Shown in pieces: positions 1-46,228 of a stretch of 46,228 nt of DNA (position 1 is its first letter; every line of letters begins with the position of its first letter). Source of the stretch: a virus. The translations under genes and the position numbers were made by a program. Where the stretch lies: positions 1-46,228 of the IMG/VR virus record IMGVR_UViG_3300042982_000004; one strand, 5' to 3'. The notes below the pieces were generated by a model. The model had not been told where the DNA came from. It saw only the letters and a program-made list of their open reading frames with translations, and ran no database searches.

Positions 1-33
1 AGCCAATCCTAGTGCTAGCCATTCACCTGTCAT
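1..33 (-). CDS. Start of an unknown small gene, cut by the window edge
   Basis: Only the first 11 codons are inside the window, from an ATG at 33. The start overlaps the TGA of the upstream gene as ATGA, the coupling used throughout this region. The visible residues (MTGEWLALGLA) are mildly hydrophobic, so a membrane protein is possible. Nothing more can be said. Confidence 0.45.
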   Translation of the reverse strand, partial: MTGEWLALGLA

Positions 34-416
34 TTTGCACCCTCAATTCGTTTGATTGCTTTGTCGAAGATGGCACGGCCAGCCTTCAGTCCTACAACAC
101 CCAGCGATTCAAGCTGGCTCTTCATCTGATTGGCAGCATTGCAGCAGGCTACAACGTTGCCTTTGACATAACCTTTAGTGCCGTCGATACGATCGATGGT
201 GAGGTCTGACAAACGCATTTCACCATTACCGCTGCTCTTTGTCAAGGGAATTCCTGTGTAGTAGCCGCGTTTAGCCGACAGGAGGCTCTTCATTGACGTG
301 CTCGACAGGTCGAACTCGATGTTACGCTTCTTGGCGTTCTCTGCTTTCCATACCAGATGTTTGGCACAGTACAGGTCGAATTCGTTTTCGGTCATGTTGA
401 ATGGACGGGCTTTCAT
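30..416 (-). CDS. HNH-like phage protein of unknown function
   Basis: A 128-residue protein. Residues about 70-92 contain L-T-I-D-R-I-D-G-x-K-G-Y-V-K-G-N-V-V, a signature seen in phage HNH/endonuclease VII-like proteins, where the Asp-Arg-Ile-Asp and Gly-Asn-Val parts sit around the catalytic fold. No paired CxxC zinc knuckles are visible, and there is no clear catalytic His-Asn-His set, so nuclease activity is inference. The ATG at 416 has a GGAG Shine-Dalgarno and overlaps the upstream stop as TAATG. It could be a structural relative that no longer cuts DNA. Confidence 0.6.
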   Translation of the reverse strand: MKARPFNMTENEFDLYCAKHLVWKAENAKKRNIEFDLSSTSMKSLLSAKRGYYTGIPLTKSSGNGEMRLSDLTIDRIDGTKGYVKGNVVACCNAANQMKSQLESLGVVGLKAGRAIFDKAIKRIEGAK

Positions 417-670
417 TAGTTGTTCTCCATGAATTTGAACAGTTTTTCGATTTCGTTTTGACCAATCGCCAGAATACCATTGACAAACTCAGTGTTGAAG
501 GTGCGGCTCTTGCTGAAGTAGCCCTTCTTATCCACGATATAACTCGCCATCTTGATCGGAGAGAAACCACCTTCGGTCAAACCTTTTACAAGGTGGCTCT
601 TCTCAGCGTAATAGTAGGTGGTGCCGTCTTCGTCAACGAACTTGAAACGAGCGAGGTCTTTGTCAATCAT
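416..670 (-). CDS. Unknown 84-residue protein
   Basis: I do not recognise this protein. It is charged, with an aromatic patch (T-T-Y-Y-Y-A-E-K) near residue 20, a Lys-rich middle and a short C-terminal helix (IEKLFKFMENN). It has no membrane segment and no metal motif. The ATG at 670 has a GGAGAG ribosome site and overlaps the TAA of the NTase-like gene as TAATG, so translation is probably coupled to that gene. Its role may be tied to its neighbours, but nothing in the sequence shows how. Confidence 0.6.
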   Translation of the reverse strand: MIDKDLARFKFVDEDGTTYYYAEKSHLVKGLTEGGFSPIKMASYIVDKKGYFSKSRTFNTEFVNGILAIGQNEIEKLFKFMENN

Positions 671-1626
671 TAGTAGTTCTCTCCAGTGTATGGCTTCAGC
701 AGGTGTTGGTTCTTGTTGAACCGCTTGATGTAGTCATCTTCGCCCAATCCGTTGTACAGGTCAAGCACTTTTTGATAATTTTCCCAAGCATATTCACGGA
801 ACCAGCCAGAGGTGATAGACGTACACACCTTCATCAGAGCCATTTCAAAGCTCCAGCGGGCCGTTGGGCCACCTTCCTTACCCAAGCCATGAGGAATCTG
901 AGAGCGCTCAAGGGCGAGCACACAGGACTCTTCATAGACACCATTCAGGCGTGTCTCTTCACTGCAATCAAAGAACTTCTCCTTGGAGGTCATCACCTCA
1001 GAGCCTTCCTTCATGTAAGTTTTGTACGCAGGCCAGTTAGCACCTTGGATGTTGACCAAGGCCACGGCCTCATGAATGCTATCATGGTCATACACATATT
1101 GTACACCATCACCGTTGAAGAAGTCTTTGGAACTGACGTTAAGCTTAGGGTGTGCGTAGTTGTAGGACTCAGCTTCACGCATTGTTAGAAGCTCACGGTT
1201 GCGTTCAATCCATTCCACGGGCTGACCATTGGTCAACTTACCACGCAAGAACTTGATATCACTCATAGTCTTGAGGAAGTGAGGACTATTACGCTTGTAC
1301 TTGTGAGACTCTTTGATCAGCAATAGATCATAGTTGCTTGCTGTAGCCTTAGCTCCAGCATTCATGCAGTTGTACTCGATCAGGAACTGCTCAGCAGACG
1401 TACCCGGCCATGCCAATTCAAACTCGTAGTTCATGCCGTCCTTGTCACGTGCATGGTAATACTTACCTTGTTGGGTAGGCACTGCGAATTGCAGGTTAGC
1501 TTTATTGGCCTTGTGCCATGCAGTGAACTGCTCGATGGTGCAGATGAAGTCCCAATCCACAACCTTACGAACGCCTTCCAGTTCAGGGTTGTTTGCAACA
1601 AGAGCGCGGGAGCCGATAAGCAGCAT
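670..1626 (-). CDS. Nucleotidyltransferase-fold phage protein
   Basis: A 318-residue protein. The N-terminus reads L-I-G-S-R-A-L (residues 3-9), followed about 15 residues later by D-W-D-F (24-27). This resembles the G-S-x-x plus D-x-D pattern of the DNA polymerase beta nucleotidyltransferase superfamily. A later stretch (residues 100-130: L-L-L-I-K-E-S-H-K-Y-K, then H-F-x-K-T-x-x-D) matches phage proteins of the same type. What it transfers, and to what, is unknown. The ATG has a GAGGAAA ribosome site, and a promoter and terminator lie directly upstream, so this gene heads its own operon. Known: the superfamily covers CCA-adding enzymes, aminoglycoside NTases and toxin MNTs. Inferred: an NTP-dependent modification of host or phage RNA or protein. 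Confidence 0.55.
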   Translation of the reverse strand: MLLIGSRALVANNPELEGVRKVVDWDFICTIEQFTAWHKANKANLQFAVPTQQGKYYHARDKDGMNYEFELAWPGTSAEQFLIEYNCMNAGAKATASNYDLLLIKESHKYKRNSPHFLKTMSDIKFLRGKLTNGQPVEWIERNRELLTMREAESYNYAHPKLNVSSKDFFNGDGVQYVYDHDSIHEAVALVNIQGANWPAYKTYMKEGSEVMTSKEKFFDCSEETRLNGVYEESCVLALERSQIPHGLGKEGGPTARWSFEMALMKVCTSITSGWFREYAWENYQKVLDLYNGLGEDDYIKRFNKNQHLLKPYTGENY

Positions 1627-1658
1627 GTTTGTTTCCTCAGTTGTGTTCGATGGAATGA

Positions 1659-1687
1659 ATGATATAGAAAAGGCCGAGAGCAGTCAA
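1659..1687 (-). promoter_or_regulatory. Sigma70-like promoter for the NTase operon
   Basis: Leftward. The -35 box TTGACT (1687-1682) is separated by a 17-bp spacer from the -10 box TATCAT (1664-1659). The -35 box lies in the loop of the terminator at 1667-1698, so readthrough from upstream can be stopped just where the new transcript is initiated. Confidence 0.7.
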
Positions 1688-1698
1688 GCCCCCGGCCT
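1667..1698 (-). terminator. Rho-independent terminator overlapping a promoter
   Basis: On the minus strand AGGCCG pairs with CGGCCT, and the stem can extend by G-C and G-U pairs. It is followed by TTTTCT. It ends the operon whose last gene stops at 1706, while the promoter boxes at 1659-1687 run through its loop and tail. Confidence 0.75.
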
Positions 1699-1705
1699 AA
1701 ATTCT

Positions 1706-1966
1706 TTAGCAGCTTTGCGAGGAAGCGTTCCAGCCACTCTCACGCAGATCGCCAAACTCGTCTTCTTCACCGTCTTCCAGTGGAGTGTATGAGCCTCCCA
1801 TACCATACCCACCAAGGTTCATGGTGAACGACAGGTCATGTTCGTCAGCGATATTCTCAGCAGCCCACACAAGGTTCTGTGCTTCGTCAAGGAGGCGGTT
1901 AATCTTCTTGACAGCTTCCATCTTGACTGCGTTCTCTTTGTCTTTACCGTAGAGAGAGGCACCCAT
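1706..1966 (-). CDS. Small protein of the C-terminal W-x-x-S-S-x-x-C family (copy 1)
   Basis: An 86-residue protein. An amphipathic helix (residues about 10-45, with A-x-x-x-A heptad-like spacing) leads to A-D-E-H-D-L-S-F-T, a Gly/Tyr stretch, an acidic linker and the C-terminus G-W-N-A-S-S-Q-S-C. The last residue is Cys. Three other genes within 2.5 kb end the same way. I chose the ATG at 1966, which overlaps the upstream stop as TAATG; the longer reading from 1978 begins with TTG and has no ribosome site. The function is unknown. It is the last gene before a terminator. Confidence 0.65.
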   Translation of the reverse strand: MGASLYGKDKENAVKMEAVKKINRLLDEAQNLVWAAENIADEHDLSFTMNLGGYGMGGSYTPLEDGEEDEFGDLRESGWNASSQSC

Positions 1967-2385
1967 TACACGTTCCAACCGTAGTCAGAACCGTACTGAG
2001 CAGACTCTTCCCACTCACAACCACCAGACGCTTCCCACATTGCAGCAGGAGTGTACGTTTGGCTATCGCCAAAGCGGTCAGTGAAGGTGAAAGGCAGTTC
2101 CGCACCTTCAGCAGTGTCAGAAGCCCACTCCATCATGAAGTCCAGCAGAGTGTCGTAGTCCATGTCGAACGCACCATCTTCTGGCAGGTTCTTCAGCGCT
2201 ACGGCCAGTTGAGCCAGTTGCTCAACGTCGGTGCCTTCTAGGCCGTCAACATCGTAGCTCTCATAGCTGGAGAGTTGTTCACCCTCATAACCGAAGGAGC
2301 GAGTCACTTGCAGCAGGAATACACCACCGCCCAGTTCTACACGTGCGTTCTCGGTGCTGAAGCTTACATATTTACGTTCGGTCAT
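1966..2385 (-). CDS. Unknown acidic 139-residue protein
   Basis: I do not recognise this protein. It is strongly acidic and rich in Tyr and Gly. The N-terminus is beta-like (KYVSFSTENARVELGGGVFL). The middle is helical, with D-Y-D-T-L-L-D-F-M-M-E-W. The C-terminus, E-S-A-Q-Y-G-S-D-Y-G-W-N-V, faintly recalls the aromatic tails of the neighbouring W-x-x-S-S-x-x-C proteins but lacks their Ser-Ser and Cys. The ATG at 2385 has an AAGGAG ribosome site 8 bases upstream. It sits between two members of that family, so it may work with them; this is inference. Confidence 0.6.
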   Translation of the reverse strand: MTERKYVSFSTENARVELGGGVFLLQVTRSFGYEGEQLSSYESYDVDGLEGTDVEQLAQLAVALKNLPEDGAFDMDYDTLLDFMMEWASDTAEGAELPFTFTDRFGDSQTYTPAAMWEASGGCEWEESAQYGSDYGWNV

Positions 2386-2403
2386 ATCAGTTCTCCTTTG
2401 TGA

Positions 2404-2664
2404 TTAGCAGTCTTGACTGGAGTAAGACCAGTCTTCTTTGTTTTGCCAAGAGAACTCATCGTATCCCTTGGAGTAGTAGAACACAATGTCAGCGTTCCTT
2501 GCGATTTCCTCGGCCTCTCGTACCAAGTTGTCGATGTTACGCTTGATTGCAGCCAGAGCTTTGACAGCTTCTGGTCTGTTGCGCACAACCGCTCGGGCAT
2601 GTTCTGCCTTGGCGAGAGCCAACTGTCGTTCAAGTGCTTCGATTGGTTCAGGCAGTGTTGGCAT
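2404..2664 (-). CDS. Small protein of the W-x-x-S-S-x-x-C family (copy 2)
   Basis: An 86-residue protein. It has a long Ala-rich helix (residues about 9-55), then A-R-N-A-D-I-V-F-Y-Y, an aromatic/acidic stretch (G-Y-D-E-F-S-W), and the C-terminus D-W-S-Y-S-S-Q-D-C. The start is set at the ATG at 2664, because GGAGG lies 5 bases upstream; earlier in-frame starts would absorb that ribosome site. It shares the tail and the preceding helix-plus-beta pattern with the genes ending at 1706, 2724 and 3968. No catalytic motif is visible. Confidence 0.65.
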   Translation of the reverse strand: MPTLPEPIEALERQLALAKAEHARAVVRNRPEAVKALAAIKRNIDNLVREAEEIARNADIVFYYSKGYDEFSWQNKEDWSYSSQDC

Positions 2665-2723
2665 CTTATCCTCCATAAATCTGTTGGGAAGGTCTTCCGA
2701 CCCGTCCCATGCTATACCGGGCA

Positions 2724-3182
2724 TCAGCAGTACATGCTACTGGAATCCCAATCAACAGCGTCAATCAGACGGAAGTCGTTGGTAGATCCGTTTACAGTGA
2801 TGTTGGCTGGCAGGTCATACTTAGTTGCCAGTTCCATCACTTCTTGCAGAACAACTTGAACATTCTCGCGAAGAGTTGCGATGCGTGCGACGGCAGCTTG
2901 ACGCTCTGCATTGTATACACGATACTCTTCTTCGAATGGTCCGTCAATGTAAGCTTTCACTTCATCAATTGTGTAGGAGGCTGGAGTAAGCTCAAAGCTA
3001 TAGTCTTCATAGCCAAGGCGCTCAGAGTCTACATACACGTAGTCGATATACTTATCGTTTTCGTTATATGTGTTGACCTCTTGACGCTCAACTTCTACAC
3101 GTGCTGCACCTTCCAAGCTCAGTTGCCCAGTGGTGACAGCCATACCAATATACATCAGGTTGTGCATTGCATACTTACTCAT
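2724..3182 (-). CDS. Protein of the W-x-x-S-S-x-x-C family (copy 3, longer N-terminus)
   Basis: A 152-residue protein. The N-terminal 90 residues are not shared with the other copies; they include a small Ala/Gly helix and an acidic, Tyr-rich region. The last 65 residues repeat the family pattern: a helix (R-I-A-T-L-R-E-N-V-Q), then A-T-K-Y-D-L-P, a beta strand, and the C-terminus D-W-D-S-S-S-M-Y-C. The ATG overlaps the MazG stop as ATGA. The fusion of an extra domain to a constant C-terminal module suggests that the module is an interaction or targeting unit. Confidence 0.65.
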   Translation of the reverse strand: MSKYAMHNLMYIGMAVTTGQLSLEGAARVEVERQEVNTYNENDKYIDYVYVDSERLGYEDYSFELTPASYTIDEVKAYIDGPFEEEYRVYNAERQAAVARIATLRENVQVVLQEVMELATKYDLPANITVNGSTNDFRLIDAVDWDSSSMYC

Positions 3183-3592
3183 GCTTTCTTACCCCCTTCG
3201 GCTAGACGATTTGCGATCTTGTGATCTTCACGTTTGTCATTGTAGTACAGCTTCTCAATGATTGCACCACTCAAGTCCCAACCTTCGTGACCAGCAAGGT
3301 CGAAGGCACGGATGATAGCATCCGCAAGCTCTACTTCTGGCATTGGACGGTGTGGCAGTTTGTCGTCCATCAAGCCCTTACGAACACCCTCAGTGGCTTC
3401 ACTCACCTCTGAGTGCACCAAGGCCAGCTTGGACAGAATCAGGGTTGTGTCGCCCTTTGGGAAGGCTTCGTTGGTGCTGATGTTCTTCCACCAACCAGCG
3501 GTAACGTTACCACGATAGATGGTGTCCTGCAAGTGGCGAATGCTATCTGCGATACGTGCCACTTCAAATACTTCTAGGTTGTTGATGCTCAA
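3179..3592 (-). CDS. MazG-like nucleotide pyrophosphohydrolase
   Basis: A 137-residue protein. The metal-binding helices are visible as H-S-E-V-S-E-A (ExxE type, residues about 60-66) and E-V-E-L-A-D-A-I-I-R (ExxD type, about 86-95), typical of all-alpha NTP pyrophosphatases of the MazG/iMazG superfamily. Known: such enzymes hydrolyse (d)NTPs to (d)NMPs, cleaning aberrant nucleotides, tuning pools or lowering ppGpp. Here the ribonucleotide reductase and ThyX genes lie 3-7 kb upstream on the same strand, so a nucleotide-pool role is likely. It overlaps both neighbours by 4 bases (ATGA). Confidence 0.8.
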   Translation of the reverse strand: MSINNLEVFEVARIADSIRHLQDTIYRGNVTAGWWKNISTNEAFPKGDTTLILSKLALVHSEVSEATEGVRKGLMDDKLPHRPMPEVELADAIIRAFDLAGHEGWDLSGAIIEKLYYNDKREDHKIANRLAEGGKKA

Positions 3593-3957
3593 ATTTCCTC
3601 TCCTTCATCTGGTTTATTATATTCGTCAAAGAACTCGTTCACACGTCGGAAGTATTGATCACTCTCGACAAGGAACTCAGCCCAAACACGAACGTTTCTC
3701 AGGTAAACCTCTTCGTTCCAGTCACCTTCTTGGTAGGTATCAAACCATTCGAACTTGGTGTCCTGACTAACGTACTGTTTTTTCTCGTACAGGTTGATGA
3801 TGTTGTTTGCCCATTCAGTATAGCCTTTGCCCAGCAGCCAGTATGCCCAACTACCAACAGGCCAGTTGTCCATGAAATAGTCAGTGAAACCTTCACCAGC
3901 ATCCATTTCCCAGTTGCGGATAGCTTCAACCATAGCGTCTACAGTACGTTCGATCAT
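3589..3957 (-). CDS. Unknown 122-residue aromatic acidic protein
   Basis: I do not recognise this protein. It is unusually rich in Trp and Tyr (for example D-N-W-P-V-G-S-W-A-Y-W near residue 30) and has an acidic C-terminus (E-Y-N-K-P-D-E-G-E-E-I). It looks helical and soluble, with no membrane segment. It is coupled to the MazG-like gene by an ATGA overlap. No function can be assigned. Confidence 0.6.
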   Translation of the reverse strand: MIERTVDAMVEAIRNWEMDAGEGFTDYFMDNWPVGSWAYWLLGKGYTEWANNIINLYEKKQYVSQDTKFEWFDTYQEGDWNEEVYLRNVRVWAEFLVESDQYFRRVNEFFDEYNKPDEGEEI

Positions 3958-3967
3958 GTTCTACTCC

Positions 3968-4162
3968 TTAGCAGTTGTAAGAGCTAGACTGCCAACCCGA
4001 GTAGGTGGCAGTGGTGTCATAATTCTGACCACCTTCCAGAGTAATGTCAAATGGAATCTCAAACTCGTCTGAGATAGCACGTGCTTCAGCGTGCAGCACC
4101 TGAATGGAGTGCAGCAGGCCAGCGATGATGGTGGTTGCTTCTTCATGGGAATTGATAGACAT
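3968..4162 (-). CDS. Small protein of the W-x-x-S-S-x-x-C family (copy 4, minimal)
   Basis: A 64-residue protein, the shortest member, which probably shows the bare domain: one helix (residues about 6-32), then S-D-E-F-E-I-P-F-D-I-T, a Gly/Tyr/Thr linker and the C-terminus G-W-Q-S-S-S-Y-N-C. The ATG at 4162 has AAGGAG 7 bases upstream; the longer frame upstream would start at GTG inside the glutaredoxin gene. It lies directly downstream of glutaredoxin, which is suggestive given the terminal Cys, but a link is only inference. Confidence 0.7.
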   Translation of the reverse strand: MSINSHEEATTIIAGLLHSIQVLHAEARAISDEFEIPFDITLEGGQNYDTTATYSGWQSSSYNC

Positions 4163-4172
4163 TTGACTCTCC

Positions 4173-4400
4173 TTAAACGAGTTGATCGATAGTTGCGAAG
4201 GTGAAACCCTTACCACCCTGAACGATCAGAGGGAAGGTGCGGAAACCCATCAGGCCCACTTCATCGAGTGCATCCATCAGGTCTTCCATTGTGTAATCTT
4301 TGTCCAGTTGTTTGTACTGGAACTCAATGTTGCGAGACTTTAGCACAGCTTTGGCCTGTTCGCAAGAGGCACATTGAGATTTTCCGTAAATCGTTACCAC
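4173..4400 (-). CDS. Glutaredoxin
   Basis: A 75-residue protein with a thioredoxin fold of glutaredoxin/NrdH size. The redox motif C-A-S-C is at residues 10-13, the cis-Pro motif appears in F-R-T-F-P-L, and the following G-G-K-G-F-T-F resembles the glutathione-binding turn. Known: such phage proteins reduce the disulfide formed in class Ia ribonucleotide reductase. NrdA and NrdB are encoded at 6.1-8.9 kb on the same strand, which supports that role. The ribosome site AAGGAG lies 7 bases upstream. Confidence 0.9.
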   Translation of the reverse strand: MVTIYGKSQCASCEQAKAVLKSRNIEFQYKQLDKDYTMEDLMDALDEVGLMGFRTFPLIVQGGKGFTFATIDQLV

Positions 4401-4411
4401 GTTGTTCTCCT

Positions 4412-4597
4412 TTAGTAAGAAATTCTTGGTTCTGGCAGCCCTACAGAGCTACGGCACACTTCAGCCCCGCTGACGTAAGTGCGAACCACAATAGAGCGAC
4501 CATCATAATCCCAATCAGTGTCAATTTCAACCTGAATGTTATCGGTGATCAGTTGCAGGATTTGCTCCTTGAGCAATGGGTAGTCTTCCAAGTCCAT
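4412..4597 (-). CDS. Unknown 61-residue protein
   Basis: I do not recognise this protein. It is a small acidic protein with a helix (L-L-K-E-Q-I-L-Q-L-I) followed by a beta-rich half (VEIDTDWDYDGRSIVVRTYV). The ATG at 4597 overlaps the stop of the zinc-ribbon gene as TGATG. It ends just before the glutaredoxin ribosome site. No function is assigned. Confidence 0.55.
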   Translation of the reverse strand: MDLEDYPLLKEQILQLITDNIQVEIDTDWDYDGRSIVVRTYVSGAEVCRSSVGLPEPRISY

Positions 4598-4728
4598 CAG
4601 TAATCACCTTCATCAAGGTAGTTAAGCCCTTCGGCATCTTCGTCCCACTCATCATCTAAGAAAGTGTCGCACTCAGGGCACCACACATCGTCTTCATCAA
4701 CGAACGCACCGCATTCATGACACAGCAT
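4597..4728 (-). CDS. Tiny zinc-ribbon protein
   Basis: A 43-residue protein with two knuckles, C-H-E-C (residues 3-6) and C-P-E-C (17-20). They are followed by a very acidic tail (D-D-E-W-D-E-D-A-E). This is a rubredoxin/zinc-ribbon-like fold reduced to its metal site. The start overlaps the upstream stop as TAATG and the stop overlaps the next start as TGATG, so the reading frame fits tightly into the operon. It probably makes protein-protein or nucleic-acid contacts; no specific role is visible. Confidence 0.7.
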   Translation of the reverse strand: MLCHECGAFVDEDDVWCPECDTFLDDEWDEDAEGLNYLDEGDY

Positions 4729-5066
4729 TATTGATCCTCCTTCAACTCTTTGGTTTTGAACTCAATGTCGCGGATGTGACTATACCACATCTCAGTCATT
4801 TGTCTACGCATATCTTCCAGTTCCTGAATCATCAGGCTCACCTTGGTCAGACGCTTTTCGAAGCTCTTCTGATCGTAGGCACAGAAGTCTAGCTTAACTG
4901 GCTCTCCGTGGCAAGCACGGAATTGAACGTAAGCTTCCAGATCAGGCGTGATCTTACCCTGATACCCAACGTGCAGGTTTTTCACCAGAGGTGTCTCGAC
5001 CTGAACCACCATGCTACCAGTTTCATCGGCAGATGGCGAGAGGAATTGCTTGCTAACGTATCTCAT
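4728..5066 (-). CDS. Unknown 112-residue protein with C-terminal coiled coil
   Basis: I do not recognise this protein. The N-terminal half is beta-like; the C-terminal 50 residues (from about residue 62) form a charged helix or coiled coil (L-M-I-Q-E-L-E-D-M-R-R-Q-M-T-E-M). The ATG at 5066 has an AAGGAGG site close upstream; the longer frame from 5114 would start inside the previous small gene. A sigma70-like promoter at 5142-5170 could drive it directly. Confidence 0.6.
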   Translation of the reverse strand: MRYVSKQFLSPSADETGSMVVQVETPLVKNLHVGYQGKITPDLEAYVQFRACHGEPVKLDFCAYDQKSFEKRLTKVSLMIQELEDMRRQMTEMWYSHIRDIEFKTKELKEDQ

Positions 5067-5194
5067 ACGCCTCCTTGAATCAACAGAGCACCAACCACCA
5101 TCCCAACAACACACACTGGAACGTAGTCTTTAGGGAGGGTGATGATACCGAGAGCACACCCCATTGTCAAGCCCCAACCCATAATAATTTCCAT
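5063..5194 (-). CDS. Possible tiny membrane protein
   Basis: A 43-residue frame with two hydrophobic stretches (I-I-M-G-W-G-L-T-M-G-C-A-L-G and V-C-V-V-G-M-V-V-G-A-L-L), an AAGGTG ribosome site and an ATGA overlap with the next gene. This fits a two-pass membrane protein. Against it, a good promoter (5142-5170) lies inside the frame, so the stretch could be mostly regulatory. Both readings can be true. Confidence 0.45.
   Translation of the reverse strand: MEIIMGWGLTMGCALGIITLPKDYVPVCVVGMVVGALLIQGGV
5142..5170 (-). promoter_or_regulatory. Sigma70-like promoter
   Basis: Leftward. TTGACA (5170-5165), 17-bp spacer, TATCAT (5147-5142). The -10 box sits between the arms of a GGGTG/CACCC dyad. It is placed to transcribe the genes from 5066 down to the glutaredoxin. 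Confidence 0.6.
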
Positions 5195-5196
5195 TT

Positions 5197-5418
5197 TTAA
5201 TTCACCTTGTCCAAGTAAAAGCCTTCCCAAATACACAGCTTCATAATTTCGTCACCGTAGGTGAAGTCCTCAGTGAAAACGTACACAGTCTTTTTGGTGT
5301 TGCTCACGTACCGCTTCTCTTTCCACTCACCCTTACCTTGTCGCATCATACAGCCTGCAACAACAGCGTCAACCTTTGCAACCATGATTCCGTTGTTAGT
5401 GCGGATGTAGTAGGCCAT
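5197..5418 (-). CDS. Unknown 73-residue protein
   Basis: I do not recognise this protein. It is a small basic-to-neutral protein beginning M-A-Y-Y-I-R-T-N-N-G and containing K-E-K-R-Y-V-S-N-T-K-K-T-V-Y-V-F, which looks like a compact beta fold. The stop is 2 bases before the next small frame, and it follows the 80-residue gene by 1 base. No function is assigned. Confidence 0.55.
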   Translation of the reverse strand: MAYYIRTNNGIMVAKVDAVVAGCMMRQGKGEWKEKRYVSNTKKTVYVFTEDFTYGDEIMKLCIWEGFYLDKVN

Positions 5419-5419
5419 G

Positions 5420-5662
5420 TTAAATCTCCAGATCAGCTTGATGTTCGTAACGTACTTGGAAGTTCCAAGCGTCCTTACAGGCTTTATTGTCGTGACCCGT
5501 TCGTGGAAAGGAATAGTAGACCATCACATCCCACTTGTCAACCCCATATCGCTCAGTTCGCTCGATCTTTGCTTCAATGCCCATTCCATCAGCCGAGTAC
5601 CAAATCTCGCCTTCGTTAAAGGCTGGCCCATCTGGTTTGTGGAATTTCTTTGCACCGTTCAT
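5420..5662 (-). CDS. Unknown 80-residue protein
   Basis: I do not recognise this protein. It has a beta-rich middle (E-I-W-Y-S-A-D-G-M-G-I-E-A-K) and an acidic/aromatic end. I chose the ATG at 5662; the frame runs on upstream, but that part lies in the terminator-promoter region 5663-5725 and overlaps the end of the preceding gene. The likely ribosome site GAGGGG is the 3' arm of the terminator hairpin, so in readthrough transcripts the hairpin would hide it, while transcripts from the local promoter would expose it. Confidence 0.55.
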   Translation of the reverse strand: MNGAKKFHKPDGPAFNEGEIWYSADGMGIEAKIERTERYGVDKWDVMVYYSFPRTGHDNKACKDAWNFQVRYEHQADLEI

Positions 5663-5699
5663 GAAAAATCCCCTCACACCGTTTCTGATGGAGGGGATT
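5663..5699 (-). terminator. Rho-independent terminator
   Basis: On the minus strand AATCCCCTC (5699-5691) pairs perfectly over 9 bp with GAGGGGATT (5675-5667), with a 15-nt loop and TTTTTC after it. A promoter -10 box overlaps the first arm, so a transcript started there lacks the complete hairpin. Confidence 0.85.
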
Positions 5700-5725
5700 C
5701 TATACCCGTTAAGGCGGGCCGTCAA
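5697..5725 (-). promoter_or_regulatory. Sigma70-like promoter overlapping a terminator
   Basis: Leftward. TTGACG (5725-5720), 17-bp spacer, TAGAAT (5702-5697). The expected start, about 5690, falls in the loop of the terminator. It also overlaps the 3' end of the gene at 5709-6065. Confidence 0.65.
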
Positions 5726-6065
5726 GTCCTGCTTGGTAAGAATCGAAGGCAATTCGTGTCACGGTTTGCGTGTACACCTTCGTTACCGGGTCTTTGGTCA
5801 GAGCTTGGCTGTTGTAAGCGATAAGCTCAGCACCCATTTCAGTCTCAAACTGAGCCTGTAGGGCCATCAGGGTTTCCAGATCACGTGTATCCTCCGCTCC
5901 GTCAAGGAACGTGGCGTAGACGCGACTCTGAGCAGGCGAGAGGCCAATGCTGAAGTCAGGTGCTACGGTGTCACCCACAAGGGCGATTGTGCAGCCAGCG
6001 TTGTTTACAGTAGTTGTCAGCGTTCCGCCTGTTGTCAGGACGGTTGTGTTGATTACTGGTGTCAT
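5709..6065 (-). CDS. Unknown 118-residue protein
   Basis: I do not recognise this protein. The N-terminus is Thr/Val-rich and beta-like (T-V-L-T-T-G-G-T-L-T-T-T-V). The rest is mixed, with a helix around L-E-T-L-M-A-L-Q-A-Q-F-E-T-E. It has no signal peptide and no metal motif. The ATG at 6065 has GGAG upstream. It sits between the terminator after nrdA and the terminator-promoter at 5663-5725, so it forms a one-gene segment. Confidence 0.6.
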   Translation of the reverse strand: MTPVINTTVLTTGGTLTTTVNNAGCTIALVGDTVAPDFSIGLSPAQSRVYATFLDGAEDTRDLETLMALQAQFETEMGAELIAYNSQALTKDPVTKVYTQTVTRIAFDSYQAGLDGPP

Positions 6066-6078
6066 TTCATTTCTCCAT

Positions 6079-6112
6079 AAAGAAGGGGTGTCGGGCAGAA
6101 TGCCCTAGCCCC
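6079..6112 (-). terminator. Terminator after nrdA
   Basis: On the minus strand an outer GGGG/CCCC stem (6112-6109 with 6088-6085) encloses an inner GGGC/GCCC stem (6105-6102 with 6096-6093) and is followed by TTCTTT. It is imperfect but well placed, 27 bases past the nrdA stop. Confidence 0.6.
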
Positions 6113-6138
6113 ACAGCCATTATTGGCACTCGGTCAGT

Positions 6139-7869
6139 TTACTGACACATTTCACAGCTTTCGATGCGAGTGATTTCACCAGCACCACGCATGCTGTAGA
6201 TGTAGTAGAGCGACAGGATGTTTGGATCGTTGAAAGCAATCCTGTGAATCCTACCGATATACTCTGGTGTATCGTTAGAGGTGAAGTATAGGTTAATACT
6301 CTGCCCTTGGTCGATCCACTGTTGACGTTGAGAGCACAGACGTAGGTGATCTTCCATTGGAATTTCAAACCCTGTTCTGAATACAGCCTTCTCTTCGTCT
6401 GTCAACCAATCTACGTGTTGGACACTGCCCTTACGAGCGTTCATATCCTTAACACATTGATCAAGGTCAAGTTCTTTGTGCTTGATAAGTTTCAACAGCA
6501 CTTTGTTAATGCGGAAGAACTCACCACCAGCACTTTGTTTGGTGAAGCACATGGCAACATCCAAACCAACACCCTCAGAAGCTCCTGCCATCAACTCAGC
6601 GGTCGATTTAGTTGGAGGCATCATCAGCATTGTAGCGTTGCGTTGTCCAAGCCCTACACAGCCAGCAGGCTCTCCCAGCGTTGCAGCCAGCCAAGAGTTA
6701 GCAGCAGTTGCATCCTTGAAGATTCCACGGAACACTTTAGTGTTCAACATCATTGCTTCCATGCTAGACACAGAGAGCATTTCAGTTTGCAGCAGAGTGT
6801 GGAAACCTAGAACTCCAGAGCCAAGGGCACGGAAGTCTTTAGTAAACTTGTAAATCTTCTGCATTGCACGCTTGTCATACTCAGTCATTTCCTCCATGCA
6901 CTCAAGGTACTCAGAGATATTGCAGTCAGACATAACTTGTCCAACGAAGACCAAGTGTTCAGGCCAGCTACGGTATAGTTCCAAGTTGTAGTTCAGGATT
7001 ACACAACTGAATGTGTATTCGTGGTTTGCTGGCAAGTTTGTTTCTTGACACAAGTTAGAAGCTCTTGTGCGTAGGCCAGCACGTTTAAATGCCTTAGCCA
7101 ACTTGCGGTTCATCTTATCAATGAACGAGAAGTATCCCTTACCACGTGGCATCTTAACGCCAAGGATCTTAGCAAACTTGCGAAGAGCTTCAGGGTTTTC
7201 ATCATTCATCATATCAACGAACTCATCGTCGATCAGCCAACCAACGTTGTTACTCTCTGTACGTTCGTACAGGAAGTCTGCAACTTTATCAAAGTCACCA
7301 TGTTGTGGGCGAATGCTATAAGCACAACTCCCGCGACGTGGACCTTGAGCAACTTCTTCCATCACATTGATAATGTCACGGACTAGCGGCATAAGCCCTT
7401 GAGAGCGTCCACCACGGATCTTATCACCTTCAGCAGGCCAGTCATCAAGGCAATAGCTTGTTCCATGACTGTGCTTTGTCAGGATCGCAGCTTCTGTCAG
7501 GAAGTCGTAACGATCAAACAGGTTGTTGCCTACGTTACCACCAGCACAGCTTACAGTTGTACCACGCTTACGGATACCACCGTTGGCCAGAAGAGGCGTA
7601 GACGGGCTGATAAAGCCATCCCACAGCGTCTGGAAGAACGCATCTTCCCAAGTCTTGCCAGCCCAGTAGGGAACAACGTTCCACCACTCAGGGTAAACCT
7701 CTGGAGCGTGCTTCGCCATAGCTTGTGCAACAGTGCGGAAGCGAGCTTTTACAGTTTCATTGTTGTACGAATACTTATCGTAGAACAGTTGGATGCCACC
7801 GGTAGTGTACCACGGTGGGCACACTCCGTCTGCAATTTGTTGTTTCCTTAGTGCAGAATAATCAATCAC
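6139..7869 (-). CDS. nrdA: Ribonucleotide reductase large subunit, class I
   Basis: A 576-residue protein, short for NrdA (about 760 in E. coli); it lacks the N-terminal ATP-cone, so allosteric activity control is probably absent. Redox cysteines are at C108 (V-S-C-A-G) and C289 (T-F-S-C-V). The catalytic motif N-L-C-Q-E has C274. The radical-transfer tyrosine pair is in S-L-Y-Y-I-Y, and the C-terminal C-E-M-C accepts electrons from glutaredoxin. The usual N-G-I-E-P region reads S-E-G-V-G-L. It starts with GTG at 7869, overlapping the nrdB stop as GTGA, with an AAGGAG site 7 bases upstream. It makes dNDPs for phage DNA synthesis with NrdB. Confidence 0.95.
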   Translation of the reverse strand: MIDYSALRKQQIADGVCPPWYTTGGIQLFYDKYSYNNETVKARFRTVAQAMAKHAPEVYPEWWNVVPYWAGKTWEDAFFQTLWDGFISPSTPLLANGGIRKRGTTVSCAGGNVGNNLFDRYDFLTEAAILTKHSHGTSYCLDDWPAEGDKIRGGRSQGLMPLVRDIINVMEEVAQGPRRGSCAYSIRPQHGDFDKVADFLYERTESNNVGWLIDDEFVDMMNDENPEALRKFAKILGVKMPRGKGYFSFIDKMNRKLAKAFKRAGLRTRASNLCQETNLPANHEYTFSCVILNYNLELYRSWPEHLVFVGQVMSDCNISEYLECMEEMTEYDKRAMQKIYKFTKDFRALGSGVLGFHTLLQTEMLSVSSMEAMMLNTKVFRGIFKDATAANSWLAATLGEPAGCVGLGQRNATMLMMPPTKSTAELMAGASEGVGLDVAMCFTKQSAGGEFFRINKVLLKLIKHKELDLDQCVKDMNARKGSVQHVDWLTDEEKAVFRTGFEIPMEDHLRLCSQRQQWIDQGQSINLYFTSNDTPEYIGRIHRIAFNDPNILSLYYIYSMRGAGEITRIESCEMCQ

Positions 7870-8921
7870 TCAAGTTCTCCTTTGTCAATATACCCTCTAA
7901 TAAACCCTTGAGTGTCCCAAGAACTCTCATACTCCATACCCATACCCGGAGTGAAGAAGTCCACCATCTTGTACGAGTCAGTTCCCAACTTAAACCATTC
8001 TGTGATTGGAGAAGTTGCTTCAGGGAAAGGCAAGTCGAGGCCGAGCCTCTCCGCAAAGACGTTCAAACGAACTTTGATGTAGTTCTTGAAGTCATCCTTT
8101 GTCATCCCGTTCAGCGTATCTTCCAAGAACGCAAGATCAATGATCAAACATTCATGTTCATATGCATATTGAATCGCTTTGTAAATCTGTTCAACACGCT
8201 TAGTGTCTTCACGTAGAGGACGACCAAGTTCTTTATAGTGTTGGTTGATTGCCCAAGCAGCAGCGAATCCATGCAAGTCTTCATCAATAGCAGATTGGTT
8301 GGTGCCTCTCACTACAACAGGAAGTTTGTTGTATCCGTTAGATTGGAAACTCTTCAAGATTGCAAAGCTGGCAAACAACAGTGCTGTTTCAGTCATCGAG
8401 AATACGATAACAGATAGTAGTTTATCTTCACCAGACAGCACACTCTCAAGCCATTCCACACGTGCAGCCAACTCAGGGTTTGCAGCGTATGCACGGTAGT
8501 GCTCGTCTTTATCCAATCCAAGTTGCACGTTAAGTTGGTTGTAGAAGCGAGCGTGAACTTGAAGTTCGAATGCAGCGAATGCCGCAGCCATTGCTTTAGC
8601 TTCTGGAGTTGGGAACACTTTGATGAACAAGCCATTCCAGAACTCTTCACCAACAATCAACTCATACTTGAGGAACAGTTGGAGAACAAACTTTACAGCG
8701 TGTAGTTGAGCAGGTGTTAGATCAAACAGAAGTTGCATTCTGTCTAGTTCAACTTTCATTTCTGTGTTAGTCCAGAACTGTTTGTCAAACTGTTTATCAG
8801 CAAATTCAAAGAACTGTGGGTAGACAGTAGCATAACTATCCGTCTGTGTCATGATGCGTGTCTTAGCATCAAAGTCGAACGGTAGCCCCATTGCTACCGC
8901 TTCTAGTTGCTCAGTGGACAT
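7866..8921 (-). CDS. nrdB: Ribonucleotide reductase small subunit (ferritin-like)
   Basis: A 351-residue protein that supplies the radical to NrdA. Recognisable elements are the H-A-R-F-Y segment with the candidate radical Tyr four residues after a His, M-T-E-T-A-L-L-F-A-S-F-A (second helix-pair Glu), and E-D-L-H-G-F (E-x-x-H ligand pair). One oddity is that the first ligand helix reads F-E-L-Q-V-H, so the Glu is four residues before the His rather than three. The first carboxylate appears to be a Glu (K-Y-E-L-I-V-G-E-E) where E. coli has Asp84. The order nrdB then nrdA with a GTGA overlap suggests balanced synthesis. Confidence 0.93.
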   Translation of the reverse strand: MSTEQLEAVAMGLPFDFDAKTRIMTQTDSYATVYPQFFEFADKQFDKQFWTNTEMKVELDRMQLLFDLTPAQLHAVKFVLQLFLKYELIVGEEFWNGLFIKVFPTPEAKAMAAAFAAFELQVHARFYNQLNVQLGLDKDEHYRAYAANPELAARVEWLESVLSGEDKLLSVIVFSMTETALLFASFAILKSFQSNGYNKLPVVVRGTNQSAIDEDLHGFAAAWAINQHYKELGRPLREDTKRVEQIYKAIQYAYEHECLIIDLAFLEDTLNGMTKDDFKNYIKVRLNVFAERLGLDLPFPEATSPITEWFKLGTDSYKMVDFFTPGMGMEYESSWDTQGFIRGYIDKGELE

Positions 8922-8930
8922 TAGTATTCC

Positions 8931-9269
8931 TTAATCGTCTGTAGGAGTTAGTGTACCCTGATAACTCATAATACGTAGAGTATGTCTCAGGCTCTTGTCT
9001 TTAGTTGCTTCAATTTGAGCCTCCAAACTTGCACACCCAGTTGCCAACCAAGCAGCATCAGTGCGTTCAAATCCTTCAACTCTGATTCCGTAGTATTCGA
9101 TCTTGTTAATTGTTCGATGATTACAAGCTACAAGTTCATAGCCAAGCTTCACATCAAAACCATTTGTAAACAGAATACTCTCAAAGATTTTCTTGTTGTC
9201 AATCTCTACTGCTTCTTTAAATCCATCGACCATTTCAAGATCGTAGAAACTCAGTGCATAATCGGCCAT
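8931..9269 (-). CDS. Unknown 112-residue protein
   Basis: I do not recognise this protein. It is soluble and acidic, with an N-terminal helix-rich part (Y-D-L-E-M-V-D-G-F-K-E-A) and the segment G-Y-E-L-V-A-C-N-H-R-T-I-N-K-I-E-Y-Y-G. It lies between thyX (1-base overlap, TAATG) and nrdB, so a link to dNTP supply is possible, but no motif supports a specific role. Confidence 0.6.
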   Translation of the reverse strand: MADYALSFYDLEMVDGFKEAVEIDNKKIFESILFTNGFDVKLGYELVACNHRTINKIEYYGIRVEGFERTDAAWLATGCASLEAQIEATKDKSLRHTLRIMSYQGTLTPTDD

Positions 9270-10219
9270 TACTTCACCTCATATTTCATGCAAACGTTAT
9301 TCGGGATAAGCTGGCGATGTTGAATCCAGCCTACAAGGTTGCCAGACCAGAAGTTACCATCACGATCTTTATGCGTGACACCTTTGTTTCTGAAGTCAGG
9401 TTTGTTTCTCATTGGTGTCGCTTGGTGTTCAAACGGACTGGCATGCACTGGCTCACTCTCCACCAGTCTCTGGTAAATCATCTGAGCCTTTTCCAATCCA
9501 TCATCCAGCTTACGGTAGCTCACTTGAGCACAGCAGCTAGCAGAGATTGCTAGGGCTTCTTGCAGCGTATACTCTTCAAACTTCCACAGTCCGTCAGGGT
9601 AATCACCTTGAGGTTCAGAGCCGTAGCGTAGTTTGCCTTCACTGTCACGGAACGAGAACACATATGGAACGTGCCACTCACCAGCTTTCAACTTCATTGG
9701 CCTACTTGCTTGTAGAGCTTCCCACATCAGACGTGCTAGTTCACGGATTTCTGGTTGTGCATCTTTATGGTTACGCAGCCAGAAGAAGTTGTCAAGACAG
9801 GTTGCTGTCATTACAGTCTTCATTGTCTGGAACGGCTCAAGCAAACGATTTACGATCTGTTTGTGAGCGCCAACAAGGAACATTGCCAGAGCGCTTTCAG
9901 CAGCGTCATTGGCAGCTTCGTCCCACAGACGCATGGCATAGGCCATAGATTCGTCGTCAAGCTCAGAGTTGGCTTGCATACCCGGCTCGTTAGCTCCCCA
10001 GTGAATAGGAGAAGCAGCGCCTTTACGGATAGCATCAATAAGTGTTTGTGTTGGAATTGCCCGAGAGGACGCAGCATTACGGGAGAACAGACGGTGCGTC
10101 ATGAACTCTCCATGAATGAAGCGTGGATATTCTAGTTCCCATGAGACGATGTGTTGACCGCTGGGCGCTATACTATGGGCGATGATCTTTACTGTGATTT
10201 GTAGTTTACTATGTTTCAT
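9269..10219 (-). CDS. thyX: Flavin-dependent thymidylate synthase
   Basis: A 316-residue protein that methylates dUMP to dTMP using FAD and methylene-THF. The ThyX motif appears as T-H-R-L-F-S-R-N-A-A-S-S-R (residues about 41-53), a phage-type variant of RHRxxSxNExSxR in which the Glu after Asn is Ala. Later conserved parts include N-F-F-W-L-R and S-A-S-C-C-A-Q-V-S-Y-R. The start is at the ATG at 10219, with AAGGAGG upstream. The longer frame starts with TTG inside the terminator at 10239 and is rejected. It stands first in the thyX-nrdB-nrdA block, which raises dTTP and the other dNTPs. Confidence 0.92.
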   Translation of the reverse strand: MKHSKLQITVKIIAHSIAPSGQHIVSWELEYPRFIHGEFMTHRLFSRNAASSRAIPTQTLIDAIRKGAASPIHWGANEPGMQANSELDDESMAYAMRLWDEAANDAAESALAMFLVGAHKQIVNRLLEPFQTMKTVMTATCLDNFFWLRNHKDAQPEIRELARLMWEALQASRPMKLKAGEWHVPYVFSFRDSEGKLRYGSEPQGDYPDGLWKFEEYTLQEALAISASCCAQVSYRKLDDGLEKAQMIYQRLVESEPVHASPFEHQATPMRNKPDFRNKGVTHKDRDGNFWSGNLVGWIQHRQLIPNNVCMKYEVK

Positions 10220-10238
10220 ATAGCCTCCTTCAGAATGC

Positions 10239-10265
10239 AAAAAGGAAGCCTTTTGAGGGGCTTCC
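10239..10265 (-). terminator. Rho-independent terminator upstream of thyX
   Basis: On the minus strand GGAAGCC (10265-10259) pairs over 7 bp with GGCTTCC (10250-10244), with an 8-nt loop and TTTTT after it. The plus strand also has a short T-rich tail, so it may act in both directions. It lies between the promoter at 10297-10326 and the thyX ribosome site. Confidence 0.85.
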
Positions 10266-10296
10266 CTTTTCTTGGGTAAGTGTGTCTAAGGGTGAT

Positions 10297-10326
10297 ATTA
10301 TCCCATTAAACACATGTCCTTGTCAA
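10297..10326 (-). promoter_or_regulatory. Sigma70-like promoter upstream of thyX
   Basis: Leftward. TTGACA (10326-10321), 18-bp spacer, GATAAT (10302-10297). The stop codon of the preceding gene lies inside the -35 box. Transcription would start near 10290 and meet a terminator about 25 bases later, so thyX expression may depend on readthrough or attenuation. Confidence 0.7.
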
Positions 10327-10919
10327 GCGTTTCTTAGCAGCAATTGATCCGTATCTTTGCTTGCCGTTGGTCGGTCATCAATCAGTACCCCTTGAGCCTG
10401 AGCATCAATGATGATAGCAAGAGAAGCCATAGCATGACCGAGATTGTGCACGGTACTGTCAGATGCATCCTCTTGTCCCTCCTGCCACTGAGCGATATGC
10501 CTCAGTGCTGCGTCAATATAGACAGATGCTTTGACGTTTGTATCACGCCAGTTGCACACTCCATATTTAACAGCGCCATTCTCTAAAGCTCGGTTGACTT
10601 CGATGTTGGCTGCGAGCGGCAAGTAGCGTAGAGAGTATTTCTTGCTGGCAGCCCCGACCTTTGGGTTTCCAATCTCCGATGCATCTACCCCGCCGCTCAC
10701 ACGCTCTTCGTGGATAGCGATTTCGCCTTCCTCAAAGAACTCCCAAGCGTTTCCTTGGTAGTAGAATGCTACGCTATCAGTATCATCCCCGTTGCTCTTA
10801 TAACGCCTTACAGGGTGCCCAGCAGGGAAGTGTTGACCACCAACTTCAACATCACAGGCGAAGTGGCAGATAGTGTTATCTGGTAGATCGATTAGTTCAA
10901 CTGCATCAAGAATCCTCAT
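10323..10919 (-). CDS. DUF5664-type (dATP/dGTP diphosphohydrolase-like) protein
   Basis: A 198-residue protein. The second half carries the hallmark of this all-alpha family: L-P-L-A-A-N-I-E-V-N-R-A-L-E-N-G-A-x-K-Y-G, then N-W-R-D, then a helix with A-A-L-R-H-I-A-Q-W-Q-E-G-Q-E, then H-N-L-G-H-A-M-A-S-L-A-I-I-I-D. Known: related phage enzymes remove pyrophosphate or phosphates from purine dNTPs; the exact substrate differs between phages. The N-terminal 85 residues are a separate beta-rich domain I do not recognise. The position just before thyX and nrdBA fits nucleotide metabolism. Confidence 0.75.
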   Translation of the reverse strand: MRILDAVELIDLPDNTICHFACDVEVGGQHFPAGHPVRRYKSNGDDTDSVAFYYQGNAWEFFEEGEIAIHEERVSGGVDASEIGNPKVGAASKKYSLRYLPLAANIEVNRALENGAVKYGVCNWRDTNVKASVYIDAALRHIAQWQEGQEDASDSTVHNLGHAMASLAIIIDAQAQGVLIDDRPTASKDTDQLLLRNA

Positions 10920-11115
10920 TCAAATGCTCCACGGTTGCATACAGCGGTTCATCCAATCCAAGAGCGTCTTCCAAGATCGCCTTGAACGTTGTAATTTTTA
11001 CCAGAAGGATCATCAATTGTTCCTCAGTATCCCCATGCTCATCCATCAGTTTCTGACCGAATGCGTGAAGTTCTGTAGGATCAAGCAAGTCCATTGCGTT
11101 GATCTTATTGCCCAT
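10906..11115 (-). CDS. Unknown small helical protein
   Basis: A 69-residue acidic, helical protein (Q-L-M-I-L-L-V-K-I-T-T-F-K-A-I-L-E-D-A-L). I placed the start at the ATG at 11115, which overlaps the upstream stop and has AGGGG about 8 bases before it. An alternative ATG at 11136 with AAGGTG upstream cannot be excluded. It overlaps the next gene by 14 bases. No function is assigned. Confidence 0.55.
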   Translation of the reverse strand: MGNKINAMDLLDPTELHAFGQKLMDEHGDTEEQLMILLVKITTFKAILEDALGLDEPLYATVEHLNEDS

Positions 11116-11266
11116 TGACGTGCCCCTGAATGGCATCAAAGATCACCTTTAGGACAGGCAACACTTCTGGAATTTCATGGTCTTCAGGGAAGGCTTCTTC
11201 GCATAGGTTTAGAATGTCGAAGGCCAGCGATGCTTGTTTGGTAGATAGTGCAACTTGTTGCTCCAT
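11105..11266 (-). CDS. Unknown 53-residue protein
   Basis: A small helical, acidic protein (A-S-L-A-F-D-I-L-N-L-C-E-E-A-F). The ATG at 11266 has AAGGAG 7 bases upstream; the longer frame would begin at GTG inside the membrane-protein gene. I do not recognise it. Confidence 0.55.
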   Translation of the reverse strand: MEQQVALSTKQASLAFDILNLCEEAFPEDHEIPEVLPVLKVIFDAIQGHVNGQ

Positions 11267-11277
11267 TAGTTTCTCCT

Positions 11278-11451
11278 TTATCGTCTTATTGGGGTAACAC
11301 AAGTGTAACCACCGAAGGCAGGCTTCATCAGAACTCCACCTTTACGATCACAATCTTGGTTTGCGATAACCATGCCCACAAAGAACAAAGCCACCAGACC
11401 GATGAAAGCGGTTGTGATTGCAGCTTCGATCCATTCTTCAAAGTCGTTCAT
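11278..11451 (-). CDS. Small single-pass membrane protein
   Basis: A 57-residue protein. The N-terminus is acidic, followed by one membrane segment (residues about 11-30) and a short outer tail with C-x-x-K-G-G-V-L and G-G-Y-T-C-V. That Cys-KGG-Cys tail is common in tiny phage membrane proteins of unknown role. The ATG at 11451 has AGAGGG upstream. A promoter at 11480-11508 directly precedes it, so it heads the operon that runs down to the DUF5664 gene. Confidence 0.7.
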   Translation of the reverse strand: MNDFEEWIEAAITTAFIGLVALFFVGMVIANQDCDRKGGVLMKPAFGGYTCVTPIRR

Positions 11452-11479
11452 GTCTTACCCTCTTAGTAAATGTGGGGCC

Positions 11480-11508
11480 ATCTTATGACAGCCCCGTCTT
11501 TATGTCAA
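11480..11508 (-). promoter_or_regulatory. Sigma70-like promoter with overlapping dyad
   Basis: Leftward. TTGACA (11508-11503), 17-bp spacer, TAAGAT (11485-11480). The -35 box contains the stop codon of the metallophosphoesterase gene. The -10 box lies in the loop of a GGGGC/GCCCC dyad (11474-11495). Confidence 0.65.
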
Positions 11509-12278
11509 GCTGTTTTGTAACGTTTTGTCATGTAGTCTAGCGAGACTGGGCAAGGCAGGCCAAAACCATCCTCAACCTCGTTCAGCACCATGATGCCACG
11601 GAAGTGCGAGTTACCTTGGTAGCCCTTGTACGCCTCGTCATGAGGGTAGCAGGCACCGTTGATGATACCAATGCGGTACTTGCCATCAAGCTGGTTGTCA
11701 GCGATTGCAATGTCCAGCACTTGCTTGTGCCCTACGACAAACGATCCACCTACAGCCTTCAACTGTCCAGCAGCATTACCAGCACGTGGTCTGCCGTTCA
11801 TCGGGTTCATCAGGTAGTGCACATAATGGATACCATCGATTGCGATAGGCTTCAGAAATGGAACCACCTCCCAACCAAATTGCTCCAGATTAAGTGTAGC
11901 TGTACCGACAAAACCGTCAAGCTCTGGATTGTCGTTTGCCATCCGATTGAAGCGTTCTTCGTGATTACCTTCACAGAATACCATGCGAGGGTTGTACACT
12001 TTCTTCTTGTTGGCTCGCTGTTGCTCTTGCAGGCGTTTAATTGGATCAGTAAGGAGTCGCATGCCTTCCAAACCTGCTTCGATATCCAAGACAAGACGAC
12101 GACCCTCCATAGATTTCTTGCCCTTATCGTAAGAGCTTAGCGACTCAAAGTCAAAGTGATCACCAATGTGAACAATCACATCTGGCTTCTTATCAGCGAT
12201 GTACTGACCAACGTAGGACAGATACTCCAGCGACTCACTTGGCTTACATTGTGTGTCAGCGATAATTAGGTGTTTCAT
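11505..12278 (-). CDS. Calcineurin-like metallophosphoesterase
   Basis: A 257-residue protein. The metal motifs run in order: I-A-D-T-Q (D-x-Q in place of the usual D-x-H), H-I-G-D-H-F-D, G-N-H-E-E-R, Y-V-H-Y and G-H-K-Q. This phage subgroup is related to DNA repair phosphoesterases of the SbcD/Mre11 type but is short and has no visible nuclease partner here. The substrate could be DNA ends, RNA ends or nucleotides. The ATG at 12278 has AAGGAGG and overlaps the upstream stop as ATGA. Confidence 0.85.
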   Translation of the reverse strand: MKHLIIADTQCKPSESLEYLSYVGQYIADKKPDVIVHIGDHFDFESLSSYDKGKKSMEGRRLVLDIEAGLEGMRLLTDPIKRLQEQQRANKKKVYNPRMVFCEGNHEERFNRMANDNPELDGFVGTATLNLEQFGWEVVPFLKPIAIDGIHYVHYLMNPMNGRPRAGNAAGQLKAVGGSFVVGHKQVLDIAIADNQLDGKYRIGIINGACYPHDEAYKGYQGNSHFRGIMVLNEVEDGFGLPCPVSLDYMTKRYKTA

Positions 12279-12604
12279 GATACCTCCTTTGGTGCCCATA
12301 ACTTGGCAAATTTTAATACGTTTGGTACTTGATCGCTCTCAACAGGGAGAACAACCAAGCAACTACCCTTACCATCACAGATGGTATTCTCATGACCTTC
12401 CCAGTGATTCAGGGTTGTCTTGATCTTGTCGTACTCTTTGCGGCTAACACGAAGAGTAACTTTACGGAAAGAGTTGTGGAACCAATCTCCGTAGTCGTTA
12501 TCAGTCTTGAAGACAGTGTGTGCATTCAAGATACTGTGTGCTACTAGAGTTGGCACCATGTAATCAGGTGCCTCGTCCAGAACAGCGATGTACATTTTCT
12601 TCAT
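12275..12604 (-). CDS. PTH2-like (peptidyl-tRNA hydrolase II fold) protein
   Basis: A 109-residue protein. The N-terminus K-M-Y-I-A-V-L-D-E-A-P, with V-A-H-S-I-L-N-A-H soon after, and the later F-R-K-V-T-L-R-V-S and N-V-L-K-F-A-K-L-W resemble phage proteins with a PTH2 fold. Known: PTH2 frees tRNA from stalled peptidyl-tRNA. Whether the catalytic residues are kept cannot be judged by eye. The start at 12604 follows GGAG by 9 bases. It is coupled to the Lar-like gene upstream and the phosphoesterase downstream by ATGA overlaps. Confidence 0.5.
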   Translation of the reverse strand: MKKMYIAVLDEAPDYMVPTLVAHSILNAHTVFKTDNDYGDWFHNSFRKVTLRVSRKEYDKIKTTLNHWEGHENTICDGKGSCLVVLPVESDQVPNVLKFAKLWAPKEVS

Positions 12605-12759
12605 TTTCTGTCTCCATTCCATTTAGCTACGGCAGTCTTGTCTCCAATCTCAGATACAGAATGTCTGCAACTTCCACATGAAATGGTCGTGACACACATA
12701 TCAGTGAACGGACTCTTCACAGCTTTCCCGCCGCAGACCTTACATGGTTGTAGATTCAT
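12601..12759 (-). CDS. Lar-like zinc-finger protein
   Basis: A 52-residue protein matching the Lar family layout: P-C-K-V-C-G-G near the N-terminus (C6, C9), then I-S-C-G-S-C-R (C28, C31), and the ending A-V-A-K-W-N-x-D-R. Known: Rac prophage Lar modulates type I restriction-modification in E. coli; most phage relatives are untested. Two 4-base ATGA overlaps and a GGAGGGG ribosome site support it as a real gene. Confidence 0.8.
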   Translation of the reverse strand: MNLQPCKVCGGKAVKSPFTDMCVTTISCGSCRHSVSEIGDKTAVAKWNGDRK

Positions 12760-13307
12760 TTCCCCTCCTTCAACATTCTCAATACTTGAGCTTTACGCTC
12801 TGGAACTGTTCGTGCAGGAGTTTCACCTCTTGCAGTGATCCACGCCTTAACCACATCTGCTTTACCTTTGCAGATGGCAATTGCTTGTTTAGCAATTGCA
12901 GCGTCTTCATGGGACATATCAAAACGCTCAGAGTGTGTCTTGATTTTGTGGCAAGGCTTACACAATAGTGCAAGGTCTTCCATTCTGACAAAGACAATCC
13001 CCTCAACAAACGACTGAACATCAGTCACCTTCTTGAGGGAATACTCACCAGTCTTGTGGTCCACTTCCATATTCTTGAGGACGTGTTCCTTCTTGCAAAT
13101 CTCGCACACTCCACCCCAAACTTTAGGACGTCCTTTGCGTAGTTTTGCATTAGGATTGGCTATCATGACACGTGCTTGCTTGATAAACTCAAGCTTGACA
13201 GGGTTTTTAGCCCAAAGGTAGCGACGAATGCCGCCCCTCATCCAAGCCAGAAATGCAGCCTCAGTCTTCCAGAACTGCGGGTATTCGACCCAAGGCTTGT
13301 AATCCAT
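12756..13307 (-). CDS. HNH endonuclease with zinc knuckles
   Basis: A 183-residue protein. The HNH core is C-E-I-C (residues 69-72), M-E-V-D-H-K, then L-L-C-K-P-C-H-K-I-K-T-H. Two CxxC pairs bind zinc and the D-H and terminal H give the catalytic centre. The N-terminal 60 residues are basic and probably bind DNA. It sits between the exonuclease and the Lar-like gene. It may be a free-standing homing endonuclease, or a replication or repair nuclease; the tight ATGA/TGATG overlaps argue for a long-standing operon member. Confidence 0.85.
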   Translation of the reverse strand: MDYKPWVEYPQFWKTEAAFLAWMRGGIRRYLWAKNPVKLEFIKQARVMIANPNAKLRKGRPKVWGGVCEICKKEHVLKNMEVDHKTGEYSLKKVTDVQSFVEGIVFVRMEDLALLCKPCHKIKTHSERFDMSHEDAAIAKQAIAICKGKADVVKAWITARGETPARTVPERKAQVLRMLKEGK

Positions 13308-14341
13308 CAGATGATACCGAGCTTGTCAAGCAGAGCACGAACATCAATCCGATCATCTTCCCAACGACGCATGTGAGCACAGTCGAAGTACATCTGAGCA
13401 ATCTCAATTGCATCCTTCTTCTGCAAGATGCCAGCGTGGTCCATGTAAACCACCGGCTCAGGATACCAACTCTTGTACTGATTGTAAAGGGCTGTCAATG
13501 CTTCTTTGTCGTTTGTAGCGTCTTTCAAGATGTTGTATGCTGCCACTTCGCCAAAGGTAACACTCTTTCCATCTTTGTCCATCTGAATTTTGTACAGATC
13601 GGACGGATGGTAGCAGTCAACCTTGTCTCCGTATAGCGCTTGGAAGTAGAGCCACTTGCGACCAGTGCCTTTGATACCCTTGCCGTCTTTGTGTAGCTCA
13701 CCAAAACCTTGAATGAACACAGGCTTGGTCATCTTAGCAGGGTTGAAAAGCCATCCAGAGCACGCTAGAGCGTCTTTATCCTCAGTCACTTGAATGATAC
13801 GGGTTTCACTCTTAAACCCTTCATACGCTCTCATGGACTGTTTGTCGTCCACTTCCATACCATTGATCACACCAGCAGCAAGCTCGCTGATCATGTAAGA
13901 ACGTAGCTCTTTCAGTTGGACAGGTCTAAGCGTGTCTTCACGCTTGCCTTTGTACGCACCACCCAATGTGGCCGTTCCTGCCCACTTGCCGACAGTGACA
14001 GTGTGAGACATAGGCAACGGAATTTTATCACGGAAGTTATCAGTGCCGCCAATATAAATTTCATTCTTCTTCACTCCCAATCGTGCGGAATATCCCTTGA
14101 GCATTTCACGAATCAAGCTCTTTCCGTAGCTTGAGTGACGTGGCTCTTGAACATCAGTGATGGTGTACATATCTTCTGTGTGGCTTGTTCCCTTTAGGAA
14201 CTCACGGAACGCTGTGCGGTTAGCCCAGTGCTCTCTTACACCCTTCTCGATATGTTGTGTGGTAATGGATCGTTCTTCGTTTGCAGCAGCAGCCTTGTAA
14301 GCAATACTATCAGCGTCAAAAACTAGTGTGTCCTCTTTCAT
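13307..14341 (-). CDS. 5'-3' exonuclease (FEN/PIN fold)
   Basis: A 344-residue protein. Acidic metal-site motifs are D-A-D-S (residues 9-12), the G-A-Y-K-G-K-R-E-D arch region, M-E-V-D-D-K and V-T-E-D-K-D-A. A helix-hairpin-helix-like part follows (A-L-Y-G-D-K-V-D-C-Y). This matches phage flap nucleases of the T5 D15/T7 gp6 kind, which remove RNA primers and process recombination ends. The ATG at 14341 has GGAGG upstream; the longer frame into the terminator is rejected. Confidence 0.85.
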   Translation of the reverse strand: MKEDTLVFDADSIAYKAAAANEERSITTQHIEKGVREHWANRTAFREFLKGTSHTEDMYTITDVQEPRHSSYGKSLIREMLKGYSARLGVKKNEIYIGGTDNFRDKIPLPMSHTVTVGKWAGTATLGGAYKGKREDTLRPVQLKELRSYMISELAAGVINGMEVDDKQSMRAYEGFKSETRIIQVTEDKDALACSGWLFNPAKMTKPVFIQGFGELHKDGKGIKGTGRKWLYFQALYGDKVDCYHPSDLYKIQMDKDGKSVTFGEVAAYNILKDATNDKEALTALYNQYKSWYPEPVVYMDHAGILQKKDAIEIAQMYFDCAHMRRWEDDRIDVRALLDKLGII

Positions 14342-14357
14342 GTATTTCCTCCAATGC

Positions 14358-14378
14358 AAAATGGCCCCGAAGGGCCAT
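14358..14378 (-). terminator. Terminator with UUCG tetraloop
   Basis: On the minus strand ATGGCCC and GGGCCAT form a perfect 7-bp stem around TTCG, followed by TTTTG. No promoter is visible between it and the exonuclease gene, so it probably only reduces readthrough. Confidence 0.8.
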
Positions 14379-14396
14379 GATGGTCTATCTGCTAAA

Positions 14397-14963
14397 TTAG
14401 CTGGTGCGGTAGTTGGTTACAGCAGCAGACGATTCCAAGTAGGCGAAGTTCATGCCCTTGGCGTCAGCAGTGAAGCCACGTGTTGCACTGGCACAGAGGC
14501 CCATGCTTGCACCTACGGACACTTCGTCCATGTTTGCAGCAAGGAACACAACTTGGTAGCCACGTTCTTCAGCTTGAGCGATAAGCTCTTTCACTTGAGT
14601 GCGGCTGTACTCACGACTTGCGTTTTCCTGTCCGTCAGTGAAGATGCTGATGATTGCCTTGGCTGGGTTTTCGAACAGCAGCTTGGTCAGCGCTTGGCCG
14701 ATAGCGTCGTTCATTGCAGTACCACCGTCTGGACGATAGGTGTGGACGCTCAGAGGCTCTACTTCTTCCAGAGGTTTGGCATCGATAGGCAGACGCACAT
14801 TGGTGGAGAAGGTATACAGACTTACATCCGCCGCCCCGCCGATTGCTTGTTGCTCTTCGATCAGACGATTGAAGCCACCGATTACATCCATTTGCAGGTG
14901 ATGCATACTGCCAGATTCGTCAAGAATCACTACAATCTTTACTGCTTCGTTTGGGTTACTCAA
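14397..14963 (-). CDS. Von Willebrand factor A domain protein
   Basis: A 188-residue protein that is essentially one VWA domain. The complete MIDAS metal site is D15-E-S17-G-S19, the Thr in G-G-T-A-M-N-D and the Asp in F-T-D-G-Q-E-N. Known: VWA domains mediate metal-dependent protein binding, often with MoxR-type AAA+ ATPases; no such partner is in this window. It starts with TTG at 14963 with AAGGAG 7 bases upstream; the first internal ATG would remove the MIDAS. It sits between the SSB and exonuclease genes. Confidence 0.85.
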   Translation of the reverse strand: MSNPNEAVKIVVILDESGSMHHLQMDVIGGFNRLIEEQQAIGGAADVSLYTFSTNVRLPIDAKPLEEVEPLSVHTYRPDGGTAMNDAIGQALTKLLFENPAKAIISIFTDGQENASREYSRTQVKELIAQAEERGYQVVFLAANMDEVSVGASMGLCASATRGFTADAKGMNFAYLESSAAVTNYRTS

Positions 14964-14973
14964 ATTTCTCTCC

Positions 14974-15096
14974 TTATTGATTAGTCAAAAGGCCAAGACC
15001 GGCCCACAATACATACCATCCAATTGCCACATCAACGCCCGGTACGAGAACGTCAATTACAACACATGCCCAAAAGATAAACCAGAACAAATTCAT
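14974..15096 (-). CDS. Tiny membrane protein
   Basis: A 40-residue, almost entirely hydrophobic protein (F-W-F-I-F-W-A-C-V-V-I-D-V-L-V, then V-A-I-G-W-Y-V-L-W-A-G-L). It would form one or two membrane passes. The start overlaps the upstream stop as ATGA. Its TAAGGAG end supplies the ribosome site of the VWA gene, so the two are probably translated together. Confidence 0.65.
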   Translation of the reverse strand: MNLFWFIFWACVVIDVLVPGVDVAIGWYVLWAGLGLLTNQ

Positions 15097-15350
15097 TCGT
15101 CTTCATCCTCATCTTGCCCCGGCACCCAATCTCCTGCAATATCACCGCCGTTACCAACAAGGGTAAAGTCATCAGGAACTTGCAGGGTGTCATAGTGGAA
15201 ACCGTCACCGTCGACGCCAAGGTCTTCGTAGTCCATCTCGCCGCTCTCGTACTTGTCCTCAAGGTGCTGAATGTATTTCGCATTGAGGGTATATTGAGGG
15301 TAGTAGGAACCGTCGCCGCCGTTGGATACAAGAACGAATAGGGTTTTCAT
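15093..15350 (-). CDS. Unknown 85-residue acidic protein
   Basis: I do not recognise this protein. The beginning is V-L-V-S-N-G-G-D-G-S-Y-Y-P, the body is acidic, and the end is very acidic (G-Q-D-E-D-E-D-E). The ATG at 15350 has AAGGAG upstream. It is the first gene after the promoter at 15384-15412. A DNA mimic is one possibility for such an acidic small phage protein, but nothing proves it. Confidence 0.6.
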   Translation of the reverse strand: MKTLFVLVSNGGDGSYYPQYTLNAKYIQHLEDKYESGEMDYEDLGVDGDGFHYDTLQVPDDFTLVGNGGDIAGDWVPGQDEDEDE

Positions 15351-15383
15351 TGTGTTTCTCCTTTGATGTTTGGTGTGGGGCAC

Positions 15384-15412
15384 ATCCTACAGACTGTGCC
15401 CTTTGCTGTCAA
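15384..15412 (-). promoter_or_regulatory. Sigma70-like promoter with overlapping dyad
   Basis: Leftward. TTGACA (15412-15407), 17-bp spacer, TAGGAT (15389-15384). A perfect 7-bp dyad GGGCACA/TGTGCCC (15378-15401) brackets the -10 box. Confidence 0.65.
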
Positions 15413-15415
15413 GCC

Positions 15416-16432
15416 TTAGAACGGAACATCGTCATCGAAGTCATCGTCTTCCTTGGCAGGGGCCGAAGGAGCAATGCCAGCAGGCTTTGGAGCAGGAGCT
15501 TGCGGCTTGTCGCCGTCAGCTTTCCAGCCTTCACCGATGATAGCTTTGAGTGGGCTGTCAGTGACAACTCCATTCACTTCAGTGGTGAAGTTTACAGCTT
15601 TACGCTGGTGGTTCTTGATGCAAGCACGCGCTTCCAGAGCAGCGGTCTTATCAATTTCAGAATCCCACATTTGAACCAGAGCCAGTGTTACACCTTCTGG
15701 CAGTTCAGGATGTGGCAGACCTTCTGGCACGATACCAGCGATCTTGATTTCTTCTTTGAAGAAGCCCTTGTCGTTGAAGTGCAGACGAATCTGGAACTGT
15801 ACAACTTTGCCCAGCAGTTCGTCAATACGGTTGCTTGTAAACAAACCATCCTTGTCCAGCAGACCAGAAGCGTCAGCCAGTTTGTGCAGTTGGCTGTTCT
15901 TAGCCAGTGCCCACTTAGCAGGACCCGGCTTGCCTTGGTTGTGGTTCATTTGACGCAGGTTGAATGGCTTCTGCACCAGACGGTTGAATTCCCCGTTGAG
16001 GATCAAACGTAGGGGCATTGGCTTGGATTCACCAGTGAAGAACGAACTCTTGTCAACCATGATTTGCGGGAAGTCCGCACATACGGCCACTTGTTGAACG
16101 TCTTTCTGCTTGTAGCGGAAGCACATGTTGCCTTCGAACTCTTCGAAGCGAGCGTTTTCACGGCCAGCTTTGGCGATTACAGCTTCGTTACCAGCAGGTG
16201 TGCCGTCGTACTCAGGGTAGCGTTTCAGGAAGTCAGCGTCATTCACAGGGATTGCCGCGTCGTCCAGCACTTGCATACCGAGGTCATAGATACCAGTGAT
16301 GATACCCGGCAGGGAACGTTGTTTCCCGCCACCAGCAGCTTCGACCAAGTGTGCGTTGAGTGCTTTGTAATCGACTACCTTACGGTTCTCGGAGCCAGCA
16401 GTAGTTGCGTTACCAGTTGTTTGAAAAGCCAT
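15416..16432 (-). CDS. Single-stranded DNA-binding protein
   Basis: A 338-residue protein. The C-terminus is a Pro/Ala-rich linker followed by an acidic tip, D-D-D-F-D-D-D-V-P-F, the same kind of tail that bacterial SSB (D-D-x-I-P-F) and phage ssDNA-binding proteins use to recruit replication partners. The body is beta-rich, with aromatic and basic residues, and is larger than bacterial SSB (about 178), as in other myoviruses. It lies between the polymerase and exonuclease genes. The OB fold itself is inferred. The AGGAG site is well placed before the ATG at 16432. Confidence 0.8.
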   Translation of the reverse strand: MAFQTTGNATTAGSENRKVVDYKALNAHLVEAAGGGKQRSLPGIITGIYDLGMQVLDDAAIPVNDADFLKRYPEYDGTPAGNEAVIAKAGRENARFEEFEGNMCFRYKQKDVQQVAVCADFPQIMVDKSSFFTGESKPMPLRLILNGEFNRLVQKPFNLRQMNHNQGKPGPAKWALAKNSQLHKLADASGLLDKDGLFTSNRIDELLGKVVQFQIRLHFNDKGFFKEEIKIAGIVPEGLPHPELPEGVTLALVQMWDSEIDKTAALEARACIKNHQRKAVNFTTEVNGVVTDSPLKAIIGEGWKADGDKPQAPAPKPAGIAPSAPAKEDDDFDDDVPF

Positions 16433-16476
16433 TTGTTTCTCCTATACTAGATGCCTAATTACGTAGGCGGAATGTA

Positions 16477-16492
16477 GGGGCATGTTAGCCCC
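16477..16492 (-). other. RNA hairpin between genes
   Basis: A perfect GGGGC/GCCCC 5-bp stem with a 6-nt loop lies in the 82-base gap before the SSB gene. There is no T-run, so this is not a typical terminator. It may be a processing or stability element, or part of an unrecognised promoter. Confidence 0.4.
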
Positions 16493-16514
16493 CGCTGATT
16501 GATAGTTGATCAGA

Positions 16515-16895
16515 CTATCGAATTTCTTTCGTAGCAGAGTAAGCAAAGATGGCAGCGCCTTTTGCTTTCCCGCCGAGAGCAGCTTTAACTTCTCGGGCAG
16601 TCTCACGATCTTCGGTGTTGTACCACAACTCACCGTCTTTCATTACCACGTAGACTACCTTAGATGGTAGTGGTTTGTCAACAACTTTCGATTGCTTGAC
16701 AATCTCATAGTGCTTAGCCTTCAGCCAAGTGGTTTCGCCTTCATCGTTACGGAAGAGTTCCCATTCAGGATTGAAGTCGTAAACTCTGCCAGTAGCAGTG
16801 ACGATGTTACCGATGTTGAAGCTGTGGTAGTCGTTATTGCGGAAGGTTGGCCCGCCGCTAACCACTACAACCTTTGTGCCTTGTTCGATTGACAT
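16515..16895 (-). CDS. Unknown 126-residue protein, SH3-like N-terminus
   Basis: I do not recognise this protein. The first 65 residues (G-T-K-V-V-V-V-S-G-G, G-N-I-V-T-A-T-G-R-V-Y) look like a small beta barrel of the SH3/KOW type. The second half is mixed, ending with A-L-G-G-K-A-K-G-A-A-I-F-A. The AAGGAG ribosome site precedes the ATG at 16895. It is in the polymerase operon, 1 base after the next small gene. Confidence 0.55.
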   Translation of the reverse strand: MSIEQGTKVVVVSGGPTFRNNDYHSFNIGNIVTATGRVYDFNPEWELFRNDEGETTWLKAKHYEIVKQSKVVDKPLPSKVVYVVMKDGELWYNTEDRETAREVKAALGGKAKGAAIFAYSATKEIR

Positions 16896-16896
16896 A

Positions 16897-17082
16897 CTAC
16901 TCTCCTTTCTGTTCAGTTACAAGCTCGACCTCACGGTCGGCCAGATGTTGCTTGATACCCCTTGCGTTGACATACTCGTACCCATCAACCACAAAGTTAT
17001 AAGCAGCGCCAATACGAGTGATGATTTCACCGAGAGCGTACATGTGGTAACGCTCTTTGCTGATAACTTTATACGAAGACAA
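16897..17082 (-). CDS. Unknown 61-residue protein with TTG start
   Basis: A small basic/acidic mixed protein (Y-K-V-I-S-K-E-R-Y-H, G-E-I-I-T-R-I-G-A-A-Y). A TTG at 17082 lies 9 bases after a strong GGAGG; the first ATG (17043) has only a weak site, so I prefer TTG. It overlaps the upstream gene by 14 bases. The beta-like pattern recalls the first half of its downstream neighbour, so they may be related barrels. Confidence 0.5.
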   Translation of the reverse strand: MSSYKVISKERYHMYALGEIITRIGAAYNFVVDGYEYVNARGIKQHLADREVELVTEQKGE

Positions 17083-17242
17083 AATCTTTTTCCTCCAGTG
17101 CTTGTTGCATACCAGTTTCGTCCACGAAGACGAAAAAGTCGGCTAAATCAACTTTGATAAAGGTCACTTTCTGGCCCTTCTTGAAGTGGTGACAGGAATC
17201 AAAGCCTTCAGTTAAGATGATAGCTTCCTTACCTTTGATCAT
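17069..17242 (-). CDS. Unknown 57-residue protein
   Basis: The start at 17242 overlaps the upstream stop as ATGA. The protein has a beta-rich core (E-A-I-I-L-T-E-G-F-D, Q-K-V-T-F-I-K-V-D, F-F-V-F-V-D-E) and a short charged end. I do not recognise it. With the two genes downstream it forms a trio of small, similarly patterned proteins. Confidence 0.6.
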   Translation of the reverse strand: MIKGKEAIILTEGFDSCHHFKKGQKVTFIKVDLADFFVFVDETGMQQALEEKDFVFV

Positions 17243-17517
17243 GCCAGCAACTCCTTGAAGCGTTCAGCTACGCGACCAAGACGAGAAGAACTCTCGTTTG
17301 CCACTTCCAGCTTCTTCTGACGGGAAGCAATCTCTGCTTCGTGTTCAGCTACGATGATGGCGATTTCAGCCTGAGCGTCTTCCAGATTCTTCTGTGCTTG
17401 AGTGAAACCAGCCAGTGCAGATTCCATCAATTGCTCAGGAGTGAGTTTGATCTCTTTCACTTTACCGAAACCGAGGAAGTCGAAAGCGCCTACAGATGGT
17501 TCGTTACGTGCAGTCAT
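17239..17517 (-). CDS. Unknown coiled-coil protein
   Basis: A 92-residue protein. After a short N-terminal part with D-F-L-G-F-G-K-V, the rest is a long heptad-type helix (A-Q-K-N-L-E-D-A-Q-A-E-I, H-E-A-E-I-A-S-R-Q-K-K-L). It is likely an oligomer or adaptor. It is the first gene after the promoter at 17556-17584 and has AAGGAG before the ATG. Confidence 0.65.
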   Translation of the reverse strand: MTARNEPSVGAFDFLGFGKVKEIKLTPEQLMESALAGFTQAQKNLEDAQAEIAIIVAEHEAEIASRQKKLEVANESSSRLGRVAERFKELLA

Positions 17518-17555
17518 TGTATTCTCCTTTGTGTGTTTGTCTTGCTGAGGTGGTC

Positions 17556-17584
17556 ATTGTAGTGGACTTCCGTGTCCGTGTCAA
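17556..17584 (-). promoter_or_regulatory. Strong sigma70-like promoter downstream of the polymerase gene
   Basis: Leftward. TTGACA (17584-17579), 17-bp spacer, TACAAT (17561-17556): a full -35 match and five of six -10 bases. It lies 8 bases past the polymerase stop codon and drives the small-gene group down to the SSB gene. Confidence 0.75.
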
Positions 17585-17591
17585 CTCCTAA

Positions 17592-19859
17592 TTAGTGAAT
17601 ATCTGAATATCTTTCACCGAATTGTGTTTCGCACCCGAGTTCACGTCGAAGGTTATAATCCTTGTTCACCTTCTCTACAGACGACTTGATAATCTCAGCA
17701 ATCGCAATCCGATTAGCTTCGCTGTCGCCCATGCAGATGATGCACTCGTCGTGGAACGAGCCAGTGAGACGCTTAGCTTTGATGCCCCACTTTTGTACCA
17801 TAGCTTCCAAGATGTTGTCAACCCACATATCGAAGAAATATGAGCCAGTGCCTTGAGCCAGTGTAGAGAATCGGTCGCTCTCTTTACGCAAACTGTAGCA
17901 GAACCCGTTCACAGGGTTGATCAGCCACTTATTACCACGTGCGTCTTTAAACACCACCTGTTCGTCTGCAATGGCCTTTACAGCCCAGTTCAGCTCCCAG
18001 TAAGCCTTGTGCAACAGTTCACCCGTCTTGAGGTCTACACCAGCCGCCTGAGCGATCTTAGCAGCACCTGCGTTGTACACGGAGGCATAGTTGGTAGTCT
18101 TACCGTTCTTACGTGCCTTCTTAACGTGTGGCTTGGCTGCCTTTGGATCAGCCTTGAAAGCGTCAAACTCTTCCTGACTAATCATCATAGCTGTGAGAGC
18201 CATCAGAATGTGCGGGTCAAAGTCTGGAGCTTGCATTGTAGCTACATACGCCGGGTCATGAGGCAACATGAAGTGGTGCTTCACACGGTCCTCAAGAGAC
18301 GACATGTCAGAGCCAGCCAACACTTTCTTCACACCAGCAATCAGCGATCCACGGATGTCATAGCCGTAAGGCTTGTCAGTACCCGGAAGGTTTACCAACT
18401 CACGGTGCTTAACACGCAAGGTGTTTGTGAAGCCACCAATACGAGCCTTCAACCACTTGTCATCTTCAATAGCCTCAAGGAAGCCACGGAGCGTGTTACG
18501 GCGGTTCTCAGCAACTTTGTAGTCAGCGTACACCTTAATCGCTGGCACTTCTTCAGCAAGCTCAAGGAGGCTATGGCACAACTCTTTACCATCGTCACCA
18601 CCCACAGAGATTTGAGGGATTGCACGTTCTTCTGGTCGTGACAGTTTCCAGCGCTCCCAAGCTTGGTGACTGGCCTTGCCTTGTGGCTTGCTCGCTACCC
18701 AAGCATTGAAAGCCTCTTCATCTTTCTCATACTTGAACGTCTGAGGAATCCAGCCTTTCGAGAACAGGAAGTCTTTAACCTGAGCCGGACTACCCGGATT
18801 TGGATCTTCATTCTTGTTCCACACACGATACCATTGTGTACCAGTCTCAGGATCAATACCGTCCTCTGGATTAATGATTACGAGTGGCTTGCCAGTCTCA
18901 GGGTCAACCTTACCCTCTGCAAAGTTAGCCATTGTCTCATCCCACTTTACCCAGTGGGCATTGCGATCACCATTCTTTTTGAATGGATCAGCCTTTGGCT
19001 GGCTCTTCTTCACATACTTTGGAACCTTTGGCATAACAGCAGCCAAACCTTCCCGAGCACTAAGCACAATTGCTTCAAGCTTGTCAAGAGATTTACGAAC
19101 GTGTTCAACGTCCACTTCCCAGCGGGTTGTCTCTTGCAGTGCGGCACAATCCATCTTGAACATCAGGAATGTGAGGATGCTATCGACGGCATTATCAACC
19201 GAACGGCCAATCATGTCGTCAATCGGAATCCACTCATTATCTTTAATTCGGGTGCCACCTACACGGAGAATCTTCACTCCACCCTTTTTATCTTCAATCC
19301 GCTGACCATTGTCAATTAAATCTTGAGCTTTGGTGTACATGTCCTCAAGACGGCTCATATGGTCATCCCACAGAGCATGGTTAATCTTCACGTCCTCTTG
19401 GCATCGGTTTTGCATACGATCCAAGAACTCAGCCAGTGTTTCCTCTTCACCCTGTTCCCAGCTATCAATCTTAGGCTTGGCAATGCCGTAGTCTTCGAAG
19501 AAACTATCCAGACCATGCATTTTACGATCAGGCGACAAGTACCACGAAAGGGCAAGCGTGTCAATGATCATCAGCCCGGAAAGGTCTAGGCCGAGAACTT
19601 TCTCAACCATCTTCACGTCATAGCCAATACCGTTGTGCATCACAATCGGGATTTGCTTGTCAATGTGATATTGGAAAAACTTAGCTACTCGTTGGATGTA
19701 GTCTTTGTCATCACGACGAATGGTAAACTCACGGCTCCAAGTGCCGTCCATGTTCCTCAGTTTGTACGACAGAACGTGCATCTTGGTTACGGTGTCAAGC
19801 AGGCCATCAGCCTCAAGGTCAGCTACCGATGCCATACGCCAGTTTGTGATTTGCTTCAT
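17592..19859 (-). CDS. DNA polymerase, family A (T7 type)
   Basis: A 755-residue protein. Proofreading domain: ExoI D-L-E (D14, E16), ExoII H-N-G-I-G-Y-D, ExoIII R-C-Q-E-D, where the usual Tyr four residues before the Asp is Arg. Polymerase motif A is S-D-M-S-S-L-E-D-R. Motif B is R-K-N-G-K-T-T-N-Y-A-S-V-Y-N-A-G: the basic pair and both Tyr are kept, but the Gly after the second Tyr is Asn. Motif C is F-H-D-E. The sequence order resembles T7 gp5, and the T7-like primase-helicase is encoded just upstream. The start at 19859 has AAGGAG; the longer frame runs through the promoter and is rejected. Confidence 0.93.
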   Translation of the reverse strand: MKQITNWRMASVADLEADGLLDTVTKMHVLSYKLRNMDGTWSREFTIRRDDKDYIQRVAKFFQYHIDKQIPIVMHNGIGYDVKMVEKVLGLDLSGLMIIDTLALSWYLSPDRKMHGLDSFFEDYGIAKPKIDSWEQGEEETLAEFLDRMQNRCQEDVKINHALWDDHMSRLEDMYTKAQDLIDNGQRIEDKKGGVKILRVGGTRIKDNEWIPIDDMIGRSVDNAVDSILTFLMFKMDCAALQETTRWEVDVEHVRKSLDKLEAIVLSAREGLAAVMPKVPKYVKKSQPKADPFKKNGDRNAHWVKWDETMANFAEGKVDPETGKPLVIINPEDGIDPETGTQWYRVWNKNEDPNPGSPAQVKDFLFSKGWIPQTFKYEKDEEAFNAWVASKPQGKASHQAWERWKLSRPEERAIPQISVGGDDGKELCHSLLELAEEVPAIKVYADYKVAENRRNTLRGFLEAIEDDKWLKARIGGFTNTLRVKHRELVNLPGTDKPYGYDIRGSLIAGVKKVLAGSDMSSLEDRVKHHFMLPHDPAYVATMQAPDFDPHILMALTAMMISQEEFDAFKADPKAAKPHVKKARKNGKTTNYASVYNAGAAKIAQAAGVDLKTGELLHKAYWELNWAVKAIADEQVVFKDARGNKWLINPVNGFCYSLRKESDRFSTLAQGTGSYFFDMWVDNILEAMVQKWGIKAKRLTGSFHDECIICMGDSEANRIAIAEIIKSSVEKVNKDYNLRRELGCETQFGERYSDIH

Positions 19860-19883
19860 GTTGCTCTCCTTTAAACGATGAAA

Positions 19884-19907
19884 GGGATCATACCGAAGCA
19901 TGATCCC
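19884..19907 (-). terminator. Stable UUCG hairpin overlapping a promoter
   Basis: On the minus strand GGGATCAT pairs over 8 bp with ATGATCCC; the stem can extend by G-U and C-G around a TTCG tetraloop, and is followed by only TTTC. It is possibly a weak terminator after the primase-helicase. The -10 box at 19887-19892 is its 3' arm. Confidence 0.55.
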
Positions 19908-19915
19908 TCTGTCAA
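19887..19915 (-). promoter_or_regulatory. Sigma70-like promoter for the DNA polymerase gene
   Basis: Leftward. TTGACA (19915-19910), 17-bp spacer, TATGAT (19892-19887). The expected start near 19880 leaves about 20 bases of leader before the polymerase start codon. Confidence 0.75.
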
Positions 19916-19918
19916 CCA

Positions 19919-21784
19919 TCAATCGTCGTTCTTAGCTTCCTGACTTGCCCGGTACTGTTCAGCTAGCACAGGATTCCGATCAAGGAAGTCCTCAAGATCG
20001 TGGACTGTGTGTGTTGGGTTGTCGTAGTAATACTTACCAGCATTAGGGCTTGTGTTGCCCGTCCAACGACACTTGGTCATCTTCATGTTGGTAATGTTAC
20101 GTTCAATCTCACACTCAGCTTCTTTGTTACGTGTGAACAACAGGTTACACGCAGCAGATTTGAATATGGCGCTGGAGCCTTGGAAGTCTTCTTCAAACAG
20201 ATCAGCACCAGCCGAGTTGGCCTTGCTACCACCAGCGCTCTTACGAACGTGGTTGATCAGGATGAATGTTACATCGTGACTCTTCACCATGCCTTTCAGC
20301 CACTTCATGAATACAGCTTGTTCCTCGTTGCTCATGCCGTCCATGATATCTTGTAGTGGATCGATGATGATCACTTTGCACTCACATGCAACGATCAGGT
20401 TCATGATCTTCTCTTTGATATCCTCAATCGAGCCGTCACGCTCTTCGATCAAGTGCCAACGGTGCGAGCCATCCTCTTTGAAGAACAGTTCCTGTGCAGC
20501 GTCTGCGGCCTCTTGAGAGTCGAAGAATGCAATCTTCTCTTCGTCAGTCATCAGGTCAATCTTCTTGCCCATATGACGGGACAACATCTTGTTACCGTAC
20601 TGTGCACAATCCGATTCAAGCGACAGAACACCCGGCTTGTGAGGACTGTTGAAAACCCAGTGGTAGACACATTCATCTACGTGTGTGGACTTACCAGTAC
20701 CAGAAGCAGAGCCAAGGTTGACAATCACCTTCAGTGGAATACCACCGCCCATCATTGCCTGTACACGGTGCATGTAACGTGGCAATGGAATCTTTGGAAC
20801 GATTGCCGCTGCTTTCATCAGCTTCATCAAAGCGCCGGAGCCTACAATACCCGAAGGCGTGTAAGGCATTGCCTTGTAGAAGTCTTGTACGAACTGAAAC
20901 TCTTTACCAGCTTTCAGGTATTCGTTAGGGTCTTTCAGGCCCATTTCCATGATGTACGCCTTGCCTTTCGGCAGAGCTTTACACACCATTTCAGCAGCCT
21001 TACGGCCAGCTTCGTCACTGTCCATACAGACAATGATACGCTCGAAACGGTTGAACCACTCATACTGCAATACGATCTGCTTCTCACAGCCTGTCTCACC
21101 AATGGTAGGACTCACTACAGGAATTGGCTCATACTGCGTACCGTTCTTGGCGTTATCACGGTTGGTCTTGTCAGACAACATCTGGAATGCAGATAGTTGA
21201 TCCACTTCCCCGCCGACGATCAGGCAGTATTTACCACGTGCCCGGATAAACTTGAACTGACCAAACAACTGACACTCACGTCCAGTTTCCCCGAGTGCTC
21301 CACGGAAGTCTTTTGGTAGCTCACGTCGCTTATATCCTGTCAGGACAAAGCCATGATCATTCTCAGCTTCCATTGTGCCAGGGTAATACTGAACCTTCAC
21401 TTCACCAGTTTTGGTGTCAATCTCATGACGTACACCGAAGGCAGCGGTTGTGTCTTTACGAATACCACGTAGACCTTTGGAATCGGTCGTGGTGACTTCC
21501 TTCATTCTTGCATGGATCTCATCATTAAACTCAGCGCCCACTACACTATACTCCTGCTCTTCTACAACACCATTTTCCTCCAACCATTCCTCGGAAGGAA
21601 TAGTGAAGCCTCCACACATGCCAAAGCAATGTGCTCCTTTGTGGCGTCCTTCGCTGTCAGTCCCATACACCATCAGGTTGTCATGCGAACGATCACCACC
21701 CTTTTCAATACACTTGGGGCATCCTACCTTACCATAATGGTACAGATCAATTCCATATCTTTCTGCAATTTCTAAACTCGTCAA
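19919..21784 (-). CDS. Bifunctional DNA primase-helicase (T7 gp4 type)
   Basis: A 621-residue protein. Zinc-binding primase domain: C-P-K-C (residues about 22-25) and H-C-F-G-M-C. TOPRIM part: V-G-G-E-V-D and D-S-D-E-A-G-R. Helicase: Walker A G-S-A-S-G-T-G-K-S-T, Walker B I-I-I-D-P-L-Q-D, and the later I-L-I-N-H-V-R-K. All the parts of a ring-shaped replicative helicase fused to its primase are present. The start is a TTG at 21784 overlapping the upstream stop (TTGA), with GGAGG and AAGAG upstream; no ATG is available before the zinc motif. Confidence 0.93.
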   Translation of the reverse strand: MTSLEIAERYGIDLYHYGKVGCPKCIEKGGDRSHDNLMVYGTDSEGRHKGAHCFGMCGGFTIPSEEWLEENGVVEEQEYSVVGAEFNDEIHARMKEVTTTDSKGLRGIRKDTTAAFGVRHEIDTKTGEVKVQYYPGTMEAENDHGFVLTGYKRRELPKDFRGALGETGRECQLFGQFKFIRARGKYCLIVGGEVDQLSAFQMLSDKTNRDNAKNGTQYEPIPVVSPTIGETGCEKQIVLQYEWFNRFERIIVCMDSDEAGRKAAEMVCKALPKGKAYIMEMGLKDPNEYLKAGKEFQFVQDFYKAMPYTPSGIVGSGALMKLMKAAAIVPKIPLPRYMHRVQAMMGGGIPLKVIVNLGSASGTGKSTHVDECVYHWVFNSPHKPGVLSLESDCAQYGNKMLSRHMGKKIDLMTDEEKIAFFDSQEAADAAQELFFKEDGSHRWHLIEERDGSIEDIKEKIMNLIVACECKVIIIDPLQDIMDGMSNEEQAVFMKWLKGMVKSHDVTFILINHVRKSAGGSKANSAGADLFEEDFQGSSAIFKSAACNLLFTRNKEAECEIERNITNMKMTKCRWTGNTSPNAGKYYYDNPTHTVHDLEDFLDRNPVLAEQYRASQEAKNDD

Positions 21785-22113
21785 GCTGCTCTTGCCTCCG
21801 TGTAAGTGTAACGATCAAGGACTGGAGTGCCCGGTGTCCCGCCGCCCGGTGGAGTGCCATCGCCATCAGGGCCATCGCTTGGCGGCTGTGGCTTCTCTGG
21901 AGGCTTAGCACGTGCCCTTGCTCCATGTAGGATGCCCGGAATCTTATCTTCCAAGCTTGGCGTCACTGGCGTTGAAAGTTCAAATCCAAAACCATCATCC
22001 GCTTGCTTCATGCCAAACTGAGTGAGTCCAGCTTGATGCGAGAAGTCCCACGCTGCATTCAACGTGGGGAATGGGATTGTGATGATGTTACCGTTCAGTG
22101 TTGGCGCTTTCAT
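21781..22113 (-). CDS. Unknown 110-residue protein with Pro/Gly-rich tail
   Basis: The N-terminal 65 residues look folded (I-I-T-I-P-F-P-T-L-N-A-A-W-D-F). The C-terminal part is a flexible linker rich in Pro and Gly (residues about 70-98). I do not recognise it. It is coupled to the primase-helicase by the overlapping stop/TTG start, so it may serve the replisome. GGAGG precedes its ATG. Confidence 0.6.
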   Translation of the reverse strand: MKAPTLNGNIITIPFPTLNAAWDFSHQAGLTQFGMKQADDGFGFELSTPVTPSLEDKIPGILHGARARAKPPEKPQPPSDGPDGDGTPPGGGTPGTPVLDRYTYTEARAA

Positions 22114-22319
22114 TCAATCACCTCCACTTCGTTTGGATGGAAATGCAGAGCATCCAGCGCGTCTTCAGGGTCTTGCTCGGGGTCAAGATCAATACACAGA
22201 TCACCATCCGGCCACACCCTTGTGATAACGCCAGTCCAACCAATAACGTTGTCACTGGACGCTACAGAGGTCTGCTCGTACTTGTCATACACCACTTTGA
22301 TACGATCACCTGCTTTCAT
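22110..22319 (-). CDS. Small KOW/SH3-like protein
   Basis: A 69-residue protein. M-K-A-G-D-R-I-K-V-V-Y, V-I-G-W-T-G-V-I-T-R-V-W-P-D-G-D-L-C-I-D and H-P-N-E-V-E-V-I-E give the strand pattern of a small barrel like KOW or hypothetical mind-bomb-type modules common in phage operons. The function is unknown. It has ATGA overlaps on both sides and AAGGAG upstream. Confidence 0.6.
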   Translation of the reverse strand: MKAGDRIKVVYDKYEQTSVASSDNVIGWTGVITRVWPDGDLCIDLDPEQDPEDALDALHFHPNEVEVIE

Positions 22320-22438
22320 TCGTGTTCTCCTTTCTTGTGCTTACGTTTGCGACGGTATTTGGTACGGTCGCGTTCAACCTTGGGGATGTTAACACGTCTA
22401 TTCGGTCCTGCCAAGGGATTTCTGATCTTGCTGTCCAA
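22316..22438 (-). CDS. Tiny very basic protein with TTG start
   Basis: A 40-residue protein rich in Lys/Arg (K-Y-R-R-K-R-K-H-K-K), probably nucleic-acid binding. It has no ATG; a TTG at 22438 follows AGGGA by about 9 bases and lies 1 base after the upstream stop. The stop overlaps the next start as ATGA, and its end supplies that gene's AAGGAG. The tight fit supports coding, but the start is uncertain. Confidence 0.55.
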   Translation of the reverse strand: MDSKIRNPLAGPNRRVNIPKVERDRTKYRRKRKHKKGEHE

Positions 22439-22439
22439 T

Positions 22440-22640
22440 TTAATATTCCCTGATGAATGTGTGGAACGCAGAGTCTACCACGAATTTCTGTGTATCGGTA
22501 GCATTTTCTATGTGAATCAAGTAGATAGGTCCGTGAGTGCCTTGTGCGGCTTGAACACGGATAGTGTAGGAAGCATCCCGTTGTTGCACACGCTTCTCAA
22601 GTGCATCACAGAAATTGAGGATTTGACCTTCTGTAATCAT
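22440..22640 (-). CDS. Unknown 66-residue protein
   Basis: A small protein with one helix (I-L-N-F-C-D-A-L-E-K-R-V) and beta strands (Y-T-I-R-V-Q-A, I-Y-L-I-H-I-E). I do not recognise it. AAGGAG lies 8 bases before the ATG at 22640. It is the first gene after the 385-base noncoding stretch and so leads the operon into the primase-helicase. Confidence 0.6.
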   Translation of the reverse strand: MITEGQILNFCDALEKRVQQRDASYTIRVQAAQGTHGPIYLIHIENATDTQKFVVDSAFHTFIREY

Positions 22641-22663
22641 GTTATCTCCTTCTTATAGGCGTG

Positions 22664-22690
22664 AAAAAGCCCCACCAGCAGGCAGGGCTT
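22664..22690 (-). terminator. Rho-independent terminator
   Basis: On the minus strand AAGCCC (22690-22685) pairs with GGGCTT (22672-22667), with further pairs inside, followed by TTTTTC. It lies just upstream of the 22440-22640 gene, so it would block or attenuate transcription entering the primase-helicase operon. Confidence 0.8.
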
Positions 22691-22879
22691 AGTCATTGGT
22701 TTCCATGCTAACGACAGCTTAGGTGCATTGCCAGCGTCCGTCCCGTCATACGTCACAACATATGTCCCAAGATTTGGAGTAGCTTTCATCTTATACTGTT
22801 TGAAACTTTAAAAGGTTAATAGTTGACCTTTCAGCTTTCAGCGCTACAAGTTGAACTTTGATCGTCGTCATTGCCAAGA

Positions 22880-22901
22880 GTTCCCGCACAACGGCGAGAG
22901 A
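22880..22901 (+). repeat. 22-nt motif, copy A
   Basis: It begins GTTCCCGCA, then ACGG, then GAG-x-GA, and matches the stretch at 25429-25450 at 18 of 22 positions in the same orientation. Both copies lie in the only two large noncoding gaps of the window. Confidence 0.6.
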
Positions 22902-23025
22902 CATCAATCATAAGCATGATTAGATTGTATTGGTTGAATACCATTCAATATATAGGCTGCCCGGATATACCCCCGAGCAATGGGTTACGAGAATTTAGGC
23001 AATTCGTCGCAGCATGGGAAAAGCA

Positions 23026-23643
23026 TTAAACTACAAGTTCAGTCTTGGCGTTAGCCTCGGACAGAACATAGTCAACCTCAAAAATGAAGCCGTTGATGTC
23101 CTCAGACATCTTTTGTGTTACCGCTTCCAGCCCGTTAGGGTCAAGGAGTGCAGTGACGTTGGAAGCTGTGTAAGGCTTGCTGATGGCCTCCAGTTCTTCC
23201 TCGGTTGCCTTACGCTCTTTGCCGACGGCAGTGAGCAGCATGGCATCGATCTTACCCTGCATTTGAACGTTGTTACGTTCTACAGCGGTCTTCACTTGGC
23301 CGAGTTGTTGAAGCAGGACGGCTACAAGAGCGCGCTCCTTGTCGATAGAACCCTTACGTTCAATCGCTTCAGCGACAGTCATTTCCACGCCGTTGATAGT
23401 CACCTTGGTGACAGCATTGGAGCGGATGATAGCGCCCTTGACAAGGTTGCGACGAGCGATCAGGTCTGTGACCGATTGCAGGTTTGCCTTGAGTTGAGCA
23501 GCGACTGTCTGTACATCACCAGCGCCGTTAACGATCTTACCACCAACGGTTACGCTGATGAATGCTGGGGTGCGAGTGGCCTTCTCAATACGGTCGTTGA
23601 GAGCCTTCACTTCAGCCAGTGCGCGAGTTACGGAAATTGCCAT
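23026..23643 (-). CDS. Unknown 205-residue helical protein, probably highly expressed
   Basis: I do not recognise this protein. The N-terminal helix (R-A-L-A-E-V-K-A-L-N-D-R-I) is followed by a short beta part (F-I-S-V-T-V-G-G-K) and long helices with I-D-K-E-R-A-L-V-A-V-L-L-Q-Q-L. The end is acidic. It has no cysteines and no membrane segment. It sits alone behind the best promoter in the window (perfect TTGACA and TATAAT) and has an AGAGGAG site, so strong early synthesis is likely; a host-takeover or abundant DNA-associated protein is possible, but this is inference. Confidence 0.65.
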   Translation of the reverse strand: MAISVTRALAEVKALNDRIEKATRTPAFISVTVGGKIVNGAGDVQTVAAQLKANLQSVTDLIARRNLVKGAIIRSNAVTKVTINGVEMTVAEAIERKGSIDKERALVAVLLQQLGQVKTAVERNNVQMQGKIDAMLLTAVGKERKATEEELEAISKPYTASNVTALLDPNGLEAVTQKMSEDINGFIFEVDYVLSEANAKTELVV

Positions 23644-23687
23644 TTGATATTCTCCTCTTTAATATTTGTCTTTGTCTGTATTCGGCT

Positions 23688-23717
23688 ATTATAGCTGCAC
23701 AGGTGTCAGATTGTCAA
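23688..23717 (-). promoter_or_regulatory. Consensus sigma70 promoter
   Basis: Leftward. TTGACA (23717-23712), 18-bp spacer, TATAAT (23693-23688). Both boxes are perfect. The -10 box lies in a small GCTAT/ATAGC dyad. The -35 box lies within the last codons of the upstream gene. Confidence 0.85.
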
Positions 23718-24024
23718 GCGCTTTTTGAAGTTCTTCTCGATCATATGTGATACCGAACAGCACAGTGGTGGCACGTGGCTTCGGCTTTGCAACAGTACGA
23801 ACCTCAAAATCGAAAAACACTTCTTTGTAGTCGTGGCTTCTAAAATACTCGAATCCATTTCCATGAGTGATGAGTCCGTCACTGTCTACATACAGATACC
23901 TGCGATCTGTACAACCAACAACCTTACCATCACACCACTTACAATCTTGAGTGAACAGGTATTCCTGCACTGCTTTAGATTGTTCAGCATTGAGCACATC
24001 AATTTTGACCTGACGATATTTCAT
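23689..24024 (-). CDS. Unknown 111-residue protein
   Basis: I do not recognise this protein. It has an N-terminal helix-strand pattern (V-K-I-D-V-L-N-A-E-Q-S-K), C-K-W-C and a later Cys (possible metal or redox site), then Y-L-Y-V-D-S-D-G-L-I-T-H-G and Y-K-E-V-F-F-D-F-E-V. It resembles small phage proteins with a WGR- or STAS-like alternation, but no family is clear. GGAGG precedes the ATG; a 1-base overlap joins it to the gene upstream. Confidence 0.55.
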   Translation of the reverse strand: MKYRQVKIDVLNAEQSKAVQEYLFTQDCKWCDGKVVGCTDRRYLYVDSDGLITHGNGFEYFRSHDYKEVFFDFEVRTVAKPKPRATTVLFGITYDREELQKALDNLTPVQL

Positions 24025-24218
24025 TATTGAAACCTCCGCATTGCGTTTTCAAGTTCTCGCATGAGCCCTTGCTTCTCGATCATCTGGAGAACACGTTTGG
24101 TGTGTTCAAGCTGAGTCTCATGATGCCCTTGAGACAGGGTGACGTCCAAGTCCTGCATAATGGACACCTTCTCGGAAGGTCGGAGTCTCAGGAAGCTTAC
24201 TACGATTTCTCTGTTCAT
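24024..24218 (-). CDS. Unknown 64-residue helical protein
   Basis: A small basic/acidic helical protein (V-S-I-M-Q-D-L-D-V-T-L, H-T-K-R-V-L-Q-M-I-E-K). The ATG at 24218 has GGAG upstream; longer frames lack a site. It overlaps the upstream gene by ATGA. No function is assigned. Confidence 0.55.
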   Translation of the reverse strand: MNREIVVSFLRLRPSEKVSIMQDLDVTLSQGHHETQLEHTKRVLQMIEKQGLMRELENAMRRFQ

Positions 24219-24430
24219 TTGTATTCTCCATTTCTGTATTTGAGGACCAAGTGCAATCTCATGCACTCGTATCCAATTGGAATTCCTGTAGATTTACTGT
24301 GCAATAGACTACCACGACCTTGTGCCTTAATGCAAGCTATCTTTTGGTCATCGTAGTGACTTGTTTGCACTACGAATATGCTACCAAACATTGCCGCAGC
24401 GAACAAGGATAACCCAATTGCGAATTTCAT
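24215..24430 (-). CDS. Small membrane or exported protein
   Basis: A 71-residue protein. A hydrophobic N-terminus (K-F-A-I-G-L-S-L-F-A-A-A-M-F-G) acts as a membrane anchor or signal. The rest is polar with two Cys (C-I-K-A-Q-G-R-G and Y-E-C-M), like the small Cys-containing phage membrane proteins at 11278. The start at 24430 directly follows the upstream TGA. Confidence 0.6.
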   Translation of the reverse strand: MKFAIGLSLFAAAMFGSIFVVQTSHYDDQKIACIKAQGRGSLLHSKSTGIPIGYECMRLHLVLKYRNGEYK

Positions 24431-24431
24431 G

Positions 24432-24671
24432 TCAATGCCCGTAGTTGCATCCAATCAAGAACTCTTCCCCGTCAATCACCACAACGGTGTCGAAGGAGCC
24501 GCAGCAACCAAAGGAGATTGCTTCGTCGTAGGCCAAACGCTGGAAGGCATCATCGCGTTTGGCGACACGCCAGTTATCAGCGTACTCCAGATCGTGTGCA
24601 TCAATCTGGTAGCGAAGTTCAGCAACAGCTTTTGGATAACGCTTGAGTTGTTCTTGCATGTTGTCAAACAT
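24432..24671 (-). CDS. Unknown 79-residue protein
   Basis: A helical first half (E-Q-L-K-R-Y-P-K-A-V-A-E-L-R-Y), then F-G-C-C-G-S-F-D and a C-terminal Cys-containing end (I-G-C-N-Y-G-H). The Cys/His could bind metal. GGGGAG lies 7 bases before the ATG at 24671; an ATG two codons earlier is also possible. I do not recognise it. Confidence 0.55.
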   Translation of the reverse strand: MFDNMQEQLKRYPKAVAELRYQIDAHDLEYADNWRVAKRDDAFQRLAYDEAISFGCCGSFDTVVVIDGEEFLIGCNYGH

Positions 24672-24707
24672 ATTCATTCTCCCCACCAGTGATGATCACT
24701 TTGTCAG

Positions 24708-24875
24708 TCATTTCATTACTCCCACAATTTTGAAGTCTTCACCAGCAGCCATAGCTTTGGCTCTGTCGATGAGTGTCAGGAAATGATACCCGTTTTTCCT
24801 ACTCCATGCAAGCACTGGTTCATCATTCAGACTCTTACGCAAGGTGTATTCTTCAAAATCAGATAGGTTGTACAT
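24708..24875 (-). CDS. Unknown 55-residue protein
   Basis: A small basic protein (Y-T-L-R-K-S-L-N-D-E, A-W-S-R-K-N-G-Y-H-F, D-F-K-I-V-G-V-M-K). The start at 24875 follows the upstream TGA by 2 bases. No strong ribosome site is visible, so translational coupling is likely. I do not recognise it. Confidence 0.55.
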   Translation of the reverse strand: MYNLSDFEEYTLRKSLNDEPVLAWSRKNGYHFLTLIDRAKAMAAGEDFKIVGVMK

Positions 24876-25184
24876 TCATTGCCCCTTCGCCCACTGGACG
24901 GCTAGTTTGATTACGTTCCCATGACAGGGATTTGGCTCACAGTAGCAGGCAAGTCGTTTTCCGTCAAGCTCTTTCAGCATTTCTATGGTGATAAATCCAT
25001 CAGAGATTTGCGACCACAAATACTTCCGGTATTCCATGATTGCCTGATGAACGGTAGACACTCTGTATTGTGCCCGAGTACCATCCTTATGGCTGTATGG
25101 GTTTCCCCACTTGCTTCCCCTTCCTATGTATACAATGTCAGGGTCATCCATGTTCACTTTGTACTTATTAACCACTTGGCACAT
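24876..25184 (-). CDS. DUF4326 protein
   Basis: A 102-residue protein with the domain's conserved points: V-Y-I-G-R-G-S-K-W-G-N-P-Y (residues about 18-30), a middle helix with Y-R-K-Y-L, and L-A-C-Y-C-E-P-N-P-C-H-G-N-V near the end, where the Cys and His residues look like a metal site. Known: the family is widespread in phages and bacteria, with no settled function. It is expressed through the long structured leader at 25185-25480 and has AGGAG before the ATG. Confidence 0.8.
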   Translation of the reverse strand: MCQVVNKYKVNMDDPDIVYIGRGSKWGNPYSHKDGTRAQYRVSTVHQAIMEYRKYLWSQISDGFITIEMLKELDGKRLACYCEPNPCHGNVIKLAVQWAKGQ

Positions 25185-25193
25185 ACATTGCTC

Positions 25194-25308
25194 CTATCCA
25201 AAATCAGTTTCGTATTGTCGAGATAAACCAATCCCAAGGCTTGCCATACAGACCAACGTCTGCCTCGACATGCCTACAGGTTTATCTCATTAGCTATCCA
25301 AAATTCAG
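25194..25308. repeat. Direct repeats 100 bp apart flanking a long stem
   Basis: CTATCCAAAA-TCAG at 25194-25207 and CTATCCAAAA-TTCAG at 25294-25308 are nearly identical, exactly 100 bp apart, and flank the 10-bp inverted repeat at 25220-25288. On the minus strand the downstream copy leads straight into the DUF4326 ribosome site. Confidence 0.6.
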
Positions 25309-25428
25309 ATCGCAAGTCGGCAGCATGGGCTGCTATAGATTGTGGTCCTTCCTCTGTGTTAGAGTCCGCCGTTCTGTTCCCACATTCAACCTCAGTTGCC
25401 CCTAACGGCTTACCTCTTCATAGGGCGT

Positions 25429-25450
25429 GTTCCCGCAGGACGGTGAGTGA
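25429..25450 (+). repeat. 22-nt motif, copy B
   Basis: Same start (GTTCCCGCA) and end pattern (ACGG-x-GAG-x-GA) as 22880-22901, with 18 of 22 bases identical. Here it lies 30-50 nt from the expected 5' end of the leader. Confidence 0.6.
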
Positions 25451-25486
25451 ACCCTTTCGGGTGACATGTCTCTCTGCGATTTGCCT

Positions 25487-25514
25487 ATAGTAGCATGGAA
25501 AGCCGTTCTGTCAA
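25487..25514 (-). promoter_or_regulatory. Leftward sigma70-like promoter (divergent pair)
   Basis: TTGACA (25514-25509), 16-bp spacer, TACTAT (25492-25487). It is back-to-back with the rightward promoter at 25541-25568; the two -35 boxes are 26 bp apart. Confidence 0.6.
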
Positions 25515-25523
25515 TAGGTGAAG

Positions 25524-25536
25524 AATTTTGAAAATT
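25524..25536. promoter_or_regulatory. Palindrome between divergent promoters
   Basis: A perfect AATTTT-G-AAAATT dyad lies midway between the two divergent -35 boxes. It is a candidate binding site for a regulator of both directions, or simply A/T-rich DNA that helps both promoters. Confidence 0.4.
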
Positions 25537-25540
25537 GTTG

Positions 25541-25568
25541 TTGACACGATTCCGAATTGCTGTAGACT
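25541..25568 (+). promoter_or_regulatory. Rightward sigma70-like promoter
   Basis: TTGACA (25541-25546), 16-bp spacer, TAGACT (25563-25568). The expected start, near 25575, leaves about 27 bases of leader with AAGGAG before the first rightward gene. Confidence 0.65.
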
Positions 25569-25601
25569 GAGCGCCATCAAACACAACAAAGGAGATTCAA
25601 A

Positions 25602-25952
25602 ATGTCGAAAACTACTATCGCTTCTGCTGTACTCGCTGGTTTCTCTCTGGCCGAACGTCTGCAAGAGTTGGGTGTACAAGATCAGAAGCTGTCTGACCTG
25701 ATCGGTGAACTGGCTAGCTCCCTCGGCGCTGTCATGGATTCTGTAGAGAAGGTTGACACTGCTGTTGGTATCGTTGGTCGTGCTGCACAGAACGATGACC
25801 TGCTGACTGTAGTCGAAGGCTGTGCTGTTATCAAGGGCGTGACCTCTGATCTGGTGTCTGACCAAGACAAGATCATGCAAGCGATGCTGTCTGAAGAAGA
25901 CCTCGCCATCATGCAACTGCTCCAGATTCTGCAAGCTGGGGGTATCCGTTAA
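25602..25952 (+). CDS. Unknown 116-residue helical protein
   Basis: I do not recognise this protein. It is all-helical and acidic, with regular hydrophobic spacing (L-S-D-L-I-G-E-L-A-S-S-L, D-K-I-M-Q-A-M-L). It is the first gene of the rightward island, 27 bases behind its promoter, with a good AAGGAG site, so it is likely made early and in quantity. It is coupled to the next gene by TAATG. Confidence 0.6.
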   Translation: MSKTTIASAVLAGFSLAERLQELGVQDQKLSDLIGELASSLGAVMDSVEKVDTAVGIVGRAAQNDDLLTVVEGCAVIKGVTSDLVSDQDKIMQAMLSEEDLAIMQLLQILQAGGIR

Positions 25953-26218
25953 TGGAGGCCACCCCACTGCTGCCTAGTGCAAACCTGAAGGTGCTATACG
26001 ACCGTGCTGTTGCTGGTCTTGAAGAACTGATAGACATGGGCGCTAGCCAAGAGATTATCGACGCTGCAATGCAGCCTATCGAAGCTCTGGCGATCACCTG
26101 CGGTATGCTCCTTGCTGTACAGGAATGCTACCCAATGCTGCTGACTGAACTGGACGCTTGGAGTAATCCAAAGGCTCTCCGCTTCGGTGACATGCTGAAC
26201 ACTGTCGTCGTAGAGTAA
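25952..26218 (+). CDS. Unknown 88-residue helical protein
   Basis: Helical and acidic (V-L-Y-D-R-A-V-A-G-L-E-E-L, A-A-M-Q-P-I-E-A-L-A-I-T-C-G), similar in character to the protein encoded before it, so the two may form a complex. The start overlaps the upstream stop as TAATG, and a terminator follows at 26225. Confidence 0.6.
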   Translation: MEATPLLPSANLKVLYDRAVAGLEELIDMGASQEIIDAAMQPIEALAITCGMLLAVQECYPMLLTELDAWSNPKALRFGDMLNTVVVE

Positions 26219-26224
26219 CAAATG

Positions 26225-26247
26225 GCCCCCAGCAATGGGGGCTTTAT
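26225..26247 (+). terminator. Rightward rho-independent terminator
   Basis: GCCCCC (26225-26230) and GGGGGC (26237-26242) form a perfect stem with a 6-nt loop, followed by TTTATT. It lies between the two small genes and the RNA ligase, so the ligase may depend on readthrough. Confidence 0.8.
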
Positions 26248-26272
26248 TACGCCAAAATTTAAGGAGAATTAT

Positions 26273-27418
26273 ATGACTGAACGCTCTCTCGCCCGAGTCG
26301 TAAAGATTGATGAACTGGTCGCCATTGAAGGCGCTGATCGTATCGAACTGGCTATCGTTGGTGGCTGGCAGGTTGTTGTCCAGAAGGGATTGTATGTTGT
26401 TGGTAGTAAGGCCATCTACTTCGAAGTGGACTCGCTTCTGAATACTGAGAAGCCATGCTTCAATTCGCTGGCAACTCTGTCGAGCAAATTGCTGCACAAT
26501 ATCGATGGTGTGACATATGCTCGCATCAAAACCATGAAGCTGCGTAAGCAACTCTCGCAAGGCTTCTGTGTGCCACTGAGCGAGGCTGGTGTTGGTGCTG
26601 ACACTCCTGTTGACACTGACGTCACTAAACTGCTTGGTGTTCTCAAGTACGAGAAGACCGAAGAAAAGGAAATGAACAACAGTGGCGGAACTGGCGTCAA
26701 GTCTGGTACTACTGCTTTGGGCTTTCCTAAGTTCGTACCAAAGACTGACCAAACCCGAGTGCAGAACATCACTCACATGTACAACAAAGCTGTCGAGCAA
26801 GGAGAAGAATTTGAAGAATCTTTTAAGTTGGACGGAAGCTCTCTTACTGCGTTTGTTCATGACGGCGTGGCTGGGGTCGCTTCTCGTAACGTCGGTTTTC
26901 GGGTTGAAGCCGAAACACGCACTCTCTTTGCTACTGTCCGTCGTTTCCTTAGCCATTGTCGCACTCGCGGTATTCTTAATGCAAGGTGGGAACGTGTAAT
27001 TCCTGCTGACGACAATCAGTTCACTCAGATTGTTGCTGAGCAGGGTTTGATCGAAGCTATCCGTCGTGATGGTCGTAACCTTGCGATTCAAGGTGAGCTT
27101 GTAGGCCCAAGCATTCAGAAGAACTTTGAAGGGGTAGACAAGAACACTTTCTACTGCTACGATGTGTTCCTGATCGATGAGCAACGTTACATGCTGCCTG
27201 CTGAGCGTGTACAGTTCTGCCTTGACCAGCGTGTATTGCACGTCCCAATCAACTACACTGGCCCACTGAAAGCCGCTACTGTAGCTGACGCAATCGTTCG
27301 TGCTGATGGTCCGTCTGGTCTGAATGGCAAATACCGTGAAGGCTTTGTGTACAAATCAACAACCCGAGATTTCTCGTTCAAGGTGATCTCTAATGCATAC
27401 TTGCTGAAGGAAGAGTGA
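26273..27418 (+). CDS. RNA ligase (DRB0094/Rnl5-type)
   Basis: A 381-residue protein. The N-terminal domain (residues 1-60: L-A-R-V-V-K-I-D-E-L, A-D-R-I-E-L-A-I-V-G-G-W) is the OB-like part typical of this family. The adenylyltransferase core has motif I F-K185-L-D-G-S-S, a motif III-like F-Y-C-Y-D-V-F, motif IV E-G-F-V-Y-K-S and motif V F-S-F-K-V-I-S. It would seal nicks in RNA or RNA-DNA duplexes using ATP. In phages such ligases counter host RNA cleavage, which is an inference here. The ATG at 26273 has AAGGAG; the longer frame runs through the terminator and is rejected. Confidence 0.88.
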   Translation: MTERSLARVVKIDELVAIEGADRIELAIVGGWQVVVQKGLYVVGSKAIYFEVDSLLNTEKPCFNSLATLSSKLLHNIDGVTYARIKTMKLRKQLSQGFCVPLSEAGVGADTPVDTDVTKLLGVLKYEKTEEKEMNNSGGTGVKSGTTALGFPKFVPKTDQTRVQNITHMYNKAVEQGEEFEESFKLDGSSLTAFVHDGVAGVASRNVGFRVEAETRTLFATVRRFLSHCRTRGILNARWERVIPADDNQFTQIVAEQGLIEAIRRDGRNLAIQGELVGPSIQKNFEGVDKNTFYCYDVFLIDEQRYMLPAERVQFCLDQRVLHVPINYTGPLKAATVADAIVRADGPSGLNGKYREGFVYKSTTRDFSFKVISNAYLLKEE

Positions 27419-27419
27419 A

Positions 27420-27611
27420 ATGGTACAAGTCGTACAAGCTGCCCCTGCTAAGCGCATCACTTGCTATCACTGTGCTAGCGTGCTTGAGTATAACTATGCT
27501 GACATTACTGAAGAGTATGTTCGTGATTGGGATGGTGGCGGTGATACATACTATCGTATCACTTGTCCAGTCTGTCAACTGAAGAACAACGTACCCCTGT
27601 GGAGGAAATGA
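27420..27611 (+). CDS. Small zinc-ribbon protein
   Basis: A 63-residue protein with C-Y-H-C (residues 15-18) and C-P-V-C (49-52), spaced like a zinc ribbon, with an acidic/aromatic middle (Y-A-D-I-T-E-E-Y-V). It starts 1 base after the RNA ligase stop, so it is probably co-translated and could be an RNA-binding helper. Its end forms the GGAGG site of the next gene. Confidence 0.65.
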   Translation: MVQVVQAAPAKRITCYHCASVLEYNYADITEEYVRDWDGGGDTYYRITCPVCQLKNNVPLWRK

Positions 27612-27733
27612 TGGATATTCTTGGATTAGTTTGTCATGTGTGCCGTGCTGGTAAGTTTGTAACTCTGTCTGAGACATGGCCTAACAGAGTAATCTGTGCC
27701 AACTGTCAGCGAGTGTTCGACAGGTATCAATAA
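27611..27733 (+). CDS. Tiny zinc-ribbon protein
   Basis: A 40-residue protein with C-H-V-C (residues 8-11) and C-A-N-C (29-32) and the pattern of a treble-clef or zinc ribbon (W-P-N-R-V-I-C-A-N-C-Q-R-V-F). The ATG at 27611 lies 5 bases after GGAGG and overlaps the upstream TGA. It is the last gene of the rightward island. Confidence 0.65.
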   Translation: MDILGLVCHVCRAGKFVTLSETWPNRVICANCQRVFDRYQ

Positions 27734-27750
27734 ACGACAGACATAAAGAA

Positions 27751-27785
27751 GCCCGCCCCGTTATTCACGGGAGCGGGCCATTTTT
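27751..27785 (+). terminator. Strong terminator where the two units converge
   Basis: GCCCGC/GCGGGC (27751-27756 with 27773-27778) plus an inner CCCGT/ACGGG stem, followed by ATTTTT. The stop codon of the leftward gene 27761-28090 lies in its loop, so it separates late lysis transcripts from the rightward island. Confidence 0.85.
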
Positions 27786-28090
27786 GCTCGTTCTCTGATG
27801 TCATCAATATCACGTTTATTCCTTTGAACGTCGTCACGTAGCAAGTCATTTTGCTTACTCACAATAAATTGCAGTGAGTTTATCTGTTCCTGAAGTCGAT
27901 TTACCTTGATTTCATACTTCCTATCCACTTCCGATAGCTCTCGTTTATATTCTTGTTGAGCTACATCTAGTGCCAATCGACCCGTTTTATTATTATCAGT
28001 CGGGAGAGCCAATAGACACACACAGACAAGGAGTGTGAGCACCAGACCGCCAGCAAGTAGAGCCACTAACCAGTCAAGTTTCCTTGTCAT
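27761..28090 (-). CDS. Membrane-anchored coiled-coil protein
   Basis: A 109-residue protein. One membrane segment (residues about 8-28, L-V-A-L-L-A-G-G-L-V-L-T-L-L) is followed by a long charged coiled coil (L-Q-E-Q-I-N-S-L-Q-F-I-V). The layout is like an inner-membrane spanin or a lysis regulator. It is the last leftward gene, after the spanins. Its role is unknown. Confidence 0.6.
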   Translation of the reverse strand: MTRKLDWLVALLAGGLVLTLLVCVCLLALPTDNNKTGRLALDVAQQEYKRELSEVDRKYEIKVNRLQEQINSLQFIVSKQNDLLRDDVQRNKRDIDDIRERAKMARSRE

Positions 28091-28103
28091 TATCTATCTT
28101 CTC

Positions 28104-28433
28104 TTATCTTTTATGATTGTTGTTGTTGCGAATCTCTTCCATCAACTTTTCAAGATATGTGTTCATCAATCTAACTTCATTTCGAACACCATCAATCTGT
28201 TTGGCTGTCGAGTCATTGATTCGTAGTTCTGTGTCTTTCAACTTGGATTCAGATACAGAGTCACGTTGTAGAACGTAAACTCTCTGTTCCAAAGTGTCTT
28301 GGTTACTCTTTAGATCGGAGTAGGCTGCACCTGTAACGCCCATCACGATCATTAGCAGTGCCCCAGCAATGTACCCTAGTACACTTTTAACTGCGGAATT
28401 CAAATCACTGCTTACTGCTGTTGCTGTCGCCAT
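28104..28433 (-). CDS. Membrane-anchored coiled-coil protein
   Basis: A 109-residue protein. The N-terminus is a polar helix, then one membrane segment (residues about 19-38, V-L-G-Y-I-A-G-A-L-L-M-I-V-M), then a coiled coil with L-E-Q-R-V-Y-V-L-Q-R. It lies in the lysis cluster and overlaps the Rz1-like gene by 29 bases. It could be a second holin or antiholin, or a structural partner. AGGAAC precedes the ATG. Confidence 0.55.
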   Translation of the reverse strand: MATATAVSSDLNSAVKSVLGYIAGALLMIVMGVTGAAYSDLKSNQDTLEQRVYVLQRDSVSESKLKDTELRINDSTAKQIDGVRNEVRLMNTYLEKLMEEIRNNNNHKR

Positions 28434-28722
28434 TATAAAGTTCCTGTTGTTTGAGTACCCATTGTTGGATACCTTCGATTCGGTTGTTACACTTCCATAC
28501 TTCGTATGTGTTGACTACATAACCATGAGCCAAGGCACGAACCGAGTCTTCCTTCACTCGTTCAGGGACGCACACCACAAGCAACTCACTTGGAGGTGCA
28601 AGCACTATCGTCTTTGTTACCACTACAGTACGCTCCGTCGAGCAAGCGCATAAGCTCAGGGCTAAGACGATCGTTATCAACGTATTTCTTAGGAGCCTCT
28701 GTAGTCGTTTGTGGAGCTTCAT
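28405..28722 (-). CDS. Rz1-like outer-membrane spanin subunit
   Basis: A 105-residue protein. The basic N-terminus and hydrophobic signal end in a lipobox (L-C-A-C), giving a mature lipoprotein beginning C-S-T-E-R. A short Pro-containing stretch (A-P-P-S-E-L-L-V-V-C) is typical of phage o-spanins. It overlaps the Rz-like gene by about 137 bases in a different frame, the classical nested arrangement. It joins the i-spanin across the periplasm and fuses inner and outer membranes in lysis. The start at 28722 has AGGAG 7 bases upstream. Confidence 0.8.
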   Translation of the reverse strand: MKLHKRLQRLLRNTLITIVLALSLCACSTERTVVVTKTIVLAPPSELLVVCVPERVKEDSVRALAHGYVVNTYEVWKCNNRIEGIQQWVLKQQELYNGDSNSSKQ

Positions 28723-29026
28723 ATACATTCTCCTGTGTCATCGGGTAGGCCACGTTCACCAAAGCTTCCAGAATGGCTGTGCGGCTCTCAGAGAGCTTGT
28801 CATTCTCCTTCTGGACACCTGCTGTGACCTCCGTTGTCACTTTACAGCTTTCCTTAGCCAGCAGTTCTTTGGCGACAGCCTCTTTGTTCTTGTCAAGCAA
28901 CATCACATTCTCTGCCTGTACACTCGCCAGTTGTCCTGTCAAATGGTACGAATACCATCCGAAGAATCCAGTGAGCATAATCAGCACAGAGAATACAACT
29001 GCTTTAAGACTGAGGGTTGGCATCAT
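28586..29026 (-). CDS. Rz-like inner-membrane spanin subunit
   Basis: A 146-residue protein. One N-terminal membrane segment (residues about 7-27, A-V-V-F-S-V-L-I-M-L-T-G-F-F-G-W) and a periplasmic helical part with Q-A-E-N-V-M-L-L-D-K-N-K-E-A-V-A. Its C-terminus has Cys residues and would meet the o-spanin. It follows the holin-like gene (23-base overlap) and contains the beginning of the Rz1-like gene. Confidence 0.8.
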   Translation of the reverse strand: MMPTLSLKAVVFSVLIMLTGFFGWYSYHLTGQLASVQAENVMLLDKNKEAVAKELLAKESCKVTTEVTAGVQKENDKLSESRTAILEALVNVAYPMTQENVYEAPQTTTEAPKKYVDNDRLSPELMRLLDGAYCSGNKDDSACTSK

Positions 29027-29219
29027 CTGTCTCTTCCTCTACTGGAGCACTAATCATAAATGTCAGTGCAGCACGTGCAAGCATAATGACTGTCGCGATA
29101 CCTGCGTAACTACCAGCAGGAAGGAATGGTTGCCACAAAGGCATCAAAGGCTCCGCAGCAACAAAGATAGCAGCCAGTATACCCAAAGTCCATTTCGTCT
29201 TATTAAGATGTTTGGCCAT
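29004..29219 (-). CDS. Holin-like membrane protein
   Basis: A 71-residue protein. Two hydrophobic segments (L-G-I-L-A-A-I-F-V-A-A-E and A-G-I-A-T-V-I-M-L-A-R-A-A-L) are separated by a Pro-rich turn, with basic N- and acidic C-terminal ends, as in small phage holins of the DUF7940 kind. It lies between the endolysin and the spanins, the expected place. It would make the inner-membrane pores that release or activate the endolysin. Confidence 0.7.
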   Translation of the reverse strand: MAKHLNKTKWTLGILAAIFVAAEPLMPLWQPFLPAGSYAGIATVIMLARAALTFMISAPVEEETDDANPQS

Positions 29220-29760
29220 TGTATGCTGCCTCTAGTTTAATGTCGTATTTGTTCTTGGCATAGTCAGGTCCATTATAGAGTCTTGCAAACTTCGCCCAGT
29301 CTTTAGCCTTCAATGCATTTAGCATTGCTGGGTTGATCTGGAGAAACTTAACAAATGTACTCAGTTGCTTTCCCTCGCTTGCGTATTGATCGTTGATGAA
29401 AGCTTGGATACTTGCGTATCCCAAACTCTTCCAGTGGAATCCCATGATCTGGAACAATCCCCAAGATGCACTCTGTAGTGCACATTCTCTGTCAATAGCA
29501 ACAGCCTGAGCTAGGCGTGTATGTTCCGCTTGTCCACCCTTGTAGCCTCCGGCTGTAGGGTTGCAAACTTCGTTAATAGTTGGTGTGATACCCTTCTTCA
29601 CCAGTAGTTTGTACATCCAATGTCTTTCAAAGAGAATTACTGGCTCACCAGAAGGAAGAAAGCCGCTTCCACGGCTCTCCACTTTAGTGACAGCCTTGAC
29701 ACAATTCACTTCGACTCCAAGAGCCTTAGCAGCGATGCTATAGTCAATATCTGTCAGCAT
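29203..29760 (-). CDS. Endolysin, N-acetylmuramidase type
   Basis: A 185-residue protein matching the muramidase family (DUF3380): an N-terminal helix (A-K-A-L-G-V-E-V-N-C-V-K-A-V), the catalytic Glu region K-V-E-S-R-G-S-G-F, P-V-I-L-F-E-R-H-W-M-Y, and S-A-S-W-G-L-F-Q-I-M-G near residue 105. It cleaves the glycan strands of peptidoglycan. No signal sequence is seen, so it needs the holin. The longer frame upstream lies in the fibre gene and is rejected; the ATG at 29760 has AGGA upstream. Confidence 0.9.
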   Translation of the reverse strand: MLTDIDYSIAAKALGVEVNCVKAVTKVESRGSGFLPSGEPVILFERHWMYKLLVKKGITPTINEVCNPTAGGYKGGQAEHTRLAQAVAIDRECALQSASWGLFQIMGFHWKSLGYASIQAFINDQYASEGKQLSTFVKFLQINPAMLNALKAKDWAKFARLYNGPDYAKNKYDIKLEAAYNGQTS

Positions 29761-29765
29761 GTTTA

Positions 29766-31247
29766 TTATCCTGTGTAAACTACAGCAAACCAAGTGTATT
29801 GGCGAGCCGGACCACTGTTGTAGTTGTTGCTTACACGGAAGGCTGTAGAAGACCAGTCGTCCGTAATGAAGCAAGGACCAACACCACTTGCGTAAACACC
29901 AATACCTGTAACTTGCACAGTCATGATTGTTCCTGCAATGTGCAACCCTTGGTACACGGCGTTATCATCACCAAGAGCAGGACCGATACCCCATTGGAAT
30001 GTGATACCACCCGGATGCTTAGTGTAACCACCACCAGATGCAGCATAGGTTGTGAAGTCTAGATCACCACCAACACCGTACACGTTACGTGTGGACAAGT
30101 TACCAAGTCCCAAGTTGTTACGTGCGGCTTGTGGGTTAGGTAGATCACCCAAGTTGCTTGTACGGATTAGCCATGTGTTAGATGGGTACAGGCCAGAGTC
30201 AGATAGACCAAGGTTGAAGCGTGCTGTAGCAGCGTTTGTGATACCTGCCAAGTTATCAAACTTGAACATAACTTGAGAAGGATCTTGTGTAGCCATCCCT
30301 GTCAAGCCAAGGTTAGCACGTGCAGCAGGTTTGTTTGGAAGGTCAGAGAGGTTGTTACCAACTTGTGCAAACGTCGTAGCTGGGGTAACGGCTGTGGATG
30401 TTAGGCCAAGGTTGTTACGGGCTGTTGTGGCGTTTGTAAGGTCAGACAGGTTGTTTGCTGGCTGAAGGAATGCACCGACGTTAGCTGTTGCAGCAGTACC
30501 AAGTCCAAGGTTTGTACGAGCCGTAGCTACGTTTGTCAAACCGGATAGGTTGCCGCTCTTCTTCAAGTAGACAGTAGCTGCCTTCAAAGGAGTGATTGCT
30601 GTCAGGTCATCAGTACCAGTTTCTGTCAGTCCGTTGGTTGCAAGTTTAACAACACCAAGGGCACCTTCAGTTGCTTGGGTAAGCAGTCCAGACACTTGGC
30701 TCAGACGTACAGCATGTTCTGGTTGTGTTGCCACAGCCACACTAAATACTTGTGCGTTGCTACCGTTCAATCCTGCAAAGCGAGTATCACTTTCAGATTT
30801 AGAGTAGACAGACAAGTTGGTACGAGCAGCAGCCAAGTTACCAATACCAGACAGAGTTTGGTAGTTGGTGATGTGTGCAGCCAGAGCATCACTTACAACT
30901 TGAACAGACCCATACTCTTCGAAAGCCTGTAGCCAGTATGCGTTGTTAAGAACGTTAGATGGATCTTTGTTTGTGTTCGTTGCGATACATTTGTAGATGA
31001 TCCCGTTGGAACCCTGTGCATAGCTCAAGTTACCCTGATACTCTGTTACAGCGTCCCATTCTGGAATACCATGCTGACTAATGTGAGCGATGGCTTGGTC
31101 TTGACGGTTGTCTACCCAGTTTTGGTATTCATAAGGTGGTAGTTGGACTACCCACCCAATGTTATACTTCTGAGCGCCCGGATCAATCTTTGTACCACCA
31201 GCAGCCCAAATGGCGCTAAGGTTGGATGGTTTTGTAATATTAGGCAT
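29766..31247 (-). CDS. Long tail fibre with tandem repeats
   Basis: A 493-residue protein. N-terminal anchor (residues 1-95: W-A-A-G-G-T-K-I-D-P, N-W-V-D-N-R-Q-D-Q-A-I-A, G-I-P-E-W-D) shared with the fibre gene at 34483-35820. The shaft has five imperfect 33-residue repeats of the type N-L-S-x-L-x-N-x-x-T-A-R-x-N-L-G-L. The C-terminal tip carries G-Y-T-K-H-P-G-G-I-T-F-Q-W-G, the fold found at the end of many fibres, and probably binds the receptor. It is the last structural gene before lysis. Confidence 0.85.
   Translation of the reverse strand: MPNITKPSNLSAIWAAGGTKIDPGAQKYNIGWVVQLPPYEYQNWVDNRQDQAIAHISQHGIPEWDAVTEYQGNLSYAQGSNGIIYKCIATNTNKDPSNVLNNAYWLQAFEEYGSVQVVSDALAAHITNYQTLSGIGNLAAARTNLSVYSKSESDTRFAGLNGSNAQVFSVAVATQPEHAVRLSQVSGLLTQATEGALGVVKLATNGLTETGTDDLTAITPLKAATVYLKKSGNLSGLTNVATARTNLGLGTAATANVGAFLQPANNLSDLTNATTARNNLGLTSTAVTPATTFAQVGNNLSDLPNKPAARANLGLTGMATQDPSQVMFKFDNLAGITNAATARFNLGLSDSGLYPSNTWLIRTSNLGDLPNPQAARNNLGLGNLSTRNVYGVGGDLDFTTYAASGGGYTKHPGGITFQWGIGPALGDDNAVYQGLHIAGTIMTVQVTGIGVYASGVGPCFITDDWSSTAFRVSNNYNSGPARQYTWFAVVYTG
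30103..30556 (-). repeat. Tandem repeats in the fibre shaft
   Basis: About five DNA repeats with a period near 99 bp encode N-L-G-L and D-L/G-L-x-N motifs. A further partial copy lies near 30816-30860. Such repeats can recombine and change shaft length. Confidence 0.7.
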
Positions 31248-31268
31248 GGTATCCTCAGATTAGATTAA

Positions 31269-32522
31269 TTAGATTTCGGCGTTTACAACAACGTTAACAC
31301 CAGTACCAGTTAGGAGTTGGTTTGGCACAAGGCTAATTGTCGCACCAGATGCACTGATATACATCATCGTGCTATCACCACTTACAGTGAAACCGAAAGT
31401 ACCAGAAGATTTAGTTGCATAGGCAACACCTACCGACACAAAGTTCCATTGAAGTCCAGTTGGAGCCGTACCGACGTAGTTGGCATCTGTGAAGTTGTGG
31501 TTGAAGATTGGGGTGGTTCTCATTTGAACTGGGTGAGGTCTGAATGCAAGAAGAGAGTTTGTTGTTCCAGAAACTCCCATACCGAAAGGGTTGAACGCAT
31601 AGAAGTATCTCTGGCAAAGAGCAAGCTCTGCTCCAAAAGAGCGGTATTCGAACTCAGTGGCTTGAGATCCAACTTCCAACTGAAGTTCGGCTACAGAGAT
31701 GTTGGCACCGTTAGTTGTACCCCATTGTGTGTGACTTCCCAGTACAAAGTAGTTACCAGCTACCCAAGAACCGTTAGTGGCTGTAGAATAGACTCCACTG
31801 TTTTGTGCACCAATCCACACCTCACATCCACGTCCGTTTGTAGCTGGCATTGCAGCACCGATAGGGATAGTTGGGACGTTCACTACAACCTTAGTTACAG
31901 TGTTTGCCAGTGCGGCGAACGAGGTAACGAAAGAGTATGTAGCACCAGCACCAATACCTGCGTCACGCATAGCTACGCAGTATGTGCCAGCTACACTAGC
32001 TTTAAACAAGAACGAGATTGTAACTTGTTGTCCAACCAAATCGTAGCAGTTATAGCCCTCAATCACTTGACTAATACCAGTCCAGTATTTGTTTGTAGAT
32101 AGGTCAGCTACAGGGCTGGTTACTGTTTGAGTTACGCATGGTTTGGTTACACCACCATCAACAAGAGTACCTGCCGATTGTGTGAAGCTACCACCTGCAC
32201 CTGTGTTGGCTGCGAGGTATCTATCAGGTCCAGCATGTCCAAATACGTTGTTAGCGAATGTGGCTGTAGCACGTTGTACGACTCTGCAATCACCATTGAT
32301 GATGCGGTTCTTCATACCAACAGTGGAAGCGATCCCAGCATTAACAGCAGCAGCCACAGTCGTTTGGGTAAACGCTGTAGTCGCTAGCTTAGTTGTGTTG
32401 TCGTTTGTTGCTGGTGTAGCGGCACTTACAGTGCCGTCAGCGTTAAGCGTGAGTTTGTCCACACCGTTAAGTTGGATGGCTCCGTATGTACCAGAGACAT
32501 CAGAGCGTAGGGAAACAGACAT
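31269..32522 (-). CDS. Tail fibre or carbohydrate-binding fibre protein
   Basis: A 417-residue protein. A short N-terminal segment (S-L-R-S-D-V-S-G-T-Y-G) is followed by helix-like S-A-A-T-P-A-T-N-D and the marker M-K-N-R-I-I-N-G-D-C-R-V (residues about 71-82). That marker begins a jelly-roll carbohydrate-binding module in many phage fibres. The remainder is beta-rich with few charges. It lacks the anchor domain of the neighbouring long fibres, so it may attach through another protein. Confidence 0.75.
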   Translation of the reverse strand: MSVSLRSDVSGTYGAIQLNGVDKLTLNADGTVSAATPATNDNTTKLATTAFTQTTVAAAVNAGIASTVGMKNRIINGDCRVVQRATATFANNVFGHAGPDRYLAANTGAGGSFTQSAGTLVDGGVTKPCVTQTVTSPVADLSTNKYWTGISQVIEGYNCYDLVGQQVTISFLFKASVAGTYCVAMRDAGIGAGATYSFVTSFAALANTVTKVVVNVPTIPIGAAMPATNGRGCEVWIGAQNSGVYSTATNGSWVAGNYFVLGSHTQWGTTNGANISVAELQLEVGSQATEFEYRSFGAELALCQRYFYAFNPFGMGVSGTTNSLLAFRPHPVQMRTTPIFNHNFTDANYVGTAPTGLQWNFVSVGVAYATKSSGTFGFTVSGDSTMMYISASGATISLVPNQLLTGTGVNVVVNAEI

Positions 32523-32524
32523 TC

Positions 32525-32872
32525 TTATGCCTCCTGTTTAGGGTAGCGAGCTTTGATTTCTACGATCTTGTCAAGCCACACTTGCTTCTTCACTTCATCT
32601 CTTTGGTATTGGAAGAAGAGTGGATCAGCTTCTAGTTTGTAAGCAGACTCGCGTTGGACGATAGCCTGAGCGTTTAGTTCTTCCACTGTTGGTGCTGTTG
32701 GGTTACGAAGATATGGCATGCCATTCTTACGCCAGTCAATCACCTTACCGGCAACTTGACCGTCCATCAACTCACGGTGCAAACCTTCTGGCAATTCAAT
32801 TACATCATCAGGCATTACATCGTGAATAGCTGGGTCGTAGAAACTACGTGTTGTTTTAGACGAGTAGATCAT
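32525..32872 (-). CDS. Tail fibre assembly protein (Tfa-like)
   Basis: A 115-residue protein. It has an N-terminal pattern of the family (I-Y-S-S-K-T-T-R-S-F-Y, P-D-D-V-I-E-L-P, L-M-D-G-Q-V-A-G-K-V-I-D-W) and a helical C-terminal half with P-L-F-F-Q-Y-Q-R-D. Tfa-type chaperones help fibre trimerisation or cap the tip. It sits inside the fibre cassette between two fibre genes, as expected, with AAGGAG before the ATG. Confidence 0.7.
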   Translation of the reverse strand: MIYSSKTTRSFYDPAIHDVMPDDVIELPEGLHRELMDGQVAGKVIDWRKNGMPYLRNPTAPTVEELNAQAIVQRESAYKLEADPLFFQYQRDEVKKQVWLDKIVEIKARYPKQEA

Positions 32873-32884
32873 TAATAATTCTCC

Positions 32885-33742
32885 TTAGTAGCCGATAGCA
32901 ATATAACGGACTGTTGTGCTAGTTACGCCGTTGGTTGTGATACGCACACTGCTGTTACCTTCAGCATCCGTCCAAGCAGCACAAACTGTGGCGCTAGTTT
33001 GCGACGGGCTAGCGATAACAGTCCTGTACGCAGTAGGGAATGCAATTGGGTAGTTCACTGTGACACCTACACCACCACCACCACCGTTACCTGTTGTTGC
33101 AACAGCAGCACCCCACTGGATAATCAAACCGCTTGGGAGTTTCTGCCAGCCACTTGTGCTTGTGCTAATTTGGAATAGGGTAGAGTTTCGCAGAGAGGCG
33201 GACCCACCAGTAATTACCCAACCGTTGAAGCTACATACTTCAACTGTATCACCCGGCGTAAGGATGATTGGACTAGTTGTGTTCGAAGGGTTGTTCAAAA
33301 ACTGATCACCAACTTGAACAGCGATGTTCATATTCGCAGTGCCCAAGTTGATGAAGCAAATCTTGGTAGTTGCACCAATCGTGGCAGTCAGTGGAAGAGT
33401 CTGAGTAACTGTACTGCTACCGTAAATCTCAATGACTGTACCAGAGTGTGCCGCTGTCAGTGTGTTGTTGGTATTGGTTACAATTCCTTGACGGTAGTTA
33501 CCAAGTCCTCTCTGTACAAAACTGGTTGTAGCCAGAGCGTTTGTGTCGTTGAACTGTGGTGGAACGACGTTAGCGTACATATATCCGGCGTTGTCAACAG
33601 TCATAATATCTTGTGTGGTAGCCCCCGGATTACCACGGGCAAGTTTCATACTACCATCAAGAGCTTCTGCTGTCAATGTAAAGTTTTGTGTAGGTGTTGC
33701 AGAGATACCAATGTGGTGTCTTGCAGCTTTAACTGTACTCAT
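32885..33742 (-). CDS. Short tail fibre protein
   Basis: A 285-residue, beta-rich protein. The N-terminus is a collar-like segment (A-L-D-G-S-M-K-L-A-R-G, then N-A-L-A-T-T-S-F-V-Q). The C-terminal domain carries G-W-Q-K-L-P-S-G-L-I-I-Q-W-G and ends V-R-Y-I-A-I-G-Y, the fibre tip fold shared with its neighbours at 33753 and 29766. It probably contributes to receptor binding. Confidence 0.75.
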   Translation of the reverse strand: MSTVKAARHHIGISATPTQNFTLTAEALDGSMKLARGNPGATTQDIMTVDNAGYMYANVVPPQFNDTNALATTSFVQRGLGNYRQGIVTNTNNTLTAAHSGTVIEIYGSSTVTQTLPLTATIGATTKICFINLGTANMNIAVQVGDQFLNNPSNTTSPIILTPGDTVEVCSFNGWVITGGSASLRNSTLFQISTSTSGWQKLPSGLIIQWGAAVATTGNGGGGGVGVTVNYPIAFPTAYRTVIASPSQTSATVCAAWTDAEGNSSVRITTNGVTSTTVRYIAIGY

Positions 33743-33752
33743 TTAATTCTCC

Positions 33753-34472
33753 TCATTTGCCGATGGCAATCCAAGAACCACCCTGACTACCACCAGAGTA
33801 TGTGTTTTGGATTTGGTATTGTGTTGCACTCACAGGACTGGCGTTTACAGTGCCAGCACCAGTAACACCGAAGTTTGCTGTTACTACATAGCATGCTGTT
33901 GTAAATTGGATTGGAAATGTGAGTGTAGATGTTGTGCTTGCTGGCACGTTGAATGTACCCCATTGGATAATAAAGCCAGATGGGATCTTTTGGTATCCAG
34001 ACAGCGCCAGTTGCGAACCAAACATCGGAGAGGTTCTAAGCTCTTCACTGCCAAGTTGGGCACGCCATACAGAGCCATCACTTGTGACCAAGAATGTGCC
34101 ACCATTGGAAATGGTATATGGCACAGTAACTGCTTGGTTGTTAAAAGCCAGCAGGTTGCCACCAGTGGTTGTAATAGTGCTGGCTCCAAGGTTTGTTGTG
34201 ATCAACACAGAAGTACCTTGGGGTACGCTAGACGCCAGTGGAAGTGTAACAGCGGCACCAATCTGGAGTTCAAGACGCTTCCCCCAGTGAGAAGGCCCAA
34301 GTGTAATAGGGCCACTAGAAATTGGGGTAGAGCCACGGATGTTACCAAGGGCTTGTTGAACAAAAGCTGTGGAAGCTAGTGCAGAAGTTACATCGAACTG
34401 AGCAGGATCAGCAAGAAGTGTAGTACCAGTTGGCAGTACAAGTGGGCCTGTACCCGGAATTGTAAGACTCAT
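33753..34472 (-). CDS. Short tail fibre protein, paralogue of the one downstream
   Basis: A 239-residue protein. The same scheme: an S-A-L-A-S-T-A-F-V-Q collar segment, then a beta-rich body, then G-Y-Q-K-I-P-S-G-F-I-I-Q-W-G and the end S-W-I-A-I-G-K. It is clearly related to 32885-33742 in layout, and the two may have arisen by duplication to widen host range. AAGGA precedes the ATG. Confidence 0.75.
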   Translation of the reverse strand: MSLTIPGTGPLVLPTGTTLLADPAQFDVTSALASTAFVQQALGNIRGSTPISSGPITLGPSHWGKRLELQIGAAVTLPLASSVPQGTSVLITTNLGASTITTTGGNLLAFNNQAVTVPYTISNGGTFLVTSDGSVWRAQLGSEELRTSPMFGSQLALSGYQKIPSGFIIQWGTFNVPASTTSTLTFPIQFTTACYVVTANFGVTGAGTVNASPVSATQYQIQNTYSGGSQGGSWIAIGK

Positions 34473-34482
34473 AATTTATTCC

Positions 34483-35820
34483 TTATACTACAGTCCAGAC
34501 AGAACCATCAGAGATAGTCACTGTTGCACCGTTAGCTACTGTGATTGGGCCAGCCGTCATTGCGTTCTGTCCCGCCGAAATTGTATAGCTGTTGTTGATT
34601 GTCTGGTCGTTCAAGTAGAACGCAGCATCGTTACCACCACCAGTTGCACCACCAAGAGAACCCCATGTACTTCCGTTGTTGATTTCAGCACGTCCAATGT
34701 CAGTGTTGAAACGGAACTTACCAGCACCGTTCGAAGAACGTTGGGCAGTTGTACCAGATGGAATCAAAGCAGAACCTGTAGCAGAGTCTTTATCGACAAC
34801 AGACAGAGTGATGTTCGCTGTACCGTTGAAAGACACACCTTGGATTGTACGAGCTGTTTGCAGAGCAGTCGCTGTAGCAGCGTTGATACCAGTCAAGTTT
34901 GTTGGCAGACGAGCCAGAGCGACAGTACCTGTTGTCAGGTTAGTGGCGTTGATTGTGTCAAGAGTTGTTCGTACAGCCAAGGCATCAGCATCGTCCAAGA
35001 TGGTACGTGCAAAGGCCGTGAAAGGCGTTGTAGTGGTTGTATCAACACCAGTCCAGTAAGACAATGTGTTGTTAGCTGTCACTGTAGCTGCAAGGGCTGT
35101 CAGCGTTGCATCAAGAGGTTGCTTGGTAGCATCACCGGCTGCGATAGCTGCATCAACTTCTGCCTTGCTATACGTGTCCAGAGTTGTACGCCATGTTGCA
35201 GCGTCAGCATCATCAAGCAGTGTACGAGAGAAAGCAGATAGAGTTGTGACACCCATAACTGTTGTGCTTGTGAAGTATGGCAGGGCGTTAGCAGCAGCAG
35301 TTACGCCAGACAAGGCTGTCAAGTTTGCATGAGAAGCTTGAGCACCTAGAGTTGTACGGGCGTTTGTGTTTGTTGTGTCATCGAGCAGTGTACGTGCAAA
35401 CGATGTAACTGTCATCAGAGCAGCAGTGCCAGTACCTGTGAAGTATGGAGCACGGTCAGCAGCAGGAGTCAAAGCTCCGATTGCAGCGTTGGCTACGGTG
35501 TAATCTGTGAAAGCTCTCACCCAGCTTGTTAGGGCCACTGGATCGCTGTTAATGCTAGTTGCTGTGGCTTTATAGACAATACCGTTACGTTGTACGTAGC
35601 TCTTGTTGATCTGGTATTCAGTGAACTGATCCCACTCTGGAATACCCTTCTGCAAGATGTAAGCAATGTTTTGGTCTTGACGGTTTTCAAACCAGTTCCA
35701 CCATTGACGTGGAACAACTTCAACACCCCAACCAGCAGCGATCTTAGCGGCATCAGGTGCAATCTTGTCACCAGAGGACGCCCATACATCCGTCATGTCC
35801 ACTTTTAGAAAATCTGTCAT
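34483..35820 (-). CDS. Tail fibre with anchor domain
   Basis: A 445-residue protein. N-terminal anchor (W-A-S-S-G-D-K-I-A-P, N-W-F-E-N-R-Q-D-Q-N-I-A, G-I-P-E-W-D) as in 29766-31247. The middle contains repeats with F-A-R-T-L-L-D-D and R-T-T-L. The C-terminus is a short Gly-rich shaft ending in a beta-rich cap with no obvious receptor fold. It is the first gene of the fibre cassette, directly after the DUF2612 baseplate gene, so it is likely the baseplate-proximal fibre. Confidence 0.8.
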   Translation of the reverse strand: MTDFLKVDMTDVWASSGDKIAPDAAKIAAGWGVEVVPRQWWNWFENRQDQNIAYILQKGIPEWDQFTEYQINKSYVQRNGIVYKATATSINSDPVALTSWVRAFTDYTVANAAIGALTPAADRAPYFTGTGTAALMTVTSFARTLLDDTTNTNARTTLGAQASHANLTALSGVTAAANALPYFTSTTVMGVTTLSAFSRTLLDDADAATWRTTLDTYSKAEVDAAIAAGDATKQPLDATLTALAATVTANNTLSYWTGVDTTTTTPFTAFARTILDDADALAVRTTLDTINATNLTTGTVALARLPTNLTGINAATATALQTARTIQGVSFNGTANITLSVVDKDSATGSALIPSGTTAQRSSNGAGKFRFNTDIGRAEINNGSTWGSLGGATGGGNDAAFYLNDQTINNSYTISAGQNAMTAGPITVANGATVTISDGSVWTVV

Positions 35821-35830
35821 GTTTGTTCCT

Positions 35831-36565
35831 TTATGTAATTAGGTTAGATACGATTCCGCCAGTGGACGGATCATTAAGTTCACCCGGTCCCATAGCTCCG
35901 GGGAAACCTTCTGTGGCGAAAACCCTGCCAGATTGGAACTCAGAATATACATAGCTGACACCAATTGGTTTTGGGAGTAGTGTTCCTGCACCACCAAGAT
36001 CGAATAGCAATCCACGCTCTACGTTGTTCAGGATCTTACCGATACCGATACGCACCTCAGCGGGAGCCAACTCTTCAATGGTTACAGTACCAGCACCGAA
36101 TAGAAACTTGTAAGCTTCGATAATGTCTTCAGGTCTGGCGAGTGTTCTGTTCTTGATGATCTTCGCTTTAAGGATCAGTCTGTACTCATCATCAGATGGT
36201 TCACGACTAATACCAACTGGAGCGTTCAAGCTGTACCATTGTCCACCAACTGTAGGGTCAGTAGTAGAACCAAAGGTTTCAGCTTGAGCAGCACCTTCGA
36301 AACCGAAGTAGTAGAACAGATCAGAAGTTACAAGGCCACGTGGTCGTCCCACAATCTCACCAATAACGTCTAGCTGTGCACCAACCGCAGAATCAATGGA
36401 GCGAAGTTGCATTGTATCTTGGATAGTGTTTTGCAGTTCGATCTTACCAGACAGCAAGAGTTGCAAGTATTTATCGTAGACTGGCTTCTGTTTGAATTGT
36501 TCAGTGACACGCGAACGTGCCACATCAAGGAACTCTTCACTAACAAAGGGATTGAGTTCGGACAC
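35831..36565 (-). CDS. Baseplate protein, DUF2612-like
   Basis: A 244-residue protein. L-D-V-I-G-E-I-V-G-R-P-R-G (residues about 65-77) and a helical N-terminus match DUF2612, a baseplate component adjacent to the J-like protein in many myoviruses that connects the wedge to the fibres. It starts with GTG at 36565 behind AGGAGG; no ATG fits. The second half is beta-rich. Confidence 0.8.
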   Translation of the reverse strand: MSELNPFVSEEFLDVARSRVTEQFKQKPVYDKYLQLLLSGKIELQNTIQDTMQLRSIDSAVGAQLDVIGEIVGRPRGLVTSDLFYYFGFEGAAQAETFGSTTDPTVGGQWYSLNAPVGISREPSDDEYRLILKAKIIKNRTLARPEDIIEAYKFLFGAGTVTIEELAPAEVRIGIGKILNNVERGLLFDLGGAGTLLPKPIGVSYVYSEFQSGRVFATEGFPGAMGPGELNDPSTGGIVSNLIT

Positions 36566-36577
36566 TATGTCCTCCTA

Positions 36578-38035
36578 TTAAACGATGTTGATAATAATGT
36601 TATCAGAAGAAATGGAAGCAACCTCGTCAAAGTCGATAGCTAGGTTAGCCGTACCAACTGGAGAAGGAGAGAATCCAATAGTCAAAGAGTTCACAGTGAA
36701 ACCGGGAACAGCGTTGATTGGAGTGTAGAGACGAGAGTAGATCACATCAGAGCTAATGAACAGATTGCTGTGCGAGAAGTTAACCAAGTTTTGTTTGATC
36801 TGTGCAGCAGCATCACCCGGCATAAAGCCAAGGTCAGTGATGGACATTGTAACGTAGACTGGTTTTTCGGTAGGCTGTTCATACGAAATGTTGTGTAGGA
36901 TATCTTGGCTGTCTGTAATCTGCACAGTAGTGTTCCCAACAGATGGAATGCCTGTTGGCTTGTTATCCCAAATAGCTTGTGCAACGTCAGATGGCAGGCC
37001 ACCCAATACGATTGGCAAGAAGCTGTGAGCAGGAACACCTAGAATGTTAGTTGCGTTCGTATCGTTCTCATATACAACAACGTCCACCACTCCAGCAACG
37101 TTACGTAGGGCATCAACGATACCTTCGATAATGTTTTGGGATTGGAAGAATTTGGAGTTACGGAAGCGTTCACGAAGCTCTTCGTCAGTCTCAGTGAGAC
37201 GGCCTGTGGTAGCAGCTACAGGGTTAGAGATAGAATCCCAACCCGGAATAGGTACAGAGATTGTATCGATGGCTAGAGCTTCTTGTGGGAAAGGTCCAAC
37301 AATGTCGTCGACAGCAACAGCCAGTTTTCTAACCTTCTGAACGTTTAGGTTGACGCTCACTGTGAAGGTGGCGACCTGAAATGGGTCGGTCCTAGTAATA
37401 TATAGTCTACCACTAGATTGGTAAGTTGTAAAGGTGCTAGAGAACAATTCTTCAACTTTCGCTTGCAATCCGTTCAGAATTGTAGTGGCTGTTGTGCCAG
37501 AACCCGGAGTTGTGTAGATCGCATCAAGGAAGTTTACACCATCAGTGCTGTAGCTGAATCTGTAAGCTGTGCTGTTGGCAATTGTGTTTGGATATACACC
37601 AATACCAGAAGCGTTAGCCAAGTTCAGGATCACAGGGTTTGCAATACTGAATACTCGTTGTGTTGTGCTGGAGTAAGCCTTACCTTGTGGAGAGCTTACA
37701 GTTGTGTTGAAGTCACCTTCTAGAATTACCTGAGCACGTGTAGGACTTGCAGGAAGGCGTGTGATGCCGCTCAAGGCAACGATGTTGTCTAGTGCGATAC
37801 CGATAGCAGTTGTTGGGTTGAAGCTGTCAAACACTTGCTGTAGGGCTTCCCATAGGGATGCTTCAGCAGGAGCGATAACACCAATCATACGACCAAGTGC
37901 ACCATTATCAGAAACGTCAACAACGTCACCAGCAGGAACCAAGTCAGAGAAGATGGATGCAGCATTAAGTTTGTAGTCAGTCAGAACGTCATCCAACGTT
38001 TTGATTTCCAACCCTTGGCGAGAAAGACCGGCCAT
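36578..38035 (-). CDS. Baseplate J-like protein
   Basis: A 485-residue protein. Key parts: A-L-G-R-M-I-G-V-I-A-P near residue 46, D-N-I-V-A-L-S-G-I-T-R near 83, and E-T-D-E-E-L-R-E-R-F-R-N-S near 280, all hallmarks of the P2 gpJ/T4 gp6 wedge family. It forms the baseplate ring with the gp25-like protein encoded just upstream. GGAGG lies before the ATG. Confidence 0.9.
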   Translation of the reverse strand: MAGLSRQGLEIKTLDDVLTDYKLNAASIFSDLVPAGDVVDVSDNGALGRMIGVIAPAEASLWEALQQVFDSFNPTTAIGIALDNIVALSGITRLPASPTRAQVILEGDFNTTVSSPQGKAYSSTTQRVFSIANPVILNLANASGIGVYPNTIANSTAYRFSYSTDGVNFLDAIYTTPGSGTTATTILNGLQAKVEELFSSTFTTYQSSGRLYITRTDPFQVATFTVSVNLNVQKVRKLAVAVDDIVGPFPQEALAIDTISVPIPGWDSISNPVAATTGRLTETDEELRERFRNSKFFQSQNIIEGIVDALRNVAGVVDVVVYENDTNATNILGVPAHSFLPIVLGGLPSDVAQAIWDNKPTGIPSVGNTTVQITDSQDILHNISYEQPTEKPVYVTMSITDLGFMPGDAAAQIKQNLVNFSHSNLFISSDVIYSRLYTPINAVPGFTVNSLTIGFSPSPVGTANLAIDFDEVASISSDNIIINIV

Positions 38036-38038
38036 TGT

Positions 38039-38401
38039 TTAACCTCCGATAGAAATTGTAATTGGTAGGGATGCTGTGTTATCAGCAACACGAACAGAGA
38101 AGGTCATTGTGTATCCACGTTCCTTTGTAATCTCAGATGTGAAAGAGACAATCTCAATCACTCCCGGATCGGCAGAGATAATCCCTTGGAAGATAAGATC
38201 AACTGTTGGTTTGCTTCTCACCTTACCAAAGATTTGTTGGATGTAAGGAACACCGATTGTAGTGTTCAAGAACCACTCTCCATAGAATGTATAGAGTTTG
38301 ATGCGAAGACGTTGGGCTACAACGTCTGCTTGGTGTTGTGTTACAGGGCAAGCCCCGTTTTGGAAAACGAGGTCGCCAGTTGCGTCTAGTAGCAAGTCCA
38401 T
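38039..38401 (-). CDS. Baseplate wedge protein, gp25/gpW-like
   Basis: A 120-residue protein. The family pattern is D-L-V-F-Q-N-G, V-A-Q-R-L-R-I-K-L-Y-T-F-Y-G-E-W and F-L-N-T-T-I-G-V-P-Y. Known: gp25-like proteins start the sheath assembly on the baseplate; the E-W pair near residue 41 belongs to the conserved E-P-R-like core. It lies between the spike and the J-like gene, as in other contractile tails. Confidence 0.88.
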   Translation of the reverse strand: MDLLLDATGDLVFQNGACPVTQHQADVVAQRLRIKLYTFYGEWFLNTTIGVPYIQQIFGKVRSKPTVDLIFQGIISADPGVIEIVSFTSEITKERGYTMTFSVRVADNTASLPITISIGG

Positions 38402-38403
38402 AG

Positions 38404-39168
38404 TTATACTCCGTTGACAGGACCAGAAGTACCAGTACCAGTTTGAACACCACTGTGAGTGTGTGTATCGAACAGACGCCCGTTGAAGCGAGCTTGACCA
38501 GTCATTGTGTAGTTGCCTGTGTGGATGATGTTACCTGTCCAGTTTGTTGTGCTGGCATTGATGTTCATTGTTGGTGTGTTAATTGTGTAAGACTCTGTAG
38601 CGTTAACCACACCAGTCTTACAGTTCACAGTTACAGCAGACTCAGTGTTGATGATCAAATCACCATTCTGTTTCAGCAGGATATTCACCTCAGTGCCAGA
38701 AGCAATGTTGTGTGCGATACACAAGTCTCTGTTACTCTCATGAGGATACTTACGAATCTGTGGAGTGTTAGGACTCTTTCCGAATGGGAATAGACCGGGA
38801 ATAGCCACAGCGTCTTGGTCACTAAACTTTCTCATATCGTTTGCAATAGTTGGTTCACCAGAGCCAATCTTGAAGTTGTCCATAGATCGTTGGGAGAACA
38901 TTACCCAAACTGTGTCACCAGCATTAATAGGGAAGCTCATCAGTGTTGTTGCACTTCCGGGAAAGATAACTGGTACACCAAGAATCTGTGTAGGCTCTTC
39001 ACCAGTACCATCTTTAAGCAAGGTGTTAACCGAAGGGATAACGTCAACCTTCTGTTGTTCCATGTTCTGGTAAACGTTAACAACCTTGCAAGGGATGGCA
39101 GTGTGGATCTCAGACATGTCAATTCTAAATTGAGTTCTGATGATATCCATAATATCAATATCAATCAT
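38404..39168 (-). CDS. Baseplate spike (Gp138 N-terminal domain, gpV-like)
   Basis: A 254-residue protein. The N-terminal OB-like domain (residues about 25-120, I-P-C-K-V-V-N-V, G-V-P-V-I-F-P-G) fits Gp138/gp45-type spikes. A beta-helix of short strands follows (V-N-A-T-E-S-Y-T-I-N-T, M-N-I-N-A-S-T). The tip is D-T-H-T-H-S-G-V-Q-T-G-T-G, where the H-x-H pattern may bind iron as in P2 gpV. It pierces the outer membrane. Confidence 0.85.
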   Translation of the reverse strand: MIDIDIMDIIRTQFRIDMSEIHTAIPCKVVNVYQNMEQQKVDVIPSVNTLLKDGTGEEPTQILGVPVIFPGSATTLMSFPINAGDTVWVMFSQRSMDNFKIGSGEPTIANDMRKFSDQDAVAIPGLFPFGKSPNTPQIRKYPHESNRDLCIAHNIASGTEVNILLKQNGDLIINTESAVTVNCKTGVVNATESYTINTPTMNINASTTNWTGNIIHTGNYTMTGQARFNGRLFDTHTHSGVQTGTGTSGPVNGV

Positions 39169-40082
39169 ACCAAATCCTCCGCTTGAATTTCAGAACAGAA
39201 GCATTCTACATACCAATCATTCCCACGGAAGTCTCCAGAGAAGCGAGCAGAGTTCACACGGAAGAATCCGCTGATCCACTTAGACTCAAGCTTCACAATC
39301 TTACCGGGAACAATGTCAGTGTTTAGAAGTGCTTTGAATTGTACGCCACGTCTACGTTGTTTATCTTTCTTAGGCTTACGGCCTGTGTCAGATGTGTAGA
39401 ATGGCAGGTCAATCAATCCTGTTGCAGCGTTCAACACAGGAGCAAGTTGAGTGTCTTTAGACAGCAACCCGTTCTCAGATGAAACGTTAAGTACACCAGC
39501 ATTGATGTTGTATTCCAAGTTCTGTGCCTCACAGAGTTTCATAAGCATGTCACGTGGAGTTCCTTTCAATCTCCAACCAAAGATGATTGGGTTGTTCAGG
39601 TTTGTTCCAGTGTAAGCGCCTCTAGCCACTCCCGGCATCTGTGCACGAATCTCTTCAAGCACATCAGCAACTGTTTTACCCGGACTCACCATCTTGGCAA
39701 GTCTCTGGTGATTCAAATCTGTGTATCCCTCTCCGACCCTCAACTGTGTGACATAATCATTACCACTCTTCACTGTGGAAGTTTCAGTAACGTTACCAAC
39801 AACAAGAGTGTGTGCACCAGAATCCTTGTAACCAACTTGGAAGTTGACCTCAAGGTAGTCACTTTCAAGCATCTTAATTTGAGAGTCGGATAGGTTGTAA
39901 ATTTCGATTACAGCAGAGTTGCCATTGTTACGTTTGTTGTCTGCACTCTTGGAAACATCAAACGTGATTTGCCAAGGATTGTCAATTAGGTTGTTACCAT
40001 CCCTGCGTGGGTTCTCAATGAGCAAACCGTTACCTGTCTTGTAATCTCCGATGGTCAGAGAGAAGACCCTATCCTTCTGCAT
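39165..40082 (-). CDS. Baseplate hub protein
   Basis: A 305-residue protein. The pattern I-E-I-Y-N-L-S-D-S-Q-I (residues about 61-71), then V-N-F-Q-V-G-Y-K-D, and the C-terminal G-K-I-V-K-L-E-S fits the gp27/gpD-type hub that joins the tube to the spike. It overlaps the spike gene as ATGA. The basic stretch K-K-D-K-Q-R-R-R-G near residue 240 is unusual for a hub and could be a loop. Confidence 0.75.
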   Translation of the reverse strand: MQKDRVFSLTIGDYKTGNGLLIENPRRDGNNLIDNPWQITFDVSKSADNKRNNGNSAVIEIYNLSDSQIKMLESDYLEVNFQVGYKDSGAHTLVVGNVTETSTVKSGNDYVTQLRVGEGYTDLNHQRLAKMVSPGKTVADVLEEIRAQMPGVARGAYTGTNLNNPIIFGWRLKGTPRDMLMKLCEAQNLEYNINAGVLNVSSENGLLSKDTQLAPVLNAATGLIDLPFYTSDTGRKPKKDKQRRRGVQFKALLNTDIVPGKIVKLESKWISGFFRVNSARFSGDFRGNDWYVECFCSEIQAEDLV

Positions 40083-40085
40083 AAA

Positions 40086-40424
40086 TTACTCCTGATCGTA
40101 GACGTAGAAAAGAGTGAAGAACTCCGACATACTGTTGGACTCTTCTGTGATTTTGTTGGAGATAGTTGAGTTGATAGGAAGCAACAAGAAGAAGCCTGTC
40201 AAACCGTAATCCTCCAAATTGTAGTCAAGGCCCATTGGGTATTGAGGTACTAGAGCATAGCCCAGCAATACTGGTGTCTGATCTTCAAGTCTCAAATCCA
40301 TGTGCCATTGAGAGCACCTTGTATTCCAGTAAAAGGTAAACTGCCAAGACTGCCCCTCAAGGGACAGTCCATAGCGATACTTCAAATCTGGATACAAAGG
40401 CATTTCGACATATACTTGTGCCAT
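40086..40424 (-). CDS. Baseplate plug protein, Pam3 gp18/DUF6983-like
   Basis: A 112-residue protein. F-T-F-Y-W-N-T-R, W-H-M-D-L-R and L-L-G-Y-A-L-V-P-Q-Y-P are typical of the small baseplate protein named plug in cyanophage Pam3, adjacent to the hub. It has two halves that look like a beta sandwich. The function is by family analogy only. Confidence 0.65.
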   Translation of the reverse strand: MAQVYVEMPLYPDLKYRYGLSLEGQSWQFTFYWNTRCSQWHMDLRLEDQTPVLLGYALVPQYPMGLDYNLEDYGLTGFFLLLPINSTISNKITEESNSMSEFFTLFYVYDQE

Positions 40425-40435
40425 TATATCTCCTA

Positions 40436-41221
40436 TTAGGACGCAGCAGAGCTAGAGTCCTGTTTACTGTATGAAGTTGGGTTGTTCTCTGGTGGCGGTT
40501 GTTTAGCAGCATCGCCAGTTGGCTTCTTCACAGTTCCAGTCTTACGACCTTTGTTAGAAGTTTTAACTGTTACTGCTACCTCTTGCAAGTCAGTGAACAC
40601 AACCTGTTCGATTGTCATGTTAGGGAACAAACCCTCACCAGTAGTTTCATCTTCTCTAAAGTTCAAGTTTGTAAAGACACAAGGACCGAACGAATCAATA
40701 ACAAAGTCCTCAAGCAAGTCCAACACTTGGAACTCTTCTTTGTCTTTCCACATTTGAATCAACTCACGTTGAACAGCCTTAGCTGTCTTCGTTTTGTTTT
40801 GTGGAGTGACTGTGGCTACTGGGATCGAAGCTTTTGTCCACTGTGCAACAACCTCTGGAAGAATCTTGTTGATGCTGGACTGGTCACTGATCTTTACTGG
40901 CTTTACAACCGCAGAGTTGTTTGTGTATTGTTTAGATGTTGGCTTATACAAACCATTCTCATCTGTCTGAACATGAGCGCCAGTATCAAATTCAAAGGCA
41001 GGCAGCGAACCTAGATTCGCTGGTCTGTTGAGGTTGAAGTCTGCGTCAGATAGCACACCACTGATATTCAAGATGACGTTATCAGTTGTTGTGTGGTCAG
41101 AGATAAGAGAGCCTGTTGCAACCGGATGTTTGGTCACGGTTGCAGTGTAGGTAACATCGTATGTTGTGATTGCATCGAACCACAAGATATCACCATTGTT
41201 ACGTCTAATCACGATAGACAT
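40436..41221 (-). CDS. Dit-like baseplate/tail protein
   Basis: A 261-residue protein. The N-terminal 190 residues have the Dit-like layout (D-A-I-T-T-Y-D-V-T-Y, H-T-T-T-D-N-V, L-E-D-F-V-I-D-S-F-G, then V-V-F-T-D-L-Q-E-V). The C-terminal 60 are polar and Pro/Ser-rich, probably disordered. It follows the tape measure directly (TAATG), its usual position. Confidence 0.75.
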   Translation of the reverse strand: MSIVIRRNNGDILWFDAITTYDVTYTATVTKHPVATGSLISDHTTTDNVILNISGVLSDADFNLNRPANLGSLPAFEFDTGAHVQTDENGLYKPTSKQYTNNSAVVKPVKISDQSSINKILPEVVAQWTKASIPVATVTPQNKTKTAKAVQRELIQMWKDKEEFQVLDLLEDFVIDSFGPCVFTNLNFREDETTGEGLFPNMTIEQVVFTDLQEVAVTVKTSNKGRKTGTVKKPTGDAAKQPPPENNPTSYSKQDSSSAAS

Positions 41222-43530
41222 TATTGCACCTCCGCTTGTTGTGCTCTAGCTGCACCGAATGCATCTTGGATTGCTTTGTAGGTCAACTCTTGGATGTGTG
41301 GTGCCATTCCATTTGCAAACTCTTTAGGATCTGTTACACCCTCTGGAGCTTTAACTTGCAATGTGATGGAAGGGATTGTGATGTTAGGTGCTGTCATAGC
41401 TGGCTGGCGAGCGCTTTGAGTCATCAAAGGACTTGGAACAGGCATTGTTTCATGCGTTCTGAATCCATTGAGAAGTTGTTCACCTTCTCCCAGTGCATAC
41501 TTGGCTAGCTTGACTCCCGGAAACCTATCGATCACATGTTCCTTATAAGCGTTACCCAAGCCTTTGAAGCCAGCTTGGAAGTCACCACGAAGGATGGCAG
41601 CAATACGATCAAGGCCACTTGCGATGTTATCAACAAGCTCAGACATAGTTCTTAGTACAACGACAAATGGGTTCTCCGTTTTGACGTTACCGAATACATC
41701 TTGATACTTGGTTTTCAATCCATCGAAAGAGATACCAATCTCAGACAGAGCGTTTACAAGGTGATCGAAAGACTGAGACAGAGCATCAATCTGATCCTGT
41801 GCACCCGGAGTTTCAGCAACCATCTGACCGAAGACAGACTTACCATCACGCATGTACGTGAACAAGTCATCCAGTACGAGAGCAGCGGCTGCAACAGCAG
41901 CAATGAACCCACCGAATGGCAGCATGAAGATTCCGATAGCAGCAGCAATAGTGGCTAGTGCACCTTGCGATACACCGAGAGCGTTAGAAAACTTCTCCCA
42001 GTTCTCACCCAACATACCAATCAAACGAATGATGGAGTTGACAGGTTTGATCAAGTATTCAAATGCAGTACCAAGAGCTTTGATAAGTGGTCCGGCTCTT
42101 TCAAGTCCGTCAGTCATTTCAGTAAAGAACGACTTCATACCTCTATCGAATCCACCTTCAGAGAACAGCATTACAGAACGTTCAAACTGGTAGTTCATTC
42201 GTCCTTGTGCAACACGTGTTGTTTCCAAAGATTTAGCATAGGCATCATTCTTGTCAGCAAGCTCTTCCATCAAGCGTCCAAGTTCTGGCAGGATCTTTTT
42301 GGGATCAGCCTTACCCTTCTGCATCATTTCAGAGAAGCCTTTAACGTCAGTACCAGCAGCTTTGGCAAGTAGAGCCATACCACCCGGCATACGTTCAGAG
42401 AATTGCTGTCTTGCTTCTTCAGCCTGAATCTTGTCCTTACCGAACATTTGACTCAAGGCAACCATAGAGCCTTTCATGGCCTCTTTGTCAATACCGTGTA
42501 CAGTACCATACTTGGTAATACCACGGAACATATCCTGAGTACCTTTCACACCAATAGCTGGTGCAGCGGCTTGATAGATAGAAGAGTATTGGGGCATGAT
42601 AGAACGAAGAGTTAGACCTTGTTCTTTAGCCAAGTTGTTCAGGAAGTTTTCGTTAGACTTGAATGTCTGCTCATCGCCGGAGACAGCGTGTAGGCTGTTT
42701 GTAGCAGCGATCACCTTCTGACTGATATCGTTCAACTGACTAACAGCGAACGCGGCTCCTAGACCCGGCAGGGCGCCTCTGGCGAAGCCCATTGCACTAC
42801 TAAGCCCACGATCAACCTGAGAACGACCTCCACCACCCTCACCTCTCGATCCACCACCTCCGTGACGTCTGGCACCAATACGGATATCAAACTGTTCACT
42901 TTGGATAGCAGCACGAATCTCAGCAATCAAGTGTTGCTTGTCAACTTTCAATCTAACTTCTGGCTCAGCTACACGAATCTTCAAAGCACCGATGTTCTTC
43001 TGTGCTTGGATCATTGCACGGCGAAGCTTCTGCACCAATTGGTTGTGGCTGATTTCAACAGACACTTTGATTGGGTTGCGTTCACCAATGATCTTCACTT
43101 CACGACGAAGCTCAGCTTCCATTGCAGACAGACCAAGTTTGATTGGCATATCAATCTGCATCTGACCCATTAGAGTCTTAACAAATCTTTTCTGGTCAAC
43201 CAACTTACTGATATCAACCTTGACATTGCTCAAACGAATTGGAGTCTTGTCTAGGTATTCTTGAATACGTTTGCTCTGTGCAGCGAGGGCTTCGTTCGAT
43301 ACATCAATATTCGTCAGGCTGATTTTAGCTTTAGTTGCTCTGTCGATCTGTGCTCGTAGCGATCTACTATCAAGGGCAACCTTCACTGTGAATTTCTTGT
43401 TGGCAATCGTAGAGAACTCACGGAGCAAGTTCATCACTCCGTTAAGACGTTTCTCAAACGCTACCAGTGGTCGGGCTTCTACGTTAAACTTCAACGTACC
43501 CGTCAGGCGAGCAATTTCCTCTTGTAGCAT
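41221..43530 (-). CDS. Tail tape measure protein
   Basis: A 769-residue protein, modest for a tape measure and so suggesting a short tail. The N-terminal 230 residues are coiled coil. A Gly-rich basic hinge (residues about 225-240) follows, then the tape-measure N-domain core (Y-S-S-I-Y-Q-A-A, Q-M-F-G-K-D, Q-F-S-E-R-M-P-G-G). Hydrophobic stretches around residues 470-560 (A-T-I-A-A-A-I-G-I-F-M-L-P-F-G-G) could enter the membrane during injection. It sets tail length and leaves ahead of DNA. Confidence 0.92.
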   Translation of the reverse strand: MLQEEIARLTGTLKFNVEARPLVAFEKRLNGVMNLLREFSTIANKKFTVKVALDSRSLRAQIDRATKAKISLTNIDVSNEALAAQSKRIQEYLDKTPIRLSNVKVDISKLVDQKRFVKTLMGQMQIDMPIKLGLSAMEAELRREVKIIGERNPIKVSVEISHNQLVQKLRRAMIQAQKNIGALKIRVAEPEVRLKVDKQHLIAEIRAAIQSEQFDIRIGARRHGGGGSRGEGGGGRSQVDRGLSSAMGFARGALPGLGAAFAVSQLNDISQKVIAATNSLHAVSGDEQTFKSNENFLNNLAKEQGLTLRSIMPQYSSIYQAAAPAIGVKGTQDMFRGITKYGTVHGIDKEAMKGSMVALSQMFGKDKIQAEEARQQFSERMPGGMALLAKAAGTDVKGFSEMMQKGKADPKKILPELGRLMEELADKNDAYAKSLETTRVAQGRMNYQFERSVMLFSEGGFDRGMKSFFTEMTDGLERAGPLIKALGTAFEYLIKPVNSIIRLIGMLGENWEKFSNALGVSQGALATIAAAIGIFMLPFGGFIAAVAAAALVLDDLFTYMRDGKSVFGQMVAETPGAQDQIDALSQSFDHLVNALSEIGISFDGLKTKYQDVFGNVKTENPFVVVLRTMSELVDNIASGLDRIAAILRGDFQAGFKGLGNAYKEHVIDRFPGVKLAKYALGEGEQLLNGFRTHETMPVPSPLMTQSARQPAMTAPNITIPSITLQVKAPEGVTDPKEFANGMAPHIQELTYKAIQDAFGAARAQQAEVQ

Positions 43531-43542
43531 ATAGCCTCACTG

Positions 43543-43818
43543 TTATTTATTCTGAGCAGCCTGTTGTGCTTGTTGGATACGTGTCACCTCATCCATTTCA
43601 AACTTTGCATCAAGCATTTCAAGTATGTTGTAAATGTCCTCTACGTTGCAGACAGTTTGCAACTCAACATAACTAGGAAGACCTTTCATATCACTTGTCA
43701 TGATACGGAAAATCTCCCAGTCTTGAGTGTAGCCATCCTGCACCTTCTGAAGACGAGGATGAACTGTCTGTGGCTCCGCGTTAGAGTTTACAGGACGCCG
43801 GAACCTAGCATCTGAAAA
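43543..43818 (-). CDS. Frameshift extension of the tail assembly chaperone
   Basis: This open stretch has no good start: the only candidate is a GTG at 43743 without a ribosome site. It stays open in the -1 frame back to a GGTTTTT site inside the preceding gene. A -1 shift there would add about 90 residues, giving a product of about 203, in the way of lambda G/GT and P2 E/E'. The extension is charged and has a helical, Gln-rich end. It lies immediately before the tape measure, where such extensions are expected. Confidence 0.75.
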   Translation of the reverse strand, partial: FSDARFRRPVNSNAEPQTVHPRLQKVQDGYTQDWEIFRIMTSDMKGLPSYVELQTVCNVEDIYNILEMLDAKFEMDEVTRIQQAQQAAQNK

Positions 43819-44153
43819 ACCGAACCAAAGTTAAACTCCACAATCTCTTTCACCAACAGGAACAGCTTGTCGTAAGAACCAGCGAACTCTGTGTTGAAGT
43901 TGATTGCTACACTTCCTTTGGAAGCTCCGCTAACCAGTGCGATAATCAGTGCCTCAGAATTGTCATCTAGGTTTTCGAACAGGATGTTTAGAGCACCTGT
44001 TACGCTGTTCTGTTCGCCAGCAGAGAGCACAGCGAAAGATGGGCCTAGAGTTTTGATCAGTTGTTTACCTAGCTTGAGTCCAGTCATACCGGGGAATTGA
44101 GTCAGCAGGTATGTTTCACCAAGTACGTTTACTTCTTTCTGTTGAATAGCCAT
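43788..44153 (-). CDS. Tail assembly chaperone (short form)
   Basis: A 121-residue protein between the tube genes and the tape measure, where tail chaperones are found. It is helical, with L-K-L-G-K-Q-L-I-K-T-L and N-S-V-T-G-A-L-N-I-L-F. Near the 3' end it carries a slippery sequence, and an open -1 frame follows. The short form ends at 43788. Both forms would coat the tape measure before the tube assembles. AAGGAG precedes the ATG. Confidence 0.8.
   Translation of the reverse strand: MAIQQKEVNVLGETYLLTQFPGMTGLKLGKQLIKTLGPSFAVLSAGEQNSVTGALNILFENLDDNSEALIIALVSGASKGSVAINFNTEFAGSYDKLFLLVKEIVEFNFGSVFQMLGSGVL
43815..43821 (-). promoter_or_regulatory. Candidate -1 ribosomal frameshift site
   Basis: Minus-strand GGTTTTT, read in frame as G-GTT-TTT. 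The A-site TTT can re-pair fully after a -1 slip; the P-site repairing is imperfect. It lies 27 bases before the stop codon of the short chaperone form. Confidence 0.55.
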
Positions 44154-44165
44154 TAGTATTTCTCC

Positions 44166-44702
44166 TTAACTGAAGTAGCCAGAGATTCCGCCAATGCCGT
44201 CAGACACAAGGTCTTCAGCACTCGACATAGCTCCAGAGATAATGTCCGCAATATCAATCCCGTTAGCGGCAGAACCACCAACGTTACCAGATGCTGTTAC
44301 GAACGATAGAATTTCGATTTCCCATTTACGTGTGACTGTGCCTTCAGCGTCGAAGGTCATCTCAGGGAAGGTGTGAATGAATGCTTGGGATGTTGTGAAT
44401 CTGGATGTACCAGATGTATCCTTCAAGCTAACTGGATCAAGCAACCCAGCATGGTTTTGGGCATCTTGTAGAACGATAGAAGTGAATACATCGTTTGCGA
44501 TAGATGTTTGCAGAAGCTCGATAACCAGAGTTGCTTGTCTGTCAGGGTTGTAGATACGGGTGTGAACACCACGAATCCCTTTACGAACAGAGAAGGCTTC
44601 CGACTTCCATTGTAGAGACACGCTCACAATGCCCGGAACAATCCATCCGCAAACACTGATGATAACACTCTTTGGGTCATACGTCAATACACTACCAGAC
44701 AT
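44166..44702 (-). CDS. Tube-like structural protein, DUF3277-type (copy 3)
   Basis: A 178-residue protein. It has a beta-rich core with L-Q-T-S-I-A-N-D-V-F, then V-S-L-K-D-T-S-G-T-S-R-F, then A-F-I-H-T-F-P-E-M-T-F, and R-K-W-E-I-E. The same framework occurs in the two genes upstream. Known: this family forms the inner tail tube in contractile phages. The C-terminal Gly/Ala/Ser-rich part differs from the other copies. It may be a tube initiator or terminator. Confidence 0.7.
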   Translation of the reverse strand: MSGSVLTYDPKSVIISVCGWIVPGIVSVSLQWKSEAFSVRKGIRGVHTRIYNPDRQATLVIELLQTSIANDVFTSIVLQDAQNHAGLLDPVSLKDTSGTSRFTTSQAFIHTFPEMTFDAEGTVTRKWEIEILSFVTASGNVGGSAANGIDIADIISGAMSSAEDLVSDGIGGISGYFS

Positions 44703-44711
44703 AAGCTCTCC

Positions 44712-45218
44712 TTAATTGATTTTAAAAGTTTCTAGGATTGGAAGTACAGAAGCACCAAGACCAAGGATAGACGACAGGTCGTTGCTATCACCGTTACCAC
44801 CAATGTTAACTACTACGTCTGTTGCTGCGAAATACCATGTACGGGTTTCCATCTGGTTGGAGAAGACGATTTCAGGAACCTCTTCAATCCAAGCCGTTGC
44901 AGCCATAAACATTGTGCTCCCACTTCCGTCTTTGATGAACAGCGGGAACTTGCCCATTCCGGTAACTTTGTCAACGTTCCAGAGGGTAGAGAAAATGTCA
45001 TTTGCACTAGAAGATTGTGCAAGAGTAATTGCTACACTCCAGCCAGTGTCTGGAGATTTAACACGGGACATTGTACCGTCCATAGCACGTGTTGTATAAA
45101 CTTGTTGTGTGTCTTTGGAAATGCGAACAAATGTACCTTCGGCATAGCCTGTAACGGTGTACAAGCCTGCAATGGTGATTGTCACATCAGATGGGGAATA
45201 GTGCGAAAGGCTTGCCAT
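44712..45218 (-). CDS. Tube-like structural protein, DUF3277-type (copy 2)
   Basis: A 168-residue protein. Shared framework: L-A-Q-S-S-S-A-N-D-I-F-S-T-L, then L-F-I-K-D-G-S-G-S-T-M-F, A-W-I-E-E-V-P-E-I-V-F and T-R-T-W-Y-F. AGGAG precedes the ATG, and a terminator-like hairpin separates it from copy 1, so it is probably made in lower amounts than copy 1. Confidence 0.7.
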   Translation of the reverse strand: MASLSHYSPSDVTITIAGLYTVTGYAEGTFVRISKDTQQVYTTRAMDGTMSRVKSPDTGWSVAITLAQSSSANDIFSTLWNVDKVTGMGKFPLFIKDGSGSTMFMAATAWIEEVPEIVFSNQMETRTWYFAATDVVVNIGGNGDSNDLSSILGLGASVLPILETFKIN

Positions 45219-45231
45219 TTATGATCTCCTA

Positions 45232-45269
45232 TGAAAAAGAAAAGGGGCCACCACGAATGGAAGCCCCTT
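45232..45269 (-). terminator. Terminator between tube paralogues
   Basis: On the minus strand AAGGGGC/GCCCCTT encloses CCA-TTCG-TGG, followed by TTTTCTTTTTC. It is strong by sequence but lies inside a structural operon, so partial termination would leave more transcript for sheath and copy 1 than for the downstream genes. Confidence 0.85.
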
Positions 45270-45279
45270 AACGAATGTA

Positions 45280-45804
45280 TTACTGTTGTAGCCACTTAGC
45301 TGCGAGAGTAGCACCAAGAGTTTCAAGGGTTGCTTGATCTTCTGGAGTAACTACTGCGTTACCACCTGCATACCCGTCAAGGTTGAAGGCTTGGATTACC
45401 CAATCACGTGTCATCATGCTGTTAGAGAAACCAGCGTTAGGACGAACACCGATGTAAGCATCGTCAGAGAAGTAGACAGAACGACCAGAGGCGTCTTTAA
45501 CTTGAACAGAGAACAATCCGTCGATGTTACGTGGATCGTTATTGAACAGAGAAGACAGAACGTCGTTCGATGCAGATGTTTGTTGTAGGCTTAGTGTCAG
45601 AGTTGCAGAGTTACTTGCGTTAAAGACACGTGTACCTGTGTTGTCAGCACCAGTGTATAGCGTGTAACGAGGGCTTGTCCATTCGATGTTAACGATGGAG
45701 TCCTCAGAATATCCGCTGATAATGTGGGCAATGCCAGTGCTCGATTGTGTGATAATGACACTCACATCATTTGGAGCAAATGTAGCAAGACGTTGTGTAG
45801 ACAT
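45280..45804 (-). CDS. Tube-like structural protein, DUF3277-type (copy 1)
   Basis: A 174-residue protein. Framework: L-Q-Q-T-S-A-S-N-D-V-L-S-S-L, F-S-V-Q-V-K-D-A-S-G-R-S-V-Y-F, A-Y-I-G-V-R-P and T-R-D-W-V-I. It follows the sheath gene directly, the usual place of the major tube protein, and the terminator after it would raise its relative abundance. I take it as the most likely major tail tube. Confidence 0.75.
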   Translation of the reverse strand: MSTQRLATFAPNDVSVIITQSSTGIAHIISGYSEDSIVNIEWTSPRYTLYTGADNTGTRVFNASNSATLTLSLQQTSASNDVLSSLFNNDPRNIDGLFSVQVKDASGRSVYFSDDAYIGVRPNAGFSNSMMTRDWVIQAFNLDGYAGGNAVVTPEDQATLETLGATLAAKWLQQ

Positions 45805-45826
45805 TGATTATCTCCTGTTGAGGAAG

Positions 45827-45844
45827 GACTGTCCTTAGACAGTC
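45827..45844 (-). other. RNA hairpin at the sheath stop codon
   Basis: A perfect 7-bp GACTGTC/GACAGTC stem with a 4-nt loop that contains part of the sheath stop codon. No T-run. It may protect the upstream mRNA end or be a processing site. Confidence 0.5.
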
Positions 45845-46228
45845 ACAGTCCCTTGAACTTTGATGAAGTGGATAGCACCAGCCAGACGTGCTTCGAATGT
45901 GATGCCTTCGAAGATACGCAGTGCACGTGTGTTAGTAGACAGAGTTAGTACATCTGGTACAGACACAGTTGGGGCTGGAGAAGAAGACAGTCCACCTACA
46001 CGGATACCATCGTTCAACTGAGCACGGATCTCAGCTTCGATAATAGCGGCACCAGCAGCGGTGTAAGGAATCTTCTTGCTGTTAGCCAGACGGCTCCACA
46101 GACGTTCTTTCATGCGAGCTTCTAGCCAGTCAACGAAGATGATTACGTCGATCCATTCACCACCGAACATTTTAGCTCCGATAGTGCTGTTCAGACCACC
46201 AACACGTTCGTAGGTAGAGCTATTCTTG
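45835..46228 (-). CDS. Tail sheath protein, DUF3383-like, C-terminal part
   Basis: The 3' end of a gene that runs out of the window; about 130 residues are visible. G-G-E-W-I-D-V-I-I-F-V-D-W-L-E-A-R-M, then K-K-I-P-Y-T-A-A-G and E-I-R-A-Q-L-N-D-G are typical of the C-terminus of DUF3383 sheath proteins, which contract to drive the tube through the envelope. The preceding G-G-L-N-S-T-I-G-A-K-M lies at the window edge and is open in frame. Confidence 0.85.
   Translation of the reverse strand, partial: KNSSTYERVGGLNSTIGAKMFGGEWIDVIIFVDWLEARMKERLWSRLANSKKIPYTAAGAAIIEAEIRAQLNDGIRVGGLSSSPAPTVSVPDVLTLSTNTRALRIFEGITFEARLAGAIHFIKVQGTVTV

Follow-up and report, generated by a model that had tools for sequence, protein, structure and literature searches.

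Why should several small proteins of different lengths, encoded close together in a phage genome, all end in the same short peptide? An initial annotation of the window, by which we mean the whole stretch of DNA analysed (46,228 nucleotides; IMG/VR virus record IMGVR_UViG_3300042982_000004), had noted four clustered genes for proteins of 86, 86, 152 and 64 aa with W-x-x-S-S-x-x-C at the C terminus. It proposed one shared partner, a C-terminal modification, or a redox or metal role. The genes, lengths and ends are as described: exactly four of the 394 window ORFs of at least 40 aa end in this pattern, against 0.0055 expected when residues are shuffled. Directly downstream of the four tail genes lies a gene for a DUF7277-DUF7275 protein (Table 1).

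Table 1. Features of the tail-gene locus, in window coordinates
Feature	Coordinates	Strand	Basis or remark
Predicted nucleotidyltransferase, DUF7277 (N-terminal, GS-x17-D-x-D) and DUF7275 (C-terminal)	670..1626	-	Pfam, phrog_2141
Tail protein 1 (86 aa, phrog_899)	1706..1966	-	C-terminal end GWNASSQSC
Codons for tail WNASSQSC (tail protein 1)	1709..1732	-	sequence
Probable diverged fifth member (139 aa, phrog_17937), between copies 1 and 2	1966..2385	-	weak
Tail protein 2 (86 aa)	2404..2664	-	C-terminal end DWSYSSQDC
Codons for tail WSYSSQDC (tail protein 2)	2407..2430	-	sequence
Tail protein 3 (152 aa, phrog_23943, additional N-terminal region)	2724..3182	-	C-terminal end DWDSSSMYC
Codons for tail WDSSSMYC (tail protein 3)	2727..2750	-	sequence
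Tail protein 4 (64 aa)	3968..4162	-	C-terminal end GWQSSSYNC
Codons for tail WQSSSYNC (tail protein 4)	3971..3994	-	sequence
Glutaredoxin gene, adjoins copy 4	4173-4400		PF00462

Copies 1 to 4 match the phrog_899 profile with E-values of 1.3e-19, 1.2e-9, 0.087 and 2e-6 (per genome, 1.5e-20, 1.5e-10, 2.6e-3 and 3.8e-8). The region matched is in all four the C-terminal part of the profile, about positions 130-221 of 221, tail included; the match is weak for copy 3, for which our own family HMM gives an E-value of about 4e-12. Since the copies match this catalogued family, whose domain layout is long helix, strand, linker and tail, the shared unit is a domain of about 60-80 aa and not only the tail. 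The initial annotation, which knew of no named family, is thus right only in part: phrog_899 is a catalogued family, although the PHROGs v4 entry assigns it neither a function nor a partner or motif. The helix with A-x-x-x-[DE]-[LI]-x-F after it could be confirmed. In the AF2 model of copy 1 a helix at residues 9-43 precedes strands at 47-49, 58-61 and 78-81; the tail Trp is placed within the last strand, and the last five residues, at low confidence, outside regular structure.

The family alignment (n = 174) was made with an HMM that contains the tail and favours members that keep it; Trp, the Ser at W+3 and Cys are each found in 173 sequences and the second Ser, replaceable by Ala or Asn, in 131. 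The near-invariant core is W-x-x-S plus a Cys mostly 2-4 residues further on. Cys is the last residue in the four window copies but not across the family, where ends such as SSTQECN, SSDSCF and SSTAICNGY occur. Motif copies are also internal and in tandem in some members, as for a site that would be recognised or modified. Some tail proteins have little similarity beyond the tail, and the motif is present on diverged bodies; loose BLAST clustering of bodies merged most members via the helix, while stricter cut-offs gave 23-36 clusters. The gene between copies 1 and 2 has an internal W-E-A-S-G-G-C (2017-2037) and a family-HMM E-value of 0.005; its homologue at locus L028 has W-E-S-S-G-G-C and is picked up by the HMM. 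It is likely, on these weak scores, a fifth, diverged member.

The adjacent protein is a full-length DUF7277-DUF7275 member, with both Pfam domains exceeding the curated cut-off of 27 (PF23942, E 6e-22, 78.6 bits; PF23940, E 6.8e-71, 238.5 bits). The entries for this family (PF23942/PF23940; phrog_2141, phrog_6944) record neither function nor partner. Among 60 relatives G5, S6, D24 and D26 are invariant, E68, the third acidic residue expected of pol-beta-type nucleotidyltransferases, is kept in at least 90%, and the large DUF7275 domain is strongly conserved. Fold matches of its AF2 model (pLDDT 92, pTM 0.88) in the PDB are all weak (best E 0.047, none below 1e-3); the pol-beta nucleotidyltransferases among them are a CCA-adding enzyme, which comes first, LinB, TglT (probability 0.80) and LnuA (0.82). 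With no sequence relative found in the PDB and no fold match below 1e-3, the prediction of a pol-beta-type nucleotidyltransferase rests on the motif, the domain layout and these weak folds.

The association of enzyme and tails was searched from both sides. At 81 loci fetched by the enzyme alone, tail proteins were near it in 75 with the strict pattern and 78 with relaxed ends, and in 27 of 28 enzyme clusters at 60% identity. Tail ORFs on the strand of the enzyme made up 186 of 1224 within 4 kb upstream, 4 of 1040 downstream and 0 of 1862 elsewhere, and none of the 3877 antisense ORFs had a tail; shuffling predicts 0.8 tail ends across all 8003 neighbourhood ORFs. Up to five tandem copies accompany one enzyme. 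Every other neighbour family is limited to at most 20 of the 81 loci, and these neighbours vary by lineage. From the other side, a DNA pattern for the tail motif, blind to the protein body, found DUF7275 in 11 of 13 new contigs with an ORF ending in the motif and in none of 48 control contigs where the motif did not end such an ORF; the tail ORFs lay beside the enzyme in all 11. The exceptions are a 266,899-base contig with a tail protein and no detectable enzyme, and loci L075 and L092, with an enzyme and no nearby tails. T4 and Felix O1, considered as carriers, have neither gene.

The pairing of tail genes with the enzyme gene is thus well supported. Of the readings offered by the initial annotation, that of a common partner or of a modified C terminus is supported, DUF7277-DUF7275 being the single gene consistently beside the tail genes. 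Because the tail genes almost always lie beside it, the data suggest that phages have a system, so far unrecognised, whose single enzyme recognises many small proteins and probably tags them chemically. We found no prior description of phrog_899, DUF7275 or RB69ORF134c in the literature searched, which covered few subscription papers and preprints.

A sister clade of the enzyme, related to DUF7277-DUF7275 with an hhalign probability of 100%, has a different partner family, in 1-5 copies at 77 of 80 loci; in the remaining three the contig ends shortly after the enzyme. Gordonia phage ClubL (gp16 with gp18 and gp19) is an example of this clade. The sole invariant residue of this second partner family is a Ser (178/178), which is internal and has variable aromatic neighbours; its alignment contains no conserved Cys. 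By hhalign the two partner families are not related (probability 0.2%), and the highest-scoring local alignment between them falls on the motif, GWNASS against GWYASF. Partner type splits at an enzyme-tree branch with SH-aLRT 100 (quick tree). In sister-clade sequences no third catalytic acid is apparent.

In our proposal the DUF7277-DUF7275 enzyme and its four neighbouring tail proteins make up a phage module, with one enzyme for several partners. The enzyme would recognise the W-x-x-S...C peptide displayed on a helix-plus-strand domain and transfer a nucleotide monophosphate (AMP or other NMP) to the near-invariant Ser at W+3; the variable bodies or N-terminal parts would carry individual functions, which the modification would turn on or off. 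That one phage nucleotidyltransferase recognises and modifies this Ser on several partners we hold at a probability of about 0.4. Modification is supported by the constraint on the tail, the two-way linkage, the nucleotidyltransferase motif and the invariant Ser of the sister-clade partners; we infer physical recognition, nucleotide transfer, Ser as acceptor and any host effect. Against it, Ser nucleotidylylation alone leaves the conserved Cys unexplained. PII and glutamine synthetase, protein targets of nucleotidyltransferases, are modified on Tyr, not Ser. The same is true of HepT, the target of MntA (PMC7641770). Somewhat more tentative is a soluble, phage-encoded, many-to-one tagging system whose two-domain enzyme would place a new modification on W-x-x-S...C, Ser nucleotidylylation with possibly a Ser-Cys ring formed via DUF7275, while sister enzymes would use the invariant Ser of other partners.

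W-x-x-S...C could instead be a docking motif, with the tail proteins as interchangeable subunits that direct the nucleotidyltransferase to different targets (host proteins or RNA); the target, and not the tail, would then be modified. Many partners per enzyme, additional N-terminal regions (copy 3 has one) and the unstructured end in the low-confidence model would suit such adaptors, as would the RNA or small-molecule substrates of the nucleotidyltransferases among the fold matches. A docking peptide, however, need not keep Ser absolutely, and Thr takes its place in 0 of 173 first-family and 0 of 178 second-family members; in the latter the Ser is internal and fixed while its aromatic neighbours vary. 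We regard docking as rather unlikely. We give much less weight to a RiPP-like cross-link, by which DUF7275 would eliminate the nucleotidylylated Ser to dehydroalanine and Cys would add to it, yielding a C-terminal thioether ring. The Ser-Cys spacing is similar to that in lanthionine and AviCys rings, and multicopy small proteins beside a single enzyme, repeated motifs and a large, strongly conserved second domain all fit; but the second partner family lacks a conserved Cys, no second enzyme family recurs across the loci (for the LanB/LanM/LanD type, with part of the neighbours scanned against Pfam), and a constant tail on a variable body reverses the usual leader/core layout.

Equally improbable is a toxin-antitoxin-like arrangement, in which the tail proteins would inhibit growth until modified. 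Its precedent is MntA (GS-x10-D-x-D), which transfers AMPs to the neighbouring HepT (PMC7641770); there too a GS...D-x-D nucleotidyltransferase adjoins a small, helical protein in which a single hydroxyl residue is conserved. The phage partner, however, is not HEPN (no Pfam match near the cut-off, and R-x4-H-x-Y absent from all four tail proteins) and matches no other toxin family; its acceptor would be Ser, where that of HepT is Tyr. The phage module also has many partners per enzyme, up to five in tandem, an extra DUF7275 domain and a distribution confined almost wholly to viruses (a single relative among 84,980 genomes of bacteria and archaea). The enzyme has no match among PADLOC anti-phage defence profiles, and the best tail-protein match (E 0.003, over the helical stretch) was judged chance. 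The tail might also be a structural or metal-binding end of the domain, its linkage to DUF7275 reflecting co-inheritance of a gene block. The modelled position of Trp in a strand and the conserved Cys agree with this, but other neighbours differ between lineages, partner family changes with enzyme clade, and the motif is also internal and on diverged bodies; we found no positive evidence for the metal role and consider this account very improbable. The redox role, tied by the initial annotation to the glutaredoxin gene adjoining copy 4, is largely refuted by the neighbourhood data and retains almost no weight: glutaredoxin relatives occur in only 5 of 81 enzyme neighbourhoods, all from close relatives of this phage, the glutaredoxin gene of phage VCM is only a few genes away from those for ribonucleotide reductase, and Cys is not conserved in the second partner family.

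PEP-CTERM/exosortase, GlyGly-CTERM/rhombosortase and MYXO-CTERM/myxosortase likewise pair a dedicated enzyme with a short, constant signature at the C terminus of many different bodies (PMC3237569, PMC11980579). The window proteins, in contrast, stop at the signature Cys without a transmembrane helix or basic end, the enzyme is no membrane protease, the tag may be internal or repeated, and tag and enzyme are encoded side by side in phage genomes. Pol-beta RNA nucleotidyltransferases (CCA-adding enzyme, RlaP, TglT/MenT) share GS...DxD and weak fold similarity with the phage enzyme, which nevertheless has no significant sequence or fold match to them and is linked to small proteins. RlaP of jumbo phages is predicted to act in RNA-end repair (PMC7824862); RNA ligase is not among the common neighbours at the 81 enzyme loci.

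With this result, two sets of phage genes of unknown function are joined in a single module of an enzyme and its partners, for which a candidate residue can be named. If the proposed modification does take place, it would be a novel one for phage proteins, acting on several partners in each phage, and the variable part of each partner would indicate its own host or phage target. T4 nrdC.11, annotated as a nucleotidyltransferase, was rejected as a relative of the enzyme, T4 having no DUF7275 match. DUF7275 relatives occur in 717 of 50,697 phage records, the model phage RB69 among them. Some Acinetobacter phage annotations label DUF7277-DUF7275 proteins 'putative nucleotidyltransferase'.

The four clustered window genes that the initial annotation described as sharing a W-x-x-S-S-x-x-C end are present as described, and they are the only ones with such ends among the 394 window ORFs of at least 40 aa, against 0.0055 expected from residue shuffling. 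The window comes from an Otagovirus-like Pseudomonas phage. All four proteins, copy 3 weakly, match phrog_899, a PHROG with no assigned function, and therefore form one domain family, ordered as long helix, short strand, Gly/Tyr/acidic linker and tail. A weak fifth member (1966-2385), whose homologue in locus L028 was picked up with the family HMM built here, has an internal motif, W-E-A-S-G-G-C. The copy-1 structure model is weak, including for tail burial (pLDDT 75, pTM 0.55).

Among 174 family members aligned from 81 loci, W, the Ser at W+3 and Cys are each kept in 173 and the second Ser in 131, frequencies somewhat biased towards the tail because the HMM includes it; the single departing row resembles a chance ORF. 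Cys lies mostly 2-4 residues past Ser and is usually, not always, the last residue. The motif is doubled in one subfamily (e.g. DWLSSSC...WQSSSC), and one protein ends in NWDSSDC...HWDSSDCEY. Clustering the bodies without their last 12 residues at E 1e-5 gives 23 clusters, the largest holding 142 of 203.

The gene after copy 1 has domains DUF7277 and DUF7275, and we consider its pairing with the tail proteins functional with a probability of about 0.9. A DUF7275 gene lies near a tail protein, on the same strand, in every genome read that was first reached via tails (Otagovirus, Tevenvirinae, Twarogvirinae, Erwinia jumbo phages, Xanthomonas phage X1 and Myxococcus phage Mx1). In the first of two unbiased tests, with the 81 loci fetched by DUF7275 queries only, tail ORFs were found in 75 by the strict pattern and in 78 with relaxed ends; of the three left over, L096 is cut just upstream, while L075 and L092 have no tails near the enzyme gene, the L092 record holding a second DUF7275 copy. 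L075, a T4-like phage, has an apparently intact enzyme at 7998-8915, yet nothing in the full record matches phrog_899. Tail ORFs make up 186 of 1224 same-strand ORFs within 4 kb upstream of the enzyme, 4 of 1040 downstream and 0 of 5739 elsewhere or antisense; no further neighbour family occurs in more than 20 of the 81 loci.

The second test ignored the body and started from the tail: a DNA search for G-W-x-x-S-S-x-x-C-stop gave at least 29 matches at the ends of ORFs of at least 45 aa, and 80 loci were read among the matches listed. Among these, DUF7275 was present in 11 of 13 new contigs with a motif-ending ORF and in 0 of 48 control contigs, in which the motif lies elsewhere than at the end of such an ORF. 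In each of the 11, the ~3.5 kb fetched around the enzyme contain tail ORFs on its strand. The two exceptions are a contig whose ORF resembles chance and a jumbo-phage-sized contig of 266,899 bases (L122), in which a tail protein ends WRSSSWSC and no DUF7275 enzyme was found, also with a 50-row enzyme profile; this tail may be served by another enzyme, or the contig may be incomplete.

All 60 enzyme relatives keep G5-S6 and D24-x-D26, and nearly all keep E68, an arrangement that, judged from sequence, matches that of pol-beta nucleotidyltransferases. AF2 models the enzyme with confidence (pLDDT 92.2, pTM 0.88). Foldseek against the PDB gave nothing below 1e-3; its listing is led by CCA-adding enzymes and includes LinB, TglT and LnuA, all of these nucleotidyltransferases, as well as unrelated folds. 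BFVD returned more DUF7275 proteins, with giant viruses among the carriers (A0A3G5AJ90, Sylvanvirus; A0A3G5AE53, Satyrvirus); ranked lower is a poly(A) polymerase-like protein of African swine fever virus, with E 0.03 despite a probability of 0.99. The C-terminal half, without known relative, is strongly conserved (R150, Y157, H159-P160, D180-H181-D182-x-x-H185, E232-E233, K266-VCTSITSGW-x-R277). The family occurs in 717 phage records. Among 84,980 bacterial and archaeal genomes a single one carries it, a contig derived from a metagenome, where a phrog_899 match again adjoins the enzyme. The enzyme of Acinetobacter phage Ac42 (L025:3536-4771) has an additional N-terminal region of ~100 residues. 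The match in Campylobacter phage B15 (MG065650.1) has 49.2% identity, the same as Escherichia and Klebsiella phages of, like B15, ~150 kb, so its host label may be wrong.

Remote enzyme relatives (phrog_6944 type) are found in Gordonia, Streptomyces, Mycobacterium, Vibrio and Curvibacter phages. W..SS..C tails are absent beside them, and another small-protein family adjoins the enzyme in 6 of 6. This multicopy family (phrog_8206/18295/13591) was found in 77 of 80 loci fetched with the sister enzyme clade, at 1-5 copies per locus and none antisense; the remaining three contigs stop soon past the enzyme. Its sole invariant residue in 178 distinct members is the Ser of G-x-Y-x-S-[YWF]-x-G. No homology between the two partner families is detectable, whereas the enzymes of both clades are detectably homologous, and in a quick tree a branch with SH-aLRT 100 separates the two partner types. 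In Mycobacterium prophage prophiGD54-2 the third gene before the enzyme relative encodes a cysteine dioxygenase (L245:2514-2981).

Coordinates of enzyme and partner genes (L-numbers are comparison loci)
Feature	Location	Strand
Enzyme (DUF7277+DUF7275)	window 670-1626	-
Tail protein, copy 1	window 1706-1966	-
Tail protein, copy 2	window 2404-2664	-
Tail protein, copy 3	window 2724-3182	-
Tail protein, copy 4	window 3968-4162	-
Second-family protein	L242:4385-4738	
Second-family proteins	L243:4261-4596 and 5053-5364	
Second-family proteins	L244:4468-4938 and 4935-5378	
Second-family protein	L245:4109-5201	
Second-family protein	L246:2827-3123	
Second-family protein	L247:3922-4287	
Second family	also loci L248-L327	

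The same-tailed proteins, for which a shared partner, a C-terminal modification or a redox/metal role had been suggested, are thus borne out, and their reading widens to an enzyme-partner module, of which we found no prior description. What the data show is the motif, its constraint, the linkage and the nucleotidyltransferase signature; binding, chemistry, acceptor and purpose we infer. In our proposal the enzyme would transfer an NMP to a Ser of its partners, in the tail family that at W+3. We hold such nucleotidylylation tentatively, at somewhat less than even odds. Docking alone, without Ser modification, is less preferred, mainly because two distinct partner families with one enzyme family each keep a single unreplaceable Ser, in both three residues past an often aromatic position. 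NMP transfer to Ser leaves the conserved tail Cys unexplained; the tail might form a Ser-Cys ring, although no such Cys is present in the second partner family.

The nearest precedent for the proposed Ser modification is HepT-MntA, where MntA (GS-x10-D-x-D) puts AMPs on a Tyr, rather than a Ser, of its neighbour HepT (PMC7641770). GlyGly-CTERM/rhombosortase and MYXO-CTERM/myxosortase likewise have many proteins with a short C-terminal signature per one enzyme (PMC3237569, PMC11980579), whereas the window system is without a membrane. A PPP-type Ser/Thr phosphatase-like gene lies ~+1.4 kb from the enzyme in 11 of the jumbo-phage loci L046-L062 and L090, and a Nudix gene ~2.4 kb from it in 20 T4-like loci, with L002:25628-26377 a further position listed for these neighbours; these genes may encode erasers of a modification or may simply be neighbours shared within a lineage.
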